A stretch of 64,000 bases of DNA from Hyphomicrobiales bacterium (GTDB taxonomy: Bacteria; Pseudomonadota; Alphaproteobacteria; Rhizobiales; Beijerinckiaceae). Positions within the stretch are counted from its first letter, which is position 1; every line of letters begins with the position of its first letter. Below, one piece after another: positions 1-64,000 of the stretch. The notes beneath the pieces were generated by a model, which did no database searches, was not told the origin of the DNA, and worked only from the letters and a program-made list of their open reading frames with translations. The position numbers and the translations under genes are program-made. The stretch is taken from NCBI GenBank assembly GCA_027489535.1, contig JAIXZO010000015.1, forward strand, positions 1 through 64,000. Reading direction: 5' to 3'.

Positions 1-761
1 AGGCCGAGAAACGCGCCCTGCCGGGCTCCGTCACCTTCGTCGTCGCCGGCGCGCCGCCGCCCGAAGCCGTGCTGGCCGCGATGCGCGCGGCGGGCTTCGC
101 GGTGCTGCATGTCTATGGCCTCACCGAGGTCTATGGCCCCGCCGTCACCAATGAATGGCATGCCGAATGGAACAACGCCCCCGCCGCCGAGCAGGCGAAG
201 CTCATGGCCCGCCAGGGCGTGCGCTACGTCCCGCTGGAAGGCCTCGACGTGATGGACCCCGCGACGATGCAGCCCGTGCCCGCAGATGGCGTTGCGATGG
301 GCGAGGTGATGTTCCGCGGCAATGTCGTGATGAAGGGCTATCTGAAGGACGCGGCGGCGACCGACGCCGCCTTCGCCGGCGGCTGGTTCCACTCGGGCGA
401 TCTCGCGGTGAAGTACCCGGATGGCTACATCCAGCTGCGCGACCGCTCGAAGGACATCATCATCTCGGGCGGCGAGAACATCTCCTCCATCGAGGTGGAG
501 GACGCGCTGTTCAAACATCCCGCCGTCCAAGCCGCCGCCGTGGTCGCGAAACCCGACGAGAAATGGGGCGAGACGCCCTGCGCCTTCATCGAATTGAAGC
601 CGGGCGCCGAGGCGACCGCGCAGGAGATGACGGAGTGGTGCCGCACGCAGCTCGCTGGCTACAAGGTGCCGCGCACGATCGTCTTCACCGAACTGCCGAA
701 AACCTCGACCGGCAAAATCCAGAAGTTCAAGCTGCGGGACTTGGCCAAGGCGACGGTCTGA
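1..761 (+). CDS. Acyl-CoA synthetase (AMP-binding), C-terminal part
   Basis: This is the 3' part of a gene that begins left of the window; the frame is open from base 3. It encodes the C-terminal half of an ANL-superfamily acyl-CoA ligase, which activates a carboxylic acid as acyl-AMP and then makes the CoA thioester. Visible motifs are the adenine-binding YGLTEVYGP, the GWFHSGDLAV motif, the hinge region LRDRSKDIIISGGENIS, and the C-terminal PKTSTGKIQK holding the catalytic lysine. The sequence resembles the medium-chain or methylmercaptopropionate (DmdB-like) ligases, but the chain-length-determining N-terminal half is missing, so the substrate cannot be called. The gene ends in TGA and is followed by a GC-rich hairpin before the convergent ialB-like gene. 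Confidence 0.93.
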   Translation, partial: AEKRALPGSVTFVVAGAPPPEAVLAAMRAAGFAVLHVYGLTEVYGPAVTNEWHAEWNNAPAAEQAKLMARQGVRYVPLEGLDVMDPATMQPVPADGVAMGEVMFRGNVVMKGYLKDAAATDAAFAGGWFHSGDLAVKYPDGYIQLRDRSKDIIISGGENISSIEVEDALFKHPAVQAAAVVAKPDEKWGETPCAFIELKPGAEATAQEMTEWCRTQLAGYKVPRTIVFTELPKTSTGKIQKFKLRDLAKATV

Positions 762-769
762 AACGCGAA

Positions 770-791
770 ACGGCCGGGCGAGCCCGGCCGT
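770..791. terminator. GC-rich hairpin between convergent genes
   Basis: A near-perfect inverted repeat: ACGGCCGGGC at 770-779 pairs with GCCCGGCCGT at 782-791. It lies 9 bases after the acyl-CoA synthetase stop and 30 bases before the stop of the convergent ialB-like gene. There is no T tract on either side, so it may be a transcript-end stabiliser rather than a classical intrinsic terminator. Confidence 0.4.
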
Positions 792-821
792 CACGTCATG
801 GCGAGATGAAGAAGACCGCGC

Positions 822-1394
822 TCAGGGGCAGTCCTTCTTCAGCCGCTCGAGCGCCTGCGCGAGACCGGCGAGGTTGTAGCGGTCCGTGGTCACGTTGCCG
901 CGGGCCGAGGAGGCCTTCACGGTCATCGACTGACCCTTCTTGAGCGCTTCGACCACGGCCGGGTCTTCGGCCGCGTTCTTGAGCCATGCGGACGATCCGC
1001 GGGTCACGAGCACGTATTTGGCCGAGCCGACCGTCATTTCGGCCGCGGAATTGTCCTTGGTCGGGAAGCCGAGGATCACGCTGATTTCGTTGCGGACGTT
1101 TTCGCTGGGGCGGGTCGACACGAAGAGGAAGGCGTCGTCGCGCTTCAACTCCTTCGGCAGCCGCTCCTTGGGCTTGGCGAGCGCGTAGCAGACGCGGCCC
1201 TTGGGCGTCTCGGAGGCGTAAGCGCCCCAATCCCCGAAAGTGCCGACCTGAACCGGACCGGACGGAGCCGCAGGCGCGGCGGCGGGGGCCGCAGGCTTGG
1301 CTGCAGGCTTGTTTTGAGCCGATGCGACGAGGGTCGACGCGACGACGGCGAGCGCGGAAAGCCCCGCGAGGCGAAACATTGAAGATCGAATCAT
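822..1394 (-). CDS. Invasion-associated locus B (IalB) family protein
   Basis: A 190-residue exported protein of the IalB family, a periplasmic or envelope family common in Rhizobiales and named from Bartonella; its molecular role is not settled. It has a signal peptide (residues 1-27, a hydrophobic stretch ending VASAQ), a Pro/Ala-rich linker at about 30-47, and a globular domain starting near FGDWGAYASE with the family-typical GRVCYALAKPKE segment. The ATG at 1394 is preferred over an in-frame GTG at 1403 because AAGG sits 8 bases before it. The upstream region carries an exact CtrA half-site octamer (1449-1456). Confidence 0.85.
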   Translation of the reverse strand: MIRSSMFRLAGLSALAVVASTLVASAQNKPAAKPAAPAAAPAAPSGPVQVGTFGDWGAYASETPKGRVCYALAKPKERLPKELKRDDAFLFVSTRPSENVRNEISVILGFPTKDNSAAEMTVGSAKYVLVTRGSSAWLKNAAEDPAVVEALKKGQSMTVKASSARGNVTTDRYNLAGLAQALERLKKDCP

Positions 1395-1616
1395 GGCCGG
1401 CACCTTACTCCGCGATCACGCCGCGCAACGATTCCTCATGCGGCCCGAATGGTTAAGGAACAGGTAAAATAGGCGGAATCTGGCCGTAACGGCGCTTGTT
1501 TCCCAATCCCGATATCCGTGCAAATATGAACCGCTCATGAGAGGGACGCCTCCGGAACGTCCTTCCCCCGCCCGGCGCGGGACGATCGAGCATCGCCGGG
1601 CTTCGGAGAATGACGG

Positions 1617-2183
1617 GTGGTTTCAAGTGCCGAGTTCGCGAAATTGGTCGCGGCCGTAGCAGAACATCGCGACCGCGATGCCTTTGCGCGGCTGTTCGAT
1701 CATTTCGCGCCGCGCCTGCAATCCTACCTGATGCGTCTCGGCTCGGATTCCGGCTCGGCCGAGGAGCTCGCGCAGGACGTCATGGTCACGCTTTGGCGCA
1801 AGGCCGAGCTGTTCGACCCCGCGAAGTCTTCGCTCGCGACCTGGCTCTACCGCATCGCGCGAAATCGTCGCATCGATTCCCTGCGTCGTGACCGGCACGA
1901 CTTCACCGACGACATGGAAGTGTTCGATACGGTGGACGACGTCCGCGATGCCGACGGCATGATCGACATGCAGCACCGCGAGGACCGCGTACGCCTCGCC
2001 ATCGAGACGCTGCCGGCCGAGCAGCTTCAGCTCGTGCGTCTCGCCTTTTTCGACGGGCTCTCGCACAGCGAGATCGCGGAGCGCACCAAATTGCCGCTCG
2101 GCACCGTCAAATCTCGCATCCGCCTCGCCTTCACGCGTCTGCGACGCACGCTGGAGGCCGACGGCGTTCTGGAAGCGGGCTAA
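1617..2183 (+). CDS. ECF-type RNA polymerase sigma factor
   Basis: A 188-residue extracytoplasmic-function sigma factor. Region 2 lies at about residues 20-90 (DAFARLFDHFAP, then WLYRIARNRRIDSLRR, which contacts the -10 element). Region 4 lies at about 125-180, ending in a helix-turn-helix (LSHSEIAERTKLPLGTVKSR). The start is a GTG at 1617 with GGAG 8 bases upstream; the ATG at 1610 is in another frame. The sequence resembles the RpoE/ECF11 group normally partnered by a ChrR zinc anti-sigma factor, but the next gene, one base downstream, is a quinone oxidoreductase and no anti-sigma gene is visible here. Group assignment is tentative. Confidence 0.9.
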   Translation: MVSSAEFAKLVAAVAEHRDRDAFARLFDHFAPRLQSYLMRLGSDSGSAEELAQDVMVTLWRKAELFDPAKSSLATWLYRIARNRRIDSLRRDRHDFTDDMEVFDTVDDVRDADGMIDMQHREDRVRLAIETLPAEQLQLVRLAFFDGLSHSEIAERTKLPLGTVKSRIRLAFTRLRRTLEADGVLEAG

Positions 2184-2184
2184 G

Positions 2185-3156
2185 ATGCGCGCACTGCTCT
2201 GCGAAGCCTTCGGCCCGCCCGAAACGCTGCGGCTGCGTGATCTGCCCGATCCGACACCGGGATCGGGCGAAGTGGTCGTCGCCGTAGGCGCGGCGGCGCT
2301 CAATTTCTTCGACACGCTGATCATCGAGAACCGCTACCAGTTCAAGCCCGAGCCGCCCTTCTCCCCGGGCGGCGAAGTCGCGGGCCGCATCGTCGCGCTC
2401 GGTGAAGGCGTGACCGACTTCGCCGTCGGCGACCGCGTCGCCGCCTATGTCGGCTGGGGCGGCTGCCGCACGCATGTCGTCGTCGACGTCGCCAAGCTCG
2501 TGTGCGTGCCCGACGGCCTCGCCGACGAGACCGCGGCGAGCCTGATGGTCACCTACGGCACCTCCCTGCACGCCTTGAAGGACCGCGCGAAGATCCGGCC
2601 CGGCGAGACTTTGGCCGTGCTCGGCGCCTCGGGCGGCGTCGGCCTTTCGGCCGTGGAACTCGGCGTGCTGCTCGGCGCGCGCGTCATCGCCTGCGCGTCC
2701 TCCGCCGATAAGCTCGCCTTGGCGAAGGCGCATGGCGCACATGAACTGCTCGACTATTCCCGCGAGGACGTGAAGACCGGCCTCAAGCGGCTCGCGCCCG
2801 AGGGCGTCGACGTGATCTACGATCCCGTCGGCGGCGATCTCGCCGAACCGGCCCTGCGGGCGCTCGGCTGGAAGGGCCGCTTCCTCGTGGTCGGCTTCGC
2901 CGGCGGCGGAATTCCGAAAATGCCGCTCAACCTGTTGCTGTTGAAGGGCTGCGACGTGCTCGGCGTGTTCTGGGGAGCCTTCACCGAGAAGGAGCCGGAC
3001 GCCCACCGCGCCAACGTGGCATGGCTGTTCGAGAAGGCCCTCGCCGGCGAATTGCGCGTCCATATCGGCGGCATCGTGCCCTTGGAAGGCGCCGCAGCGG
3101 CAATCCGCTCCATCGCCGACCGCAAGGCCGAGGGAAAGCTCGTCGTCCGTCCCTGA
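2185..3156 (+). CDS. NADPH:quinone oxidoreductase family (MDR) protein
   Basis: A 323-residue zinc-free medium-chain dehydrogenase/reductase of the quinone oxidoreductase type. The N-terminal GroES-like domain (about 1-125) has the ALNFFDTLIIENRYQ segment where zinc ADHs carry catalytic ligands. The Rossmann domain has the dinucleotide motif VLGASGGVGLSAVEL at about 148. Proteins of this family reduce quinones or enoyl-CoA-type acceptors with NADPH in the cytosol; the substrate cannot be predicted. The start lies one base after the sigma factor stop, so the two are almost certainly co-transcribed and translationally coupled, which suggests a stress-response link. Confidence 0.9.
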   Translation: MRALLCEAFGPPETLRLRDLPDPTPGSGEVVVAVGAAALNFFDTLIIENRYQFKPEPPFSPGGEVAGRIVALGEGVTDFAVGDRVAAYVGWGGCRTHVVVDVAKLVCVPDGLADETAASLMVTYGTSLHALKDRAKIRPGETLAVLGASGGVGLSAVELGVLLGARVIACASSADKLALAKAHGAHELLDYSREDVKTGLKRLAPEGVDVIYDPVGGDLAEPALRALGWKGRFLVVGFAGGGIPKMPLNLLLLKGCDVLGVFWGAFTEKEPDAHRANVAWLFEKALAGELRVHIGGIVPLEGAAAAIRSIADRKAEGKLVVRP

Positions 3157-3250
3157 CCGCTCGACTCTCCGCCTTTGGACCCGGTTTTCGCGCCCGTCGC
3201 CCTGCGGTAAACCTGAGCTTGCGTCCGGAAGAGACGACGAGGGAAACGCC

Positions 3251-4033
3251 ATGAAGATCGCAGGATATGCCGCCGTCGTGACCGGCGCGGCCTCGGGCCT
3301 CGGGGAAGCGACGGCCCGCATGTTGGCCGCCGAGGGCGCGAAGGTCGCCGTGCTCGACATGAACGCCGCCCGGGGCGAGGAGGTGGCGCGCGAGATCGGC
3401 GGCGTGTTCTGCGCGGCCGACGTCACCGACGAGGCCTCCGTCGATGCCGCCTTGGCCAAGGCGCGCGCCGCGCACGGCGTCGAGCGCATCCTCGTCAACT
3501 GCGCCGGCATCGCGCCCGGCAAGCGCACCGTGTCGAAGAAGCGCGATACCGGCGAACTCGTCGGCCACGATCTCGCGACCTTCTCGAAGGTTCTCGCCGT
3601 CAATCTCGGCGGCACATTCCACATGATCGCGAAATGCGCGACGGCGATGGCGGGCTTGGAGCCGGCGACTCCGGACGGCGGCCGCGGCGTGATCGTCTGC
3701 ACCGCGTCCATCGCGGGCGAAGACGGCCAGATCGGCCAGGCCGCCTATGCGGCCTCCAAGGGCGGCGTGCTCGGCCTCACCCTCCCCGTCGCGCGCGACC
3801 TCGCCTCCTACGGCATCCGCGTGATGACGATCATGCCGGGCTTGTTCCACACCCCGATGTTCGAAAGCGTGCCCGACGACGTACGCGTCGCGCTCGAAAA
3901 GAACGTCCCCTTCCCGTCCCGCCTCGGCGATCCCGCCGAATATGCGAAGCTCGTGCGCTCCATCGTCGACAACGACATGCTCAACGGCACCGCCATCCGT
4001 CTCGACGGCGCACTGCGCATGCAGCCGAAATAA
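3251..4033 (+). CDS. SDR family oxidoreductase, 3-hydroxyacyl-CoA dehydrogenase type 2-like
   Basis: A 260-residue short-chain dehydrogenase. It has the cofactor motif TGAASGLGEATA (residues 11-22), an Asp after the second beta strand (AVLDMN) indicating NAD(H), the NCAG motif, catalytic Ser in TASIAGEDG, and the active-site YAASKGG. The insert rich in Gly and Pro before the active-site strand and the ending GTAIRLDGALRMQPK match the HSD10 / 3-hydroxyacyl-CoA dehydrogenase type II group of fatty and branched-chain acyl-CoA oxidation. It lies 94 bases after the quinone reductase, so it may share its transcript. It converges on phhB with 9 bases between the stops. Confidence 0.9.
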   Translation: MKIAGYAAVVTGAASGLGEATARMLAAEGAKVAVLDMNAARGEEVAREIGGVFCAADVTDEASVDAALAKARAAHGVERILVNCAGIAPGKRTVSKKRDTGELVGHDLATFSKVLAVNLGGTFHMIAKCATAMAGLEPATPDGGRGVIVCTASIAGEDGQIGQAAYAASKGGVLGLTLPVARDLASYGIRVMTIMPGLFHTPMFESVPDDVRVALEKNVPFPSRLGDPAEYAKLVRSIVDNDMLNGTAIRLDGALRMQPK

Positions 4034-4042
4034 CGGCCCGCG

Positions 4043-4333
4043 TCAGCCCGCGATGCGGTTCATCGCCTTGGCCAAGTCCACGTCGAGCTTGGTCAATCCG
4101 CCCGCGTCATGCGTCGCAAGCACCACGTCGACCGTGCGGTAGACGTTCGACCATTCGGGATGATGGTCCATCTTCTCGGCGACCAGCGCGACGCGGCTCA
4201 TGAAGCCGAACGCCTCGTTGAAGTCGCGGAACACGAATCGCTTCTGCAGCGCGTCGCGACCCTCCGTCGGCGTCCAGCCGGGCAGGTCTTCGGCCAAGGT
4301 CGCGCGTTCGGCATCGGTCAAAAGCTGGGCCAT
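4043..4333 (-). CDS. phhB: Pterin-4a-carbinolamine dehydratase
   Basis: A 96-residue protein that dehydrates 4a-hydroxytetrahydropterin, the by-product of aromatic amino acid hydroxylases; some family members also serve in molybdopterin-related metabolism. It starts [10 protein letters not shown], has the diagnostic active-site stretch [13 protein letters not shown] (residues 53-65), and keeps the family length. The longer open frame upstream is read-through into thpR in another frame; the ATG at 4333 gives the canonical N-terminus. thpR ends 19 bases upstream on the same strand, so the two are probably one transcript. No phenylalanine hydroxylase gene is in the window. Confidence 0.93.
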
Positions 4334-4352
4334 CGAAATCTCCTCGACACCG

Positions 4353-4925
4353 TCAAATAGGGCGCGCCGAGAGTGCGGCCGGCCCGTCGCGCCGCTGCAG
4401 CGGATAGGCTTCCTCCACCACATACGGCCCGCCGCCGACGGAATCGCGCGAGGAATACAGCACGAAGGCGTCCGGCTCCCAGCCCATGGGGCGGACGTGA
4501 CCGTAATCGGAGAGGAACGCGGCCACATGCCGGGCCGATGCGGAACGCAGGCGCGCCAGGGTGACATGGGGCGTGAACTTGCGCCCTTCCGGCGGCAGTC
4601 CCGCCCGGCGGGCGATGCGCTCGTGCTCGGCCTGCAATTCGGCCAGTTCCGGCGTCGGCGCGACGGCCGCGAAGATCGCGCGCGGCCGGTCACCGCCGAA
4701 CGCCCCCAAGCCGTCGACCTTCACGCGGAGCGGGCGCGGCCGCGCGTCGACCAGCATTTCGTGCAGGTGAAAGGCCGTGCGATCGTCCACGTCGCCGAAG
4801 AAGCGCAGCGTCACGTGGTAGTCGTCCGGGTCGATCCACCGCGCGCCCTGCAATCCGCCGCGCATCATGGCCAAGGTCGAGGCGACCTCGTCCGGAACTT
4901 CGAGACCGGTGAACAGACGGGGCAT
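4353..4925 (-). CDS. thpR: RNA 2',3'-cyclic phosphodiesterase (2H family, LigT-like)
   Basis: A 190-residue 2H-phosphoesterase. Both catalytic HxTx motifs are present: HVTL at residues 37-40 ([10 protein letters not shown]) and HVTL at 120-123 ([10 protein letters not shown]). The family opens RNA 2',3'-cyclic phosphates and was first described as a 2'-5' tRNA ligase; its physiological role in bacteria is still unclear. The start at 4925 gives [11 protein letters not shown], the usual N-terminus; the open frame extends further upstream but without family similarity. It is followed by phhB 19 bases downstream. Confidence 0.9.
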
Positions 4926-5050
4926 CACCCACCCCTCCGCTGAACGTTGCCTGCGAACGGCCGAGAGCCGTTCCGGTTCAGAATGATGCGGAGAAAGTAC
5001 GATTCTCAAGAGCGGACGGGCGCATGAAACAACGCGCCCGTCCCGCCGGC

Positions 5051-6100
5051 TCAGGGCGCCGGGTTCATGTGGATCTGATGGATCGCGTCGATCTTCGCCT
5101 CGATCTCGGGCGTGATCGTCACGTCGATCGAGTCGATGCAGGTCTCGAGCTGCTCCATCGTCGTCGCGCCGATGATGGTCGAGCCGACGAACGGCCGGCT
5201 GTTCACATAGGCGAGCGCCAGCTTGGTGAGATCGATGCCGAGCTCCTGCGCCAGCGCCCAATACAGCTCGATGGCCTCCGCCGAACCGGGCTTCTCGTAG
5301 CGCTGCAGGCGGTTGAACATTTCCTTGCGCGAGCCCTTGGGCAGCGCGCCGTTGCGGTACTTGCCCGTGAGATAGCCCTGCGCCAAGGGCGAATAAGCCA
5401 GCAGGCTCACCTGCTCGCGCATGGAGATTTCGGCCAGCGCCACGTCATAGGTGCGGTTGATCAGGTGGAACGCGTTCTGGATGGAGGCCACGCGGGGCAG
5501 GCCGAGCTTCTCGGAGGCCTGCAGGAATTTCATCGTGCCCCAGGCGCTCTCGTTCGAGAGGCCGACATGGCGCACCTTGCCCTGCTTCACGAAGTCGCCG
5601 AGCACGTCGAGAATCTCTTCGATCGGATTGCCCGCATCGCCCATGTCCGACCACTTGAAGTGGGTCGGGTTCGAGCCCCAAGGCATCGTTCGGTCGGGCC
5701 AATGCAGCTGGTACAGGTCGATATAATCGGTACCGAGCCGCTTCAGGCTCTTCTCGAGCGCCTGCGTCATCTGCGCGCGCGTCTGCTCGCCGGGAATGTT
5801 GCCGTTGCGGAACCAGTTCATCGGCGTGCGGCCGACGACCTTCGACGCGAGGATCACCTTGTCGCGGTTCTTGCGGGCCTTGAACCACGTGCCGATAACC
5901 GATTCCGTGCGGCCCTGCGTCTCGGCCTTCGGCGGCACGGGATAAAGCTCGGCCGTGTCGAAGAAGTTGATGCCGCGCTCGAGCGCGCGGTCCATCTGCG
6001 CATGGCCTTCGGCTTCGGTATTCTGTTCGCCCCACGTCATGGTGCCGAGACAGATGAGGCTGACGTTCAGGCCGGTGCGGCCGAGCGGGCGGTATTGCAT
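5051..6100 (-). CDS. tas: NADP(H)-dependent aldo/keto reductase
   Basis: A 349-residue aldo/keto reductase closely resembling E. coli Tas (346 residues) over its whole length, beginning MQYRPLGRTGLNVS and ending in a Pro-Ala-Pro tail. It has the catalytic Asp and Tyr in FFDTAELYPVPP (about residues 46-57), a lysine in ILASKVVGR, the SNESAWG segment, and the C-terminal NADP-binding segment STIIGATTMEQL. The fold is a TIM barrel that reduces carbonyls with NADPH; the natural substrate of Tas proteins is not established. It lies 82 bases downstream of the arylesterase gene on the same strand. Confidence 0.92.
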   Translation of the reverse strand: MQYRPLGRTGLNVSLICLGTMTWGEQNTEAEGHAQMDRALERGINFFDTAELYPVPPKAETQGRTESVIGTWFKARKNRDKVILASKVVGRTPMNWFRNGNIPGEQTRAQMTQALEKSLKRLGTDYIDLYQLHWPDRTMPWGSNPTHFKWSDMGDAGNPIEEILDVLGDFVKQGKVRHVGLSNESAWGTMKFLQASEKLGLPRVASIQNAFHLINRTYDVALAEISMREQVSLLAYSPLAQGYLTGKYRNGALPKGSRKEMFNRLQRYEKPGSAEAIELYWALAQELGIDLTKLALAYVNSRPFVGSTIIGATTMEQLETCIDSIDVTITPEIEAKIDAIHQIHMNPAP

Positions 6101-6182
6101 GGGACGTACGACTCCGGGGGACGAAAACGCTGGAGCCGCTTCAAAGCACGAACGCGGCCTTCAAGCCAGACCGCGACTGCAT

Positions 6183-6845
6183 TCAAGAGCCTGGAGCAAT
6201 GCGATTGAGGAAGGTCTCGACCGAAGGCAGCATCCGCTCCGCCACCGCCCGCACGCCTTCGGCGGTCGGGTGAATCCCGTCCGGCAGATTGAGTTTCGGC
6301 ACGCCCGCCACGCCTTCGAGCAGGAACGGATAAAGCACCAGCCCGTATTGCTGCGCGAGATCGGCGTGGATCGTGTCGAAATTCCTGATGTAGTCCGCCC
6401 CGTAGCTGCGCGGCGCATACATGCCCGCGAGCATCACCGGAATGCCGCGCGCCTTCAGCTTGGCGATGGTCTGCTCCAAGGCGCGCCGCGTCACGGCCGG
6501 GTCGATCCCGCGCAGCGCGTCGTTCGCGCCCAGCGCCAAAATCACGCCGTCGGTGCCGTCGGGCACGGACCAATCGACGCGGGCGAAACCGCCCGAAGAC
6601 GTGTCGCCCGACACGCCCGCATTCTCGATCACGACCTGCCGGCCCTTCGCCTTCAACGCCCGTTCCAGCGCCGCCGGCAAGGCGTCGCGCGGCGGCAGGC
6701 CGTATCCGGCGGTCAGGCTGTCGCCCAGCGCGACGAGGCGGATGGTGCGCGCCATGGCGACGTCCCCGGGCAAGATCGGAAGCATTGCGAGAGCAAGGAT
6801 CGTCAACCAAGCGCCGAGCGCCGCCTTTACGATGCGTCGCGGCAT
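6183..6845 (-). CDS. tesA: SGNH/GDSL arylesterase, TesA-like, periplasmic
   Basis: A 220-residue GDSL hydrolase: signal peptide (residues 1-32, ending VAMA), block I ALGDSLTAGYG with the nucleophilic Ser, block III GANDALRG, and block V DGIHPTAEG with the catalytic Asp and His. It matches the multifunctional TesA thioesterase/lysophospholipase/arylesterase group, here predicted periplasmic. The ATG at 6845 gives a clean signal peptide; an in-frame ATG at 6902 would add 19 residues and cannot be excluded. It is divergent from the ABC genes that follow, which reproduces the tesA / ybbA-ybbP arrangement of E. coli and many proteobacteria. Confidence 0.9.
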   Translation of the reverse strand: MPRRIVKAALGAWLTILALAMLPILPGDVAMARTIRLVALGDSLTAGYGLPPRDALPAALERALKAKGRQVVIENAGVSGDTSSGGFARVDWSVPDGTDGVILALGANDALRGIDPAVTRRALEQTIAKLKARGIPVMLAGMYAPRSYGADYIRNFDTIHADLAQQYGLVLYPFLLEGVAGVPKLNLPDGIHPTAEGVRAVAERMLPSVETFLNRIAPGS

Positions 6846-6932
6846 CCCATATTGGCGAAGGCGGGACGAAATGGCCGTGGGGGCGGGTGTTCGTTGCGTC
6901 ATGACGTCGATTACATCGGGAGAGGCCCCCTC

Positions 6933-7628
6933 ATGGTCAAGGCGATAGAACTCGAAAACGTCGATCTCAGTCTCGGGCGCGGCGCTTCTCGGGTCCATAT
7001 CCTCAAAGGCATCAGCCTTGCGGTCGCCCATGGCGAGGCCGTCGGCCTCGTCGGACCCTCGGGTTCCGGCAAGTCCACCCTGCTGATGGCGATGGCGGGA
7101 TTGGAACAGGCCGATTCCGGCAAGATCGTCGTCGACGGACAAAATCTCTCGGGCATGAGCGAAGACGCGCTGGCGCGGTTTCGCGGCCGCCGCATCGGCA
7201 TCGTGTTCCAGTCCTTCCATCTCATTCCGACGATGACCGCCGTCGAGAACGTCGCCGTCCCCTTGGAGCTCGCCGGCGCCCGCGACGCCTTCGAACGCGC
7301 ACGGGCCGAACTCGACGCCGTCGGCCTCGGCGGGCGCATGCAGCATTATCCGGCGGAACTGTCGGGCGGCGAGCAGCAGCGCGTGGCTTTGGCCCGTGCG
7401 CTGGTGGCCGATCCGGCGATCCTCGTCGCGGACGAACCCACCGGGAACCTCGACGAAACGACCGGCGGCCAGATCGTCGACCTTTTGTTCGATCTCAAGC
7501 GCGACCGCGGCGCGACCTTGGTGCTCGTCACCCATGATCCCGCGCTGGCCGCGCGCTGCGACCGCACCATCCGGCTTCGTTCGGGCATGATCGAAAGCGA
7601 CCGCGCCCGCGTGGCGACGGCGGTCTGA
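6933..7628 (+). CDS. ybbA: ABC transporter ATP-binding protein, YbbA-like
   Basis: A 231-residue ATPase of the MacB/LolD/YbbA type. It has Walker A GPSGSGKS (about residue 42), Q-loop VFQSFHLIP, signature LSGGEQQR, Walker B ILVADEP followed by TGNLD, and the H-loop THDP. The ATG at 6933 is preceded by a GGGAGAGG-like site. It pairs with the large FtsX-type permease that starts 4 bases downstream. In this family ATP hydrolysis drives extracytoplasmic release of a lipid or lipoprotein-like substrate rather than conventional import; the substrate of YbbAP is unresolved. Confidence 0.93.
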   Translation: MVKAIELENVDLSLGRGASRVHILKGISLAVAHGEAVGLVGPSGSGKSTLLMAMAGLEQADSGKIVVDGQNLSGMSEDALARFRGRRIGIVFQSFHLIPTMTAVENVAVPLELAGARDAFERARAELDAVGLGGRMQHYPAELSGGEQQRVALARALVADPAILVADEPTGNLDETTGGQIVDLLFDLKRDRGATLVLVTHDPALAARCDRTIRLRSGMIESDRARVATAV

Positions 7629-7632
7629 CGCC

Positions 7633-10200
7633 GTGCTCGCACCCAGCCCCGCCTTTCGCCCCGGTTTCCTCGTCATCCTCCGGCTCGCTCTGCGCAGCCT
7701 GCGCGGCGGTCTTTCCGGCTTTCGCGTCTTCCTCGCCTGCATCGCGCTCGGCGTGGCCGCCATCGTCGGCGTCGGTTCGCTCGCCCTGTCGCTTCGCGAC
7801 GGCTTGGGCGCGCAAGGCCGCCTGATCCTGGGCGGCGACGTTTCGCTCAGCCGCATCCACCGGGCGGCCGAGCCCGCCGAACTCGCCTTCATGCAGGCCC
7901 GCGGCCGCGTCACCAGCGTCGCGACCATGCGGGCGATGTCGCTTGCGCCGAACGGTCGCGCCGGCCTCGTCGAGATCAAGGCGGTGGACGGCGCCTACCC
8001 CACCGTCGGCCAAGTCGAATTCGACCCGCCGGGCATGCCCGCGGACGCGCTCGCCGTGCGCGGCGGCGTGTTCGGGGCCGCGGTCGATCCGGCCCTGTTC
8101 GCAAGGCTGGAAGTCGCGCCGGGCACCCGCATCCGCGTCGGCGAAGCGGAGTTCGAACTCCGGGCCGCATTGAAATCCGAGCCCGACAAGCTCGCCGGCG
8201 GCGTTACCTTCGGCCCGCGGCTGATGATCTCGCAGGAGGCGCTTGCCGCCACCGGCCTGCTCCAGCCCGGCAGCATCGTGCGCTGGACCTATCGCATCAG
8301 CCTGCCCGAAGGCGCGGCTACGGACGAAGACTTGGCGCGTTTCGAGCGTGAAGTGTCGGCCTCGCTCCCGGAAAGCGGGTTCGAGACCCGCTCGCGCGTG
8401 AACGCCGCCCCCGGCTTCACGCGCAATCTGGAGCGGTTCACGCAATTCCTCGTCATCGTCGGTCTGACCGCGCTCGTCGTCGGCGGCGTCGGCGTCGCCA
8501 ATGCGGTGACCGCCTATGTGGATCGCCGGCGCAAGACGCTGGCCGTCTACAAGAGCCTCGGCGCGTCCGGCGGCCGCGTCTTCGCCGTCGCGCTGACCGA
8601 AGTCGGGCTGATCGGGGCTCTGGGCACGCTGATCGGCCTCGTTTTCGGCTCTGCCTTGCCCTTCGTCGCCGCTTGGCTCGCGAAGCCGATCATCCCCCTG
8701 CCGCTCGAGCCGCATCTTCATCCCGCGCAATGGGCGCTCGGCGCGGCCTACGGTCTGATGGCCGTGCTCGCCTTCTCGATGTGGCCGCTCGGCCGCGCGC
8801 ATGACGTGCCGGTTTCAGCCCTGTTCCGCGACGAGGTCGCGCCGTCGCACCGCCGCCCGCGCGCGATCTACATCGTCGGCACCGCTCTGGCGGTGCTGGG
8901 TCTCGCGGGGACCGCGATCCTGTTTTCCTATGATCGCCGCATCGCGATTTCGGCCGTGGTCGGCACGGCGGCGGTCTTCATCCTGCTGCGCGGCGTCGCA
9001 TGGGCTGTGGCCGCCGTCGCCCGGCGTCTGCCGCGTTTCGGCCGCACGGAATTGCGGCTTGCCGTGGCCAACATCCACCGGCCCGGCGCGCTGACCCCGT
9101 CTCTCGTCCTGTCGCTCGGCCTCGGCGTGACGTTGCTCGTCACCATCGCGCTCATCGACGCCAACATCCGCAACCAGCTCTCGCGCTCCCTCCCCGACCG
9201 CGCGCCCACCTTCTTCTTCGTCGACATCGCGGCCGCCGAAGTCGAGTCCTTCGAAACCTTCCTCAAGGAGGCCGCGCCCGGTGCGAAGATCGAGCGTGCG
9301 CCGCTCATGCGCGGCCGCATCCTGCGGCTCAACGACACGCGGTCGGACGAGGTGCAGGCCACGGAACGCACGCAATGGGTGCTGGAAGGCGACCGCGGCA
9401 TCACCCACTCCGCGAAAATTCCGGAGGGCTCCGTGCTGGCCGCCGGCGAGTGGTGGGGTCCCGATTATGCCGGGCCGCCGCTCGTGTCCTTCGATCAGGA
9501 GATCGCCTCGGGCATCGGCCTCAAGCTGGGAGACACCGTCACCGTCAACGTGCTCGGGCGCACGATCACCGCGCGGGTCGCCAATTTCCGCCGCATCGAA
9601 TGGCAGTCCCTGGGCATCAATTTCGTGATGGTGTTCTCGCCGAACACCTTCGCGGGCGCGCCCTTCACCTCCTTGGCCACGATGACGATGCCGAACGGCG
9701 GTTCGCCGGAATCCGAAGCCCGCATCTTGTCTGAATCGGCCAAGCGTTTTCCGTCCGTCACGGCGGTGCGGGTCAAGGACGCGCTGGAGGCGATCAACGA
9801 CGTCGTCTCGAAGCTCGCGGTGGCGATCCGGGCCGCGAGCGGGCTGACGGTCGTCGCGAGCATTCTGGTCTTGGCCGGCGCGCTCGGGGCCGGGCATCGC
9901 GCCCGCATCTACGACGCCGTGATCCTGAAGGCGCTCGGCGCGACGCGCGGGCGGCTGATCCTCGCCTATATTCTCGAATACGGCATCTTGGGCCTGATCA
10001 CCGGCGGGTTCGGACTGATCGCAGGCTTCCTGACGGCACGGGTGGTCGTGACGCAATTGATGAAGTTCGATTTCGTCTGGTTCGCGCCCGCGGCGTTCAC
10101 CGCCGCAGGCGGCGCGGCGGCGGCGACGATCCTGCTGGGCTTGGTCGGCACATGGCGCGTGCTCGGGCAGAAGCCGGCGCGTCACCTGCGGAGCCTGTGA
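7633..10200 (+). CDS. ybbP: FtsX-like ABC permease, YbbP-like
   Basis: An 855-residue inner-membrane protein with two FtsX-type membrane modules, as in YbbP. There is an N-terminal membrane segment (about 30-50), a large periplasmic domain, a central four-helix membrane block (about 265-445) and a second block near the C-terminus (about 730-850), with another periplasmic domain between about 500 and 720. The start is GTG at 7633, four bases after the ybbA stop and without a strong ribosome site, so translation is probably coupled. Duplicated FtsX domains in one chain are typical of YbbP, while LolC/E and MacB have one. Confidence 0.9.
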   Translation: MLAPSPAFRPGFLVILRLALRSLRGGLSGFRVFLACIALGVAAIVGVGSLALSLRDGLGAQGRLILGGDVSLSRIHRAAEPAELAFMQARGRVTSVATMRAMSLAPNGRAGLVEIKAVDGAYPTVGQVEFDPPGMPADALAVRGGVFGAAVDPALFARLEVAPGTRIRVGEAEFELRAALKSEPDKLAGGVTFGPRLMISQEALAATGLLQPGSIVRWTYRISLPEGAATDEDLARFEREVSASLPESGFETRSRVNAAPGFTRNLERFTQFLVIVGLTALVVGGVGVANAVTAYVDRRRKTLAVYKSLGASGGRVFAVALTEVGLIGALGTLIGLVFGSALPFVAAWLAKPIIPLPLEPHLHPAQWALGAAYGLMAVLAFSMWPLGRAHDVPVSALFRDEVAPSHRRPRAIYIVGTALAVLGLAGTAILFSYDRRIAISAVVGTAAVFILLRGVAWAVAAVARRLPRFGRTELRLAVANIHRPGALTPSLVLSLGLGVTLLVTIALIDANIRNQLSRSLPDRAPTFFFVDIAAAEVESFETFLKEAAPGAKIERAPLMRGRILRLNDTRSDEVQATERTQWVLEGDRGITHSAKIPEGSVLAAGEWWGPDYAGPPLVSFDQEIASGIGLKLGDTVTVNVLGRTITARVANFRRIEWQSLGINFVMVFSPNTFAGAPFTSLATMTMPNGGSPESEARILSESAKRFPSVTAVRVKDALEAINDVVSKLAVAIRAASGLTVVASILVLAGALGAGHRARIYDAVILKALGATRGRLILAYILEYGILGLITGGFGLIAGFLTARVVVTQLMKFDFVWFAPAAFTAAGGAAAATILLGLVGTWRVLGQKPARHLRSL

Positions 10201-10202
10201 CG

Positions 10203-10220
10203 GGCGGCTTCCGCCGTTTT
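10203..10220 (+). terminator. Weak intrinsic terminator after ybbP
   Basis: A short hairpin (GGCGG, loop CTT, CCGCC at 10203-10215) followed by GTTTT, immediately after the ybbP stop. The stem is only 5 bp, so this is tentative. Confidence 0.45.
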
Positions 10221-10290
10221 CACACGGATTTTCTGTTATACGCCAAAGCGTTGCCCGTCTGATTCATTCACCTTCGGCGCGGCCGGGGCC

Positions 10291-10319
10291 TTGTATTTTC
10301 GACCGGGGATTCTCATATT
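10291..10319 (+). promoter_or_regulatory. Sigma-70-type promoter of the BI-1 gene
   Basis: TTGTAT at 10291-10296, a 17-base spacer, then CATATT at 10314-10319. The predicted start near 10326 leaves a leader of about 42 bases before the ATG at 10368. The same spacing and -10 form recur before the small RNA at 42.4 kb. Confidence 0.6.
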
Positions 10320-10367
10320 CGTGCGGTAACCGGATCAACCGGCTCACGGGTTCAGGGAAACCGCACC

Positions 10368-11138
10368 ATGTCGAATTACGATCGCAACGCCGCTGCGCCT
10401 TGGGGTTCGGGCGTCGCACGCGTCGGAACGGCCGAGTACGACCAGGGCCTCCGGTCGTACATGCTCGGCATCTACAACCACATGACCCTCGCTCTGGGCA
10501 TGTCCGCGCTGGTCGCTTGGGCGACGTTCATGGCGTCGACCGATCAGGTCGGCGGCCGGATCGTGCTCAACTCGCTCGGACAGGCTCTCTATCTCAGCCC
10601 GCTGAAGTGGCTCATCATGCTGGCCCCGCTGGCCTTCGTGATGGTGCTGTCCTTCCGCATGGAGCGGATGAGCTACGCCGCCGTGCTCGGCACCTTCTGG
10701 GCCTTCGCCACGGTGATGGGCCTTTCGCTGTCGTCGATCTTCATCGTCTTCAAGCTCGGCAGCGTCGTGCAGGTGCTGTTCATCACGGCCGCCGCCTTCG
10801 GCGCGCTGTCGCTGTACGGCTACACCACCAAGCGCAGCCTCTCGGCGATGGGGTCGTTCATGGTGATGGGCCTGTTCGGCCTGATCATCGCGAGCCTGGT
10901 GAACATCTTCCTGCAAAGCTCGATGATGCAGTTCATCATCAGCGCCATCGGCGTCGTCGTGTTCGCGGGCCTCACCGCTTGGGACACGCAGCGCCTGAAG
11001 GAGCAGTACGACTACGTCGCCGGCGACGTCGCCGCGATGGGCAAGGCCTCGGTGATGGGCGCGCTCACGCTGTATCTGGACTTCATCAACATGTTCCAGA
11101 TGCTGCTGTCGCTCTTCGGCCAGCGCAACAACGACTGA
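10368..11138 (+). CDS. Bax inhibitor-1/YccA family membrane protein
   Basis: A 256-residue integral membrane protein of the TMBIM/BI-1 family (YccA, YbhL, BsYetJ). After a polar N-terminus of about 37 residues come seven predicted transmembrane helices; the C-terminal helix region after AWDTQRLKEQYD carries the acidic pair typical of the proposed pH-sensitive calcium leak. In E. coli, YccA modulates FtsH proteolysis; bacterial BI-1 proteins also conduct Ca2+. The gene stands alone between its own promoter (10291-10319) and a strong terminator (11175-11200), so it is a monocistronic unit. Confidence 0.93.
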   Translation: MSNYDRNAAAPWGSGVARVGTAEYDQGLRSYMLGIYNHMTLALGMSALVAWATFMASTDQVGGRIVLNSLGQALYLSPLKWLIMLAPLAFVMVLSFRMERMSYAAVLGTFWAFATVMGLSLSSIFIVFKLGSVVQVLFITAAAFGALSLYGYTTKRSLSAMGSFMVMGLFGLIIASLVNIFLQSSMMQFIISAIGVVVFAGLTAWDTQRLKEQYDYVAGDVAAMGKASVMGALTLYLDFINMFQMLLSLFGQRNND

Positions 11139-11174
11139 CGCGAGACATCGCGCAAGGATTTCGCGAACGGAAAA

Positions 11175-11200
11175 AGCCCCGGGAAACCGGGGCTTTTTTT
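11175..11200 (+). terminator. Rho-independent terminator of the BI-1 gene
   Basis: An 8-bp stem AGCCCCGG / CCGGGGCT with a GAAA tetraloop (11175-11194) followed by six T (to 11200), 36 bases after the BI-1 stop. Textbook form. Confidence 0.92.
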
Positions 11201-11228
11201 GTGCCTTCCGCCGCGCTGCGGACCGGCG

Positions 11229-11612
11229 TTATCCCACCACGAGCCGCAGCGGCTTCTCGAGCACCGCGACCACCCGGTCCAATTCTTGGCCGCGCTTCAG
11301 CACCTGCCCGGCCGCGCCGGTTACGGCGTAAGCGCCCTGTTTACGGGCGAGTTTCGGGTTTTTCTCGATGCGGTAGAGCGGATATTCATGCGCCCGGCGA
11401 AACACCGAGAACACCGCGCGGTCCTTGGTGAAGTCGAGCGCGTAGTCGCGCCACTCCCCGGCCGCGACCATCCGTCCGTAGATTCCGAACAACACGCGAA
11501 GCTCGTGGCGGTCGAAGACGACCTGTTGCGGGACCGGTCCCGGAGCCGCGAGCGGCACGAGCGCCGCCGGGCTCCGCGAATGCGCCCCCGCCGTGTCCTC
11601 CGCATCCAACAT
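11229..11612 (-). CDS. DUF2794 domain-containing protein
   Basis: A 127-residue protein of unknown function from a family confined largely to Alphaproteobacteria. The core (from about residue 28) reads QQVVFDRHELRVLFGIYGR, then WRDYALDFTKDRAVFSVFRR and PLYRIEKNPKL. No signal peptide or membrane helix is seen, so it is probably cytosolic. The ATG at 11612 has GGGAGG 5 bases upstream. It converges on the BI-1 gene, and the strong BI-1 terminator separates the two. No function is proposed. Confidence 0.85.
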   Translation of the reverse strand: MLDAEDTAGAHSRSPAALVPLAAPGPVPQQVVFDRHELRVLFGIYGRMVAAGEWRDYALDFTKDRAVFSVFRRAHEYPLYRIEKNPKLARKQGAYAVTGAAGQVLKRGQELDRVVAVLEKPLRLVVG

Positions 11613-11931
11613 GCCGCCTCCCGTCGCGCCGAACCTGCGTCATCATGACCCCTGACTTCAGGACCGGCAAGCTGCGGCATTCGGTCATCGGCGTTGCGGG
11701 GAAAACGACGCGAATACCATGATTTCGCCTTGGATCGGCCCCGCCGAAGCCGCGGAACGCCAAGATCATGCTTGTCGAGGGCCCGGACCTCTCCGCCCGG
11801 TTCGATCAGCCCCCCAGCCCCCCCGGACGGGGCCGGCCGGGTCCTCGCCGACCGCGAGTTCGCGTCGATTGTTCCCCCCCTGAACGGACCGGCTCGCGCC
11901 GGTCCTTTTTTCTTCGGCCTGCCCGTTTTCG
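11613..11931. other. Gene-free stretch with possible plus-strand small RNA
   Basis: No convincing reading frame occurs in these 319 bases. The right part is unusually C-rich on the plus strand and ends in an intrinsic terminator at 11886-11911. Just before the terminator are two small hairpins, GTTC-CCCCCCT-GAAC (11872-11886 region) and CGCG-AGTT-CGCG. The left part is the upstream region of the DUF2794 gene. A weak TTGCGG box at 11694-11699 could belong to a plus-strand promoter, but no good -10 follows it at 17 bases. Confidence 0.4.
11886..11911 (+). terminator. Orphan Rho-independent terminator
   Basis: GGACCGGC (11886-11893), loop TCGC, GCCGGTCC (11898-11905), then six T. It points rightwards, but no plus-strand gene lies upstream: the nearest gene to the left runs the other way. 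The minus-strand reading has no T tract, so it does not serve the convergent AhpD-like gene. Confidence 0.75.
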
Positions 11932-12543
11932 TCAGCGCGCCTGCGTGTGATACGCGTCGTTGGGGCGCATATCGACGGCCGACGCCATCCGGTTCGACAT
12001 GTTGAAGAACGCCGCCACCGCCGCCACATCCCAAATGTCGCGGTCGGAGAAGCCCGCGCGGCGCAACGCCTCCCGGTCCTCCTCCTCGATCAGATGCGGC
12101 TCCCGCGTCATCTTGGCCGCGAAGCCGAGCATCGCCCGATGCCGGAGCGACAGGTCCGCCGCCCGCCAATTCGTCGCCATGAGCTCCCCGAGCACCGGAT
12201 CGCCCGAGAGCTGCCGCACCGCCGCGCCATGCGCGACGACGCAGTAGAAGCAGCGGTTCTCCGAGGACACCGCGACCGCGATCATTTCGCGCTCGAGCTT
12301 CGACAGCCCCGACGGCGCGAGCATCAGGTCGTTGTAGAATTCCGCGAAAACCCGCAATTTAGCGTCGTCATGGGCATAAGCCGCCAAGACGTTCGGCACG
12401 AAGCCGATCTTTTCCAAGCATTTGTCGAAATAGGCCTGCATCTCCGGCGACAGTTCCGCCCGAGGCAAATCGAGCGCCGTGGGCTTCGCCTTGCCGCTTT
12501 GCGGCCTCGGCTTTTCTCCCGCTTCCTTGCGCGGCGTTTTCAT
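11932..12543 (-). CDS. Peroxidase-related protein, AhpD/CMD family
   Basis: A 203-residue protein of the carboxymuconolactone decarboxylase / AhpD-like superfamily (uncharacterised peroxidase-related group). The active-site motif is CFYCVVAHG (about residue 102), with the CxxC pair and the following His that form the thiol peroxidase/disulfide reductase centre in AhpD. A basic Lys/Pro-rich N-terminus of about 25 residues precedes the domain. The ATG at 12543 has a GAGGAGGA site. It is likely a cytosolic defence enzyme against organic peroxides, but the natural reductant and substrate cannot be inferred. Confidence 0.88.
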   Translation of the reverse strand: MKTPRKEAGEKPRPQSGKAKPTALDLPRAELSPEMQAYFDKCLEKIGFVPNVLAAYAHDDAKLRVFAEFYNDLMLAPSGLSKLEREMIAVAVSSENRCFYCVVAHGAAVRQLSGDPVLGELMATNWRAADLSLRHRAMLGFAAKMTREPHLIEEEDREALRRAGFSDRDIWDVAAVAAFFNMSNRMASAVDMRPNDAYHTQAR

Positions 12544-12667
12544 CGCTTGTCCTCCTCGGTCCCCTCGGCCTAGCGTGGGCCGCGGCGTCTCTTCCCGTCA
12601 ATCGGTCGACGTCTCGGAGCGTCAAGGAAGCCGAAGGGTCGAGGCGTCGAACCGGAGGGGTTCGACG

Positions 12668-15600
12668 ATGCAGGACGGCAACGGCAAGCGTGCGATCATC
12701 GGCGCGGTTCAGGCGCTCCTGGAGGGTCCGGAGCCCGCCGCCGCACTGGCGGAATGCGTCTTCGCGGACGCCAACCCGCATGATCTGGACTGCTACGCCC
12801 CGGCCGCCTTGGCCGAATGCGCCCGCATCGCCGCCCGCCACCTCTCCTGCCCCCGCGAAGGCGGCGCCGACATCCGCCTCGTCGATCTCCGCGCCGAGGT
12901 CGACGGCCGCAGGCGGGAGCTCACCGTTCTTCAGGTCGTCAACGACGACATGCCCTTCCTGCTCGATTCCACGCTGGCGGAGCTGAGCGAGCGCGGACTC
13001 TCCGTCCGCTTCGTCGTCCACCCCGTCCTCGCGGTCGCGCGCGACGCAGCCGGCGGATTGCTCCGCTTCGCCAAGGCGCACGGCCCGCGCGGGTCCGGCG
13101 AGAAGCGCGAAAGCCTCATCCAGATCCATATCGACCGCATGGACGAAGCAGCGGCGCGCGAAGGTCTCGTCGCGGCCCTCGCGGCCGTCTATCGCGACGT
13201 CGCCCGCGCCGTGAACGATTGGCCCGCAATGCGCGAACGCGTCACCGCGGCGATCGAGGCCTACCGCTTCTCGCCGCCGCCGCTTCCCGCCGACGAGATC
13301 GAAGAGGCGCGGGTGCTGCTCTCCTGGTTGGAGGAAGGCAACTTCACCCTGCTCGGCGTGCGCGACTACCGCATTCCCGCCGGGGAGGAGAGCGCCGATC
13401 CGATCGCGGGCAGCGGCCTCGGCATCCTCGCCGATCCCGAGGTGAAGGTGCTCAAGCGCGGCGGCGAGATGGTGACCATCACGCCCGAGATCCGCGCCTT
13501 CCTCGCCGAACCGGTTCCGCTCATCGTCACCAAGGCCAGCGTCCGTTCCCGCGTGCATCGCCGCGCCTATCTCGATTATGTCGGCGTGAAGCTGTTCGAC
13601 GCGGCGGGCGCGCTGTCCGGCGAACTCGTCCTCGTCGGCCTGTTCACCGCCACCGCCTACACCGAAACCGTCGGCGCGATTCCCTTCATCCGCCGCAAGG
13701 TCGCGCGCGTCGTCGCGATGGCGGAATACGATCCGGCGAGCCATTCCGGCCGCGCGCTCCTCAACGTGCTGGAAAACTACCCGCGCGACGAACTCTTCCA
13801 GGTCGACGAGGCCACGCTGCTGCGCTTCGCGCTCGACATCCTCGCCGTCTACGACCGCCCGCGCGTCAAGGCGCTGGCGCGGACGGATCGTTACGGCCGC
13901 TTCGTGTCCATTCTCGTCTTTGTCCCGAAGGACCGCTACGACACCGATACCCGCATCCGCATCGGCAATCTGCTCGCGGCGCTCTACGGCGGTCGCCTCT
14001 CCGCGGCCTATCCGGCCTATCCCGACGGCCCGCTCGCGCGCACGCATTTCATCGTCGGCCGAGACGGCGGCGACGTGCCGGAACTCGCGCCCGCCGCGCT
14101 CGACGAAGCGGTGGCCACCGTCGTGCGCACCTGGGCGGACAATCTGCGCGAGGCGCTCGACGAGCGTCTGGGCGGCGCACGCGGCCGCGCTCTCGCCGCC
14201 CGCTATGCCGACGCCTTCTCCGCCGCCTATCGCGAAGGCTTCTCGCCCGCCAAGGCCATCGCCGACATCGGCGTCATCGAACGGCTCGCCGCCGAGCGTC
14301 CCCGCGCCGTCCGTTTCGACCGGCGCGAAGGCGACGTCGCCCGCGTCAATCTCGAAGTCTTCGCCCGCGGCTTCCCGCTCCCGCTCAGCGTCCGCGTGCC
14401 GCTGCTCGAAAGCATGGGCCTGCGCGTCCTCGACGAGCGCACCCACCGCATCGTACCCGCCGGCGCGAAGGAGGAGGAGCGCGTCTGGCTGCACGACATG
14501 CTGCTCGAGCGCGCCGCCGGGGGCTTCATCGACGTGGATGTCTGCGGCGACCGGTTGGAGACCGCCCTCATGGCCCTGCTCGGCGGGCACGCGGCTCCCG
14601 ACGGCTACAACGCCCTGACGCTCGAAGCGGGCCTCGGCTGGCGGGACGTCCAATTGCTCCGCGCGCTCTCTCGATACCTGCTGCAGATCCGCGTGCCCTT
14701 CAGCCATGACTACATGGCCGCCACGCTGGTGAAGCATCCCGCCCTCGCCGCCAAGACGGTCGCCTTGTTCTACGCCCGCTTCGACCCCCGCGAGGAGGAC
14801 CGGACGGGCCGCGTCGCGGCGCTCGGGGCCGAGATCGAGACGGCGCTCGATGCCGTCGCCAGCCTCGACGAGGACCGCATCCTGCGCCACTTCGTCGACG
14901 TGGTGGAAGCGGCCGAGCGCACCAGCTTCTTTCGCCTCGGCGCAAATGGCCTCCCGACGGAGACCCTCGCGATCAAGATCGCGAGCCGGGCCGTCGAAGG
15001 CATGCCGAGCCCCAAGCCGCTGCACGAAATCTTCGTCTACGGCCGCAAGGTGGAGGGCGTGCATCTGCGCTTCGGCCCCGTCGCCCGCGGCGGCCTGCGC
15101 TGGTCGGACCGCAAGGAGGATTACCGCACGGAGGTGCTGGGTCTCGTCAAAGCCCAGCAGGTGAAGAACGCCGTCATCGTGCCGGTCGGTGCGAAGGGCG
15201 GCTTCATCCCCAAGGAGCTGCCCTCCCCGACCGACCGGCAGGCCTATATGGCCGAAGGCATCGCGGCCTATCGCGAGTTCGTCGGCGCGCTCCTCGACGT
15301 CACGGACGACCTGCGCGGCGGCGAGATCGTGCCGCCGCTCGAGGTGGTGCGGCATGACGGCGACGATCCCTATCTCGTCGTCGCGGCCGACAAGGGCACG
15401 GCCACCTTCTCCGACATCGCCAACGGCTTGGCCGTCGAGCGCGGCTTCTGGCTGGGCGACGCCTTCGCCTCAGGCGGTTCCAACGGCTACGACCACAAGG
15501 GCATGGGCATCACGGCGCGCGGCGCGTGGGAGGCCGTGAAGCGCCATTTCCGCGAAATCGACGTCGACGTGCAGACCGCGCCCGTCACCGTGGCGGGCGT

Positions 15601-17392
15601 CGGCGACATGTCGGGCGACGTGTTCGGCAACGGCATGCTGCTGTCGCCCTCGATCCGCCTCGTGGCCGCCTTCGACCATCGCGACATCTTCATCGACCCG
15701 AACCCGGACCCGACGCTCTCCCTCGCCGAACGCCGGCGTCTCTTCGCCCTGCCCCGATCCTCCTGGGCCGATTACGACGCGACGCTGATTTCGGCCGGCG
15801 GCGGCGTGTGGTCGCGCAACCTCAAATCCATTCCCCTGTCCGCGGAAATCCGCGCGCTGCTGGATCTCGACGCAGAGGATGCGACCCCGCAGGAGATCAT
15901 GACGGCGATTCTCTCCGCCCGGGTCGATCTGCTCTGGTTCGGCGGCATCGGCACCTATATCCGCGCCTCGACGGAGACGGACGCGCAGGCGGGCGACCGC
16001 GCCAATGACGCGATCCGCATCTCCGGCGCGCAGGTGCGCGCCACAGTGATCGGCGAAGGCGCCAATCTCGGCGTCACGCAGCGCGGGCGGATCGAGGCCG
16101 CGTTGCGCGGCATCCGCCTCAACACGGACGCGATCGACAATTCCGCGGGCGTGAACACCTCCGACGTCGAGGTGAACATCAAGATCGCGCTCGCGGTGCC
16201 GACGGCCGACGGCCGGCTCGACGAGGACGCCCGCAAGGCGCTGCTCGCAACCATGACCGACGAGGTGGCCGGCCTCGTCCTCGCCAACAATCGCCGCCAA
16301 ACGCTGGCGCTGTCCCTCGCCGAACGGCGCGGTCGCGAGGCGATGCCGGACCTTCTGCGCTCGCTGCGCGCCTTGGAGGCGGCGGGTCGACTCGACAGAA
16401 GTGTTGAGTTTCTGCCGGACGACGTACAACTGGCCGAGCGGGAAAAGCGTGGCCTCAGCCTGACGCGCCCCGAACTCGCGGTCCTGCTCGCCTATGAGAA
16501 ACTGGCGTTGAAGGACGCGCTCGTGGCGAGCACCGTCCCCGACGACGCCTTCTTCACGCGCGAGATCGAAGCCTATTTCCCCCGCGGGATCGTCGCCCGC
16601 TTCCCCGACGCCGTGCGCTCCCACCGTCTTCGGCGCAACATCGTGGCCACCCGCTTGGCCAATCTGGTGGTGGACCGCGGCGGCATCGGCTTCATCACCG
16701 CCATGGAGAGTTCCACCGGCGTTGATGCGGCGGGAGCCACCGCCTCGCTTGCCGCCGTATGGTCCTTGTTCGGAATGGCCGACCGCTTCAAGGCCGTCGA
16801 CGAACTCGGCAGCATCGTGTCCGGCAGCGACCAGCTCGCTTTTTACGACGTTCTGCGCCGCTTCGTCGGCGCGCGCGCCGCTTGGCTCGCCCGCATGTCC
16901 GGCGCGGGCACGACCGTCGAAGCCGTCATCGCGCGCTTCGCGCCGGCCGTCGCGCAACTGGCCGTCGGCGCGACGACTGACGCTCCGCCGCCCGTTCCCG
17001 GCACGCCGGACGCTGCCGCGCAGTCTTTCGCCGAGCTGAAGACCCTCGCCGACGCGCTCGACGTCACGCTCGTTGCCGAGCGGACGTCCGGCAGCCTGAC
17101 CGAAGCCGCGGAAGCGTTCCGCATCGCGGGGTCGGAGACGGGCCTCGCACGCGTGGCGGAGGCCGGGCAAGCCTTGGTCCCTGCGGACCGTTTCGAGCGC
17201 ATGGCCGCCGAGGGCGCCTTGGCCCGCATCGCGGAGGCCCGTCGCACATTGGCTGCGGCGCGCATCTCGGGCGGGGACGGCGTGCTGACGAGCATGATCG
17301 CGGCCCTCGTGCAGGACGTCGCTTCGGGCCCGATCACGCAGGCGCGGCTCACCGTTTTGGCGGACGCGGTTTCGGTACGGACGACCGTTTGA
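12668..17392 (+). CDS. gdhZ: NAD-specific glutamate dehydrogenase, giant (GdhZ/GDH-180) class
   Basis: A 1,574-residue NAD-dependent glutamate dehydrogenase of the large 180-kDa class, which oxidises glutamate to 2-oxoglutarate and ammonia. An N-terminal regulatory half carrying ACT-like modules (about 1-700) is followed by the catalytic core: RGGLRWSDRKEDYRTE (about 806-821), GAKGGFIPKELPS with the substrate lysine, GGSNGYDHKGMGITARGA, and a Rossmann region around VAGVGDMSGDVFGNG. A helical C-terminal domain completes it. The ATG at 12668 has GGAGGGG 7 bases upstream; the open frame extends further left without family character. In Caulobacter the orthologous GdhZ also links metabolism to FtsZ disassembly. 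It opposes GltBD (46.9-53.1 kb) in glutamate flux. Confidence 0.95.
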   Translation: MQDGNGKRAIIGAVQALLEGPEPAAALAECVFADANPHDLDCYAPAALAECARIAARHLSCPREGGADIRLVDLRAEVDGRRRELTVLQVVNDDMPFLLDSTLAELSERGLSVRFVVHPVLAVARDAAGGLLRFAKAHGPRGSGEKRESLIQIHIDRMDEAAAREGLVAALAAVYRDVARAVNDWPAMRERVTAAIEAYRFSPPPLPADEIEEARVLLSWLEEGNFTLLGVRDYRIPAGEESADPIAGSGLGILADPEVKVLKRGGEMVTITPEIRAFLAEPVPLIVTKASVRSRVHRRAYLDYVGVKLFDAAGALSGELVLVGLFTATAYTETVGAIPFIRRKVARVVAMAEYDPASHSGRALLNVLENYPRDELFQVDEATLLRFALDILAVYDRPRVKALARTDRYGRFVSILVFVPKDRYDTDTRIRIGNLLAALYGGRLSAAYPAYPDGPLARTHFIVGRDGGDVPELAPAALDEAVATVVRTWADNLREALDERLGGARGRALAARYADAFSAAYREGFSPAKAIADIGVIERLAAERPRAVRFDRREGDVARVNLEVFARGFPLPLSVRVPLLESMGLRVLDERTHRIVPAGAKEEERVWLHDMLLERAAGGFIDVDVCGDRLETALMALLGGHAAPDGYNALTLEAGLGWRDVQLLRALSRYLLQIRVPFSHDYMAATLVKHPALAAKTVALFYARFDPREEDRTGRVAALGAEIETALDAVASLDEDRILRHFVDVVEAAERTSFFRLGANGLPTETLAIKIASRAVEGMPSPKPLHEIFVYGRKVEGVHLRFGPVARGGLRWSDRKEDYRTEVLGLVKAQQVKNAVIVPVGAKGGFIPKELPSPTDRQAYMAEGIAAYREFVGALLDVTDDLRGGEIVPPLEVVRHDGDDPYLVVAADKGTATFSDIANGLAVERGFWLGDAFASGGSNGYDHKGMGITARGAWEAVKRHFREIDVDVQTAPVTVAGVGDMSGDVFGNGMLLSPSIRLVAAFDHRDIFIDPNPDPTLSLAERRRLFALPRSSWADYDATLISAGGGVWSRNLKSIPLSAEIRALLDLDAEDATPQEIMTAILSARVDLLWFGGIGTYIRASTETDAQAGDRANDAIRISGAQVRATVIGEGANLGVTQRGRIEAALRGIRLNTDAIDNSAGVNTSDVEVNIKIALAVPTADGRLDEDARKALLATMTDEVAGLVLANNRRQTLALSLAERRGREAMPDLLRSLRALEAAGRLDRSVEFLPDDVQLAEREKRGLSLTRPELAVLLAYEKLALKDALVASTVPDDAFFTREIEAYFPRGIVARFPDAVRSHRLRRNIVATRLANLVVDRGGIGFITAMESSTGVDAAGATASLAAVWSLFGMADRFKAVDELGSIVSGSDQLAFYDVLRRFVGARAAWLARMSGAGTTVEAVIARFAPAVAQLAVGATTDAPPPVPGTPDAAAQSFAELKTLADALDVTLVAERTSGSLTEAAEAFRIAGSETGLARVAEAGQALVPADRFERMAAEGALARIAEARRTLAAARISGGDGVLTSMIAALVQDVASGPITQARLTVLADAVSVRTTV

Positions 17393-17404
17393 AGGCGGTC
17401 GCGG

Positions 17405-18763
17405 TTACGCCAGTCCGGCCGCCTTCATCGCGTCCGCCTGGCGCTTCGTGACCGCGTCGACGGAGAAATCTGCCATCGCCGTTTCAAACAGCCGATGGAA
17501 GTTCAGCTCCGCCCGGAGATGCAGGAATACCCCGCCCAGCCCGATGGCGGCGCGGTCCATGAACACGAATTCCTGCGGCACCGTCACCGGTCCCTTTTCC
17601 TTGAGCGCCTTGTGCACCGTGAACGCCTCGCGGCGGCCGTATTGGCCGGGGCTGACCCCGTCCGCGATGGTGCGCACCCGGTCGTCCAGCAACGGGCCGT
17701 AGATGAAGCTCGCCCAGATGTTGAGGATGTCGATCAGGTCGCGCGACAAGCCTCGGAAACCCCACGTCTCATAGGCATGCACGACGCGCGCGTGGTCGCC
17801 TTCGAGCAGTCCACGATAGAGATCGACGACGCCGCCGACGAAACTCGGCGGGAAGATGCGTACGCATCCGTAATCGAGGAGGTTGATGCCCGCAGCGCGG
17901 CCCTCCTCCTCGAACACCGTGTAATTGCCGAGATGTGGATCGCCGTGGATGACGCCGAAGCGGCTGAACGGTAGCCACCAAGCTTCGAACATCGCCGTCG
18001 CGAGTCCGTTACGCGTCTCGATGTCCTCGTCCTTGTAGGCAAGAATCTTGCGCCCTTCGAGCCAGCCGAGCGTCAGCAACCGGTCGGTCGAAAGCTCCTC
18101 GTGGACGGCGGGCACGCGCACGCGCGGCGTATCGGTCAGGATCGCGTCATAGAGGCGGGCGTGCTTGGCCTCGCGGCGGTAATCGAGCTCTTCGCGCACC
18201 CGCGCGCCGATCTCCTTGGCGATTTCGCGCGTGTCGATAGCGGGGTCCATGCGCCGATGCACGGCGAACAGCAGTTCGAGCTGGCGCAGATCCGCTTCGA
18301 CCGCCGACTGCATGTCCGGATATTGCAGCTTGCAGGCCAAAGGCGTGCCGTCATGGGTGACGGCCTTGTGCACCTGCCCGAGCGAGGCGGCGGCGGAGGG
18401 CTTCAAGTCGAACGAGGCGAAGCGCTTCTGCCAATCAGGCCCGAGTTCCGCCTGCATCCGACGCTTCACGAAGGCCGCACCCATGGGCGGCGCCTCGCTC
18501 TGCAGCTTCGAGAGTTCCTCGGCATATTCCGGGGGCAGCACGTCGGGGATCGTGGCGAGCAGTTGCGCCACCTTCATCAACGGACCCTTCAGCCCGCCCA
18601 AGGCCCGCATGAGCATTTCGGCATTGGAGCGGTCGCCGATGTCGACGCCCATCAATTTGCCGCCCGCCATCCGCGCCGCGACGCCGCCGACATTCGCGCC
18701 GACGCGCGCATAGCGGCTCATCCGCGCCGAAAGGCGGTTCGCTTCGCGATCTTCGATACCCAT
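17405..18763 (-). CDS. ABC1/UbiB (AarF) atypical kinase family protein
   Basis: A 452-residue ABC1-domain kinase-like protein. Motifs: the KxGQ position reads KVAQ (LKGPLMKVAQLL, about residue 65), Ala-rich loop SAAASLGQVHKA, nucleotide-site lysine in LACKLQYP, catalytic HGDPHLGN (about 295), and metal-binding LLDYGC in place of DFG. Bacterial UbiB is an accessory factor in ubiquinone biosynthesis, but this short soluble subgroup without C-terminal membrane helices is a paralogue whose target is unknown. The ATG at 18763 has GGAAGG upstream and removes a non-homologous 27-residue extension. The GT87 gene upstream ends 28 bases away, so they may be co-transcribed. Confidence 0.9.
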   Translation of the reverse strand: MGIEDREANRLSARMSRYARVGANVGGVAARMAGGKLMGVDIGDRSNAEMLMRALGGLKGPLMKVAQLLATIPDVLPPEYAEELSKLQSEAPPMGAAFVKRRMQAELGPDWQKRFASFDLKPSAAASLGQVHKAVTHDGTPLACKLQYPDMQSAVEADLRQLELLFAVHRRMDPAIDTREIAKEIGARVREELDYRREAKHARLYDAILTDTPRVRVPAVHEELSTDRLLTLGWLEGRKILAYKDEDIETRNGLATAMFEAWWLPFSRFGVIHGDPHLGNYTVFEEEGRAAGINLLDYGCVRIFPPSFVGGVVDLYRGLLEGDHARVVHAYETWGFRGLSRDLIDILNIWASFIYGPLLDDRVRTIADGVSPGQYGRREAFTVHKALKEKGPVTVPQEFVFMDRAAIGLGGVFLHLRAELNFHRLFETAMADFSVDAVTKRQADAMKAAGLA

Positions 18764-18791
18764 TCCACAAACCTTCCGTGCCGCACGGACT

Positions 18792-20039
18792 TCATACGCT
18801 CCGCAGCGGGATCGGATCGGGCATGGCGACGGCGGCGCTTTCAAGGCGCTCCGGCGGTTGCCGGAAGAGATGGCGGACTTGGAAGGCTGCGAACAGCAGC
18901 AGCAGCGTTTGGGAATAGGGGAACAGGTCCAGCAGCATGATGAGGATGCCGATGGGGCCGCAGCCGATGACCAGCAGCGCCGTGACGCGGTGCGCGCGGC
19001 CGTAGGTCTCGCGGTCGAGGAACACCTTGATCGCGAGCGGCAGGATCAGCAGCAGGTCATAGCTGAGCACATAGGGCAGCCCGGCCAAGGCCAGCGCCAT
19101 GCACGCATCCACGCGTTCACGCCAAGCCCGCCGGGACAGCCCGACCGCGATGCAGGCGGCGACCGCCGTCGCCGTCACGACGGACTGGACGGCAACCGCG
19201 ACGGTGGTCGTGTGGTCTTGGGTCAGACGCCAGATCGCCGAATACCACGTGATCGCATAGGGTTGCAGGCTGCGTCGTTCGAACATGACCTCCGTCTGAT
19301 ACGGCGCGGTCTTGGAAAACAACATCTGCCACGGCTCGATGCCGATGATCAGCGTCGTCACGCCGACCAGCACCGCGGCCACGAGAAATGCGATCCCAAT
19401 CGGACGAAACGCTCGCCCGGTCAGCAGCAGAATGCCGGGAAAAAGCATGATCTGAGGCTTCACCGAAAGCAGTCCGAACATGACCCCCGCCAACACCGGG
19501 GAAGCGGGCACCGCGAGCAATCCGCCCCACAAAAGCGCGGCGAAAAAGAAGGCCGATTGTCCGAAAAACAGGACGAGAAACACGCCGGAGGAGGTCAGCG
19601 TCAGTAAAATCGCGGCCCATCCGGTCTGTCCCAGACGTGTCATCAGCAACGCGTATGCAACTGCGCCGAGAATTGTCCAGACCAAGGCCGACCAGAGGAA
19701 CGGCAGATAAGAAAAAGGCAGCGTCATCAGGATGAAGTGCAGCGGAAACGACCACACGTGACCTGCATCGAAGGTGAAACGCATCGCACGATGGAGGTTG
19801 TACTCGACCGGATCGGTCAGCGTGACGAAATCGTCTGCGCGCCACAGGTGCCCTGCCAGCCAGACGTTCTTGAAGTCGGGCAGAACGCCCGGAAACCATC
19901 CGTCGACGGGGTAGATGATGTGCGAGAATTGCCAACAAAAGTAGACGGTCGCGAGCAGCGACAGTGCAACCGGAATGATGGGCCAAAGCGCCGGTTTTCG
20001 AGTTTTTGCAACCCGCGCGGGAATTGATGACTCCGACAA
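18792..20039 (-). CDS. GT87-type (DUF2029) polytopic glycosyltransferase
   Basis: A 415-residue membrane protein with about 10-11 hydrophobic helices. It shows the family feature LLSVKPQIMLFPG and an N-terminal loop DFKNVWLAGHLW with acidic residues, as in polyprenyl-phosphate-sugar-dependent GT-C fold enzymes (mannosyl- or arabinosyltransferase relatives). Such enzymes transfer a sugar from a lipid-linked donor on the periplasmic face; donor and acceptor cannot be identified here. Local GC looks lower than in neighbours, with T-rich codons in the helices. It starts at ATG 20039, 111 bases after the pepF stop. Confidence 0.82.
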   Translation of the reverse strand: MSESSIPARVAKTRKPALWPIIPVALSLLATVYFCWQFSHIIYPVDGWFPGVLPDFKNVWLAGHLWRADDFVTLTDPVEYNLHRAMRFTFDAGHVWSFPLHFILMTLPFSYLPFLWSALVWTILGAVAYALLMTRLGQTGWAAILLTLTSSGVFLVLFFGQSAFFFAALLWGGLLAVPASPVLAGVMFGLLSVKPQIMLFPGILLLTGRAFRPIGIAFLVAAVLVGVTTLIIGIEPWQMLFSKTAPYQTEVMFERRSLQPYAITWYSAIWRLTQDHTTTVAVAVQSVVTATAVAACIAVGLSRRAWRERVDACMALALAGLPYVLSYDLLLILPLAIKVFLDRETYGRAHRVTALLVIGCGPIGILIMLLDLFPYSQTLLLLFAAFQVRHLFRQPPERLESAAVAMPDPIPLRSV

Positions 20040-20150
20040 TAAAGGACTCCGGCTCGAAACAAGCGTCGAAATAAAGGTTTCACTCTCATAATGCGTTCGG
20101 CATTTACGCCGGGTTTCGACCGAAAAGGCCGTCCCCCGGCGTCCGGCACG

Positions 20151-22010
20151 TCAGTCCAACGCCTCCAACTCCGTGATCATCCGCTCGATCAGCGAAAGAC
20201 CGATCCCCCAAAAAGCGGGGTCCCGGGCATCGAGGCCGAAGGGCGCCAGAAGCTCCGAATGGTGCTTCGTCCCGCCCGCCGAAAGCATCTCGAAATAGCG
20301 CTCGACGAAACCGTCGGCGGCCGTCTCGTAGACGCCGTAGAGCGAGTTCACCAGACAATCGCCGAAAGCGTAGGCGTAAACATAGAACGGCGAGTGAATG
20401 AAATGCGGGATGTAGGTCCAGAACGTCTCGTATCCCGAACCGAGCCGGATCGCGGGGCCGAGGCTCTCGGCCTGCACTTCGAGCCACAACGCGCCGAGAT
20501 CCTCGGCCGTGAGCTCGCCCTCGCGGCGGCGCAGATGGACCTTGCGCTCGAAGCCGTAGAAGGCGATCTGCCGGACCACGGTGTTGATCATGTCCTCGAC
20601 CTTGCCGGCGAGCATCGCCTTGCGGGCCTTGGAGTCGGTTGTGGCGTCCAAAAGACTGCGGAAGGTCAGCATTTCGCCGAAAACGGAGGCCGTTTCGGCC
20701 AAGGTGAGCGGCGTCGGCGCCATCAGCGCGCCGTTCGGCGCGGCCATGACCTGATGCACGCCGTGGCCGAGCTCATGCGCGAGCGTCATCACGTCCCGCG
20801 TCTTGCCGAGATAGTTGACGAGGACATAAGGGTGCGCCGAAGGCACCGTGGGATGGGCGAAGGCGCCCGGGGCCTTGCCCGGCCGCGTCGGCGCGTCGAT
20901 CCAGCGCTCGTCGAAGAAGCGCTTGGCGACATCCGCCATCTTCGGCGAGAACGCGCCGTAGGCCGACAGCACGGTATCGCGGGCCTCGTCCCAGGGAATG
21001 ACGCGCTGCTCGACGTCGGGCAGCGGCGCGTTGCGGTCCCAAAAATCGAGGGCATCCCGGCCGAACCATTTGGCCTTGAGCTTGTAGTAGCGATGCGACA
21101 GGCGCGGATAGGCTTCGGTGACGGCCGCGACCAAGGCGTCCACCACTTCCGGTTCGACGCTGTTCGACAGATGGCGGGACTCGGCCACGTCGCCGAATTT
21201 GCGCCAGCGGTCCGAGATTTCCTTGTCCTTCGCCAATGTGTTGGTGATGAGCGTGAAGACGCGGAGGTTTTCCTTGAAGGTTGCGCTCAAGGCCTCGGCG
21301 GCCTTGCGCCGGACCGTGCCGTCAGCGTCCTGAAGCTTGTTGAGCGTCGGTTCGAGCGTCAGCTCCTCGCCGTCGATGGTGAAGCGGAGCGCGGACATGG
21401 TCTCGTCGAACAGGCGGTTCCACGCGGCGCGGCCGGTGGCCGATTTTTCGTGGAAGAGCTGTTCCAACTCGTCCGAAAGCTGGTGCGGCTTCTCGCGGCG
21501 GATGTCCTCGAGCCACGGGCGGTAATGGGCCAGAGGCGCGGTCGCGGCGGCCTTGTCGAGCAGCGCGTCGTCGATGCGGTTCAGTTCGAGCGTGAAGAAC
21601 AGAAGCTCGGTAGAAATCGCGGTCAGCCGGTCCTGCGCGTCGCCGTAGAACTTGGCGCGGATCGGATCCGTCGTGTCGCCCGCATAGATCAGGCCGGCAT
21701 AGGAGACGATGCGCCCGAGAACGTCGTCGAGCGCTTCATAGCGCACGATGGCGGCGTGGAGCGCCGCCGAGGCGTCGGGGCCCGCGGCCATTTCGGCGAG
21801 GCGGCCGCGATAGGCCTTGGCGAAGGCCTTGGCCTCCTCTTCCGAACGGTCGAGATCGGCCTTGTAGAGCGGCGAATCCATCGCGGGATAGAGATCGGCG
21901 AGGTTCCATTCCGGCAGGTCGCCCAAGGCCGCGTCGACGTCGTTGCGCAGCGCCTCCGCGGGCGAGCGCGAAGCGCGATTCAGGACGTCGAGGGCACGGA
22001 AATTCGCCAT
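20151..22010 (-). CDS. pepF: M3-family oligoendopeptidase F
   Basis: A 619-residue cytosolic zinc metallopeptidase of the M3B (PepF) group that trims short peptides. The zinc motif HELGH is at about residues 412-416 (ending in GVHQVM), and the third ligand region follows with ETASVFGEM. The all-helical N-terminal half is typical of the family, as is the C-terminal YAYAFGDCLVNSLYGVYE stretch. The length is normal. The gene diverges from the TPR gene at 22149, leaving 138 bases between start codons. Confidence 0.94.
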   Translation of the reverse strand: MANFRALDVLNRASRSPAEALRNDVDAALGDLPEWNLADLYPAMDSPLYKADLDRSEEEAKAFAKAYRGRLAEMAAGPDASAALHAAIVRYEALDDVLGRIVSYAGLIYAGDTTDPIRAKFYGDAQDRLTAISTELLFFTLELNRIDDALLDKAAATAPLAHYRPWLEDIRREKPHQLSDELEQLFHEKSATGRAAWNRLFDETMSALRFTIDGEELTLEPTLNKLQDADGTVRRKAAEALSATFKENLRVFTLITNTLAKDKEISDRWRKFGDVAESRHLSNSVEPEVVDALVAAVTEAYPRLSHRYYKLKAKWFGRDALDFWDRNAPLPDVEQRVIPWDEARDTVLSAYGAFSPKMADVAKRFFDERWIDAPTRPGKAPGAFAHPTVPSAHPYVLVNYLGKTRDVMTLAHELGHGVHQVMAAPNGALMAPTPLTLAETASVFGEMLTFRSLLDATTDSKARKAMLAGKVEDMINTVVRQIAFYGFERKVHLRRREGELTAEDLGALWLEVQAESLGPAIRLGSGYETFWTYIPHFIHSPFYVYAYAFGDCLVNSLYGVYETAADGFVERYFEMLSAGGTKHHSELLAPFGLDARDPAFWGIGLSLIERMITELEALD

Positions 22011-22113
22011 TCTTCGGTCTCTCTTTTCGCGCGGAATGAAGCGCGTTCTTTATGGACCGAGGAGCCATGTTCGATCAATGGCGACGGGCGCGTGCGTGCG
22101 ACGGGGAGACATC

Positions 22114-22141
22114 TTGTGCGACGGCCGGATCGTTCTAGAGT
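22114..22141 (+). promoter_or_regulatory. Possible promoter of the TPR gene
   Basis: TTGTGC at 22114-22119, a 16-base spacer, TAGAGT at 22136-22141. It would place the transcription start at or next to the ATG at 22149, i.e. a leaderless or near-leaderless message. This fits the absence of a Shine-Dalgarno sequence there. Confidence 0.3.
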
Positions 22142-22148
22142 TGGGGCC

Positions 22149-22751
22149 ATGCACAGGATCGCGACGGCCCTCATCGTCGGACTGACCTTCACTTCGAGCG
22201 GCGCGCTCGCCCAAGGCGAGGCTCCGCGCGGCACGCCGCGTCAGGAAAAGCCGGATGCGCCGCGCCGGCAGCCGGCGACGTTGGACGAGCTTTTCGAGCG
22301 TCTCTCGGCCGCGAAATCCGGCGAGGAGGCGCGGCCGATTTCGGCGCAGATCGAGCGGCGCTGGCTGCGCTCCGGCAGCGATACCGCCGACCTGCTGATG
22401 GGACGCGCGATCGAAGCCATGAAGGGCGGCGACCATCCGCTCGCCGTCGAAATCCTCGACCGCATCATCGCGGTGCGCCCCGGCTGGGCCGAGGCGTGGA
22501 ACAAGCGGGCCACCGTGTTCTTCATGATGGGCGACACGGCGCGGGCGCGCGCCGACATCGGCGAGACGCTGCGGCGTGAACCGCGTCATTACGGCGCGCT
22601 GTTCGGGCTCGCTTCCATGCTCATGGCCGCCGACGAGAAGAAGGCCGCCTACGAGGCGTTCAAGCGCGTGCAGGCGCTGAACCCGCATTTCGGCCCCGTG
22701 AAGACGCTGATCGAACGTCTTCGGCCGGAGGTCGAAGGAACCGACATCTGA
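22149..22751 (+). CDS. Exported tetratricopeptide-repeat protein
   Basis: A 200-residue protein with a signal peptide (residues 1-22, ending GALAQ), a short basic/Pro-rich linker, and about three TPR units. The repeats sit at about 80-180 and include the motif pairs AVEILDRIIAVRPGWAEAW and AYEAFKRVQALNPHFGPV. It is probably periplasmic, where TPR proteins act as docking scaffolds; the partner is unknown. The start ATG has no obvious ribosome site. It converges on pyruvate kinase across a GC-rich hairpin. Confidence 0.8.
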   Translation: MHRIATALIVGLTFTSSGALAQGEAPRGTPRQEKPDAPRRQPATLDELFERLSAAKSGEEARPISAQIERRWLRSGSDTADLLMGRAIEAMKGGDHPLAVEILDRIIAVRPGWAEAWNKRATVFFMMGDTARARADIGETLRREPRHYGALFGLASMLMAADEKKAAYEAFKRVQALNPHFGPVKTLIERLRPEVEGTDI

Positions 22752-22753
22752 TC

Positions 22754-22774
22754 GGGCGCGCGGCCCGCGCGCCC
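22754..22774. terminator. GC-rich hairpin between convergent genes
   Basis: GGGCGCGC (22754-22761) pairs with GCGCGCCC (22767-22774) around a short loop, between the TPR gene stop (22751) and the pyk stop (22792). There is no T tract on either strand, so it is a possible bidirectional transcript end only. Confidence 0.35.
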
Positions 22775-22791
22775 TCTCGAGATATGCCGGT

Positions 22792-24207
22792 TCAGGGTAC
22801 GAAGGCGATGCGCACCATGTTGGTCGCGCCCGGCGTGCCGAACGGGACGCCCGCGACGATGATGACGCGATCTCCCGAAGCGCCGAACCCTTCCGTTCCC
22901 GCGATGCGGCAGGCGCGATCCGCCATGTCGTCGACGTTTTTCGCATCTTCCGCCACGACCGCATGGACGCCCCAGACGAGCGCGAGCCGGCGCGCGGCCG
23001 TCACGTTGGGGGTGATGGCGAGGATCGGCGGCTGCGGCCGTTCGCGCGCGATGCGCAGACCCGTCGCGCCGGAGGACGTCCAAGCGATGATGGCCTTGAG
23101 ATCCAGGGTCTCGGCCACGTCGCGCGCCGCCACCGCGATGGCGTCCGCACCGGTGGGTTCGGGCGCGCCGCGCTGGGCGTTGATGATGGCGCGATAGACC
23201 TGATCGCTCTCCACCTCCGCCGCGATGCGGCTCATGGTGGCGACCGCCTCGATGGGATATTTGCCTGCCGCCGACTCGGCCGAAAGCATGACGGCGTCCG
23301 CACCTTCGAAAACGGCGGTGGCGACGTCGGACACTTCGGCGCGGGTCGGGACCGGCGAAGTGATCATGGATTCGAGCATCTGCGTGGCGACGACCACCGG
23401 CTTGCCGAGGCGGCGGGCGCTGCGGGTGATGCGCTTTTGCAGGCCGGGCACCTTTTCCAGCGGCATTTCCACGCCGAGATCGCCGCGCGCGACCATCAGG
23501 GCATCGGAAATCTCGATGATCTCGTCGAGCCGGGCGATGGCCTGCGGCTTCTCGATCTTGGAGAGAACCTTGGCGCGGCCCTGCGCCGTCTTCTTCACGT
23601 CGGCCACGTCTTCGGGGCGCTGAACGAAGGAGAGCGCCACCCAATCGATGCCGGCATCGAGCGCGGCTTCGAGGTCGGAGCGGTCCTTCTCGGTCATCGC
23701 CGCGACCGGGATTTCGGTATCCGGCAGGCTGACGCCCTTCTTGTCGGAGATGCGGCCCGCGATTTCGACCACGGCGACGGCGCGCTTGGGACCGGCTTCC
23801 GTGACGCGCAGGCGCACCTTGCCGTCGTCGATCAGCACGGTGTGGCCGGGACGGAGCGCGCGGAGAATTTCGGGATGGGGCAGGTGCACGCGGTTCGCGT
23901 CGCCGGGAGCCTTGTCGGCATCGAGCACGAAGGTCGCGCCCTCCACGAGATCGACCGGACCGGCCCCGAAGCTGCCGACGCGCAATTTGGGACCTTGCAG
24001 ATCGACGAGGATGGCGATGGGGCGGCCATATTCCTCCTCGACGGACCTAATCGATTTAACGAGGGTGCGCATCACGTCGTGGGAGGCGTGACTCATGTTG
24101 ATGCGGAACACGTCCGCCCCCGCCTCGAACAGGCGCGCGATCATTCCCCTGTCGCTCGATGCGGGGCCGAGCGTGGCGATGATCTTGGTGCGCTTCATGC
24201 GTCTCAT
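22792..24207 (-). CDS. pyk: Pyruvate kinase
   Basis: A 471-residue pyruvate kinase converting phosphoenolpyruvate and ADP to pyruvate and ATP. Markers: N-terminal TKIIATLGPASSDRG, the B-domain, the active-site region ILSKIEKPQAI with the catalytic lysine, ARGDLGVEMP, the family signature near MITSPVPTRAEVSDVA, and a C-terminal allosteric-type domain (about 340-471). The ATG at 24207 is favoured by GAGGAA 8 bases upstream; a second ATG lies 3 codons in. It is the last gene of an operon beginning at 26902 and lies 10 bases after the DUF1036 gene. Confidence 0.96.
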   Translation of the reverse strand: MRRMKRTKIIATLGPASSDRGMIARLFEAGADVFRINMSHASHDVMRTLVKSIRSVEEEYGRPIAILVDLQGPKLRVGSFGAGPVDLVEGATFVLDADKAPGDANRVHLPHPEILRALRPGHTVLIDDGKVRLRVTEAGPKRAVAVVEIAGRISDKKGVSLPDTEIPVAAMTEKDRSDLEAALDAGIDWVALSFVQRPEDVADVKKTAQGRAKVLSKIEKPQAIARLDEIIEISDALMVARGDLGVEMPLEKVPGLQKRITRSARRLGKPVVVATQMLESMITSPVPTRAEVSDVATAVFEGADAVMLSAESAAGKYPIEAVATMSRIAAEVESDQVYRAIINAQRGAPEPTGADAIAVAARDVAETLDLKAIIAWTSSGATGLRIARERPQPPILAITPNVTAARRLALVWGVHAVVAEDAKNVDDMADRACRIAGTEGFGASGDRVIIVAGVPFGTPGATNMVRIAFVP

Positions 24208-24217
24208 GGCCGTTTCC

Positions 24218-24703
24218 TCAGGGGCGCTGCGGCGCCGTTTTAGCCGGATCGACCATCTGGACGGTCCAGTGCTTCTGTTCCCCGGTATCGACTTCGAAGA
24301 ACCGGGTTCTCTCGAAGCCGCGGGCGAGGCAATCCTCGGAGCCGCGGATCAAAAATTCCTTGTCGCGGGTGCAGAGCGGGGTTTGACCGGCCCACTCGCC
24401 TCCGCGGTCATAATCTTGAGCATAGACATAATAATAACGTGACGTCAGCGTTCCTTTGATCAGCGTTTCGCAGGCATTGGGCCTCAGGTTCCACCAACCC
24501 TCGGTGGCCCAGCCCTGCGGGTCGCGATAGCCGACCGCAACGCCGATGCGGCTTGACGTCATATTGCATAGGCGCAGATCGGCAAAGGCCGGGGTCGGGG
24601 CGAAGAGATGGACAAGCGCCGCCGCAGCCAGCGCGCCTTGCAGCCTTGCGGCCGCGAAGACTCCGGATCGTCGTGTGAATGCGCTCGCCGTCGAGTTCGT
24701 CAT
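24218..24703 (-). CDS. Exported DUF1036 protein
   Basis: A 161-residue protein with an N-terminal signal segment (residues about 1-42, cleavage near APTPAFA) followed by a DUF1036 domain: LRLCNMTSSRIGVAVGYRD, GWWNLRPNACETLI and RYYYVYAQDYD. Cysteines at several positions suggest disulfide bonds in the periplasm. Function unknown. Its ATG overlaps the glycerate kinase stop by 4 bases (24700-24703), so it is translationally coupled, and pyk follows 10 bases later. DUF1036 genes next to pyk are, to my recollection, a recurrent Rhizobiales arrangement. Confidence 0.88.
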   Translation of the reverse strand: MTNSTASAFTRRSGVFAAARLQGALAAAALVHLFAPTPAFADLRLCNMTSSRIGVAVGYRDPQGWATEGWWNLRPNACETLIKGTLTSRYYYVYAQDYDRGGEWAGQTPLCTRDKEFLIRGSEDCLARGFERTRFFEVDTGEQKHWTVQMVDPAKTAPQRP

Positions 24704-25980
24704 CGGACCAAAATCGCCCGCAGGTCGTTGATGTTGGTGCCCGTCGGCCCCGGCGTCAGCAGATCCCCGATGGCTTCGAAAAACGACGTGGCATCGTTGT
24801 TTGAGAGATGTTCGGCGGGATCGAGGCCGCGGATCGCGGCGCGGGCCAGAGTGCCGGAGTCGACATAGGCGCCGGCCGGATCGTCGGCCTTGCCCGCTCC
24901 GCCGTCCGTTCCGTCCGTGTCGCCGGAGACGGCGGAGAGGCCGGCGGCTCCCTCCAGCGCCGCCGCGAGGCCGAGCGCATATTCCTGATTGGGACCGCCG
25001 CGACCGTTGCCGCGCACGGTGACCGTCAGTTCCCCGCCGGAAATGACGGCGATGCGCTTGCCCGATGCGGCCGCGTCGAGCGCGATGCGGGCATGGGCGG
25101 CGGCGACGTCGCGCGCTTCACCTTCCACGTCCGCGCCGAGATCGATCACCTCGTAGCCGGCCTTTGCGGCCAATGCGGAGGCGGCGCGCACGCCGTCGGC
25201 GGGCTTGGCGACCATGACGAATTCGGCGCGGGCGAAGGCGGGATCGCCCGGCTTGGGGGTTTCGCTCGCGGGATCGTCCAAGCGGCGACGGACGGGTTCG
25301 GGGATGTCGAGCGCATATTTGCGGATGACGGCCAGCGCATCTTCGCGCGTCGTCGGGTCGGGCACCGTGGGACCGGACGCGATGACGCCGGGCTCGTCGC
25401 CCGGCACGTCGGAAATGGCAAGGGTGAGAACGCGCGCGGGCGCGGCGAGTTTGGCGAGACGGCCGCCCTTGATGTCGGACAGGCGGCGGCGGACCGTGTT
25501 GATCTCGCCGATGTCGGCGCCGCAGCGCAGCAGCGCGCGGGTTACGGCCTGCTTGTCGGCCAAGGTGAGTCCGCCTGCGGGCGCGATCCAATTGGCGGAG
25601 CCGCCGCCGGACAGCAGCACGAGCACCAGATCGTCCTCGCCCGCCGAGGCGGCGAGCGCGAGGGTTTCGCGGGTGGCGGCGAGGCCCGCTTCGTCGGGCA
25701 CCGGGTGCCCGGCCTCGACCACGCGCATGAAGGCGGTGGGCTCGCCGTAGCCGATGCGGGTGACGGCGAGGCCCGTGAGACGATCCGGCCCGAGGCCGTA
25801 CCGCTCGCGATAAAAGCTCTCCGCCACGCGCGTCATGCTGCCGGCGGCCTTGCCGGCGGCGAGCAGGATGATGCGGCCGTTCGCGGGGGGCGCGGGCAGA
25901 TGCGGCGGCAGGCAATGGGAAGGATGCGCGGCGGTGACGGCGGCATCGAACATGGCGCGCAGGAGGGTGCGGTGGTCCAT
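24700..25980 (-). CDS. Glycerate 2-kinase (MOFRL family)
   Basis: A 426-residue glycerate kinase of the GckA/TtuD type (DUF4147 N-terminal plus MOFRL C-terminal domain), which phosphorylates D-glycerate to 2-phosphoglycerate. Motifs: ILLAAGKAAGSM (about 38-49), LLSGGGSANWIAP (about 122), INTVRRRLSDIKGG, and the C-terminal catalytic GRGGPNQEYALGLA and GDTDGTDGGAG. The ATG at 25980 lies 4 bases after the DMT transporter stop and gives the normal N-terminus; the larger open frame upstream is a shadow of the transporter. With pyk in the same operon the pair flanks enolase in a glycerate-to-pyruvate route. Confidence 0.93.
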   Translation of the reverse strand: MDHRTLLRAMFDAAVTAAHPSHCLPPHLPAPPANGRIILLAAGKAAGSMTRVAESFYRERYGLGPDRLTGLAVTRIGYGEPTAFMRVVEAGHPVPDEAGLAATRETLALAASAGEDDLVLVLLSGGGSANWIAPAGGLTLADKQAVTRALLRCGADIGEINTVRRRLSDIKGGRLAKLAAPARVLTLAISDVPGDEPGVIASGPTVPDPTTREDALAVIRKYALDIPEPVRRRLDDPASETPKPGDPAFARAEFVMVAKPADGVRAASALAAKAGYEVIDLGADVEGEARDVAAAHARIALDAAASGKRIAVISGGELTVTVRGNGRGGPNQEYALGLAAALEGAAGLSAVSGDTDGTDGGAGKADDPAGAYVDSGTLARAAIRGLDPAEHLSNNDATSFFEAIGDLLTPGPTGTNINDLRAILVR

Positions 25981-25984
25981 CGCG

Positions 25985-26902
25985 TCAGGCTCCTTCCGAG
26001 CGGGGCGTTTCAGGGGCGGGTTTCGCGGCCCAGATGCCAACCAGAATGAGGACGCCGCCCGCGGCCTGCATGAGCGTGAGCGCCTCGCCCAGCACGACCC
26101 AGGCGACGGCGGCGGCGGCGACCGCCTCGAGGAAGATGACGAGCGAGCTGAACGTGGTCGGGAGGCGGCCGAGCGCCACGGCAAGGAGGCCCTGCCCGCC
26201 CGCATGGCTGATGAGGGCCATCGCGACGAGCGCGGCCGCGCCTTCCCGCGTCGAAGGCATGAAGCGGTCGCCCGCCGTGAAGGCGACGACGAAGAGCACG
26301 GCGGCCGTGACGACCGACGCGCCGAAGGTGACGCGGCCGGGGCCGGCGTGATCGCGCGAACTCTTCACCGCGAAGAAATACAGCGCGAAGAAGAATGCGG
26401 TGACGAGCCCGTAGACGTCGCCGCGGATGCGGGCGGGATCGACCGACAGGGAATTGCCGATCAACGCGCCGCCGCCGAGCAGGCACAGCGAGATGCCGAT
26501 GACGGTGCCGCGCGAAATGCGCTCGCGAAACACCAGCCACGCCACGAGAATGACCCAGAGCGGCGCGGTGGTGGCGAAGAAGGTGGCGTTGGCCACCGTG
26601 GTGCCGAGGATCGACAGATGCCAGAAGATCAGGTCGCCCGAGAAGAACAGGCCGCCGAGCACCGTCGCCTTGGTGAAGGTGGGCCGGTTGACGCGTCCGC
26701 GATCCTCGAGCGCGGCCCAGACGGCGAGCGCCGGCACCGCGAGAGCGACGCGCCAGAAGGCGGATGCGAAGGGCCCCACTGCGGCGTCGTTCGCGAAGCG
26801 CACGAAGATCGGCGAGACGCCCATCGCGACGGCGCCGGCGACCAACGCGGCGAAGGGCAGAAACAGGCCGGCCGCGGGGCGGCTGAGGGATGCGGGAGTC
26901 AC
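25985..26902 (-). CDS. DMT-superfamily EamA transporter
   Basis: A 305-residue inner-membrane protein with two EamA repeats and about 10 transmembrane helices, of the drug/metabolite transporter type (RhaT/YdcZ relatives). The first repeat covers about residues 13-145 and the second about 155-295. The start is GTG at 26902. It opens the operon DMT - glycerate kinase - DUF1036 - pyk, so export or uptake of a small organic acid linked to glycerate is an attractive but unproven role. Confidence 0.88.
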   Translation of the reverse strand: MTPASLSRPAAGLFLPFAALVAGAVAMGVSPIFVRFANDAAVGPFASAFWRVALAVPALAVWAALEDRGRVNRPTFTKATVLGGLFFSGDLIFWHLSILGTTVANATFFATTAPLWVILVAWLVFRERISRGTVIGISLCLLGGGALIGNSLSVDPARIRGDVYGLVTAFFFALYFFAVKSSRDHAGPGRVTFGASVVTAAVLFVVAFTAGDRFMPSTREGAAALVAMALISHAGGQGLLAVALGRLPTTFSSLVIFLEAVAAAAVAWVVLGEALTLMQAAGGVLILVGIWAAKPAPETPRSEGA

Positions 26903-26995
26903 GATTCACCGGAAACGGGGACGAACGGCCGGGATCGTATGGCACGGGCCGCGCCGCGTCACTATGATGACGCAACTTCCTCGAACGGATCGGCC

Positions 26996-27793
26996 ATGGA
27001 CGCGGCGCGCTTGGAACACCCGGTGGAATTGGAACACTCGGTGGAAATCGTGGCGGGAGACCCCGCCTGTGGCGTGCTGATCCTGTGCGATCATGCCTCC
27101 AACGCCGTGCCCGCCGACTATGCCGATCTCGGGCTGCCGAAGGCGCAGCTCGCCCGGCATATCGGCTACGACATCGGCGCGGCGGCGCTGTCGCGGCGGT
27201 TGGCGCGGGAGCTGGGAGCGCCGGCGCTGCTGACCGATTTCTCGCGTCTCGTGATCGACCCCAACCGCGGCGAAGACGATCCGACGCTCGTGATGCGCCT
27301 GTCGGACGGCGCGATCGTGCCGGGCAATGCGCGGGCGGACGCCGCGGAGGTGGAGCGGCGGCTGTCGCGCTTCTACCGGCCTTACGACCGGGCGATCACG
27401 GCGGCGGTGGAGGCGGGCATCGCGGCGGGCGCGCCGCCCGCGATCGTCTCGATCCACTCCTTCACGCCCGCTTGGAAGGGCGTGCCCCGGCCTTGGCATG
27501 TGGGCGTGCTGTGGCACGACGATCCGCGCCTGCCGCTCGCCCTGTTGGCCGCGCTGGCGGCCGAGACGGACCTCGTCACGGGCGACAACGAGCCCTATCG
27601 CGGCGGGCTGCCCGGCGACACCGTGGACCGGCATGCGACGGCGCGGGGGCTGCCCAATGCGTTGATCGAGGTGCGGCAGGACCTGATCGGCACAGACGCG
27701 GAGGCGGAGGCGTGGGGCGTGCGGCTGGCCGGCATTCTCGCGCCGCTGGTGCTCGACGGCCGCAAGGCGGCGGCGGTCGGTTCCGGGCGATAA
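26996..27793 (+). CDS. N-formylglutamate amidohydrolase family protein (copy 1)
   Basis: A 265-residue member of the N-formylglutamate amidohydrolase family (PF05013), zinc hydrolases related to the last step of histidine degradation, though many family members have unknown substrates. Motifs: LILCDHASNAVP, RLVIDPNRGEDDPT, IVSIHSFTPAWKG and the distal LIEVRQDLIG. No other hut genes are nearby, so a histidine-catabolic role is not supported by context. The ATG at 26996 is chosen; an in-frame ATG at 26939 is possible. The N-terminus contains an 18-base tandem duplication (27011-27046). A second paralogue lies at 41455. Confidence 0.85.
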   Translation: MDAARLEHPVELEHSVEIVAGDPACGVLILCDHASNAVPADYADLGLPKAQLARHIGYDIGAAALSRRLARELGAPALLTDFSRLVIDPNRGEDDPTLVMRLSDGAIVPGNARADAAEVERRLSRFYRPYDRAITAAVEAGIAAGAPPAIVSIHSFTPAWKGVPRPWHVGVLWHDDPRLPLALLAALAAETDLVTGDNEPYRGGLPGDTVDRHATARGLPNALIEVRQDLIGTDAEAEAWGVRLAGILAPLVLDGRKAAAVGSGR

Positions 27794-27908
27794 TCCCCGT
27801 CGTCCACAGGCTGCGCCCGGCAACCGGGCCTCGCCGTCTTGACCGGGACGCGGCCTTGGCCGACACGAGGCGCAATCTTACTCGCGTTCCCCACAAGGAC
27901 ATACGACC

Positions 27909-28148
27909 ATGCAGAATTCCGTCGCAGCCGACGAATTGAAGGCCGTCATCGAGCGCATCGAGCGCCTCGAAGAGGAAAAGGCCGCACTGGCGGGCGACAT
28001 CCGCGACGTCTATGCGGAGGCCAAGGGCAACGGCTTCGACACGAAGATCATCCGCAAGATCGTGGCGCTGCGCAAAAAGGACCATGCGGAGCGGCAGGAG
28101 GAAGAAGCCATCCTCGAGCTTTACATGGAAGCGCTCGGCATGGGCTGA
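27909..28148 (+). CDS. gapR: GapR (DUF2312) nucleoid-associated protein
   Basis: A 79-residue DUF2312 protein. It begins with a coiled-coil helix ([23 protein letters not shown]) and carries the conserved [21 protein letters not shown] segment whose lysines contact DNA. In Caulobacter, GapR forms a clamp-like tetramer around overtwisted DNA ahead of polymerases and stimulates type II topoisomerases, and it is essential for normal growth. The length and full-domain conservation make orthology very likely. It converges on the MepK-like gene with 15 bases between stops. The ATG is preceded by AAGGA 9 bases upstream. Confidence 0.95.
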
Positions 28149-28163
28149 GCGACGCGCGGACGG

Positions 28164-29912
28164 TCAGCGCGTTCCGGCCGGCCCGAAGCGGTCGGTCGGC
28201 AGCGACCCCGGCGGCGGCACGAAGCCGCCCGTCGCGGTCGGCGTGGCCGCGAGCATGCCCGGCGCGAGCTGCGGCCGCGCGGCGACGGACCCCGTGGTGA
28301 GGACGTCGCCCGATTTTGATTTCACGCTCTTCGACGGCACGACCTTGACGGCCTCGGTCTTGGCATCGGGCTTGGCCGGCTCGATCTTGGCCGCCGCTTT
28401 CGCGGGCTCGGCATTGACGGGCTCGGCCTTGGCGGTCTGCGGACGTGCGGGCGGAAGCGGGGCGAAGACGGCGGGTGCCGGGGCATAGGCCGATACGGCC
28501 GTGCCGAGCGACTTTTCCGGAACGCCGGTGATGACGGCGGGCAAGGCCACCGCGCCGCTCGACTTTACGGAACCCACGACGGTCGGCTCGACGCCGGCGA
28601 CGCGATATTCGACCGGACGCGCGGTCGGCATCGGCACGTCGGCGGCCTTGCCGACGAGCGGCGCGGCGGCGACGACGACCGGGGCCGTGCCGGGACGGTC
28701 GGTCGAGGGCGGCAAAGGCACGTCGGCCGGCTTGTAATTCGCCAGCGAGGTGAGCACCGCCACCGTGACGGGCGCGGTCGCCGGCATGCCGAGACGGCCG
28801 GTCGGCGGCAGCGGCGCGGGGCCGTTCTGCCAGACGAGCTGCGGCATGTCCTGCCCGCTGCGCGCCATCGGGGCGGTCGAGGGCCGCGTTTCCGCGACGA
28901 CGACGGACGGCACGCGCGGGGCGGGCTTTTGCGGGATCGGCGTGTCGACGACGGGCTTGTCGTCCGGCTCGGACTGAACCGGGCCGCGATTGCGCGCGAC
29001 CATGCGGCTACGGCCGCGCGGCTTGGCGACTTCCTCGTCCTCGTCCTCATTGCCGCCGAAGAGCCAGGCGAAGAAGCCCTTGCTCTTGGTCGCGGCCGGG
29101 GCGGTCTCGCCCGCATCCGCATAGCTCGAAGCACCGAACACCGTGCCGCCGTTGGCGACGACTTCGGCATAGGCCTCGTCGTAGCGGGCCATCGGCTTGC
29201 CGTCGGTCGGCACGTGGACCGTCTTGCCGTCCGGGAACACGCGGGCGAGCTGATCGCGGTTCATGCGCGGCCAATGGCGCACGCTGCCCGCGTCGAGATG
29301 CACGAAGGGATTGTAGGCGGTCGGGTAATAGCCGACGCCGCCGCGCTGCAGGCGCAGCGCGATGTCGCGCACCTTCTGCATCGACACGTCGGGCAGATAG
29401 AAGTCCATCGCCTTGCCGCGCGTGTGCTGCGAATGCTTGGCGACCGCGCTGGAACGGCGGCGGAGCATGGCGTTGGTTTCGGGCGAGCGATAGGCCGAAA
29501 CGACATGCACCGGCTCTTCCGAACCGACGGAGCGATGCACTTCCCACACGATGTCGAACAGGCGCGGATCCATGCTGGTGGGCTCGTCGCGACGCCAGTC
29601 GCGCAACGCCCAATTCAGCTTTTCCAACGCGTCGCGGTCGAACTGGCCGTTGCGCTTGAACGTGATGCGGACGCTTTCCTGCGTGTGCGCATGGTAGATT
29701 TCGAGCGTGCGCGTATCGCCGTTGGCGACGAGATCGCCGCCGGCGCGGGTGCCCGCGATCAGCGCGGCGGCGGCGACGAAGCCGACGAAGACGCTACGGC
29801 GGACGCGGTCCGCAAGGCGGAACCCGGAGAGGATACGCAAGGGTCGCAAGGCATTTTCCTGCTGACGGCCCCACCGGGCGCTACACACGCATCGCGCCCG
29901 ACGCATCGGCAC
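28164..29912 (-). CDS. DUF882 / M15-type murein endopeptidase, MepK-like, with long disordered tail
   Basis: A 582-residue exported protein. A signal/anchor helix (about 40-60) is followed by a DUF882 peptidase domain (about 65-240) with the zinc-binding pattern KHSQHTRGKAMDFYLP and the later HLDAG. E. coli MepK (YcbK) of this family cleaves 3-3 (L,D) cross-links in peptidoglycan. The C-terminal 300 residues are Pro/Ala/Lys-rich, low-complexity and probably disordered or wall-spanning; such a tail is absent from MepK. It follows the L,D-transpeptidase gene after 83 bases, the same pairing as ycbB-ycbK in E. coli. The start is uncertain: ATG at 29912 or 29906 gives a long pre-sequence. Confidence 0.87.
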   Translation of the reverse strand: MPMRRARCVCSARWGRQQENALRPLRILSGFRLADRVRRSVFVGFVAAAALIAGTRAGGDLVANGDTRTLEIYHAHTQESVRITFKRNGQFDRDALEKLNWALRDWRRDEPTSMDPRLFDIVWEVHRSVGSEEPVHVVSAYRSPETNAMLRRRSSAVAKHSQHTRGKAMDFYLPDVSMQKVRDIALRLQRGGVGYYPTAYNPFVHLDAGSVRHWPRMNRDQLARVFPDGKTVHVPTDGKPMARYDEAYAEVVANGGTVFGASSYADAGETAPAATKSKGFFAWLFGGNEDEDEEVAKPRGRSRMVARNRGPVQSEPDDKPVVDTPIPQKPAPRVPSVVVAETRPSTAPMARSGQDMPQLVWQNGPAPLPPTGRLGMPATAPVTVAVLTSLANYKPADVPLPPSTDRPGTAPVVVAAAPLVGKAADVPMPTARPVEYRVAGVEPTVVGSVKSSGAVALPAVITGVPEKSLGTAVSAYAPAPAVFAPLPPARPQTAKAEPVNAEPAKAAAKIEPAKPDAKTEAVKVVPSKSVKSKSGDVLTTGSVAARPQLAPGMLAATPTATGGFVPPPGSLPTDRFGPAGTR

Positions 29913-29995
29913 GACAGGACGAAACTACTCAACGGAATCTTGCCGAAAATCCTTAACGTCCGGTTTCGACGGCGGCGAAACGGGCCCCGCCGCCG

Positions 29996-31549
29996 TCAGC
30001 GGGACGCCACGCGGCTGGGGCTTTGACGCAAGGCGGTGCGCACTTTCTCGTCGTGGCCGTAGATGTCGGGCAGCCGCTTCAAGCGCCCCTGCTCGTCCAC
30101 GACGACGGTGAAATAGGTCAGATGAACGGGCAGCGGCCGTGCGAGATGAACCGTGCGCTCGCCCTTGCCGATCAACCCCTTCAGCCGTTCCTCGCCGAAG
30201 CCCGTGTCGCCGAGAACCGCTTCGGCCAAGGCGAAGGGCTGGTCGACGCGCACGCAGCCGTGGCTGAACGCACGCTCGTCCTTGGCGAACAATTTCCGCT
30301 GCGGCGTGTCGTGGATGTAGACCGCGTGCTGGTTGGGGAACATGAACTTGATGAAGCCGAGCGCGTTGCGCTCGCCCGGCGGCTGGCGGATCGAGACCGA
30401 ATTGCCGTTGCGCGTGACGAGATAGCCGTGGCGCGCGGCATAATCGGGATCGGCCGCGAGGCGGGGCAGGATCTCCTTGCGCAGGATCGACTGCGGGATG
30501 CTCCAGGACGGATTCACGACCACATATTCCATGGTCTCGGAAAAGACCGGCGTCTGCGTCTTGGGCGTTCCGACGACCACGCGGGCAGTGTGGACGGCGC
30601 GGCCGCCGTCGACGACGCGGAGTTCGTATTCGGGAATGTTGACCTCGATCCGGCGTTCGCCGAGATCGCGCGGCAGCCAACGCCACCGTTCCATATTGGC
30701 GATGACGTCCCCCAGAGACGGGGGCACGGCGAGGACGGGCGACGGCTTGGCATCGCCGCCCTTGAGGGTGAGCGTGCCGGTCGCCTCGCGCATTTCGACG
30801 AGCTTTTCGCGCAGGGCGCGATAGCCGGCATGGGGCGGATTGTAGGCCTGCAGCGCATCGCCCGCGTTCGGCGCGGCGGCCAATTCGGCGAGGACGGCGG
30901 AGGCGACGGGCAGTTCCAGCGTCGGCGTGATGTTCTTGGAGAGGCGGGTCGGCTCGATGCGTCCGCCGCGGGCGTCGCGGGCATAGGCCACGGCGGCGAA
31001 GGAGGCGGCGACGTCGGCGCGCGCCCGTGCTGCCGCATCGCCTTCCGGCGCGGGCAAGGCGTAATCTACGACTTCGAGCGCATCGTCTTCGGCTTTAGCG
31101 AGCCGCGCGACCAAGGAGCGACCGGCAGAGGTCCAGCCGGCGCCGTCCGACCATAGGGGCCGGAATTCGCGGGCGGCATAGACGGCGAGAACGGCTTCAT
31201 ATTCCGCGCGAGAGATGCGCGGCCGGGCGATCGCGCCGGGCTCCGTCGCCAAGGCCTTCATGGCCGCGGCGATGTCGCTCACGCTCGGGCCTTTGGGCAC
31301 GAAACCGTCGGCCGGGGGAACGATCGACGGGGCGCGCTCGGGCGCGGCCGACATCAAGCTCTGCTGGACGTCGCCGGGGGCCAAGGGCGGATAGGCGGGC
31401 AGCGCGGCTTCGGACAGGGCCGAGGGCGCGACCGAGCCGCGAATGTCGAGGGCGTCGAGATCGCCCGCGCGGGCCGACGATGCGGCCGCCAGAGCGAAGC
31501 AGAACGCCAAGGTTTCAACGACGCCACGAAACGCATTACCGGAATTCAC
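29996..31549 (-). CDS. L,D-transpeptidase, YcbB/LdtD family
   Basis: A 517-residue periplasmic L,D-transpeptidase that forms 3-3 peptidoglycan cross-links. A signal peptide (1-28) is followed by the YcbB-type scaffold domain (about 105-230, with EFRPLWSDGAGWT), a region around LVEMREATGTLTL, and the YkuD catalytic domain (about 285-480). The active site is FSHGCVRV with the nucleophilic Cys at about residue 432 and the upstream His in YIHDTP. The start is GTG at 31549, overlapping the regulator stop by 4 bases, so translation is coupled. With the MepK-like gene downstream it makes a cross-link synthesis/hydrolysis pair. Confidence 0.93.
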   Translation of the reverse strand: MNSGNAFRGVVETLAFCFALAAASSARAGDLDALDIRGSVAPSALSEAALPAYPPLAPGDVQQSLMSAAPERAPSIVPPADGFVPKGPSVSDIAAAMKALATEPGAIARPRISRAEYEAVLAVYAAREFRPLWSDGAGWTSAGRSLVARLAKAEDDALEVVDYALPAPEGDAAARARADVAASFAAVAYARDARGGRIEPTRLSKNITPTLELPVASAVLAELAAAPNAGDALQAYNPPHAGYRALREKLVEMREATGTLTLKGGDAKPSPVLAVPPSLGDVIANMERWRWLPRDLGERRIEVNIPEYELRVVDGGRAVHTARVVVGTPKTQTPVFSETMEYVVVNPSWSIPQSILRKEILPRLAADPDYAARHGYLVTRNGNSVSIRQPPGERNALGFIKFMFPNQHAVYIHDTPQRKLFAKDERAFSHGCVRVDQPFALAEAVLGDTGFGEERLKGLIGKGERTVHLARPLPVHLTYFTVVVDEQGRLKRLPDIYGHDEKVRTALRQSPSRVASR

Positions 31550-32946
31550 GCGGCATCTCCCAAAAGGGCATCCTGCTGGTCGGCGACGAGGCCGAGATCG
31601 CGGGCTTTGCGGTACAAGGTGGATCGCCCGATGCCGAGATCGGCGGCGGCACGCCCGACATGGCCGGACGCACGGTCGAGCGCCTGTCGGATGGCCTCCG
31701 CCTCGATGGCGGCGAGGGTTTTGGGACGCCCTGCGGCATCCAGGTAGCCGGACGGCGGCGGCAGACCCGCCGCGGCCGGACCGGACGGGGCCTTCGCCGC
31801 GCGCCGGCGCAGCGGGGCGACCTCTCCCGTGATCGTCGGCAGATGTGCGGCCCCGATCATGTCACCGTCCGACATCAGCACGGCGCGATGAAGGACGAGA
31901 TCGAGTTCCCGCAGATTGCCCGGCCAGGCATAGGCGCGGATGAGGTCGAGCGCCGCGCGGTCGATGCCGCGCACGGCGCGCCCGCATTCGAGACCCGCCC
32001 GGATCGCGATTTCATCCGCCAGAGCCTCGATGTCCTGCGGACGGTCGCGCAGGCTCGGCAGCGGCACCGGCTGGACGGCGAGGCGCATATAGAGGTCGTC
32101 GCGGAACGATCCCGACCGGACGCAAGCGGCGAGATCGACGCGGGTGGTGGCGTAAAAGCGGACCTGACGGCGGGCGGCGGATGCCGCGCCCGAAAAGCCG
32201 AAATGCGAGCCGTCGAACCAGCGGGCCAAGAGGCCCTGCCCTTCTTCGCAAAGCGCGTCGACGTCTCCGACCATGAGGGCGGAATTGGAATCGCGGGCCT
32301 TGGCGAAAGCCGCGCGAAGATCCGCCGGCGTTTCAGCACGGGCGGAAAACCACACCGCGTTGCGGTCCGCCCGGTCGCTTGCGGCATTGACGGCGCGGCT
32401 GAACATGCGCTTGCCGGTTCCCGTCTCGCCCGTCACGAGCAGCGGCAGACCGGAGCGGGCGGCCCGCAGACCCAAATCGCGCGCGCGCATCATGGCGGGG
32501 GAGGCGGTGACCAAGCCTTCGAGACCCCCGCCGACCGACGCCGGAGAACGGTCGAGCAGAGCGCGTTCCAGCACCCCGAGGCGGACGGCATTGCCCAGCG
32601 CGGCGGCGAGCCGCTCCAATCCCGCAGGCCGCACGATGAAGTCGCAGGCGCCGGCGCGCAGCGCGGAGGGAACCGTGTCGATGCCGCCCGAGGACGCATG
32701 CACGATGACGGGCGGCACGCCGATGCGGCCGCGCAGCCGCGCGAGCACGCCCATGCCGTCGAGATCCGGCATCACGAGATCGAGGATGACCGCGACGACG
32801 CCGTCGGAGGCCGCGGAATCGAGACGCAGCAACGCCTCCGCCGCACTCGCCGCCGAGACGGTCGCGTAGCCGCAGCGCGCGACGAGTGTCTCCAGTCGGC
32901 GACGCTCTTCGGCGTCGTCATCGACGATCAATACGGTTTTGGGCAT
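31546..32946 (-). CDS. NtrC-like response regulator lacking the GAFTGA loop
   Basis: A 466-residue protein with receiver (1-120), AAA+ (about 145-370) and Fis-type HTH (about 420-455, HVGRAAADLGIGRSTLYRKA) domains. The receiver has the acidic pocket (VDDD) and phospho-Asp (VILDLVMPD), but the conserved Lys is Arg (FIVRPAG). In the AAA+ domain Walker A is intact (GETGTGKR). However, the sigma-54-contacting GAFTGA loop is absent, with only about 35 residues between Walker A and B, and Walker B reads ALMVGDVDAL instead of LFLDEI. The FRDDLYMRL arginine-finger region remains. It therefore cannot be a normal sigma-54 activator and is probably a sigma-70-type regulator. It heads the LdtD/MepK operon. 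Confidence 0.88.
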   Translation of the reverse strand: MPKTVLIVDDDAEERRRLETLVARCGYATVSAASAAEALLRLDSAASDGVVAVILDLVMPDLDGMGVLARLRGRIGVPPVIVHASSGGIDTVPSALRAGACDFIVRPAGLERLAAALGNAVRLGVLERALLDRSPASVGGGLEGLVTASPAMMRARDLGLRAARSGLPLLVTGETGTGKRMFSRAVNAASDRADRNAVWFSARAETPADLRAAFAKARDSNSALMVGDVDALCEEGQGLLARWFDGSHFGFSGAASAARRQVRFYATTRVDLAACVRSGSFRDDLYMRLAVQPVPLPSLRDRPQDIEALADEIAIRAGLECGRAVRGIDRAALDLIRAYAWPGNLRELDLVLHRAVLMSDGDMIGAAHLPTITGEVAPLRRRAAKAPSGPAAAGLPPPSGYLDAAGRPKTLAAIEAEAIRQALDRASGHVGRAAADLGIGRSTLYRKARDLGLVADQQDALLGDAA

Positions 32947-33227
32947 CGGTCCAACGTGCTGGAGGCGGACGGCTGAGTCGGACGCGATCGTCGGGCCGTA
33001 GGGTAAACGTGGCTTTAACGGCGTCGCACATCCGCCTCAAATTGAGCCTGAAATATCGCTTTCCGAGTTTCGACCGGGCGTGCCCAAGCGTGCGGCGACG
33101 GTCCGGCCCGGCGACCCGTTTCGGGCGGCTGCGGCGGGGAGCGTCCGCGTTAACCGAACAGAAAGGTTTCTCGCACGTGCATCGCGAATTATGTGCTACT
33201 AAAAATTGAATAACCTCAGGTGGCGTA
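32947..33227. other. Divergent intergenic region of the wall operon and the coiled-coil gene
   Basis: The 281 bases hold no reading frame with coding character. A TAAA-N7-TTAA element lies at 33004-33018, one mismatch from the CtrA consensus. An 8-base palindrome GCACGTGC sits at 33173-33180. A possible promoter for the coiled-coil gene is TTTCTC - 17 bases - TATGTG just left of 33205. The right 60 bases are AT-richer than the surroundings. Confidence 0.3.
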
Positions 33228-34631
33228 ATGTTGCGTTTGTTCGGTGCGAAGACCCCAGTGGAACGTGAGCGGCCGCAGGCCGTCGCGGTGCCCGCCGTGA
33301 CCGATTTCTCGGAACTGGAAGCCGTCTTCGACAAGCTGTCGGAAGGCCTTGCCGAGGTTTCGTCGATTCAGGCGCTGGTCGTGGGATTGCGGCAGGCGCT
33401 GACGCAGGCGCTGGTACAGCAGCGCGCGCTGAAATCGCAGAACGCCCGTCTCGAATCGACCATCGCATCGCTTCAGGACGATTTGGATGCCTCGCGCGAA
33501 AGCGGAACGGCGAGCGCCAAGCGGTTGGCCCAGCTGGAAACCGAATTGCCGCAGCTGCGGCAGGCCTTGGCAGGGCAGGAAGAGCTCACCAGCGACCTGC
33601 AGAACCGGATCGTCATCTCGCAGACCGACCTGCGCAGCGCCGTCGAGCGTGCGCAGGATCTCGCGATGCGCCTTGAGACGACGCAGCGCGACCTGACGAG
33701 CGCCGGCGAGGATCTCGTGCGCGGCCGCGACATGCTGGTCGAAGAGCAGAACAAGCATGCCGCGTTGCAGAAGTCGTTCGCGGAGACGCGCGCCGAACTC
33801 GACTCGATGATCAAGGAAGCCCGATCGCTGACCCAGCTGGCCGAGCGCAATGCCGGCGAGATCAGCGATCGCGACCGCGAATTGGCCGAAATGCGGGCCG
33901 AACGGACCCGGCTGCAGGCGACCATCGAGTCGCTGTCGAGCCGCTTGGACCACACGCTGCTGGAACTCGAGTCGACCAAGAAGCAGTTCGAAGAGGCCAA
34001 TCGCGACCACGCCGAGAACCGCCGCGTGACCGAGGCCAAGCTGGCCGGCGTGCAGAGCCGCGCCGCCACGCTCAACGGCCTCTTGGACGATGCCCGCGAT
34101 CAGCTGGCCCGCCGCACCGCCGAACTGCGCGACGCGCTGAACGACGTGAAGGACGTGCAGATCGCCAAGAACCGCGCCGAGGCCCGCGCCGAAGCCGCCG
34201 GACGCGCCGTGACCGATGCGGTCGACGTGCAGCGCAAGACGGAAGAGGCGCGCCGCGTGCTGTTCGAGCGCACCGAAATGCTGGCCAAGGCCCTCTCGGC
34301 TAAGGAAAAGAACCTTCAGCGCGTCGAAATGCAGATCGGCGAATTCGAGATGAAGCTCCGCGCTTCCGAACAGCTGGTGGAAAAGAACGCCCGCATCCAT
34401 GCCAAGCGCGAGCAGGAACTGCTGGCGCAGCTCGAGCGCGAGCGCATGGAACGCAGCCTGACGGAGGGTGCGTCCGAAGTGCTGCGCCGCGACAAGCTCC
34501 GCATCCAGCGCGAACTCGTGGACCTCAAGGCCCGCCTCACCGCCGCGACGCTGTCGGGCGAGATCGAGGAAGGCATGGAAGGGCTCGTGCAGCTCGAAGC
34601 GGAAACGCAGCAGGCCGCGCGCGACTCCTGA
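33228..34631 (+). CDS. Long coiled-coil protein, crescentin-like architecture
   Basis: A 467-residue protein with a short non-helical head (about 1-28, MLRLFGAKTPVERERPQ) followed by an almost uninterrupted coiled coil to about residue 455 with a very short tail. There are no membrane helices, signal peptide or ATPase motifs, which separates it from SMC proteins. The length and layout match bacterial intermediate-filament-like proteins such as Caulobacter crescentin; sequence similarity in coiled coils is a weak guide, so this is inference. The ATG at 33228 has AGGTGG 7 bases upstream. It is a single-gene unit, divergent from the wall operon. Confidence 0.75.
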   Translation: MLRLFGAKTPVERERPQAVAVPAVTDFSELEAVFDKLSEGLAEVSSIQALVVGLRQALTQALVQQRALKSQNARLESTIASLQDDLDASRESGTASAKRLAQLETELPQLRQALAGQEELTSDLQNRIVISQTDLRSAVERAQDLAMRLETTQRDLTSAGEDLVRGRDMLVEEQNKHAALQKSFAETRAELDSMIKEARSLTQLAERNAGEISDRDRELAEMRAERTRLQATIESLSSRLDHTLLELESTKKQFEEANRDHAENRRVTEAKLAGVQSRAATLNGLLDDARDQLARRTAELRDALNDVKDVQIAKNRAEARAEAAGRAVTDAVDVQRKTEEARRVLFERTEMLAKALSAKEKNLQRVEMQIGEFEMKLRASEQLVEKNARIHAKREQELLAQLERERMERSLTEGASEVLRRDKLRIQRELVDLKARLTAATLSGEIEEGMEGLVQLEAETQQAARDS

Positions 34632-34658
34632 TCGTCCGACCGACCGAGGGCGCGCGGG

Positions 34659-35540
34659 CTAGAGGCCCAGCTTGCCCACGAAGGCGTCGACATGGACGGA
34701 CCACATCTTGCCGCCGCGTGCGAGCAGGCGATGGCCGTCCTCGTTCGGGACGGGGCCCGTCATGACGAACGTGCTCTTCGCTCCGCCTTTCGCGTAAGCG
34801 GCGTGCCATCGACGCGGCGCGTCGGCTCCCCAGTAGAGATCGTTTTCGGCGTAGAGCCAAAGACCGGGCACGCGTGACTTGGTGCCCGCCTCGCCGTAGA
34901 GGACCTCGAGCTTTTCAGGAAAGCAGCTGCGGCCGGGGCGCCTGTCCGGATAGCCGAGCGTGCCGCCGGCGAAATTGACGTAGCCGACGACGCCGGGCGG
35001 GTTCGTCGCCGCAAGGAACACGGTGGTCGCGCCGCCGACGGATTGGCCGGCCAGGACCACGACGTCCCGCTTGGCCCATTTTTGCCCACGCACCCAATCC
35101 AAGGCGGAGCGGACCGCCGCAGTGGAATTCACGAAGACGCTGCGGGCGTCGGCATCGCCGGCGCATTCGCCGGCGGCGTCCAAGCGGCTGCCGGAACTCT
35201 CGCGGTCGCTGCCGCCGCCGGCGCCGTAGCCGGGGCGGATCGGCGCGACCACGGCGAAGCCCTTGCGCATCCAGTATTCAGCATGGCCGCGCAGGACGGG
35301 ATTTTTCAGATCGGCGCGCTCCTCCGCCTTGCCGGAGCGCCCGTGCGAGAACAGCAGCACGGGGAACGGCCCTGCACCGGGCGGTTTGAACACCTGCGTC
35401 GCCATCGCCGCGGGACCGCCGCCCGCGCCGGCGCCGGAAACTTGGATCTCTACGATTTCGGGTTCGGCGGAACGGCCGGGTTCGAGCGCGCCGAAGACCA
35501 GGCAGAGCGACAGACCGAAAGTTGAAAACAGGCGGAGCAT
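34659..35540 (-). CDS. Exported alpha/beta hydrolase (dienelactone hydrolase-like)
   Basis: A 293-residue secreted or periplasmic alpha/beta hydrolase with a signal peptide (1-25, ending GRSAE). The fold markers are LLFSHGRSG (oxyanion region), the nucleophile elbow VLAGQSVGGATT, an acid in LYAENDLYWG and the catalytic His in NEDGHRLLARGG near the end. A conserved Cys pair (AGECAG, RSCFPE) may form a disulfide. The substrate is unknown; platelet-activating-factor acetylhydrolase/dienelactone hydrolase-like proteins of this kind act on esters. The ATG at 35540 is used because the open frame upstream (to 35597) adds residues ahead of the signal peptide. Confidence 0.85.
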   Translation of the reverse strand: MLRLFSTFGLSLCLVFGALEPGRSAEPEIVEIQVSGAGAGGGPAAMATQVFKPPGAGPFPVLLFSHGRSGKAEERADLKNPVLRGHAEYWMRKGFAVVAPIRPGYGAGGGSDRESSGSRLDAAGECAGDADARSVFVNSTAAVRSALDWVRGQKWAKRDVVVLAGQSVGGATTVFLAATNPPGVVGYVNFAGGTLGYPDRRPGRSCFPEKLEVLYGEAGTKSRVPGLWLYAENDLYWGADAPRRWHAAYAKGGAKSTFVMTGPVPNEDGHRLLARGGKMWSVHVDAFVGKLGL

Positions 35541-35823
35541 GGTGCCGAACTCGTCAAAATACCGCGCGAGAGCAGCATGAGCGCGACCGTTCCGCAAGGG
35601 CGACCGTCAGGCGGCCGGCGGACCCGGTGCAAGTCCTTCCGCCAGAAAGCGCCGCCTCGACGAGGCAATAATCACAGCAATAAATAAGTACGCTTTTTAG
35701 TAATAAGTCTAGAATTGCATAAATCTTTCATTATTGTGAAGCTAAAGATTAATAAAAAATATTGCGTATATTTTTACGGAGCGTAGAATTACAAATAGAT
35801 GATGCTTTCCGGCATGAGGTAAT
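35541..35823. other. AT-rich intergenic segment
   Basis: A 283-base region; from about 35660 to 35810 it is strikingly AT-rich against the GC-rich genome. It includes runs such as AATAAATAAG and TTAATAAAAAATATT. No reading frame is convincing. A possible promoter, TTGTGA at 35734-35739, 17 bases, AAATAT at 35757-35762, would serve the response regulator at 35824. This is the left edge of the two-component island. Confidence 0.5.
35734..35762 (+). promoter_or_regulatory. Possible promoter of the receiver/HWE-kinase operon
   Basis: TTGTGA (35734-35739), 17-base spacer, AAATAT (35757-35762). The AT-richness of the region makes chance matches likely. Confidence 0.3.
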
Positions 35824-36267
35824 ATGTGCAAGGTTTTGATCGTCGAGGATGACGTCCTCATAGCCGATATGAACGAGCATATCCTCCTCGAAAACGGTTA
35901 CGAGGTGTGCGGCATCGCTCGTACCGTTGCGGAAGCGGTAAGGCTGGCGCGGTTGCACAAGCCGGACCTCGCGGTCATCGACATGCGCTTGGCCGAAGGG
36001 GGGCTGGGCACGGAAGTCGTCGAGCAACTGACGGCGAACGGACGCCTCGGCATCTTGTATGCGACGGGCAACATCTCGAACGCCCTGCTCACCTCGGTGA
36101 ACGGCGACGCCTGTTTGGGCAAGCCCTATGGCGACGACGACCTCCTGCGCGGGCTGAAGGTGGTGCGGGACATCGTCGCCACCGGCGTCGCATCCGCGCC
36201 GTTCCCCCACGCTTTTCGCGTGCTCCTCCCCGATCTGGAGGACCGCTCGGAGATCGAAAATGTCTGA
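35824..36267 (+). CDS. Single-domain response regulator
   Basis: A 147-residue protein made of a receiver domain (about 1-118) plus a short C-terminal tail with no DNA-binding output. Receiver markers: acidic pair VEDD (residues 7-10), phospho-Asp in LAVIDMRLAEG (about 53), a Thr in YATGN, and the conserved Lys in CLGKPYG. Stand-alone receivers next to HWE-type kinases usually act as phosphate relays or sinks. It overlaps the kinase gene by 8 bases, so the two are an obligate pair. The ATG follows an AGGTAAT sequence. Confidence 0.9.
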   Translation: MCKVLIVEDDVLIADMNEHILLENGYEVCGIARTVAEAVRLARLHKPDLAVIDMRLAEGGLGTEVVEQLTANGRLGILYATGNISNALLTSVNGDACLGKPYGDDDLLRGLKVVRDIVATGVASAPFPHAFRVLLPDLEDRSEIENV

Positions 36268-37462
36268 AGACTTGAAGAGAGTGGAAAATCTGCTCCGGCA
36301 GCAGGCGGCCATCGCCAGTTTCGGCAGCTTCGCGCTGCGCCAGACAGACCTCATGACGGTCCTGAACGAAGCCGCTCGCGTCTGTGCCGCAGGTCTCGAC
36401 GTGCCGTTCTGCAAGATCTGCCGATATCGAACCGAAACGAACGACCTCCTCATCGTTTCGGGATACGGCTGGGACGAAGGCGTCGTCGGCCACATCATCT
36501 CCCGCGCGGACGAAAGCTCGCCGCAGGGGAGCGCCTTCATAACGGGTCTACCGGCGATTTGCGACGACCTGCGCAATGAGACGAAATTCATTCTGCCTCC
36601 GTTCTACGGAGAGCACGGGATCATTTCGACGATCGACGTAAACATAAAGGGCGCCGGAAAGCCCTACGGCGTGCTCGAGATCGACAGCGACGTTCAACGC
36701 AATTTCGATCAGCACGACATCAATTTTCTGACGGGTTTCGCGAACGTTCTGGCAGAAGCAGTGGCGACGTCGGAGCGCGTCGCTCTGCTGCAGGTCACGA
36801 TCGAGCAGATGAAAAGCGTGGTCGACGAGAAGGACCGTCTGCTCGGCCAGAAGAAAGTCTTGGCCGAGGAACTGCAACATCGCGTCCGAAACAATCTTCA
36901 ACTGGTCTACGGCATGTTGAACCGACAATTGGAGCAGACGGCGGACGAGCCGGGGCAGAGGGGCATCAAGGCCATTTCTCGCCGCGTTTCGACGCTGGCG
37001 CAGGTGTATGAGCATCTGATCGGCACGGAGATGACGCGGACCACGGACTTCGGCGGCTATGTGACGGCCTTGTGCCGCAGCTTGGCGACGTTTCAATCCT
37101 CGCCGGGCGACCATGTCACGCTCACCTGCGACAGCGACGCGATCACCCTCGATCTGGACGTGGTGACGGCCTTGGGGATCATCGTCGCGGAACTGGTGAC
37201 CAACAGCTACGACCATGCCTTTCCGGACGGAAAGGGAGCCATCAACGTGTCCGTCCGCAAAAACGGCGACGGAGACGGCCTGTCGACGATGACGATCAGC
37301 GACGACGGCACCGGATTCGTCCCCGGCAACGAAAACAAGCGCCACGGCGTGGGTCTCGTACGCCGCCTGGTCGAACAAATCGGCGCGAAGCTGACGCTCG
37401 GATCGGGAATCGGCACGGCGTGGACCGTCTCGTTCCCGGAGCAGCCGGCGTCGGCTTCTTGA
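36260..37462 (+). CDS. GAF-containing HWE/HisKA_2 sensor histidine kinase
   Basis: A 400-residue soluble kinase with an N-terminal GAF domain (about 20-170, with VPFCKICRYRTETNDL), a linker helix, a HisKA_2 dimerisation segment with the phospho-acceptor His in EELQHRVRNNLQLVYGML (about 210), and an HATPase_c domain. The N box is ELVTNSYDHAF, followed by DDGTGFVPG and GVGLVRRLVEQ. There are no membrane helices, so it senses a cytosolic signal (small ligand, redox or light-type chromophore). GGAG lies 9 bases before the ATG, inside the upstream receiver gene. It converges on the small exported-protein operon with 8 bases between stops. Confidence 0.92.
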   Translation: MSEDLKRVENLLRQQAAIASFGSFALRQTDLMTVLNEAARVCAAGLDVPFCKICRYRTETNDLLIVSGYGWDEGVVGHIISRADESSPQGSAFITGLPAICDDLRNETKFILPPFYGEHGIISTIDVNIKGAGKPYGVLEIDSDVQRNFDQHDINFLTGFANVLAEAVATSERVALLQVTIEQMKSVVDEKDRLLGQKKVLAEELQHRVRNNLQLVYGMLNRQLEQTADEPGQRGIKAISRRVSTLAQVYEHLIGTEMTRTTDFGGYVTALCRSLATFQSSPGDHVTLTCDSDAITLDLDVVTALGIIVAELVTNSYDHAFPDGKGAINVSVRKNGDGDGLSTMTISDDGTGFVPGNENKRHGVGLVRRLVEQIGAKLTLGSGIGTAWTVSFPEQPASAS

Positions 37463-37470
37463 CGACGCCT

Positions 37471-37803
37471 CTATCGGTCGAGATGGACTTCGCTTTGCTT
37501 GATCCCGAGGTTCGACAATTTCAAACATTCGGAGAAATTGCCGATGCGCGATGCATACTCCGCATCGGAGTCGATCTTGCCCAAGGCTTTCACGACGCTC
37601 ATGAGCTTTCCGTCGGAGCTGACGCGGTAGGTGAGCGCCAGAATGTTTTTACGCAGCTTGCCCAAGGCGGTCTCGCACGACACCTGAGCGGAACTACCCG
37701 CCGCCGCGGCGGCGCAGGGCACGAGCGTCGCACAGAGCAACAGGAGGACGGCGGCCGTGAGGCAGGCGCGGGGCCCGGGCGGGCCGCCGTGAGCGCGGCT
37801 CAT
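37471..37803 (-). CDS. Small exported protein, unknown
   Basis: A 110-residue protein with a hydrophobic signal peptide (about residues 13-34, ALA/LEU-rich and ending in AAAAAG) and a mature part of about 75 residues with two cysteines (VSCETALGKLRKN, NFSECLKLS). No family is recognised. Its ATG overlaps the stop of the cysteine-rich upstream gene (37800-37803), so it is translationally coupled to it. Together they form the probable tail of the OmpR-type two-component operon. Confidence 0.65.
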   Translation of the reverse strand: MSRAHGGPPGPRACLTAAVLLLLCATLVPCAAAAAGSSAQVSCETALGKLRKNILALTYRVSSDGKLMSVVKALGKIDSDAEYASRIGNFSECLKLSNLGIKQSEVHLDR

Positions 37804-38159
37804 CGGCGCGTGACCTCGATCTTGCAATAGGCCGCGCTTTTCGAGCCGGCCGGGGAATGGGTGCCCGGCGGGCAAGGAACGGGGTACTTGTCTCGTAGTC
37901 CCACATAGTAGCCCGGGGGCGCGGCCTTGCAGATCATGTCGGCGACGTAATAGCCCTCTTCGCAACGCGGAAGCTTGTTCCCGATCAGCCCCGGACTGTT
38001 CGACTTCTGCATCATCTCGCCCTTGGGAGCGGATGTCTCCCCGGCCGAGGCCGGGGTCGCCGAAAGCGCCGACGAAAAGGCGAGCGTCAGAACGAGCGTA
38101 GTCGCAAGGCTCGACGGCGAACGCCGGAGCGGGCGACGGATGGGGATCGAGGTCGACAT
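37800..38159 (-). CDS. Small exported cysteine-rich protein
   Basis: A 119-residue protein with an N-terminal signal peptide (about 1-38, ending TPASAG) and a mature C-terminal part with four cysteines. Its spacing, C-x-x-GYY...C...PPGYYV...CPPGTHSPAGS...C, recalls the short cysteine repeat of ephrin-receptor-like / GCC2-GCC3 modules of extracellular proteins. That resemblance is by pattern only. The ATG at 38159 is preferred over longer forms because it starts the signal peptide. It is followed by an overlapping small gene and preceded, after 143 bases and a hairpin, by the sensor kinase gene. Confidence 0.65.
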   Translation of the reverse strand: MSTSIPIRRPLRRSPSSLATTLVLTLAFSSALSATPASAGETSAPKGEMMQKSNSPGLIGNKLPRCEEGYYVADMICKAAPPGYYVGLRDKYPVPCPPGTHSPAGSKSAAYCKIEVTRR

Positions 38160-38181
38160 GCCGCAGTATTTTCCCGAACGA

Positions 38182-38207
38182 AAACGCCTCCCGACGAGAA
38201 GGCGTTT
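38182..38207 (-). terminator. Hairpin after the sensor kinase gene
   Basis: AAACGCCT (38182-38189) pairs with AGGCGTTT (38200-38207) around a 10-base loop. On the minus strand the stem ends in a TTTT run, so it may be a partial terminator between the kinase and the two small exported-protein genes. Confidence 0.4.
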
Positions 38208-38302
38208 CCTCGAGCGTACCAGTAGGTTGGGACGACCTGCACGGAACAGTGACATTCCCGTCATTCGCAATTAAATTTCCGTCATCGTGACGGTGCCGGG
38301 TT

Positions 38303-39682
38303 TCAGCCTGCGGCGGCGGGCAGAATGATCGTGACGGTAACGACGGAGTCGGGCGTCGCCTCGAAGGTGATTTCTCCGTCATGGGCACGCGCGATTTCGC
38401 GGGCGATGCTCAATCCAAGCCCGAGCCCGTCCACTTTCCGGCCGTGCGCTTGATCGCCCCGGTAAAACCGCTCGAACACGCGCGCGTTCGTGCCCGGCGG
38501 CAACCCGGCGGAAGGATTGGAGATCGCGATCCTTACGGTCCCGTTCAGCACTTCGGCCGCGATCGTGAGCCGATCGCCGACGTTGTAGCCGGCGGCGTTT
38601 TTGAGAATGTTGAAGATCATTTGCTGGAACAACGTGACGTCGCCGTTGCAGCGGATGCCGTCGGCGACGGCAATGGCGACATCGATGCCGTCGGCGAACA
38701 CTTCGGCATCCGCGGCCGCTTCACGCAGCAGACCGCTGACGTCGATGGGGTCCGACCCGATTTGCCATAGTCCGGAATCGATCGAAGAGAGGAGCAGGAG
38801 CCGGCTGAGGATGGATTCGAGGCGGTCGATTTCGTCGAGAACCTTCCCGATCCTGATTTGATGGGGCGATCCTTCCGGCGCGTCCGCCAGCGAACGCTCG
38901 ACATTCACCTTCATGATCGACAACGGCGTCATGATTTCATGCGCCGCATTGGCCGTGAACCGAGCAGCCTGCGCGTGACTGGCTTCCAGCCTTTTCAGGG
39001 TGGTGTTGAAGGCGCGGATGAAATCGGAGAACTCGGTATAAGTCTTTTCCTCCACCGAGTGCATGCCCGGCGACCCGATGCCGATCGCCGCGACCGTCGC
39101 GCGCAGCCGAACCAACGGCCTCAGCATGGTTTGGCTCAGAAGAAAGGCGAAGGTGACCGCCACGAGAATGCCGACCGGGATCGTGACCCACAGCGTCATG
39201 CGCCGAATGGTCCCGATGGTCTTCCACGTCCGTTCGAGCGAAGTCGGTGCCAAGACGACGTCGAAATTGCGCCCCGCATCGGTGATGCGGACGACGTAGG
39301 AACCGAATGCGGACGGATTCGACGCGTCGAAGATGGAGCGAACGGCCCCGATCTTCTCCGATTTCACGGATCGGTTTGCGTCGGACTCGTCGATCCGCAC
39401 CAGTCTGCGCCCTTGATCGGAGGTCGCGGAGGTCACGACGACATGCACGTCCGACGCATCGAGCCCCTGAACATGCTTCACCATGGCGTCGGTGACGGCG
39501 TTCGCATCCAATGCCGCTTCCGAGACCATCAGTTCATCGACAGCCTTTGTTGCATGTTCGACGAACAACGAACTCAACATGTGATGGGCGACGAAGATCG
39601 TCGTCAGGTTCATCACGATCCAGATGCATAAAAAACACGCGAAAGCGGCGAGTACGAGCCTGAACCTGAAGGAGTTCCTCAT
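38303..39682 (-). CDS. Membrane sensor histidine kinase (HAMP-HisKA-HATPase)
   Basis: A 459-residue sensor kinase. Transmembrane helices at about 10-32 and 163-185 flank a periplasmic sensor region of about 130 residues. They are followed by HAMP (about 187-240), a HisKA with the phospho-acceptor in ARFTANAAHEIMTPLSIM (about 252), and HATPase_c with N box NILKNAAGYN, then GLGLGLSIAREIARAHDG. The sensor region has no recognised ligand motif and lacks cysteines. Its start overlaps the response regulator stop by 4 bases. Cognate partner: the OmpR-type regulator just upstream. Confidence 0.93.
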   Translation of the reverse strand: MRNSFRFRLVLAAFACFLCIWIVMNLTTIFVAHHMLSSLFVEHATKAVDELMVSEAALDANAVTDAMVKHVQGLDASDVHVVVTSATSDQGRRLVRIDESDANRSVKSEKIGAVRSIFDASNPSAFGSYVVRITDAGRNFDVVLAPTSLERTWKTIGTIRRMTLWVTIPVGILVAVTFAFLLSQTMLRPLVRLRATVAAIGIGSPGMHSVEEKTYTEFSDFIRAFNTTLKRLEASHAQAARFTANAAHEIMTPLSIMKVNVERSLADAPEGSPHQIRIGKVLDEIDRLESILSRLLLLSSIDSGLWQIGSDPIDVSGLLREAAADAEVFADGIDVAIAVADGIRCNGDVTLFQQMIFNILKNAAGYNVGDRLTIAAEVLNGTVRIAISNPSAGLPPGTNARVFERFYRGDQAHGRKVDGLGLGLSIAREIARAHDGEITFEATPDSVVTVTIILPAAAG

Positions 39683-40401
39683 GCCGCCGACGTTTGTGCG
39701 GGCTGCAGGGGGGCGACGAATTTATACCCCACGCCCCTGACGTTTTGGATGGCCGCAGACATGTCCGTCGTGCTGTCCAAGGACGCGATTTTGCGACGAA
39801 TTCTTTGGACGCAAACCTCGACGATGTTCGTGGTCGGATCAAAATCGAACTTCCAAACAAAACCGATGATCTGCTTCTTCGTGAACACCCGGTTCGGCGA
39901 CCGCATGAGGTATTCGAGAAGCATGTATTCACGCTGGCTCAAGACGCATGACCTGCCCTTGAAGGTCAGCTCGCGGGTCTGCTTGTCGAGGGTCAGCCCC
40001 GCTTCCGCGAGCACCGACGGCTCGACGCCCAAAGATCTGAGATGCAGGGCCCTCGCGCGGACGACGAGTTCTTCCACGAAGAAGGGCTTGGACAGGTAAT
40101 CGTCGGCGCCGAGGTCGAAGGCCGAAAGGCGCGTGCCCAAGTCCGACCGAGCCGTCAGAACGATGACGGGAACCTTGCTTCCGCTTTCGCGGACCGCCCG
40201 AAGAACCGACTCTCCGTCGATGATCGGCACCATCAAATCAAGAATGACCAAGTCGAAGGTCTGCGCCTTCAGGGCATGCAGGCCGGAAAAACCGTCGACG
40301 ACGTGGTGAACGACCATCTCGCGCCGTGCAAACTCCTCGATGATGGAGCGTGCTATTCCATGCTCGTCTTCAATCAAGAGAACCTGAATTTCACCCGGCA
40401 T
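39679..40401 (-). CDS. OmpR/PhoB-family response regulator
   Basis: A 240-residue regulator with a receiver domain (1-120: IEDE, phospho-Asp in LVILDLMVPIIDG, Thr in VLTARSD, Lys in YLSKPF) and a winged-helix DNA-binding domain (about 130-230: LSQREYMLLEYLMRSPNRVF, then VEVCVQRIRRKI and VRGVGYKF). All catalytic positions are intact. It starts the minus-strand unit regulator - kinase - small exported proteins, so an obvious testable target is its own operon. The ATG is at 40401. Confidence 0.94.
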   Translation of the reverse strand: MPGEIQVLLIEDEHGIARSIIEEFARREMVVHHVVDGFSGLHALKAQTFDLVILDLMVPIIDGESVLRAVRESGSKVPVIVLTARSDLGTRLSAFDLGADDYLSKPFFVEELVVRARALHLRSLGVEPSVLAEAGLTLDKQTRELTFKGRSCVLSQREYMLLEYLMRSPNRVFTKKQIIGFVWKFDFDPTTNIVEVCVQRIRRKIASLDSTTDMSAAIQNVRGVGYKFVAPLQPAQTSAA

Positions 40402-40501
40402 GAAGCCCCGCGACGCCTTTGATAACGCGGCATTATTTCAACCATCGCGCGCAAAAGCAAAGGAGGGCGTCTTTTTGGGCGCAAGTCCGGAATCTCCAAC
40501 G

Positions 40502-40526
40502 AAAAAACCCCGCCGAAGCGGGGTTT
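40502..40526 (-). terminator. Rho-independent terminator of rpmJ
   Basis: On the minus strand the stem AAACCCCGC / GCGGGGTTT with a CGAA-type loop (40505-40526) is followed by a T run, seen as A40502-A40507 on the plus strand. It lies 60 bases beyond the rpmJ stop. Confidence 0.85.
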
Positions 40527-40585
40527 GAACATTTCATCATCCGATCAGGGTCGACGCGAGAAGGCTCGCGCGGAGGACCGTCCGA

Positions 40586-40711
40586 TCAGCCCTGACGCGC
40601 CTTGTAGCGCTTCTGGGTCTTGTTGATGATGTAGACGCGACCCTTGCGACGCACGATCTGGTTGTCGCGGTGACGGGTGCGAAGAGACTTCAGTGAATTG
40701 CGGATCTTCAT
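40586..40711 (-). CDS. rpmJ: 50S ribosomal protein L36 (zinc-free, YkgO-type)
   Basis: A 41-residue ribosomal protein, starting [17 protein letters not shown] and ending KRYKARQG, with the lysine/arginine density of L36. The cysteines and histidine of the zinc-ribbon form are missing, so this is the longer, zinc-independent variant that is standard in Rhizobiales. It sits in the large-subunit exit region. It is too short to stand out as an ORF. It is followed by a clear terminator and preceded by the tRNA-Val gene 51 bases upstream. Confidence 0.95.
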
Positions 40712-40762
40712 CGGTCCATTCTCGCGTCGGTTTGCCGGGATGCGGACCCCGGCGGAATTCGA

Positions 40763-40837
<75 letters not shown>

Positions 40838-40874
40838 CTCGACCGAGATGTGCTCTCGATCAAGCGTGGAGGGC

Positions 40875-40903
40875 CGTATAGCCGCTCGTCCGGAGGATGG
40901 CAA
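40875..40903 (-). promoter_or_regulatory. Sigma-70-type promoter of tRNA-Val
   Basis: On the minus strand TTGCCA (40898-40903), a 17-base spacer and TATACG (40875-40880). The start is predicted near 40868, about 30 bases before the mature tRNA 5' end. Confidence 0.7.
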
Positions 40904-40920
40904 GCGCCCGCCCGCCTAAA

Positions 40921-41283
40921 TCAGGCCGCCAGCAGCATCTTCTGGACCTCGCTCACGAGGTCGCGCAGGTGGAAGGGCTTGGAGAGGATCTTGGCGTCCT
41001 TCGGAGCCTGCGAATCGGGGTTGAGCGCGACGGCCGCGAAACCCGTGATGAACATCACCTTGATGTCGGGATCGAGCTCGGTGGCGCGACGCGCCAGTTC
41101 GATTCCGTCCATCTCCGGCATCACGATGTCGGTGAGCAGGAGCTCGAACGGCTCCTCACGGAGACGATGATAGGCCGTCAGCCCGTTGTCGCAGGAGGCG
41201 ACGTGGTAGCCCGCGTTCTCCAGCGCTTTCACGAGAAAGCGGCGCATGTCGTTGTCGTCTTCGGCGAGGAGGATACGCTGCAT
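40921..41283 (-). CDS. cpdR: Single-domain response regulator CpdR
   Basis: A 120-residue receiver with the highly conserved CpdR sequence: MQRILLAEDDNDMRRFLVKA, phospho-Asp in LLLTDIVMPEMDG, then MFITGFAAVALNPDS and KILSKPFHLRDLV. In Caulobacter, unphosphorylated CpdR docks ClpXP at the pole and delivers cell-cycle substrates, and the CckA-ChpT phosphorelay switches it off. The ATG at 41283 sets the canonical N-terminus; the long open frame upstream is a shadow. It diverges from an N-formylglutamate amidohydrolase gene, a common arrangement in Rhizobiales. Confidence 0.96.
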   Translation of the reverse strand: MQRILLAEDDNDMRRFLVKALENAGYHVASCDNGLTAYHRLREEPFELLLTDIVMPEMDGIELARRATELDPDIKVMFITGFAAVALNPDSQAPKDAKILSKPFHLRDLVSEVQKMLLAA

Positions 41284-41454
41284 GATGTTTGGACCGAACT
41301 CTCTACAAGGCTCGCCCATAAAGACCGCCGCAGGTAAACAACCCATGAAAGGCGGCGACGAAGCCTGCGACATGGTTGCGTTCCCGGTGGACCGTGAGGG
41401 GAAGGCGCGGCAAGATGCCGGTACCCGCCCGACAGGAAGACCCTGCAGCCCGAA

Positions 41455-42336
41455 ATGACCGCAGCGCCGCCCCTCGCCCCGTTCGAAGTTCTCGCGCCTG
41501 CACGGGCCCGCGGGCCGTTCGTCTTCAATTCCCCGCATTCGGGCGCGGCGTATCCGGCCGAGTTTCTCGCCGCGTCGCGCCTCGACCCGATGGCGTTGCG
41601 GCGCTCCGAGGACATGTTCGTGGACGATCTGTTCGCGGGCGTGGTGGAGCGCGGCGCGCCGCTGCTGCGCGCGCATTTCCCGCGCGCCTATCTCGACGTG
41701 AACCGCGAGCCCTACGAGCTCGACCCGCGCATGTTCGACGGCCGGCTGCCCGACCATTGCAACACGCGCTCGATGCGGGTGGCCGGCGGGCTGGGCACGA
41801 TCGCCCGCGTCGTCGGCGAGGGCCAGGAAATCTATGCCCGCCGTTTGAGCGTGGCGGAGGCGCTGGAGCGGATCGAGCGGCTCTACAGGCCCTATCACGC
41901 GGCGTTGCGGACCTTGCTGGAAGACACGCGCCGGCGTTTCGGGTTTGCGGTGCTGGTGGATTGCCATTCCATGCCGTCCGGCCCGCATCTGCAGGCGGAC
42001 GGCGGACGGGCGGACGTCGTGATCGGCGATCGCTACGGGACGAGCTGCGCCGGTTGCTTCACGGATGCCGTGGAGGACGGGCTGCGCGCGCTCGGCTATC
42101 GCGTCTCGCGCAACAAGCCTTATGCGGGCGGGTTCATCACCGAGCATTACGGCCACCCGCTCGCGGGGTTCCATGCGCTGCAGCTGGAGGTGAACCGCTC
42201 GCTCTATATGGACGAGCGCCGGCAGACGAAGTCTTCGGGCTTCGCGCGCGTGGCGGGCGACCTGATGGCGATGACGGACGATCTGCACGCGGCTGCGGCG
42301 GCCCATGCGCGCCTGCACCGGACGGCGGCGGAATAG
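41455..42336 (+). CDS. N-formylglutamate amidohydrolase family protein (copy 2)
   Basis: A 293-residue family member with FVFNSPHSGAAYP (about residues 22-34), the acidic motif FPRAYLDVNREPYELD, VLVDCHSMPSG with metal-binding residues, and the distal FHALQLEVNRSLYMDE. This copy conserves the family motifs more clearly than the one at 26996 and sits next to cpdR, as in many Rhizobiales; no hut genes accompany it. A zinc-dependent amidohydrolase activity is expected, but the physiological substrate is uncertain. The start ATG at 41455 lies 171 bases from the cpdR start. Confidence 0.9.
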   Translation: MTAAPPLAPFEVLAPARARGPFVFNSPHSGAAYPAEFLAASRLDPMALRRSEDMFVDDLFAGVVERGAPLLRAHFPRAYLDVNREPYELDPRMFDGRLPDHCNTRSMRVAGGLGTIARVVGEGQEIYARRLSVAEALERIERLYRPYHAALRTLLEDTRRRFGFAVLVDCHSMPSGPHLQADGGRADVVIGDRYGTSCAGCFTDAVEDGLRALGYRVSRNKPYAGGFITEHYGHPLAGFHALQLEVNRSLYMDERRQTKSSGFARVAGDLMAMTDDLHAAAAAHARLHRTAAE

Positions 42337-42390
42337 GCCGGACCGACCCCTCTCCCCTGCTCTATCCCTCTGCCCCGGATGCGTTCGGGC

Positions 42391-42419
42391 AAGAAAAAAG
42401 GCCGCCGTTGCCGGCGGCC
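42391..42419 (-). terminator. Terminator of the small RNA
   Basis: Stem GGCCGCCG/CGGCGGCC with a GCAA loop on the minus strand (42400-42419), followed by TTTTTTCTT. No minus-strand protein gene lies upstream of it, which first pointed to a non-coding transcript. Confidence 0.9.
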
Positions 42420-42482
42420 CAAGTCTAGGGAGGAAACGCCCAAGGAGGGCTGCAAGGCGTCGCGAAAACGCATCGCCTTACG
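42391..42482 (-). ncRNA. Anti-Shine-Dalgarno small RNA (cuckoo/alpha-r14-like)
   Basis: About 92 bases on the minus strand between a well-formed promoter and an intrinsic terminator. The RNA folds into a 5' hairpin (AAGGCG/CGCCUU with inner UGCG/CGCG), then two small hairpins. GCCC-UCCUU-GGGC (42438-42450 region) and GUUU-CCUCCCU-AGAC (42422-42436 region) expose CCUCC sequences complementary to a Shine-Dalgarno site. The terminator hairpin has a GCAA loop. Two anti-SD loops plus terminator is the architecture described for the alphaproteobacterial cuckoo / alpha-r14 RNAs (NfeR1, CcsR), which bind ribosome sites of many mRNAs. Family assignment is by pattern, from memory. Confidence 0.75.
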
Positions 42483-42488
42483 GGAGTG

Positions 42489-42517
42489 AATATGCATGTG
42501 CACTGCACAAAAGGCAA
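42489..42517 (-). promoter_or_regulatory. Promoter of the small RNA
   Basis: On the minus strand TTGCCT (42512-42517), a 17-base spacer and CATATT (42489-42494), the same -10 as before the BI-1 gene. The predicted start is near 42482. Confidence 0.65.
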
Positions 42518-42669
42518 GCCTCGCTGACGTATTTTTTGCAGCGCAACAAAAAACCGGATTTTCATCATGAACATCAGCGATTTACGTCGAACGTGAGCTA
42601 TGCATCAGCCGAATGGCTGAGATGTTTCACATGCTGAAAGGGGAATTGACCGCCCGCGGCGCCGGAATC

Positions 42670-42698
42670 TTGCCAAGCGGACGCCCGTTCACTACACC
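42670..42698 (+). promoter_or_regulatory. Promoter of hisN
   Basis: TTGCCA (42670-42675), a 17-base spacer, TACACC (42693-42698). The predicted start near 42705 leaves a 23-base leader with a GGGGA ribosome site before the ATG at 42728. Confidence 0.5.
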
Positions 42699-42727
42699 CG
42701 GCCACGGCTGATCGGGGACCGCATCAC

Positions 42728-43510
42728 ATGAGCGCCGTGGACTTCGCCTCCTTCGTGGACGACCTCGCGACCCGGTCCGGATCGGCCATCCTGCCCTTCT
42801 TCCGTACCTCCATCGCCTCCATCGACAAGTCGCGCGGCGGCGTGTTCGACCCCGTGACGGAAGCCGACCGGGCGGCGGAAGCGGTGATGCGGCAGCTGAT
42901 CTCGCGCACCTTCCCCACCCACGGCGTAATCGGCGAAGAGTTCGGCAACGAGCGCGAGGATGCGGAATTCGTCTGGGTGCTCGACCCCATCGACGGCACG
43001 CGCGCCTTCATCTCCGGCCTGCCGACCTGGGGCACGCTGATCGGCCTGACGCGCAACGGCCGGCCCTGCTACGGCATGATGCACCAGCCGTTCACCCGCG
43101 AACGCTTCTCCGGCGACGGGACGGGCGCGAAATGGACCGGCCCAACCGGCGAACGGACGCTGCGCACCCGCGCCTGCGCCGCCATCGCCGACGCCACCAT
43201 TTCCACGACCAGCCCTCGCCTGTTTCAAGGCGCGGATCTGGAGGCCTTCGAGCGGGTGGAGGCCGAGGCCAAGCTGACCCGCTTCGGCTATGACTGCTAC
43301 GCCTATTGCATGGTGGCTTCGGGACAGATGGACGCCGTGATCGAATCCGGCCTCAAGCCCTACGACATCGTCGCGCTGGTGCCGATCATCGAAGGCGCGG
43401 GCGGCATCGTCACGACATGGGACGGCGGATCGCCCGCCGACGGCGGCTCCATCGTAGCCTCCGGCGACAAGCGGCTGCACGAAAAGATCCTCGCCCGCCT
43501 GAAGGGCTGA
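42728..43510 (+). CDS. hisN: Histidinol-phosphatase (inositol monophosphatase family)
   Basis: A 260-residue Mg2+-dependent phosphatase of the IMPase fold. Metal-site motifs: DPVTEADRAAE (about 39-49), VIGEEFG, the signature VLDPIDGTRAFISGLP (about 83-98), and the C-terminal GLKPYDIVALVPIIEGAGG with the last ligand Asp. The GTRAFISGLPTWGTLIGL form is that of HisN-type histidinol-phosphatases, which make L-histidinol in histidine synthesis where no HisB-type phosphatase exists. Inositol or PAP phosphatase activity is the alternative. It is a single gene followed by a repeat element. Confidence 0.88.
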   Translation: MSAVDFASFVDDLATRSGSAILPFFRTSIASIDKSRGGVFDPVTEADRAAEAVMRQLISRTFPTHGVIGEEFGNEREDAEFVWVLDPIDGTRAFISGLPTWGTLIGLTRNGRPCYGMMHQPFTRERFSGDGTGAKWTGPTGERTLRTRACAAIADATISTTSPRLFQGADLEAFERVEAEAKLTRFGYDCYAYCMVASGQMDAVIESGLKPYDIVALVPIIEGAGGIVTTWDGGSPADGGSIVASGDKRLHEKILARLKG

Positions 43511-43511
43511 A

Positions 43512-43555
43512 GCTGCGTGGTTCGAGACGGCGCTGCGCGCCTCCTCGCCATGAGG
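43512..43555. repeat. Dispersed 44-base repeat, copy 1
   Basis: A 44-base sequence beginning GCTGCGTGGTTCGAGACGG and ending CCATGAGG, found again at 46258-46301 with one difference (G at 43547, A in the other copy). Both copies are intergenic and in the same orientation. It contains a GCGCTGCGCGC core able to fold on itself. Confidence 0.85.
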
Positions 43556-43587
43556 TTTTCTCCACCCACGCTGGCGGGGCGCGCCCT

Positions 43588-43616
43588 CTTGAAACGCCGA
43601 AAAACCGCTCCTACCT
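43588..43616 (+). promoter_or_regulatory. RpoH-type heat-shock promoter of hsp20
   Basis: CTTGAAA (43588-43594) and CCTACCT (43610-43616) with 16 bases between CTTGAA and the -10 box, close to the alphaproteobacterial sigma-32 pattern. The predicted start near 43623 gives an 84-base leader that contains the ROSE-like hairpins. Confidence 0.55.
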
Positions 43617-43623
43617 CCTGAAC

Positions 43624-43709
43624 GTGCAGGCCGTACCGGCTGCACCACGACGGGTTCGGCCATGACGGCGGGCCCGCCGCATGTCGCTTCAACAGGAGGA
43701 TATGCCATG
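43624..43709 (+). promoter_or_regulatory. ROSE-type RNA thermometer in the hsp20 leader
   Basis: The leader folds into an upstream hairpin (GTGCAG...CTGCAC, 43624-43645) and a GC hairpin (GGCGGGCCCGCC). In the final hairpin UCGCU (43684-43688) pairs with AGGA (43694-43697) of the ribosome site AGGAGG across the loop UCAAC, with a bulged G. GCAU (43679-43682) then pairs with AUGC (43702-43705). The UYGCU:AGGA pairing with one bulged G is the diagnostic element of ROSE thermometers, which melt on heat shock and release the ribosome site. Confidence 0.8.
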
Positions 43710-44168
43710 CGTCACTACGATCTTTCCCCGCTGTACCGTTCCACGGTCGGCTTCGATCGCCTGTTCTCGATGCTCGACCAGTTCGGCGGGCCGGACGCCG
43801 GAGGCGGTTACCCGCCCTACAACATCGAGCGCACCGGCGAGAACGCCTATCGCGTGACCATCGCGGTGGCGGGCTTCAAGGACGACGAACTGTCCATCGA
43901 GGCCAAGGAAAACGCGCTCACCGTGCGCGGCGAACAGAAGAACGGCGAGGAGGGTCGAGGCGAGGTGCTCTATCAGGGCATCGCCGCGCGCGCCTTCGAG
44001 CGTCGGTTCCAGATCGCCGACTATGTGCAGGTGAAGGGCGCGAGCCTCGAAAACGGCCTGCTCCACATCGATCTCGTGCGCGAGGTCCCGGAGGCCAAGA
44101 AGCCCCGGTTGATCCCCATCGCCAACGGCGGCCGCCCGGCCGTAGAAGGGCGTGTGGAAGCGGCGTAA
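43707..44168 (+). CDS. Small heat-shock protein Hsp20 (IbpA-type)
   Basis: A 153-residue class A small heat-shock protein starting MRHYDLSPLYRSTVGFDRLF, with an alpha-crystallin domain at about 35-130 (YNIERTGENAYRVTIAVAGF, ENALTVRGEQK, ARAFERRFQIADYV, ENGLLHIDL). The C-terminal IxI-type anchor is LIPI. It forms oligomers that hold unfolding proteins for Hsp70/ClpB. The start ATG at 43707 has AGGAGG 7 bases upstream; an open frame running in from 43662 is not used. Expression is predicted to be under RpoH and a ROSE thermometer. Confidence 0.96.
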   Translation: MRHYDLSPLYRSTVGFDRLFSMLDQFGGPDAGGGYPPYNIERTGENAYRVTIAVAGFKDDELSIEAKENALTVRGEQKNGEEGRGEVLYQGIAARAFERRFQIADYVQVKGASLENGLLHIDLVREVPEAKKPRLIPIANGGRPAVEGRVEAA

Positions 44169-44191
44169 TCAAGCGAAGCGACGAGAACGGG

Positions 44192-44217
44192 AAAGGGCGC
44201 CGCAAGGCGCCCTTTTT
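44192..44217 (+). terminator. Terminator between hsp20 and the DHDPS-family gene
   Basis: AAAGGGCGCC (44192-44201), loop GCAA, GGCGCCCTTT (44206-44215), followed by two more T. It ends the hsp20 transcript, and the A run on the left lets it work weakly for the convergent gene too. Confidence 0.9.
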
Positions 44218-44221
44218 CATG

Positions 44222-45115
44222 TCAGACCTTCGCGAGCCGCTCCAACGCGCGCTCGAGTTCGGCGATCTCTTCGGGCGTGGGGGGCAGGATCGGGCGGGGG
44301 GGCGTGACGGTCGCCAAGCCGAGAAGGCCCGCGATCACGTGGACGGCGCGGAAACTGCTTGCGCGTTTGAAGATGTCCCACATCGGCGCGAAGACGGCTT
44401 CGAGCCGGGCGACCTCGGCCCGGTCGCCGGCGAGGGCAGCATGGGCGAGCTTCATCGTCGGCTCGGGCAGGATGCCGCCGACGACGCTGTACCAGGCGAC
44501 GCCGCCCGCGAGCAGGCAGGCCGAGGCGTTCCAATCGCCGCTGTAGCCCACGGCGAACTCGGCCGGGACCAAGGCCGCGAGCGCCTCGTGTTTCGGCCCG
44601 ATTTCGGCGGCGGGGAGGCCCGGATTCTTCACCGCTTCGATGCGGGGCACGGCGGCGAGCCGCGCGATGAGCGCATCGGAAAAGGTGAAATGGGTGGTGG
44701 TCGGATTGTTGTAGATGCAGACCGGCAGGCCCGTCGCGCCCGCAACCGCACGGAAATTCTGGAACACTTCCTCGTCGCGCAACGGCGTGTAGGAGACCGG
44801 AGCGACGAGAAGGCCGTCGGCCCCCGCGGCTTCCGCATCCTGCGCCAGACGGATCGCGTCGTCGGTGCGCAGCGCGCCCGTGCCGACGATGAGGGGCGTG
44901 CGACCGCGCACGACCTCTGCGGCGGCGGCGACGGCGCGCTTCCGTTCCTCGCGGGCGAGATACATGTAGGAGCCCGTCGAGCCGAGAAGACCGACGGAAT
45001 CGACCTTTGCCGCGACGAGACGCTCCAACAGCACGCCGAGATCGTCGGGGCGGATGCGGCCGTCGGGATCGGCCGGGGTGATCGGGAAGGCGGAAAGGCC
45101 GCGGAAGATCGACAT
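44222..45115 (-). CDS. Dihydrodipicolinate synthase (DapA) family aldolase/lyase
   Basis: A 297-residue TIM-barrel class I aldolase of the DHDPS/NAL family. Markers: LLGSTGSYMYLAREER (the GxxGE-like loop is altered), the catalytic Tyr in VCIYNNPTTTHF, and the Schiff-base Lys in RIEAVKNPG (about residue 160). The altered pyruvate loop and its pairing with a threonine-aldolase-like gene argue for a catabolic hydroxy-acid aldolase rather than true lysine-pathway DapA. The ATG at 45115 sits in a TGATG overlap with the stop of the upstream gene; a GTG one codon earlier is possible. Confidence 0.88.
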   Translation of the reverse strand: MSIFRGLSAFPITPADPDGRIRPDDLGVLLERLVAAKVDSVGLLGSTGSYMYLAREERKRAVAAAAEVVRGRTPLIVGTGALRTDDAIRLAQDAEAAGADGLLVAPVSYTPLRDEEVFQNFRAVAGATGLPVCIYNNPTTTHFTFSDALIARLAAVPRIEAVKNPGLPAAEIGPKHEALAALVPAEFAVGYSGDWNASACLLAGGVAWYSVVGGILPEPTMKLAHAALAGDRAEVARLEAVFAPMWDIFKRASSFRAVHVIAGLLGLATVTPPRPILPPTPEEIAELERALERLAKV

Positions 45116-46194
45116 CACTCGGCCGCCTTCATCGCGACCGTGCCGCGCGCCACCGCGAGGACGCGCTCGATCTGCTCCGCCTCGGTCGCGAAGCTGGTGA
45201 CGAAGCGCAGGAAGCGTTCATCGGCCCCGATGACGAAGCCTGCGGGCAGGCTTTGACTACCCCACGGCGCAAAGCGGATGCCGTCGGCCGTCAACGCGGC
45301 GGCGACGGCGGCAGGCAACACGACGAAGATTTCGTTGGCTTCGGTGGGCCACGGCAGGCGCGCGCCGGGAACGGAGGCGAAGCCGGCCGACAGCCGCTGC
45401 GCCATGGCGTTGGCATGGCGCGCATTGTCGAGCCAATGGCCGTTTTCGAGATAGCCGACCATCTGCGCGCCCAAGAGGCGACCCTTGGAGACGGTGTGGC
45501 CGGACCGCTTGCGGCGGTATTGGAAGTTCTCGGCCTTGGCGCGGTCGAAGAAGATCACCGCCTCGCAGGCCATCGCGCCGTTTTTGGTGGCGCCGAAGCT
45601 CACGATGTCGACGCCGGCCTTCCATGTCATCTCGGCGGGCGTGCAGCCGAGCGCGACGACGGCATTGCCGAAGCGCGCGCCGTCGAGATGGACCGAGAGC
45701 CTGTGCGCCTTGGCGACCGCCGCCAGCGCGCGGATTTCGTCGAGGGAATAAAGCGTGCCCGCTTCCGTGACCTGCGAGATCGAGAGCGCGGAAGGCTGCA
45801 CGGATTTGACGACGCCGGGGACGTAGCGCGACAGGGTTTCCTCCAGATCGGCCGGCGTGAACTTGCCGCCGACGCCGGGGATGCCCACGAGCTTCGCGCC
45901 GTCGGTGAACATTTCCGGCGCGCCGCATTCGTCGTCGATGACGTGGCTTTCGGAATGGCAGAACACCGCGCCCCAAGGCGGGGTCATGGCGGCCAACGCC
46001 AGCGCGTTCGCGCCGGTGCCGGTGGCGACGAGAAACACCGAGACCTCATGCTCGAAGACCTGCGCCAGCATGGCCTCGGCCTTGGCGGTCCATGAATCCG
46101 AGCCGTAGGCCGGTTCGCCGCCGCCGTTCGCGGCGATGAGGGTGTCGAGCACCTGCCGGCTCATGCCGACCACGTTGTCGCTGGCGAGATTCAT
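45115..46194 (-). CDS. ltaE: PLP-dependent low-specificity L-threonine aldolase / beta-eliminating lyase
   Basis: A 359-residue fold-type I PLP enzyme of the threonine aldolase family that splits beta-hydroxy amino acids such as threonine into glycine and an aldehyde. Visible: FLVATGTGANALALA (phosphate-binding loop, about 61), VHLDGARFGNAVVAL with the PLP Asp, and DIVSFGATKNGAMACEA with the PLP lysine (about 203). The ATG at 46194 is set by AAGGAG 7 bases upstream, discarding a 6-residue extension. It overlaps the DHDPS-family gene, so both are one operon. Confidence 0.9.
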   Translation of the reverse strand: MNLASDNVVGMSRQVLDTLIAANGGGEPAYGSDSWTAKAEAMLAQVFEHEVSVFLVATGTGANALALAAMTPPWGAVFCHSESHVIDDECGAPEMFTDGAKLVGIPGVGGKFTPADLEETLSRYVPGVVKSVQPSALSISQVTEAGTLYSLDEIRALAAVAKAHRLSVHLDGARFGNAVVALGCTPAEMTWKAGVDIVSFGATKNGAMACEAVIFFDRAKAENFQYRRKRSGHTVSKGRLLGAQMVGYLENGHWLDNARHANAMAQRLSAGFASVPGARLPWPTEANEIFVVLPAAVAAALTADGIRFAPWGSQSLPAGFVIGADERFLRFVTSFATEAEQIERVLAVARGTVAMKAAE

Positions 46195-46257
46195 AGGCAC
46201 ACTCCTTCGCATCGCCGGGGAAGGTGCACGCGCGCGGGCCGTTTGTCATCCCGTCCG

Positions 46258-46301
46258 GCTGCGTGGTTCGAGACGGCGCTGCGCGCCTCCTCACCATGAG
46301 G
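46258..46301. repeat. Dispersed 44-base repeat, copy 2
   Basis: 43 of 44 bases identical to 43512-43555, same orientation, also intergenic (upstream of ltaE, about 60 bases from its start). Confidence 0.85.
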
Positions 46302-46338
46302 GTTTGTTGTTTGGAGAGCGGGGCGAGTGCTCTGCCGT

Positions 46339-46427
46339 GTCATCCCGGGCTGCGTGAGCCGACCCGGGACCCAGATCGTCGGGCATCTTGGAACGAGGCT
46401 GGGTCCCGGCGCTTCGGCCCGGATGAC
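46339..46427. repeat. REP/BIME-like imperfect inverted repeat
   Basis: The outer arms GTCATCCCGGGC (46339-46350) and GCCCGGATGAC (46417-46427) and inner arms ACCCGGGACCCAG (about 46362-46374) and CTGGGTCCCGG (46399-46409) are complementary. The whole 89 bases can therefore form one long interrupted hairpin. GTCATCCCGG outer arms are typical of short palindromic repeats scattered in rhizobial genomes. Confidence 0.7.
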
Positions 46428-46645
46428 ACCGTTCGGGGAGCTTGAGCTTCGGAGAGGCGGAGTCATCCAAGGGGGCGGGGTCAGCGTAGACGAGATTGAA
46501 CGTGCGGGTCATTCCGTGTCGGTTCGAATCCGCTCGGCATTCGTTTCGTTGCGCGGCTGCGCTCGGACGCGCAACTTTCGCCACGAAACGGGTGAAAAGG
46601 CGGCTTGTGCAGGTTAATGAAATCTGGCATGGTCCGGGCAGATAG

Positions 46646-46662
46646 GACAGTCTTGCTGTCCA
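46646..46662. promoter_or_regulatory. Operator-like palindrome upstream of gltB
   Basis: GGACAG (46646-46651), spacer TCTTG, CTGTCC (46657-46662), immediately followed by AATTAT, a possible -10. It could be a dimeric repressor site, or a hairpin in the leader. The cognate regulator is not identifiable. Confidence 0.4.
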
Positions 46663-46947
46663 ATTATGGGGCGTCGCAAGCGGCGGCGCCGCGAAAGGAT
46701 CGCCTGATGCGGATGCGCGTTGCGACGACGGCTTCGAACGCTCGCGGAACGACCGTTCCGCGGACGACGAAACGCGCCGCCGAGCGGCGTATCTGACGGG
46801 CGAATTCGGCCGACGGCCGGGCAGCCCGCAAGCGGCGGGCGCATCCGGGGCGCGCCCGACGCTTCTACATCGAAAATCCCGATCGAGGGCGACGGCACCC
46901 GCCGCCGCCCATAGCCATGTGACCGGTCGCCGGACGCGAGGACTGAG

Positions 46948-51651
<4,704 letters not shown>

Positions 51652-51719
51652 CGCCCCGGGGTTTTACGGACTGACGGCTGAGGCGGCGGCGCGATCGGCG
51701 CGAAGAAAAGAGACGGACG

Positions 51720-53141
51720 ATGGGCAAGGTTACCGGTTTTCTCGAATTCGATCGTCAGGAGCAGAAGTATCAGCTCGCCGGCGACCGCATCCGCCATTTC
51801 CGTGAATTCACGCTGCCGCTCGACGAGGGCGACGTGGCCAAGCAGGCCGCGCGCTGCATGGATTGCGGCGTGCCGTTCTGCCACGGCGACACGGGCTGCC
51901 CCGTCCACAACCAGATCCCCGACTGGAACGACCTCGTTTTCAGCGGCGATTGGGAAGAGGCGGCGCGCAACCTGCACTCGACCAACAACTTCCCCGAATT
52001 CACCGGCCGCATCTGCCCCGCGCCGTGCGAGGAAGCCTGCACGCTGAACCTCGAAAACGCGCCCGTCACCATCAAGACCATCGAGCAGGCCATCGCCGAC
52101 AAGGCATGGGAGATGGGCTGGGTGAAGCCCGAAATGCCGACCCGGCTGACCGGCAAGCGCATCGCCGTGGTCGGCTCCGGCCCGGCCGGACTTGCCGCGG
52201 CCCAGCAGCTCGCCCGCGCCGGTCACGACGTGCATCTGTTCGAGCGCGAGCCCCGCGCCGGCGGCTTGCTGCGCTACGGCATCCCGGACTTCAAGATGGA
52301 GAAGCGGCACATCGACCGCCGCATCGCGCAGATGGAAGCCGAGGGCGTGACGTTCCACTACAACGTCGAAATCGGCGTGACGAAGCCCTTCGACGAGCTG
52401 GTGTCGGGCTTCGACGCCGTGCTGATGGCGGCCGGTGCGGAAGACCCGCGCAACCCGAACCTGCCGGGGCAGGAGCTGACCGGCGTGCATTACGCCATGC
52501 CGTTCCTCGTGCAGCAGAACCGCGCGGTCGGGCAGGAGCCAGTCGAAGAAGAGCGCATCCTCGCCGCCGGCAAGCATGTGGTGGTGATCGGCGGCGGCGA
52601 TACGGCCTCCGACTGCGTCGGTACGTCGTTCCGTCAGGGCGCGCTGAGCGTGACCCAGCTCGACATTCGCCCGATGCCCCCGAAGGTCGAGGACAAGCTG
52701 ACCTCGTGGCCCTATTGGCCGACGAAGCTGCGCACCTCTTCCAGCCAGGCCGAAGGGGCGGAGCGCGAGTTCCAGGCCGCGACGCTCGGCATCGAGGGCA
52801 AGAAGGGCAAGGTCACGGGCGTGAAATGCGCGCGCGTCGACGAAAAGCGCGTTCCGATCCCCGGCACCGAATTCATCCTGCCGGCGGACCTCGTGTTCCT
52901 CGCGATCGGCTTCGCCGGATCGAAGGTCGAGGGCATGGTGGAGACGGCGGGCGTCGAACGCGACCGGCGCAACAACATCCTCGCCGACGACCGCGCCTAC
53001 CGCACGTCGCGCGACAAGGTGTTCGTGGCGGGCGACATGCGCCGCGGGCAATCGCTTGTGGTGTGGGCGATCCGCGAAGGCCGGCAGGCCGCGCACGCCA
53101 TCGACGTGTTCCTGATGGGCGAGAGCATTTTGCCGCGCTGA
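51720..53141 (+). CDS. gltD: Glutamate synthase small subunit
   Basis: A 473-residue FAD/NADPH subunit. An N-terminal domain carries two 4Fe-4S cysteine sets ([18 protein letters not shown] at about 41-58 and [15 protein letters not shown] at about 94-108). An FAD-binding motif follows ([16 protein letters not shown], about 149), then an NADPH-binding motif ([15 protein letters not shown], about 286) and the closing [21 protein letters not shown]. It passes electrons from NADPH to the FMN of GltB. It is co-transcribed with gltB. It converges on the transglycosylase gene with 24 bases between stops. Confidence 0.97.
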
Positions 53142-53165
53142 CCGGCGCGGCGGGACCGGCGCGGG

Positions 53166-54374
53166 TCAGCGGCTCGCGCGGAGCGCCTGCAGCATCTTCG
53201 GCGTCGGCCAGCCGTCCGGCAGATGGCCGCGTTTCTCCTGAAAGTCGCGAAGCGCTTCGCGCGTGCGGCTGCCGATGCGGCCGTCCGGTTCGCCGACGTC
53301 GTAGCCGAGCGACGCGAGCCGCTTCTGCACCTCGACGCGGTCGGCCTGCGCCAGTTGCGGCTCGTCGCTCGGCCATTCTCCCCGGATCGGGCCGCCGCCC
53401 TTCAGACGATCGCCGAGATGGGCGACGGCCAGGGCGTAGGCGTCGGACGAATTGTAGCGCTTGATCACGTCGTAATTGGCGGTGACGAGAAAGACCGGCC
53501 CGGTCGCGCCCGCCGGATAGAACAGCCGCGCTTCGCCCGATGCCGGCAGCGGTTTGCCGTCCGCACGACGCAGGCCGCGCTTGCTCCACTCCGCGAAAGT
53601 GCCGGTGCGCGCACGGTGATCGAAGCCCTGCGGCAGCGCCACTTCCATGCCCCAAGGCAGACCGGGCTGCCATCCGTGCCCGCGCAGATAATTCGCGGTG
53701 GAGGCGAGCGCGTCGGGGACGTTCGTCCAGATGTCGCGGCGGCCGTCGCCGTCGCCGTCGACCGCATAGGTGCGGAAATTGGAGGGCATGAACTGGGTCT
53801 GGCCCATCGCGCCCGCCCATGAGCCGCGCAGGCTTTGCCGCGCCGCCTCGCCACGGTCGATGATGTCGAGCGCGGACATCAATTCGTTGCGGAAGAACGC
53901 GCCGCGATATTCGATGAAGGCCAAGGTCGCCAGCGAGCGGATCACGTCCTTGTCGCCGGTGACCGCGCCGTAGCTGGTCTCCATGCCCCAAATGCCGAAA
54001 ATGACGCCGCGATCCACGCCGTAGCGCTTTTCGACGGCCGTGATCCTGGCTGCGTGGGCTGCGAGAAGCTTGGAGCCGCGATCGATGCGGGAGGGCGCGA
54101 CGGCGCTTTCGAGATAATCCCAGATCGGCTTGACGAATTCGGACTGTCGTTCGGTGAGCGCGACGACCGCTCGGTCCGGCGTGAGCCCTTGGAAGGCGGC
54201 GTCGAGCGTGGCCGGCTTGACGCCGCGTTGACGCGCCTCCGTACGGATTTCGGAGAGGAACCTGCCGAAATCGGCCGAAGGCGTCTCCTGCCCTTTGGCG
54301 ATGCCGTTCAACAAAAAGAACAGGACCACGAACGGAAGGGGCAGAAGGATGCGGGAGATGAACACGGTCAACAT
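53166..54374 (-). CDS. MltB-type lytic murein transglycosylase with peptidoglycan-binding domain
   Basis: A 402-residue exported lytic transglycosylase (GH103/SLT_2) that cleaves MurNAc-GlcNAc bonds forming 1,6-anhydro ends. A signal peptide (1-29) is followed by the catalytic domain (about 35-325), with the catalytic Glu in IFGIWGMETSYGA, then GAMGQTQFMPSNF and ANYLRGHGWQ. A C-terminal peptidoglycan-binding repeat lies at about 345-400 (VEVQKRLASLGYDVGEPDGR). No lipobox cysteine is seen, so it is soluble in the periplasm. It is divergent from galU. Confidence 0.94.
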   Translation of the reverse strand: MLTVFISRILLPLPFVVLFFLLNGIAKGQETPSADFGRFLSEIRTEARQRGVKPATLDAAFQGLTPDRAVVALTERQSEFVKPIWDYLESAVAPSRIDRGSKLLAAHAARITAVEKRYGVDRGVIFGIWGMETSYGAVTGDKDVIRSLATLAFIEYRGAFFRNELMSALDIIDRGEAARQSLRGSWAGAMGQTQFMPSNFRTYAVDGDGDGRRDIWTNVPDALASTANYLRGHGWQPGLPWGMEVALPQGFDHRARTGTFAEWSKRGLRRADGKPLPASGEARLFYPAGATGPVFLVTANYDVIKRYNSSDAYALAVAHLGDRLKGGGPIRGEWPSDEPQLAQADRVEVQKRLASLGYDVGEPDGRIGSRTREALRDFQEKRGHLPDGWPTPKMLQALRASR

Positions 54375-54571
54375 GGACGGGACGCAGCACCTGAAAGGAC
54401 CTGAGCATTTTGTATCGTTAAATGTTTGTCGAAAGGTTGCCGTGCATTCGATGCTTCGGGCCGCAACGACCGGCGGGAGCCGGGCGTTTTGCGCCGGCGC
54501 GATTTTGCCTTAAACCCGGCTCGGCAGGTGCATCCCGCCGGAACGCCAAGCTCGAGAGAGAGCCTTCACGC

Positions 54572-55441
54572 ATGACCAAGAAGATCCGCAAGGCCGTCTT
54601 CCCCGTCGCCGGTCTCGGCACGCGTTTCCTCCCGGCCACGAAGGCCGTGCCGAAGGAAATGCTCACCGTCGTCGACCGACCCGTGATCCAGCATGTCGTG
54701 GACGAGGCGCGTGCGGCCGGGATCGAGCATTTCATCTTCGTGACCGGCCGCAACAAGGCGGTGATCGAGGATCATTTCGACATTCAATACGAACTCGACC
54801 GCACGCTCGAAGAGCGCGGCAAGGCGAAGGAACGCGCGGCGTTGGCCGGCGATCTGCCGGGCCCGGGCGAAACCAGCTTCACGCGCCAGCAGGTGCCGCT
54901 CGGCTTGGGCCACGCGGTGTGGTGCGCGCGCGAATTGGTGGGCGACGAGCCCTTCGCGCTGCTGCTGCCCGACATGCTGCATCACGGCGTCAAGCCTTGC
55001 CTGAAGGGCATGATCGACGCGCATGAGCGCCACGGCGGCAATCTGGTGGCGGTGTACGAGGTGCCGGACTCCGAGACGCACCAATACGGCATCTGCGGCG
55101 TCGAGAAGAAGAACGACGCGCTCGCGATCACCAGCATGGTCGAGAAGCCCGCAAAGGGAACCTCTCCCTCGAACCTCGCGATTTCGGGCCGCTACATTCT
55201 CGGGCCGGAAATCTTCAAGATCTTGGAGACGCAGGAGCGCGGCGCGGGCGGCGAAATCCAGCTGACGGACGCGATGATCACGCTCGCCAAACAGCAGGAT
55301 TTCTATGCGCATGTCTTCGACGGCGCGATCTACGACTGCGGCATGAAGATCGGCTTCCTGCTCGCGAACCTGAATCTGGGCCTCGAACGCGAGGACCTCG
55401 CCCCGGCGCTCCGTGCGGAAATCGCCCGGCTCGGCGCATGA
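54572..55441 (+). CDS. galU: UTP-glucose-1-phosphate uridylyltransferase
   Basis: A 289-residue nucleotidyltransferase that makes UDP-glucose for capsule, lipopolysaccharide core and glucans. Signature: AVFPVAGLGTRFLPATKAVPKE (residues about 8-29), then the VVDRPVIQHVVDEA and QVPLGLGHAVWCARE segments and the metal Asp in LLLPDMLH. The ATG at 54572 has GAGAGAG about 12 bases upstream; the open frame to its left is non-homologous. Its stop overlaps the kdsD start (ATGA at 55438-55441), forming an envelope-sugar operon. Confidence 0.95.
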   Translation: MTKKIRKAVFPVAGLGTRFLPATKAVPKEMLTVVDRPVIQHVVDEARAAGIEHFIFVTGRNKAVIEDHFDIQYELDRTLEERGKAKERAALAGDLPGPGETSFTRQQVPLGLGHAVWCARELVGDEPFALLLPDMLHHGVKPCLKGMIDAHERHGGNLVAVYEVPDSETHQYGICGVEKKNDALAITSMVEKPAKGTSPSNLAISGRYILGPEIFKILETQERGAGGEIQLTDAMITLAKQQDFYAHVFDGAIYDCGMKIGFLLANLNLGLEREDLAPALRAEIARLGA

Positions 55442-56439
55442 TGAACGGACCGGTTTCCATGCCTCTCTCGCCCGACGCCGACGCTCTCGCCTCGGCCGCC
55501 CGCACGCTGGAAGCGGAGCGGGCGGGCTTGGACGCGCTTGCGGACGCGCTGCGGCACGATCTCGGCGGACCGTTTGCGGCGGCGGTGAAGGCGATCCTCG
55601 CCGCGCAGGGGCGCGTGGTGGTGTCGGGCATGGGCAAATCCGGCCATGTCGGCCGCAAGATCGCGGCGACGCTCGCCTCGACGGGTACGCCCGCGCATTT
55701 CGTCCATCCGGGCGAGGCGAGCCACGGCGATCTGGGCATGATCCTGCCCGAAGACGTGATCATCGCGCTGTCATGGTCCGGCGAGACGAGCGAACTTGCC
55801 GACGTGGTGGGCCATGCGAAGCGCTTCCGCGTCACGCTGGTCGGCATCACGTCGAACGCCGACAGCGCGCTGGGCCGCGAGGCGGACATTCCGCTGGTGC
55901 TGCCGAAGGCGAAGGAGGCCTGCCCGAACGGGCTTGCGCCCACGACCTCCACCACGATGCAGATGGCGCTCGGAGACGCGCTCGCCGTCGCGCTGCTCGA
56001 AGGCCGCGGCTTCACGGCCGGCGATTTCCGCGTCTATCACCCCGGCGGCAAGCTCGGCGCACGGCTCAAGCAGGTCGGCGCGATCATGCATGGCGGCGAG
56101 CGCATGCCCGTCGTGCCGCGGGGCACGCGCATGTCGGACGCGCTCGTCGTGATGAGCGGCAAGGGTCTCGGCTGCGTGGCGGTGACCGAAGCGGACGGGA
56201 GCCTCGCGGGCATCGTCACCGACGGGGACCTGCGTCGGCACATGGGAGCGGACCTCCTCGCGCGCAGCGTCGACGACGTGATGACCCGCAATCCCAAGAC
56301 GATCCCCCCGGATACTCTGGTGGCGGAAGCCTTGGAAATCGTGGAAAGCCGGAAGATCGGCGCGCTCGTGGTTGTGGAGGACGGCAAGCCCGTGGGCGTA
56401 CTTCACGTGCTCGACCTTCTGCGCATCGGCGCGGCCTGA
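55438..56439 (+). CDS. kdsD: KpsF/GutQ-type sugar-phosphate isomerase (arabinose-5-phosphate isomerase)
   Basis: A 333-residue isomerase that converts ribulose-5-phosphate to arabinose-5-phosphate, the first step to KDO. An SIS domain (about 40-180) carries GMGKSGHVGRKIAATLASTG and SWSGETSELADV, and is followed by TSTTMQMALGDALAVALL. Two CBS domains (about 205-333) end the protein (VTDGDLRRHMG; MTRNPKTI). Two adjacent ATGs start the gene (55438 and 55441), the first overlapping the galU stop. It converges on the NfeD gene with 2 bases between stops. Confidence 0.95.
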   Translation: MMNGPVSMPLSPDADALASAARTLEAERAGLDALADALRHDLGGPFAAAVKAILAAQGRVVVSGMGKSGHVGRKIAATLASTGTPAHFVHPGEASHGDLGMILPEDVIIALSWSGETSELADVVGHAKRFRVTLVGITSNADSALGREADIPLVLPKAKEACPNGLAPTTSTTMQMALGDALAVALLEGRGFTAGDFRVYHPGGKLGARLKQVGAIMHGGERMPVVPRGTRMSDALVVMSGKGLGCVAVTEADGSLAGIVTDGDLRRHMGADLLARSVDDVMTRNPKTIPPDTLVAEALEIVESRKIGALVVVEDGKPVGVLHVLDLLRIGAA

Positions 56440-56441
56440 CT

Positions 56442-56888
56442 TCAGGCGCTCACGACCCGCAAGACCGCCCCTTCTGCGCGCTCCACCCGCACCATCGTGC
56501 CGGCGGGGATGTCACGATCCGCCTCGACGCGCCACAGCGTGTCGTCCACGCGGATGCGTCCATGGCCGTGCGACACCGCCTCCTCCAGCATGAAGACATG
56601 GCCGACCAGCGCATCGGACCGGGCGTTGAGGACCTCCTCGCCCGGCGCGGCGCGGCTCGCGCGCCTATAGACTTCGCGCCCGATGCCGACGGACGCGAGG
56701 GCGGCGGCGGAAAACACGAGCAGCATGGTGTCGAGGCCCATGCCGAGCAGGAACGCCGCGAGACCCGTGACGATGGCGGCGATGCCCAGCCAGAGCATGA
56801 ACGCGCCGGGCATGAACAGTTCGAGCAGCATCAGAACGAGACCGCCCGCGATCCAGAGCCAGCCGGCGCCGACCGAGCCGGGCGTCAT
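56442..56888 (-). CDS. nfeD: NfeD family membrane protein
   Basis: A 148-residue short NfeD protein. It has three hydrophobic segments (about 7-27, 30-48 and 52-70) and a C-terminal OB-fold domain (about 90-148, LVGHVFMLEEAVSHGHGRIRVDDTLW written in part). It is the usual partner of SPFH/stomatin proteins and is thought to help organise membrane domains. Its ATG overlaps the SPFH gene stop by 4 bases. The long NfeD form with a ClpP-like protease domain is not present here. Confidence 0.92.
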   Translation of the reverse strand: MTPGSVGAGWLWIAGGLVLMLLELFMPGAFMLWLGIAAIVTGLAAFLLGMGLDTMLLVFSAAALASVGIGREVYRRASRAAPGEEVLNARSDALVGHVFMLEEAVSHGHGRIRVDDTLWRVEADRDIPAGTMVRVERAEGAVLRVVSA

Positions 56889-57853
56889 GTCCGGTCACCG
56901 CTCGCGGGCACCGAGCCGCGCCGAGGGGCGGCGGGATCGGGACCGAGCGCGGATTTCGTCAGTTCGGCGATGCCGCCGAGCGTGCCGATCAACGACGCGG
57001 CTTCCACCGGCATCATCAGCACCTTCTGGTTCGGCGCGGAGGCGAGCTTTTCCAACGCGGCGACGTATTTCTGCGCGATGAAATAATTGATGGCGGAGAG
57101 ATCGCCGCGGGCGATGGCGGCGCTCACCGCGTCCGTGGCCGCCGCCTCCGCCTCGGCGGAGCGCTCGCGCGCCTCCGCATCGCGGAACGCCGCCTCGCGA
57201 CGGCCTTCCGCTTCGAGAATTTGCGCGGCCTTCAAGCCTTCCGCTTTCAGGATCTGGGCCTGCCGCTGGCCTTCGGCCTCGAGCACGAGCGCGCGCTTCT
57301 CGCGCTCGGCCTTCATCTGCCGGCCCATCGATTCGACGAGATCGCGCGGGGGCACGATGTCCTTGATCTCGATGCGGTTGACCTTGATGCCCCACGGCGC
57401 GGCTGCGGCGTCGACGACCTTGAGCAGCTTGTCGTTGATCTCGTCGCGATGCGACAGCAGGGCGTCGAGATCCATCGAGCCCATGACGGTGCGGATGTTC
57501 GTCATGGTGACGGTGAGCAGCGCCTGACGCAGATCCATGACCTCATACGAGGCTTTAGCGGCGTCGAGAGCGGTGTAGAAGGCCACGCCGTCGACGGTGA
57601 CGGTGGCGTTGTCCTTGGTGATGACCTCCTGATTGGGAACGTCGAGCACCTGCTCCATCATGTTCACCTTCTGACCGATGCGGTCGATGAAGGGCACGAT
57701 GAGGCCCAGACCGGGCGTGAGCGTGTGGGAATATTTGCCGAACCGTTCGACGGTCCAAGCAAAGCCCTGCGGCACCGCCTTCACGCCGGCGAGCAGCGTG
57801 AACAGGACCAGAATGACGACGGCGACGACGAAGACGGAAAACTCGGAAATCAC
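56885..57853 (-). CDS. qmcA: SPFH/stomatin-like protein, QmcA family
   Basis: A 322-residue band-7 protein. An N-terminal membrane helix (about 3-24) is followed by the SPFH domain (about 26-185, including PQGFAWTVERFGKYSHTL and KVNMMEQVLDVPNQEVITKD) and an alanine/glutamate-rich coiled coil (about 190-270) and tail. It forms large ring assemblies in the inner membrane with NfeD and, in E. coli, associates with FtsH. The start is GTG at 57853 with GGAGGGAA upstream; the longer open frame adds unrelated residues. It is coupled to nfeD. Confidence 0.93.
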   Translation of the reverse strand: MISEFSVFVVAVVILVLFTLLAGVKAVPQGFAWTVERFGKYSHTLTPGLGLIVPFIDRIGQKVNMMEQVLDVPNQEVITKDNATVTVDGVAFYTALDAAKASYEVMDLRQALLTVTMTNIRTVMGSMDLDALLSHRDEINDKLLKVVDAAAAPWGIKVNRIEIKDIVPPRDLVESMGRQMKAEREKRALVLEAEGQRQAQILKAEGLKAAQILEAEGRREAAFRDAEARERSAEAEAAATDAVSAAIARGDLSAINYFIAQKYVAALEKLASAPNQKVLMMPVEAASLIGTLGGIAELTKSALGPDPAAPRRGSVPASGDRT

Positions 57854-57870
57854 GGCCCGTTCCCTCCGGA

Positions 57871-58917
57871 TCAGATGGATTTCAGCGCCTCGCCCAGCGG
57901 TTTGGTGTCCGGTCGTGCCGCATCGAAGCGGTATGTCGCGAACCGATAAGCGAGGCCCGATTTGCGGGGAATGAAGAAATATTCGACTGAGAAAGGCGAT
58001 TTGGCATCTTTGCAGACCGTAAAGACGCGTTTGAGGTCCGATCCGGGCTCCGTGAGCTTGCCCGACGCGAAATCCCCCTGACAGGACTTTGCGTCCGATC
58101 CTATGGCGGCGGCGAGAGCGTCGTCCATGGGAAGCGCGTCGGTGGAGAAGATGTGGAGGAACCCGATCTCGTCCTTCGAGACCCATGCCACGTCGGAACG
58201 CCGCGCAATTTCGGGCCAACGCTTGTCGGCGAGTTCGTCGGCCGTCATGAAGCGATAGTCGCGCATCTCGGTCTTCGCGAAGAGGTTCGCGACGAAGCGG
58301 ACTGCGTCCAAGCGATCATCGGCCGTGATCGCGCGCGCCTGCGGGACCGCAGAAGGTTTGGACGACTCCGAAGGCTTGGAAGGCTCCGGGCGCGGGATCG
58401 TGCCGGCGGTGCGGGAATGCGCGGCCACGCAGTCGACGAGCATGGACAGCGCCTTGGCGGTGCCCGTCAGGCGGAAACGGTGCACGCTGCCTTGGATGGA
58501 GACGCTGAGCATCTCGCCATATCGAAACTGATCGAAGATCGCCGCATTGTCGGGCAGATCGGCGCGCAGGAAGTTTCCCTCGCGCGCGATGCCGGACAAC
58601 CGGTTCACGGGGCCGCCGTCGATCGTGTAGGCGACGGGGTAGCGCTGCTGGGGAACGAGAGCGCCCGCACCGGCAAAGCCGATCGACCAGTCATAGGTCG
58701 CATCGACGAAGAAATGCACCGAAATGCCGGAGCGATAGCTGCCGTAGAGCCCGCAATGACTGAGCCGGCCGGTGTCCCGGTCGATATAGGCCCCGCCCTT
58801 CCAGTTGCCGCTGACGAGATCCGCGACCTTGACGTTCTCCGCCGAGCCCGCGGTCGCCGAGACCGCGAGCACGACGCATGCCGCGAAAATTCGAAAGACG
58901 TGCACCGACAACCTCAC
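57871..58917 (-). CDS. Exported hypothetical protein
   Basis: A 348-residue protein with a signal peptide (1-26, ending AGSAE). The first domain (about 30-165) begins SGNWKGGAYIDRDTGRLSHC, and a Ser/Pro/Lys-rich linker (about 172-195, SKPSESSKPSAVPQ) leads to a second domain (about 200-345). I recognise the first part as the kind of domain found in several alphaproteobacterial exported unknowns, but cannot name a function. Start GTG at 58917. It lies 17 bases before the SPFH gene, so it may belong to the same membrane-organising operon. Confidence 0.72.
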   Translation of the reverse strand: MRLSVHVFRIFAACVVLAVSATAGSAENVKVADLVSGNWKGGAYIDRDTGRLSHCGLYGSYRSGISVHFFVDATYDWSIGFAGAGALVPQQRYPVAYTIDGGPVNRLSGIAREGNFLRADLPDNAAIFDQFRYGEMLSVSIQGSVHRFRLTGTAKALSMLVDCVAAHSRTAGTIPRPEPSKPSESSKPSAVPQARAITADDRLDAVRFVANLFAKTEMRDYRFMTADELADKRWPEIARRSDVAWVSKDEIGFLHIFSTDALPMDDALAAAIGSDAKSCQGDFASGKLTEPGSDLKRVFTVCKDAKSPFSVEYFFIPRKSGLAYRFATYRFDAARPDTKPLGEALKSI

Positions 58918-58973
58918 GATCCCGAGACCCGCATCATATCGGGGCGAATGGTGCCGTAAAGCGGCGCTTGCGC

Positions 58974-60038
58974 TCAGATCCAGCCCTGCAACTCGCGTCG
59001 CACCACGGCTTCGATGACCTGCATGCCTTCCTCGGACGCGTTGAGGCAGGGGATGTAGGTGAACTTCTCGCCGCCGTTGTGCTCGAAGATCTCGCGGTTT
59101 TCGCCGTCGAGTTCCTCGAGCGTTTCAAGACAGTCGGACGAGAAGCCGGGCGCGATGATGGCGAGGCTCTTCACGCCCTTCTTGGCCAAGGCCTCGACGG
59201 TCTTGTCCGTGTAGGGCTGCAGCCACTCTTCGGGCCCGAAGCGCGACTGGAAGCTCATCATCATGCGCTCGCGCGACATGCCGAGCTCTTCACGCAGCAG
59301 GCGCCAGGTCTTGGCGCAATGGCAGTGGTAGGGGTCGCCCAGCGTCAGATACCGCTTCGGCACGCCGTGGAAGCTGGTGAGGATGACCTCCGGCTCGAAA
59401 TCCAGCGTCGCGAGATGCTTGCGGACGGAGTCGGCCAAGGCGCGGATATAGGTCGGGTCGTCGTGATAGGGCGGCGAGAAGCGCACGGTCGGCTGCCAGC
59501 GCATCTTGGCGAGCGCCTCGAACGCCTTGTCGCAGACGGTGGCCGACGTCGCCGCCGCATATTGCGGGTACAGCGGCACGACGAGGATGCGGTCGCAGCC
59601 TTGGGCCTGCAAAGCGTCGAGCCCCGCCTTGATGGACGGATTGCCGTAGCGCATCGCCCAATCCACGACGATCTTGCCCTCGAAGCCCGCAAGCGCCTCG
59701 CCGAGCTTGGTCGACTGGTCGCGCGTGATGGTCTTGAGGAAGGATTCGTTGAGTTCGTTGTTCCAGATCGACGCGTAATCCTTGCCCTTTTTCTGGGGCC
59801 GGATCGACAGGATGATCAGGTTGAGGATCGGCCACCAGAGCACGCGCGGCGTGTCGATGACGCGGCGATCCGACAAGAATTCCTTCAAATAGCGGCGCAT
59901 GGGCCAATAATCGGTCGCGTCGGGCGTACCGAGATTGGTCAGCAGCACGCCGATCTTGCCGAGTTTCACCATGGGATGGCCCTCGGGAAGGGGGCCGACC
60001 GCACGGAATTCCGCTTCGGGGCGGGGCATCATGTTCAT
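58974..60038 (-). CDS. hemH: Ferrochelatase
   Basis: A 354-residue ferrochelatase inserting Fe2+ into protoporphyrin IX, the last step of haem synthesis. Markers: GVLLTNLGTPDATDYWPMRRYLKEFL (written in part), the metal-site His in LTSFHGVPKRYL, the YHCHCAKTWR cysteines, FQSRFGPEEWLQPYTD, and the catalytic Glu in PGFSSDCLETLEEL. The ATG at 60038 (MNMMPRPEAEF) has GAGGA 8 bases upstream; an ATG at 60068 would add 10 residues with no ribosome site. It lies 56 bases upstream of the exported unknown, on the same strand. Confidence 0.95.
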   Translation of the reverse strand: MNMMPRPEAEFRAVGPLPEGHPMVKLGKIGVLLTNLGTPDATDYWPMRRYLKEFLSDRRVIDTPRVLWWPILNLIILSIRPQKKGKDYASIWNNELNESFLKTITRDQSTKLGEALAGFEGKIVVDWAMRYGNPSIKAGLDALQAQGCDRILVVPLYPQYAAATSATVCDKAFEALAKMRWQPTVRFSPPYHDDPTYIRALADSVRKHLATLDFEPEVILTSFHGVPKRYLTLGDPYHCHCAKTWRLLREELGMSRERMMMSFQSRFGPEEWLQPYTDKTVEALAKKGVKSLAIIAPGFSSDCLETLEELDGENREIFEHNGGEKFTYIPCLNASEEGMQVIEAVVRRELQGWI

Positions 60039-60121
60039 ACGCGCATCCTCGGATTCCGTGCGGAACATAGGGGGTTTGCGCGCCGGGTCCAGAGGAAAGC
60101 GGGTGTTTTCCTCGCCTTGCT

Positions 60122-61348
60122 TCAACCGACGGGTCGTTCGTCCGCGATGACCTTGCCGTCGTTGGGCAGGCTGCCGGGGGCGACGAGTTCGACCTTGGCG
60201 GACAGTTTCGTCAGGGCCTTCACGCTTTCGCCGAGGCCCGCGACCAAGCCGTCGGAGCAATCGGTGGCCTCGGCCCGCAGGGTCATGACGTCCTGCTCGT
60301 TCTCGCGCGTCACGACGACGCGCAGACGCAGGACTTCGGGGTGGCGCTTGGCGACGTCGGCGACCTGTTCGGGCCGGACGAACATCCCCTTGATCTTGGC
60401 GGTCTGATCGGCGCGGCCCATCCAGCCCTTGATGCGCGTATTGGTGCGCCCGCAAGGCGACGCGCCCGGCAGCACCGCCGACAGATCGCCGAGCGCGATG
60501 CGGATGACCGGGTGATGCGGATCGAGCAGGGTGACGACGATCTCGCCCACCTCGCCTTCTAGCACCGGATCACCCGTGCCGGGGCGTACGATCTCCAAGA
60601 TCATGTCCTCGTTGAGCACCAACCCCTCTCGGGCCTCGGTCTCGTAGGCGATGATGCCGACGTCGGCGGTGGCATAGGCCTGATAGGCCGCGACCCCGCG
60701 CCGACCCAGTTCATCGCGCAGCGACGGCGGAAAGGCCGCGCCGGAGACGAGCGCCTTGCGGATGGAGGACGCGTCCCTCCCCGCCTCGGCCGCCTTGTCG
60801 AGAATGATCTTCAGGAAATCCGGCGTGCCCATATAGGCGGCGGGACGCAGATGCTCGATCACGTCGAGTTGCTGGTCGGTATTGCCCGGCCCGGCGGGAA
60901 TGACGATGCAGCCCGCCGCGCGCGCGCCCTGATCCATGATGAATCCGCCGGGCGTAAGATGATAGCTGAACGTATTCAACGCCACGTCGCCCTTTTGGAA
61001 CCCGGCCGCGCAAATCGCGCGACCGGCGCGCCAAGGATCGTCGGAGCGGGTTTCCGGCTCGAAGATCGGCCCGGGCGAGGCGAAATAGCGGCCGTAATGG
61101 GCGACGTCGGGGGAGGCGAAGCCGGCGAAGGGCGGCTGCTCCTTCTGCAGGCCGGGCAACAGATGCTTGCGCAGGATGGGCAGGCGCGCCAAGGCGGCGC
61201 GGCTCGTCACCGATGCGGGATCGACGTCGCCGAGCAATACCGCCCAGCCGGGCATCGCCTTGGCGGCGGCTACGGCGGCGGGCAGTCGCGTGAAGAGGTC
61301 GGCCTCGCGGGCGGCGGGGCTGCGGGTTTCAAGCGCGTCGTAATGCAT
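60122..61348 (-). CDS. Phenylacetate-CoA ligase (PaaK)-like AMP-forming ligase
   Basis: A 408-residue AMP-forming ligase of the PaaK type, which would activate an aryl or other carboxylic acid as its CoA ester. Visible: FTSG-equivalent region at FASPGPIFEPET, the adenylate region YQAYATADVGIIAYE, the GEVGEIVVTLLD motif, the hinge IKGWMGRADQTAKIKGMFV, and a C-terminal domain with EVLRLRVVVTRENEQD. It lies 6 bases from the livF stop on the same strand, so it is the last gene of the liv-type uptake operon; the imported solute may be its substrate. Confidence 0.88.
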   Translation of the reverse strand: MHYDALETRSPAAREADLFTRLPAAVAAAKAMPGWAVLLGDVDPASVTSRAALARLPILRKHLLPGLQKEQPPFAGFASPDVAHYGRYFASPGPIFEPETRSDDPWRAGRAICAAGFQKGDVALNTFSYHLTPGGFIMDQGARAAGCIVIPAGPGNTDQQLDVIEHLRPAAYMGTPDFLKIILDKAAEAGRDASSIRKALVSGAAFPPSLRDELGRRGVAAYQAYATADVGIIAYETEAREGLVLNEDMILEIVRPGTGDPVLEGEVGEIVVTLLDPHHPVIRIALGDLSAVLPGASPCGRTNTRIKGWMGRADQTAKIKGMFVRPEQVADVAKRHPEVLRLRVVVTRENEQDVMTLRAEATDCSDGLVAGLGESVKALTKLSAKVELVAPGSLPNDGKVIADERPVG

Positions 61349-61354
61349 CGGTCC

Positions 61355-62200
61355 TCACGCCAGCCAGCGCTTGCGGCGCTTGTAGCTCTTCACGTCCTTG
61401 AAGCTCTTGCGGTCCGCGCCGGCCACGCCGAGGTAGAATTCCTTGACGTCCTCGTTCTCGCGCAGCGCCTTGGCCTCGCCGTCCATCACCACGCGTCCGG
61501 TCTCCAGAATGTAGCCGTAGGTGGCGTAGCGCAGCGCGATGTTGGTGTTCTGCTCGGCGAGCAGGAAGGACACGCCCTCTTTCCGATTGAGGGTTTTGAC
61601 GATTTCGAAGATTTCCTCGACGACCTGCGGCGCGAGCCCCATCGACGGCTCGTCGAGCAGGATCATGCGCGGCTTGGACATCATCGCGCGGCCGATGGCG
61701 CACATCTGCTGTTCGCCGCCCGAGGTGTAGCCGGCCATGGAGCCTTTGCGCTGCCGAAGGCGCGGGAAATAATCGTAGATCGCCTCGAGGTCGCGCTTGA
61801 TTGCGGCGTTGCCGTCCTTGCGGGTGAAGGCTCCGGTGAGGAGGTTTTCCTCGATGGTGAGATGGCCGAAGCAGTGGCGGCCCTCCATCACCTGAATGCA
61901 GCCGCGGCGGACCAATTCGCTGGGCGACATGCGGTCGACGCGCTCGCCCTCGAAATCGATGGCGCCCTTCGTCACCTCCCCGCGCTCGGCGTGCAGCAGG
62001 TTGGAGATCGCCTTGAGCGTCGTGGTCTTGCCGGCCCCGTTCGCGCCGAGAAGCGCGACGATGCCGCCGCGCGGCACTTCGAGCGACACGCCCTTCAGCA
62101 CCAAGATGACGTGATCGTAGATCACCTCGATGTTGTTGACGGAGAGGATGACGTCGCGGGCGGGACCTGCGGCGGGTTCGACGTGCTGCACGGCGCTCAT
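61355..62200 (-). CDS. livF: Branched-chain amino acid-type ABC transporter ATPase, LivF
   Basis: A 281-residue ATPase of the LivF (HAAT) group. Walker A GANGAGKTT (about 53), Q-loop region RRGCIQVMEGRHCFGHLT, signature YTSGGEQQMCAIGRA (in place of LSGGEQQ), Walker B MILLDEPSMGLAP, and H-loop region LLAEQNTNIAL. The ATG at 62200 gives a 15-residue leader before the domain; the upstream open frame is a shadow of livK. With LivK and LivM here it belongs to a leucine/isoleucine/valine-type or aromatic-acid importer. Confidence 0.94.
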   Translation of the reverse strand: MSAVQHVEPAAGPARDVILSVNNIEVIYDHVILVLKGVSLEVPRGGIVALLGANGAGKTTTLKAISNLLHAERGEVTKGAIDFEGERVDRMSPSELVRRGCIQVMEGRHCFGHLTIEENLLTGAFTRKDGNAAIKRDLEAIYDYFPRLRQRKGSMAGYTSGGEQQMCAIGRAMMSKPRMILLDEPSMGLAPQVVEEIFEIVKTLNRKEGVSFLLAEQNTNIALRYATYGYILETGRVVMDGEAKALRENEDVKEFYLGVAGADRKSFKDVKSYKRRKRWLA

Positions 62201-62232
62201 GGGGCGTGTTCCGGTCGTGAAACGGGCGGGAC

Positions 62233-62256
62233 GGGCGGGGCGCGGAGGCCCCGCCC
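62233..62256 (-). terminator. Strong GC hairpin between livK and livF
   Basis: GGGCGGGGC (62233-62241) pairs with GCCCCGCCC (62248-62256) around a 6-base loop, 11 bases after the livK stop. There is no T run, so it is probably an mRNA-stabilising or partial-termination hairpin that keeps the binding protein expressed above the ATPase. Confidence 0.6.
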
Positions 62257-62267
62257 GATCGTCGCGA

Positions 62268-63599
62268 TCAGGAACCCTTCTGGCAGGGTTCGCTGCGTGC
62301 GGGCCAGGTGTTCGCGGCCGCATAGTCCTTGGCGGCGGACTCGAGCAGCGGGCGCACCTTGTCCTTCATCGGCTCCATCCAGTCGGAGCCTTGGGTCCAC
62401 TTGGTCCCGTCCCACTGGGCGACATAGACCTTGTTGTGGCCGCTGTGGTCGTCGCAGGACAGCTTCACGGGGGCGGCGAAGCCCTTCATGCCCATTTCGC
62501 CGAGGCGCGCCTCGGTGACGTCGAGCGCTTCGAGACCGCGACGGACGTCCTCGGCATTGACCACCTTCTTGCCGGTGATCTTCTGCGCGGTGCGGATCGC
62601 TTCGGCGATCAGCATCGAGTTGTAGACGCCGCGATTGTAGAGGTTCTCGCCGACCTTATCCTTCGGCACCTTCGAGAAGCCCTTGTCGACGACATGCTTC
62701 TGGATGTCCTGGATGACCGGGAAATTCGAGCCGGAGGCGTGGAAGTTGAGCGACTTGTAGCCCTTGGCCTGATCGCCGCCCGCGCGGGCGTCGTCGTCGC
62801 CGCCGGCCCACCAGACGCCGACGAGCTTTTCCATCGGGTAGTTGTTCTTGGCGGCTTCCTTCACCGCCGTCGGGTTCATCGCGCCCCAGCCCTGATTGTA
62901 GATCCAATCCGGACGGTCACGACGGATGTTCAGCCATACCGAACCTTGGTTCTGCATGTCGGCCGCGGCGACGGGATAGAGCTTTAGCTCGAAGCCGAAT
63001 TCCTTGGCGAGATTTTCGAGGACCGCGATGGGCTCCTTGCCGAACGGCGCGTCCAGATGGATGAGGCCGATCTTCTTGCCCTTCAGCTTGTCGAGCCCGC
63101 CTTCCTTCTCGGCGACGTGCTTGATGAACACCGAAGCGCCGTCCCAATAGGTGACCGGCGGGTTGTAGATCCACGGGAAGGTGTTGCCGACCGCGGCGGC
63201 AGAGAGGCCGTAAGCCATCGACAGGACCGGGATCTTGTCGGCCGAGGCCTTCGGAATGAGCTGAAGGGTGATGCCCGTGGAATACGGGTTGTAGATCACC
63301 GCGCCCTTGCCCTTGGTGGACTCGTAGCACTCGACGCCCTTCTTGGTGTCGTAGCCCGTCTCGCATTCCTCGACGAGAAGCTTGACGCCGCCGATGCCGC
63401 CGTCGCGCTCGTTGAGCATGCGCAGATAATCCGCCATGCCGTCCGCGATCGGGATGCCCGAACCGGCGAAGGAGCCGGTGCGGTAGGTCAGCAGCGGCAC
63501 GTAGATCTGCTCCTGCGCCTGAGCGGGGACCACCGCCGCCGTCGAGACGCCCGTAAGCACGGCCATCGCCGTGCCGAGGGCCAGTTTGCGAATGTTCAT
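62268..63599 (-). CDS. Branched-chain-type ABC transporter substrate-binding protein
   Basis: A 443-residue periplasmic binding protein (type I fold, LivK/Leu-Ile-Val-binding superfamily). A signal peptide (1-29, ending PAQAQ) is followed by the two-lobed domain: VPLLTYRTGSFAGSGIPI, MLNERDGGIGGVKLLVEECET and GVWWAGGDDDARAGG. It is longer than classical LivK (about 370), like the aromatic-acid and urea-type binding proteins of alphaproteobacteria. The ATG at 63599 has GGGAGGAAG 5-6 bases upstream. The ligand is unknown; the co-operonic CoA ligase hints at a carboxylate. Confidence 0.92.
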   Translation of the reverse strand: MNIRKLALGTAMAVLTGVSTAAVVPAQAQEQIYVPLLTYRTGSFAGSGIPIADGMADYLRMLNERDGGIGGVKLLVEECETGYDTKKGVECYESTKGKGAVIYNPYSTGITLQLIPKASADKIPVLSMAYGLSAAAVGNTFPWIYNPPVTYWDGASVFIKHVAEKEGGLDKLKGKKIGLIHLDAPFGKEPIAVLENLAKEFGFELKLYPVAAADMQNQGSVWLNIRRDRPDWIYNQGWGAMNPTAVKEAAKNNYPMEKLVGVWWAGGDDDARAGGDQAKGYKSLNFHASGSNFPVIQDIQKHVVDKGFSKVPKDKVGENLYNRGVYNSMLIAEAIRTAQKITGKKVVNAEDVRRGLEALDVTEARLGEMGMKGFAAPVKLSCDDHSGHNKVYVAQWDGTKWTQGSDWMEPMKDKVRPLLESAAKDYAAANTWPARSEPCQKGS

Positions 63600-63699
63600 C
63601 GGTCTTCCTCCCTGTGTACGGCCCGCCGACATTGTTTCGTCGGTCGGACCGCCGTGCTGGCCGCGGTACTCCCGCGGGTTCGTTACTCCGGTCGTCCCC

Positions 63700-64000
63700 T
63701 CAATAGGGGAACGGCCACATGCGAAGCTTCTGTTTCCCGATCTGCCAAAGCCGCGCGAGCCCGTGCGGTTCGACGATGAGGAAGAAAATGATGAGGCCGC
63801 CCACCACGATGTGGGTGAGATGCTCGGCGGTCGCGCCGGCCAGCGGGATGCCGATGGCGGGAAGGCCGAATTTGAGCACGGTCGGCAGCGTCGAGATGAA
63901 GGCCGCGCCGAAGAACGAGCCGATCAGGCTGCCGAGGCCGCCGATGATGACCATGAACAGGATGTTGAAGCTCTGGTTGATGTTGAACGCGTCAGACGCT
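63700..64000 (-). CDS. livM: Branched-chain-type ABC transporter permease LivM, C-terminal part
   Basis: The 3' part of a permease gene that continues beyond the window; the frame is open to base 3999. The visible 99 residues (SDAFNINQSFNILFMVIIGG, then GLGSLIGSFFGAAFISTLP and two further hydrophobic segments) match the end of LivM, including the GGxGSxxGxxxGA motif facing the ATPase. It ends 100 bases upstream of the binding-protein gene. livH and livG are expected to the right. Confidence 0.93.
   Translation of the reverse strand, partial: ASDAFNINQSFNILFMVIIGGLGSLIGSFFGAAFISTLPTVLKFGLPAIGIPLAGATAEHLTHIVVGGLIIFFLIVEPHGLARLWQIGKQKLRMWPFPY

Follow-up and report, generated by a model that had tools for sequence, protein, structure and literature searches.

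Between two protein-coding genes in the analyzed DNA, a 64-kb stretch of a Hyphomicrobiales genome referred to here as the window, lies a small RNA locus on the minus strand. Its neighbours are an N-formylglutamate amidohydrolase gene (PF05013) and a suhB/hisN-like gene (PF00459), which agrees with the initial annotation's placement of the site between an amidohydrolase gene and hisN. The features discussed below are as follows.

41455..42336, plus strand: N-formylglutamate amidohydrolase gene, neighbour (Pfam PF05013)
42391..42420, minus strand: intrinsic terminator, loop GCAA; stem 42420-42400, U tract 42399-42391 (terminator scan and fold)
42391..42481, minus strand: small RNA of the MmgR/alpha-r8 family, about 91 nt long with a start predicted at 42482-42480 (RF00519 match)
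42427..42436, minus strand: 10-mer core UUUCCUCCCU, the family seed, carrying the second anti-Shine-Dalgarno motif and predicted to be unpaired (window fold)
42438..42450, minus strand: small hairpin GCCC-UCCUU-GGGC, whose loop holds the first anti-Shine-Dalgarno motif (window fold and Rfam structure line)
42452..42481, minus strand: 5' hairpin GUAAGGCG...CGCCUUGC, loop UUUU (fold; mostly outside the Rfam model)
42490..42495, minus strand: predicted -10 GCATAT, 17 bases past the -35 (sequence)
42493..42513, minus strand: spacer PhaR-like box CTTTTGTGCAGTGCACATGCA between -35 and -10, core TGCAGTGCA at 42507-42499 (19/21 consensus match)
42513..42518, minus strand: predicted -35 CTTGCC (sequence; many of the relatives shown have CTTG at a similar position)
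42531..42551, minus strand: upstream PhaR-like box TTTTGTTGCGCTGCAAAAAAT, core TGCGCTGCA at 42545-42537 (21/21 consensus match)
42728..43510, plus strand: inositol monophosphatase family gene, suhB/hisN-like, neighbour (Pfam PF00459)
63597..63612, minus strand: possible target, GGGAGGAA preceding the ATG of a gene for a periplasmic binding protein (PF13458, 63599-62268); putative pairing by core complementarity

Farther out on one side are a histidine kinase and response regulator pair (38303-40401, minus strand) and a tRNA-Val (GAC) gene (40763-40837, minus strand), while a gene for an Hsp20 small heat-shock protein (43662-44168) directly follows the phosphatase gene.

The small RNA gene is real and of a known kind, namely a copy of alpha-r8 (MmgR, RF00519), a family that is well described. 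A covariance search matched RF00519 (suhB/MmgR, alpha-r8), whose title in Rfam is "Makes More Granules Regulator" (suhB), at 42457-42384 of the minus strand with 70.6 bits against a cut-off (gathering score) of 41 (E 1.4e-12, model positions 1-77 of 77). Together with conservation in relatives, this match places the locus above chance. The RNA had been described as unannotated, which holds just for a reader without Rfam. A search of the whole source genome (3.42 Mb, 22 contigs, 95.67% complete) found one copy over the cut-off, that of the window. As for paralogues, 22 weaker RF00519 matches in the same genome, the best of 22.6 bits, fell below the cut-off and were treated as chance. Of 60 relatives, 49 carry at least one over-cut-off copy and 55 give a match when the threshold is E <= 0.001; a single relative genome has 14 matches at the latter threshold. 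A permissive Rfam scan of the locus returned 12 rows up to E 5, with a runner-up of 24.8 bits and all rows other than RF00519 far under their own cut-offs. Since that scan reports the best clan member alone and RF00519 belongs to a clan, hidden clan-mates are possible. This applies to alpha-r15/AbcR, partially homologous to RF00519 according to PMC7143759: the scan gave no row for it but would mask any clan-mate of RF00519.

Conservation was assessed in two sets of related loci. By hand count there are 92 over-cut-off copies, the window's included, of which 70 were used (30 loci and 40 stretches). Copies were located by covariance score and read by a 17-base core pattern with at most four substitutions, giving 68 copies; two others failed. 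L207 failed the core pattern with the 10-mer present and changes beside it. The other was L208, an over-cut-off match (RF00519, 58.4 bits) in which the family core did not appear at the stated place. For one copy (L189) the DNA upstream was too short, so the promoter, 5'-hairpin and pairing counts exclude it and cover 67 copies. The second set comprises at least 120 loci holding 122 copies; these loci were picked by the exact core, and the set is therefore uninformative on core conservation. Because the copies are related to one another, the counts are not independent. At several loci (L039, L146, L154 and L157) there are two or three alpha-r8 copies, spaced by a few hundred bases.

In the covariance-located set, 65 of the 68 copies read have the core UUUCCUCCCU without any change, and all 68 retain TTCCTCCC. 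The first loop is looser, being UCCUU in 45, UUCUU in 11 and something else in 11 of 67 copies. The initial annotation had named freely drifting loop sequences as a refutation, a check that the core withstands. Its broader proposal, an intergenic small RNA with an anti-Shine-Dalgarno sequence, conserved in relatives and likely acting on ribosome sites, was borne out.

Gene order is shared as well. The relatives' 3-kb loci (n=29) include the amidohydrolase in 20 cases, the phosphatase in 16 and both in 15, and among the at least 120 core-chosen loci listed the corresponding numbers are 64, 55 and 53; as the locus pieces were cut arbitrarily, all of these are lower bounds. The locus is a usual place of the family, beside the amidohydrolase gene and on the strand opposite the suhB-like gene. 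Adjacency of alpha-r8 to an amidohydrolase gene has been described (PMC12559287), and the suhB motif has been reported on the opposite strand next to suhB, and not tied to specific neighbours (PMC1273637). In Sinorhizobium meliloti, RF00519 matches occur at several loci (PMC2873474), including SmelC689, which is MmgR (PMC7143759).

The architecture of the predicted transcript follows in part what had been claimed from the letters. Both the minus-strand terminator, with its stem at 42420-42400 and U tract at 42399-42391, and a promoter-like sequence with 17-base spacing (CTTGCC at 42518-42513, N17, GCATAT at 42495-42490) are seen, and the interval between them is about 91-93 bases where about 92 had been given. 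The predicted fold of 93 bases has an energy of -47.7 kcal/mol (z -4.97) that none of 200 shuffles equalled, and the terminator by itself is unremarkable (1 found vs 1.2 expected in shuffles). The putative start was deduced from promoter spacing and from the distance of 13 between box and start in S. meliloti. As to the hairpins, the 5' hairpin (42481-42452) and the UCCUU hairpin (42450-42438) stand, but the second mini-hairpin, GUUU-CCUCCCU-AGAC, does not. Neither the window's predicted fold nor the Rfam structure line contains it, and when 67 family copies were folded to minimum energy it formed in 0, its innermost pair being T-T in 6 of the 67. Instead, the second motif belongs to the 10-mer UUUCCUCCCU, named as the single-stranded core of the alpha-r8 family that follows a weak hairpin (PMC12559287). 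All ten core bases were free in just 9 of 67 copies when fixed 105-base slices were folded to minimum energy, so that the description of the core as unpaired rests on the window fold, Rfam and published work.

The 5' hairpin had been considered, together with the separated motifs, a possible variant of the family. Both turn out to be ordinary for it, and the variant reading of the hairpin is rejected because relatives have one with other letters. The RF00519 alignment begins within the 3' arm of this hairpin, and the Rfam model appears to omit most of it. In the 32 bases 5' of the small hairpin, the 67 copies, including the window's, gave a median z of -2.6, with z < -1.5 in 51 and all 30 shuffles beaten in 37; the same test on the 122 copies from core-chosen loci gave z < -1.5 in 99 and beat all shuffles in 73. 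Hairpin halves were then swapped among copies with the GCCC arm (61 of 67 and 102 of 122). Foreign 3' halves shifted the median of the first group from -13.4 to -8.2 kcal/mol, the native pairing being better in 1059 of 1220 trials, and in the second group native pairing was better in 1905 of 2040. Native halves pair better than swapped ones, and thus the 5' stem has been kept while its letters change. The 5' hairpin is a feature of the family; MmgR is itself described with three stem-loops (PMC7143759).

The promoter-like pair was compared with the alphaproteobacterial consensus CTTGAC-N17-CTATAT; an E. coli-type promoter scan at the locus found 0. The predicted promoter carries two boxes resembling the S. 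meliloti PhaR consensus WNWD2NYGCRNYGCRNH2WNW, against which they were scored (PMC12542648). The upstream box is the only 21/21 match in the 64-kb window. The spacer box scores 19/21, and 40 places in the window reach at least 19; likewise, the 9-mer box core occurs 106 times in the window. With both the 9-mer and a score of 19/21 so common, the argument for the boxes rests on their location, on the 21/21 neighbour and on recurrence in relatives. By sequence position, the spacer box sits where the S. meliloti mmgR promoter has its -35/-10 dyad. Earlier work on that promoter described a conserved dyad between -35 and -10 and control by AniA/PhaR and NtrC (PMC8401924). In fact, mmgR is among the S. 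meliloti PhaR sites, purified PhaR shifts its promoter fragment, and excluding or mutating palindromes abolished PhaR shifts of S. meliloti promoter fragments (PMC12542648).

Within the 90 bases upstream, 58 of 67 copies located by covariance have at least one PhaR-like 9-mer, where shuffling leads one to expect 11.05, and so do 87 of 122 copies in core-chosen loci, against 18.4 from shuffles; of 10804 background windows of the same loci, 953 had a 9-mer. Two or more 9-mers occur in 76 of 189 copies, most commonly 21 bp apart (39 times) and next most often 20 bp apart (10). The window and two same-genus relatives have a spacing of 38 bp. Searches of the source genome with stricter box patterns gave 6 places vs 5 for a reversed control with one pattern, hence no enrichment, and 5 vs 0 for the control with a second. 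No published account of paired boxes across Hyphomicrobiales was found, which is a weak negative at incomplete literature coverage. The family, the S. meliloti dyad and control by AniA/PhaR and NtrC are already known; the two PhaR-like boxes flanking the -35 are modestly new.

The genes for a polyhydroxybutyrate (PHB) circuit are present in the source genome, which encodes PhaR (PF05233; gene around C3:20244-20363), the PHB synthase PhaC (PF07167) and Hfq (PF17209), along with the phasin domain PF09361 at four loci. Two of these four phasin loci (L159 and L162) have two boxes just upstream, with scores of 20 and 21 in each. In L159 the boxes flank CTTGAC, the same layout as in the window's promoter, and in L162 they come after CTTGAC and flank CATTAT, like many relatives' alpha-r8 promoters. 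A layout with boxes flanking the -35 has been described for S. meliloti phaP1 and phaP2 (PMC12542648). Removal of the MmgR core in S. meliloti raises PHB and phasin proteins (PMC8401924), and the authors of PMC12559287 knew of no direct MmgR pairing. Here, GGGAGGAA is absent from the phasin starts listed and no direct phasin pairing was found in them.

Another class of candidate targets came from core complementarity. The Caulobacter alpha-r8 RNA SisA represses many mRNAs, likely via the core (PMC12559287). The pattern GGGAGGAAN{2,9}ATG occurs at 16 places in the source genome, vs 1 for a reversed control. Pfam was run on 9 of the 16 seed-site proteins, and 7 of these, among them the one in the window (63599-62268), are periplasmic substrate-binding proteins; the remaining 7 of the 16, which are short or looked internal or off-frame, were left out. 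With two other strong Shine-Dalgarno patterns, substrate-binding proteins numbered 2 of 13 and 0 of 12 (by eye, without Pfam). The excess, computed post hoc, has a one-sided Fisher p of 0.011 vs the pooled controls and 0.11 vs the nearer control, and substrate-binding genes may simply favour that ribosome site. Whole-RNA duplex energies were uninformative, the listed start regions giving -25 to -65.3 kcal/mol with or without the seed. We regard the paired boxes, like the uptake targets, as leads.

We hold it highly probable that the locus encodes an alpha-r8 small RNA that likely blocks Shine-Dalgarno sites with Hfq, and whose promoter is likely repressed by PhaR via the two boxes. The predicted-unpaired core UUUCCUCCCU, and perhaps also the UCCUU loop, would cover the Shine-Dalgarno sites of target mRNAs, and Hfq would bind the RNA and assist the pairing. 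The PHB-sensing PhaR would bind the two boxes and thereby repress the small RNA promoter. Judging from S. meliloti and Caulobacter, phasin expression and nutrient-uptake mRNAs would be among its targets, and the cell would likely use the RNA to tune carbon storage and uptake.

Of course, other explanations of the locus have to be weighed. The initial annotation had filed it under alpha-r14/cuckoo, as an RNA of the NfeR1, cuckoo or CcsR-like kind with an anti-Shine-Dalgarno motif in each hairpin loop. Two CU-rich motifs and a terminator are indeed present and the mode of action is likely similar, but the locus matches RF00519 with 70.6 bits, whereas RF02344 (ar14) had 0 matches in the source genome at E <= 0.001, in a search that matched 0 of 14 control genomes either. 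Likewise, ar14 was absent at E <= 5 from the permissive locus scan, which keeps the best of a clan alone. Moreover, alpha-r14 is defined by three hairpins with the anti-Shine-Dalgarno motif unpaired in all loops (PMC7143759), and the loops here are UUUU, UCCUU and GCAA, the motif not being in all three. Membership in alpha-r14 is extremely improbable, and the filing is corrected to alpha-r8; a generic reading of "two anti-Shine-Dalgarno loops" needs a covariance test.

It is also conceivable that the locus belongs to the family by sequence and is a silent or decayed copy, in which case the promoter and boxes would be meaningless. The empty E. coli-type promoter scan is in line with such a copy, and expression of the RNA is putative; however, the two same-genus relatives (L016 and L029) retain both boxes along with the -35/-10 pair, the core and the terminator, and the window's copy is the sole one over the cut-off in its genome, so we judge silence very unlikely. 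A third reading is cis action on the amidohydrolase or phosphatase gene, by a leader or antisense element. The site between both genes would suit it, and it was upstream of suhB that the family first came to notice (PMC1273637). Yet the RNA lies on the opposite strand, with 54 bases between the end of its terminator and the stop codon of the amidohydrolase gene (42336), and 9 of 29 relatives' loci showed no amidohydrolase within 1.5 kb; the authors of PMC1273637 eventually interpreted the suhB motif as a non-coding RNA encoded on the opposite strand. Action in cis is accordingly highly improbable.

Returning to the PhaR-controlled alpha-r8 RNA, a wider scheme is possible though doubtful. Alpha-r8 RNAs of Hyphomicrobiales would be hard-wired to the PHB sensor through PhaR boxes, often paired about 21 bp (two helical turns) apart. 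Granules would draw PhaR away, the RNA would come on and the mRNAs of substrate-binding proteins would be shut, and in this manner stored carbon would lower uptake. In the genus considered here, the pair 38 bp apart would flank the -35 as in a phasin promoter, placing the RNA and a phasin gene under one switch. Should the PhaR boxes be functional, the link from PHB to MmgR known in S. meliloti would hold for a large part of the order, with the promoters supplying a simple rule that can be tested.

Known systems share some features with the locus and differ in others. The RNA resembles S. meliloti MmgR in family, core, terminator, a -35/-10 dyad and a PhaR/AniA-type box (PMC7143759, PMC8401924, PMC12542648). 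It differs in its predicted length of about 91 nt, vs 77 nt for MmgR, in belonging to another Hyphomicrobiales lineage, and in having a second, upstream PhaR-like box where mmgR has one box listed in the table of PMC12542648. With Caulobacter crescentus SisA-D it shares the core UUUCCUCCCU and a terminator, and SisA likewise lies beside an N-formylglutamate amidohydrolase gene; in contrast to the four copies and the sponge RNA CrfA found there, a single over-cut-off copy occurs here (PMC12559287). No shared upstream motif is reported for sisA-D in the same paper, so a PhaR-type box is not required of the family. Like alpha-r14/NfeR1, the RNA has anti-Shine-Dalgarno motifs, a terminator and a likely similar mode of action, but the covariance match was not found here and the motif is not in all loops. 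Finally, the suhB element of Agrobacterium tumefaciens described in 2005 (PMC1273637) shares the Rfam family, the strand opposite suhB, a promoter and a terminator; besides the terminator, one short conserved 5' helix was named for it, and here the outer 5' hairpin is supported too.
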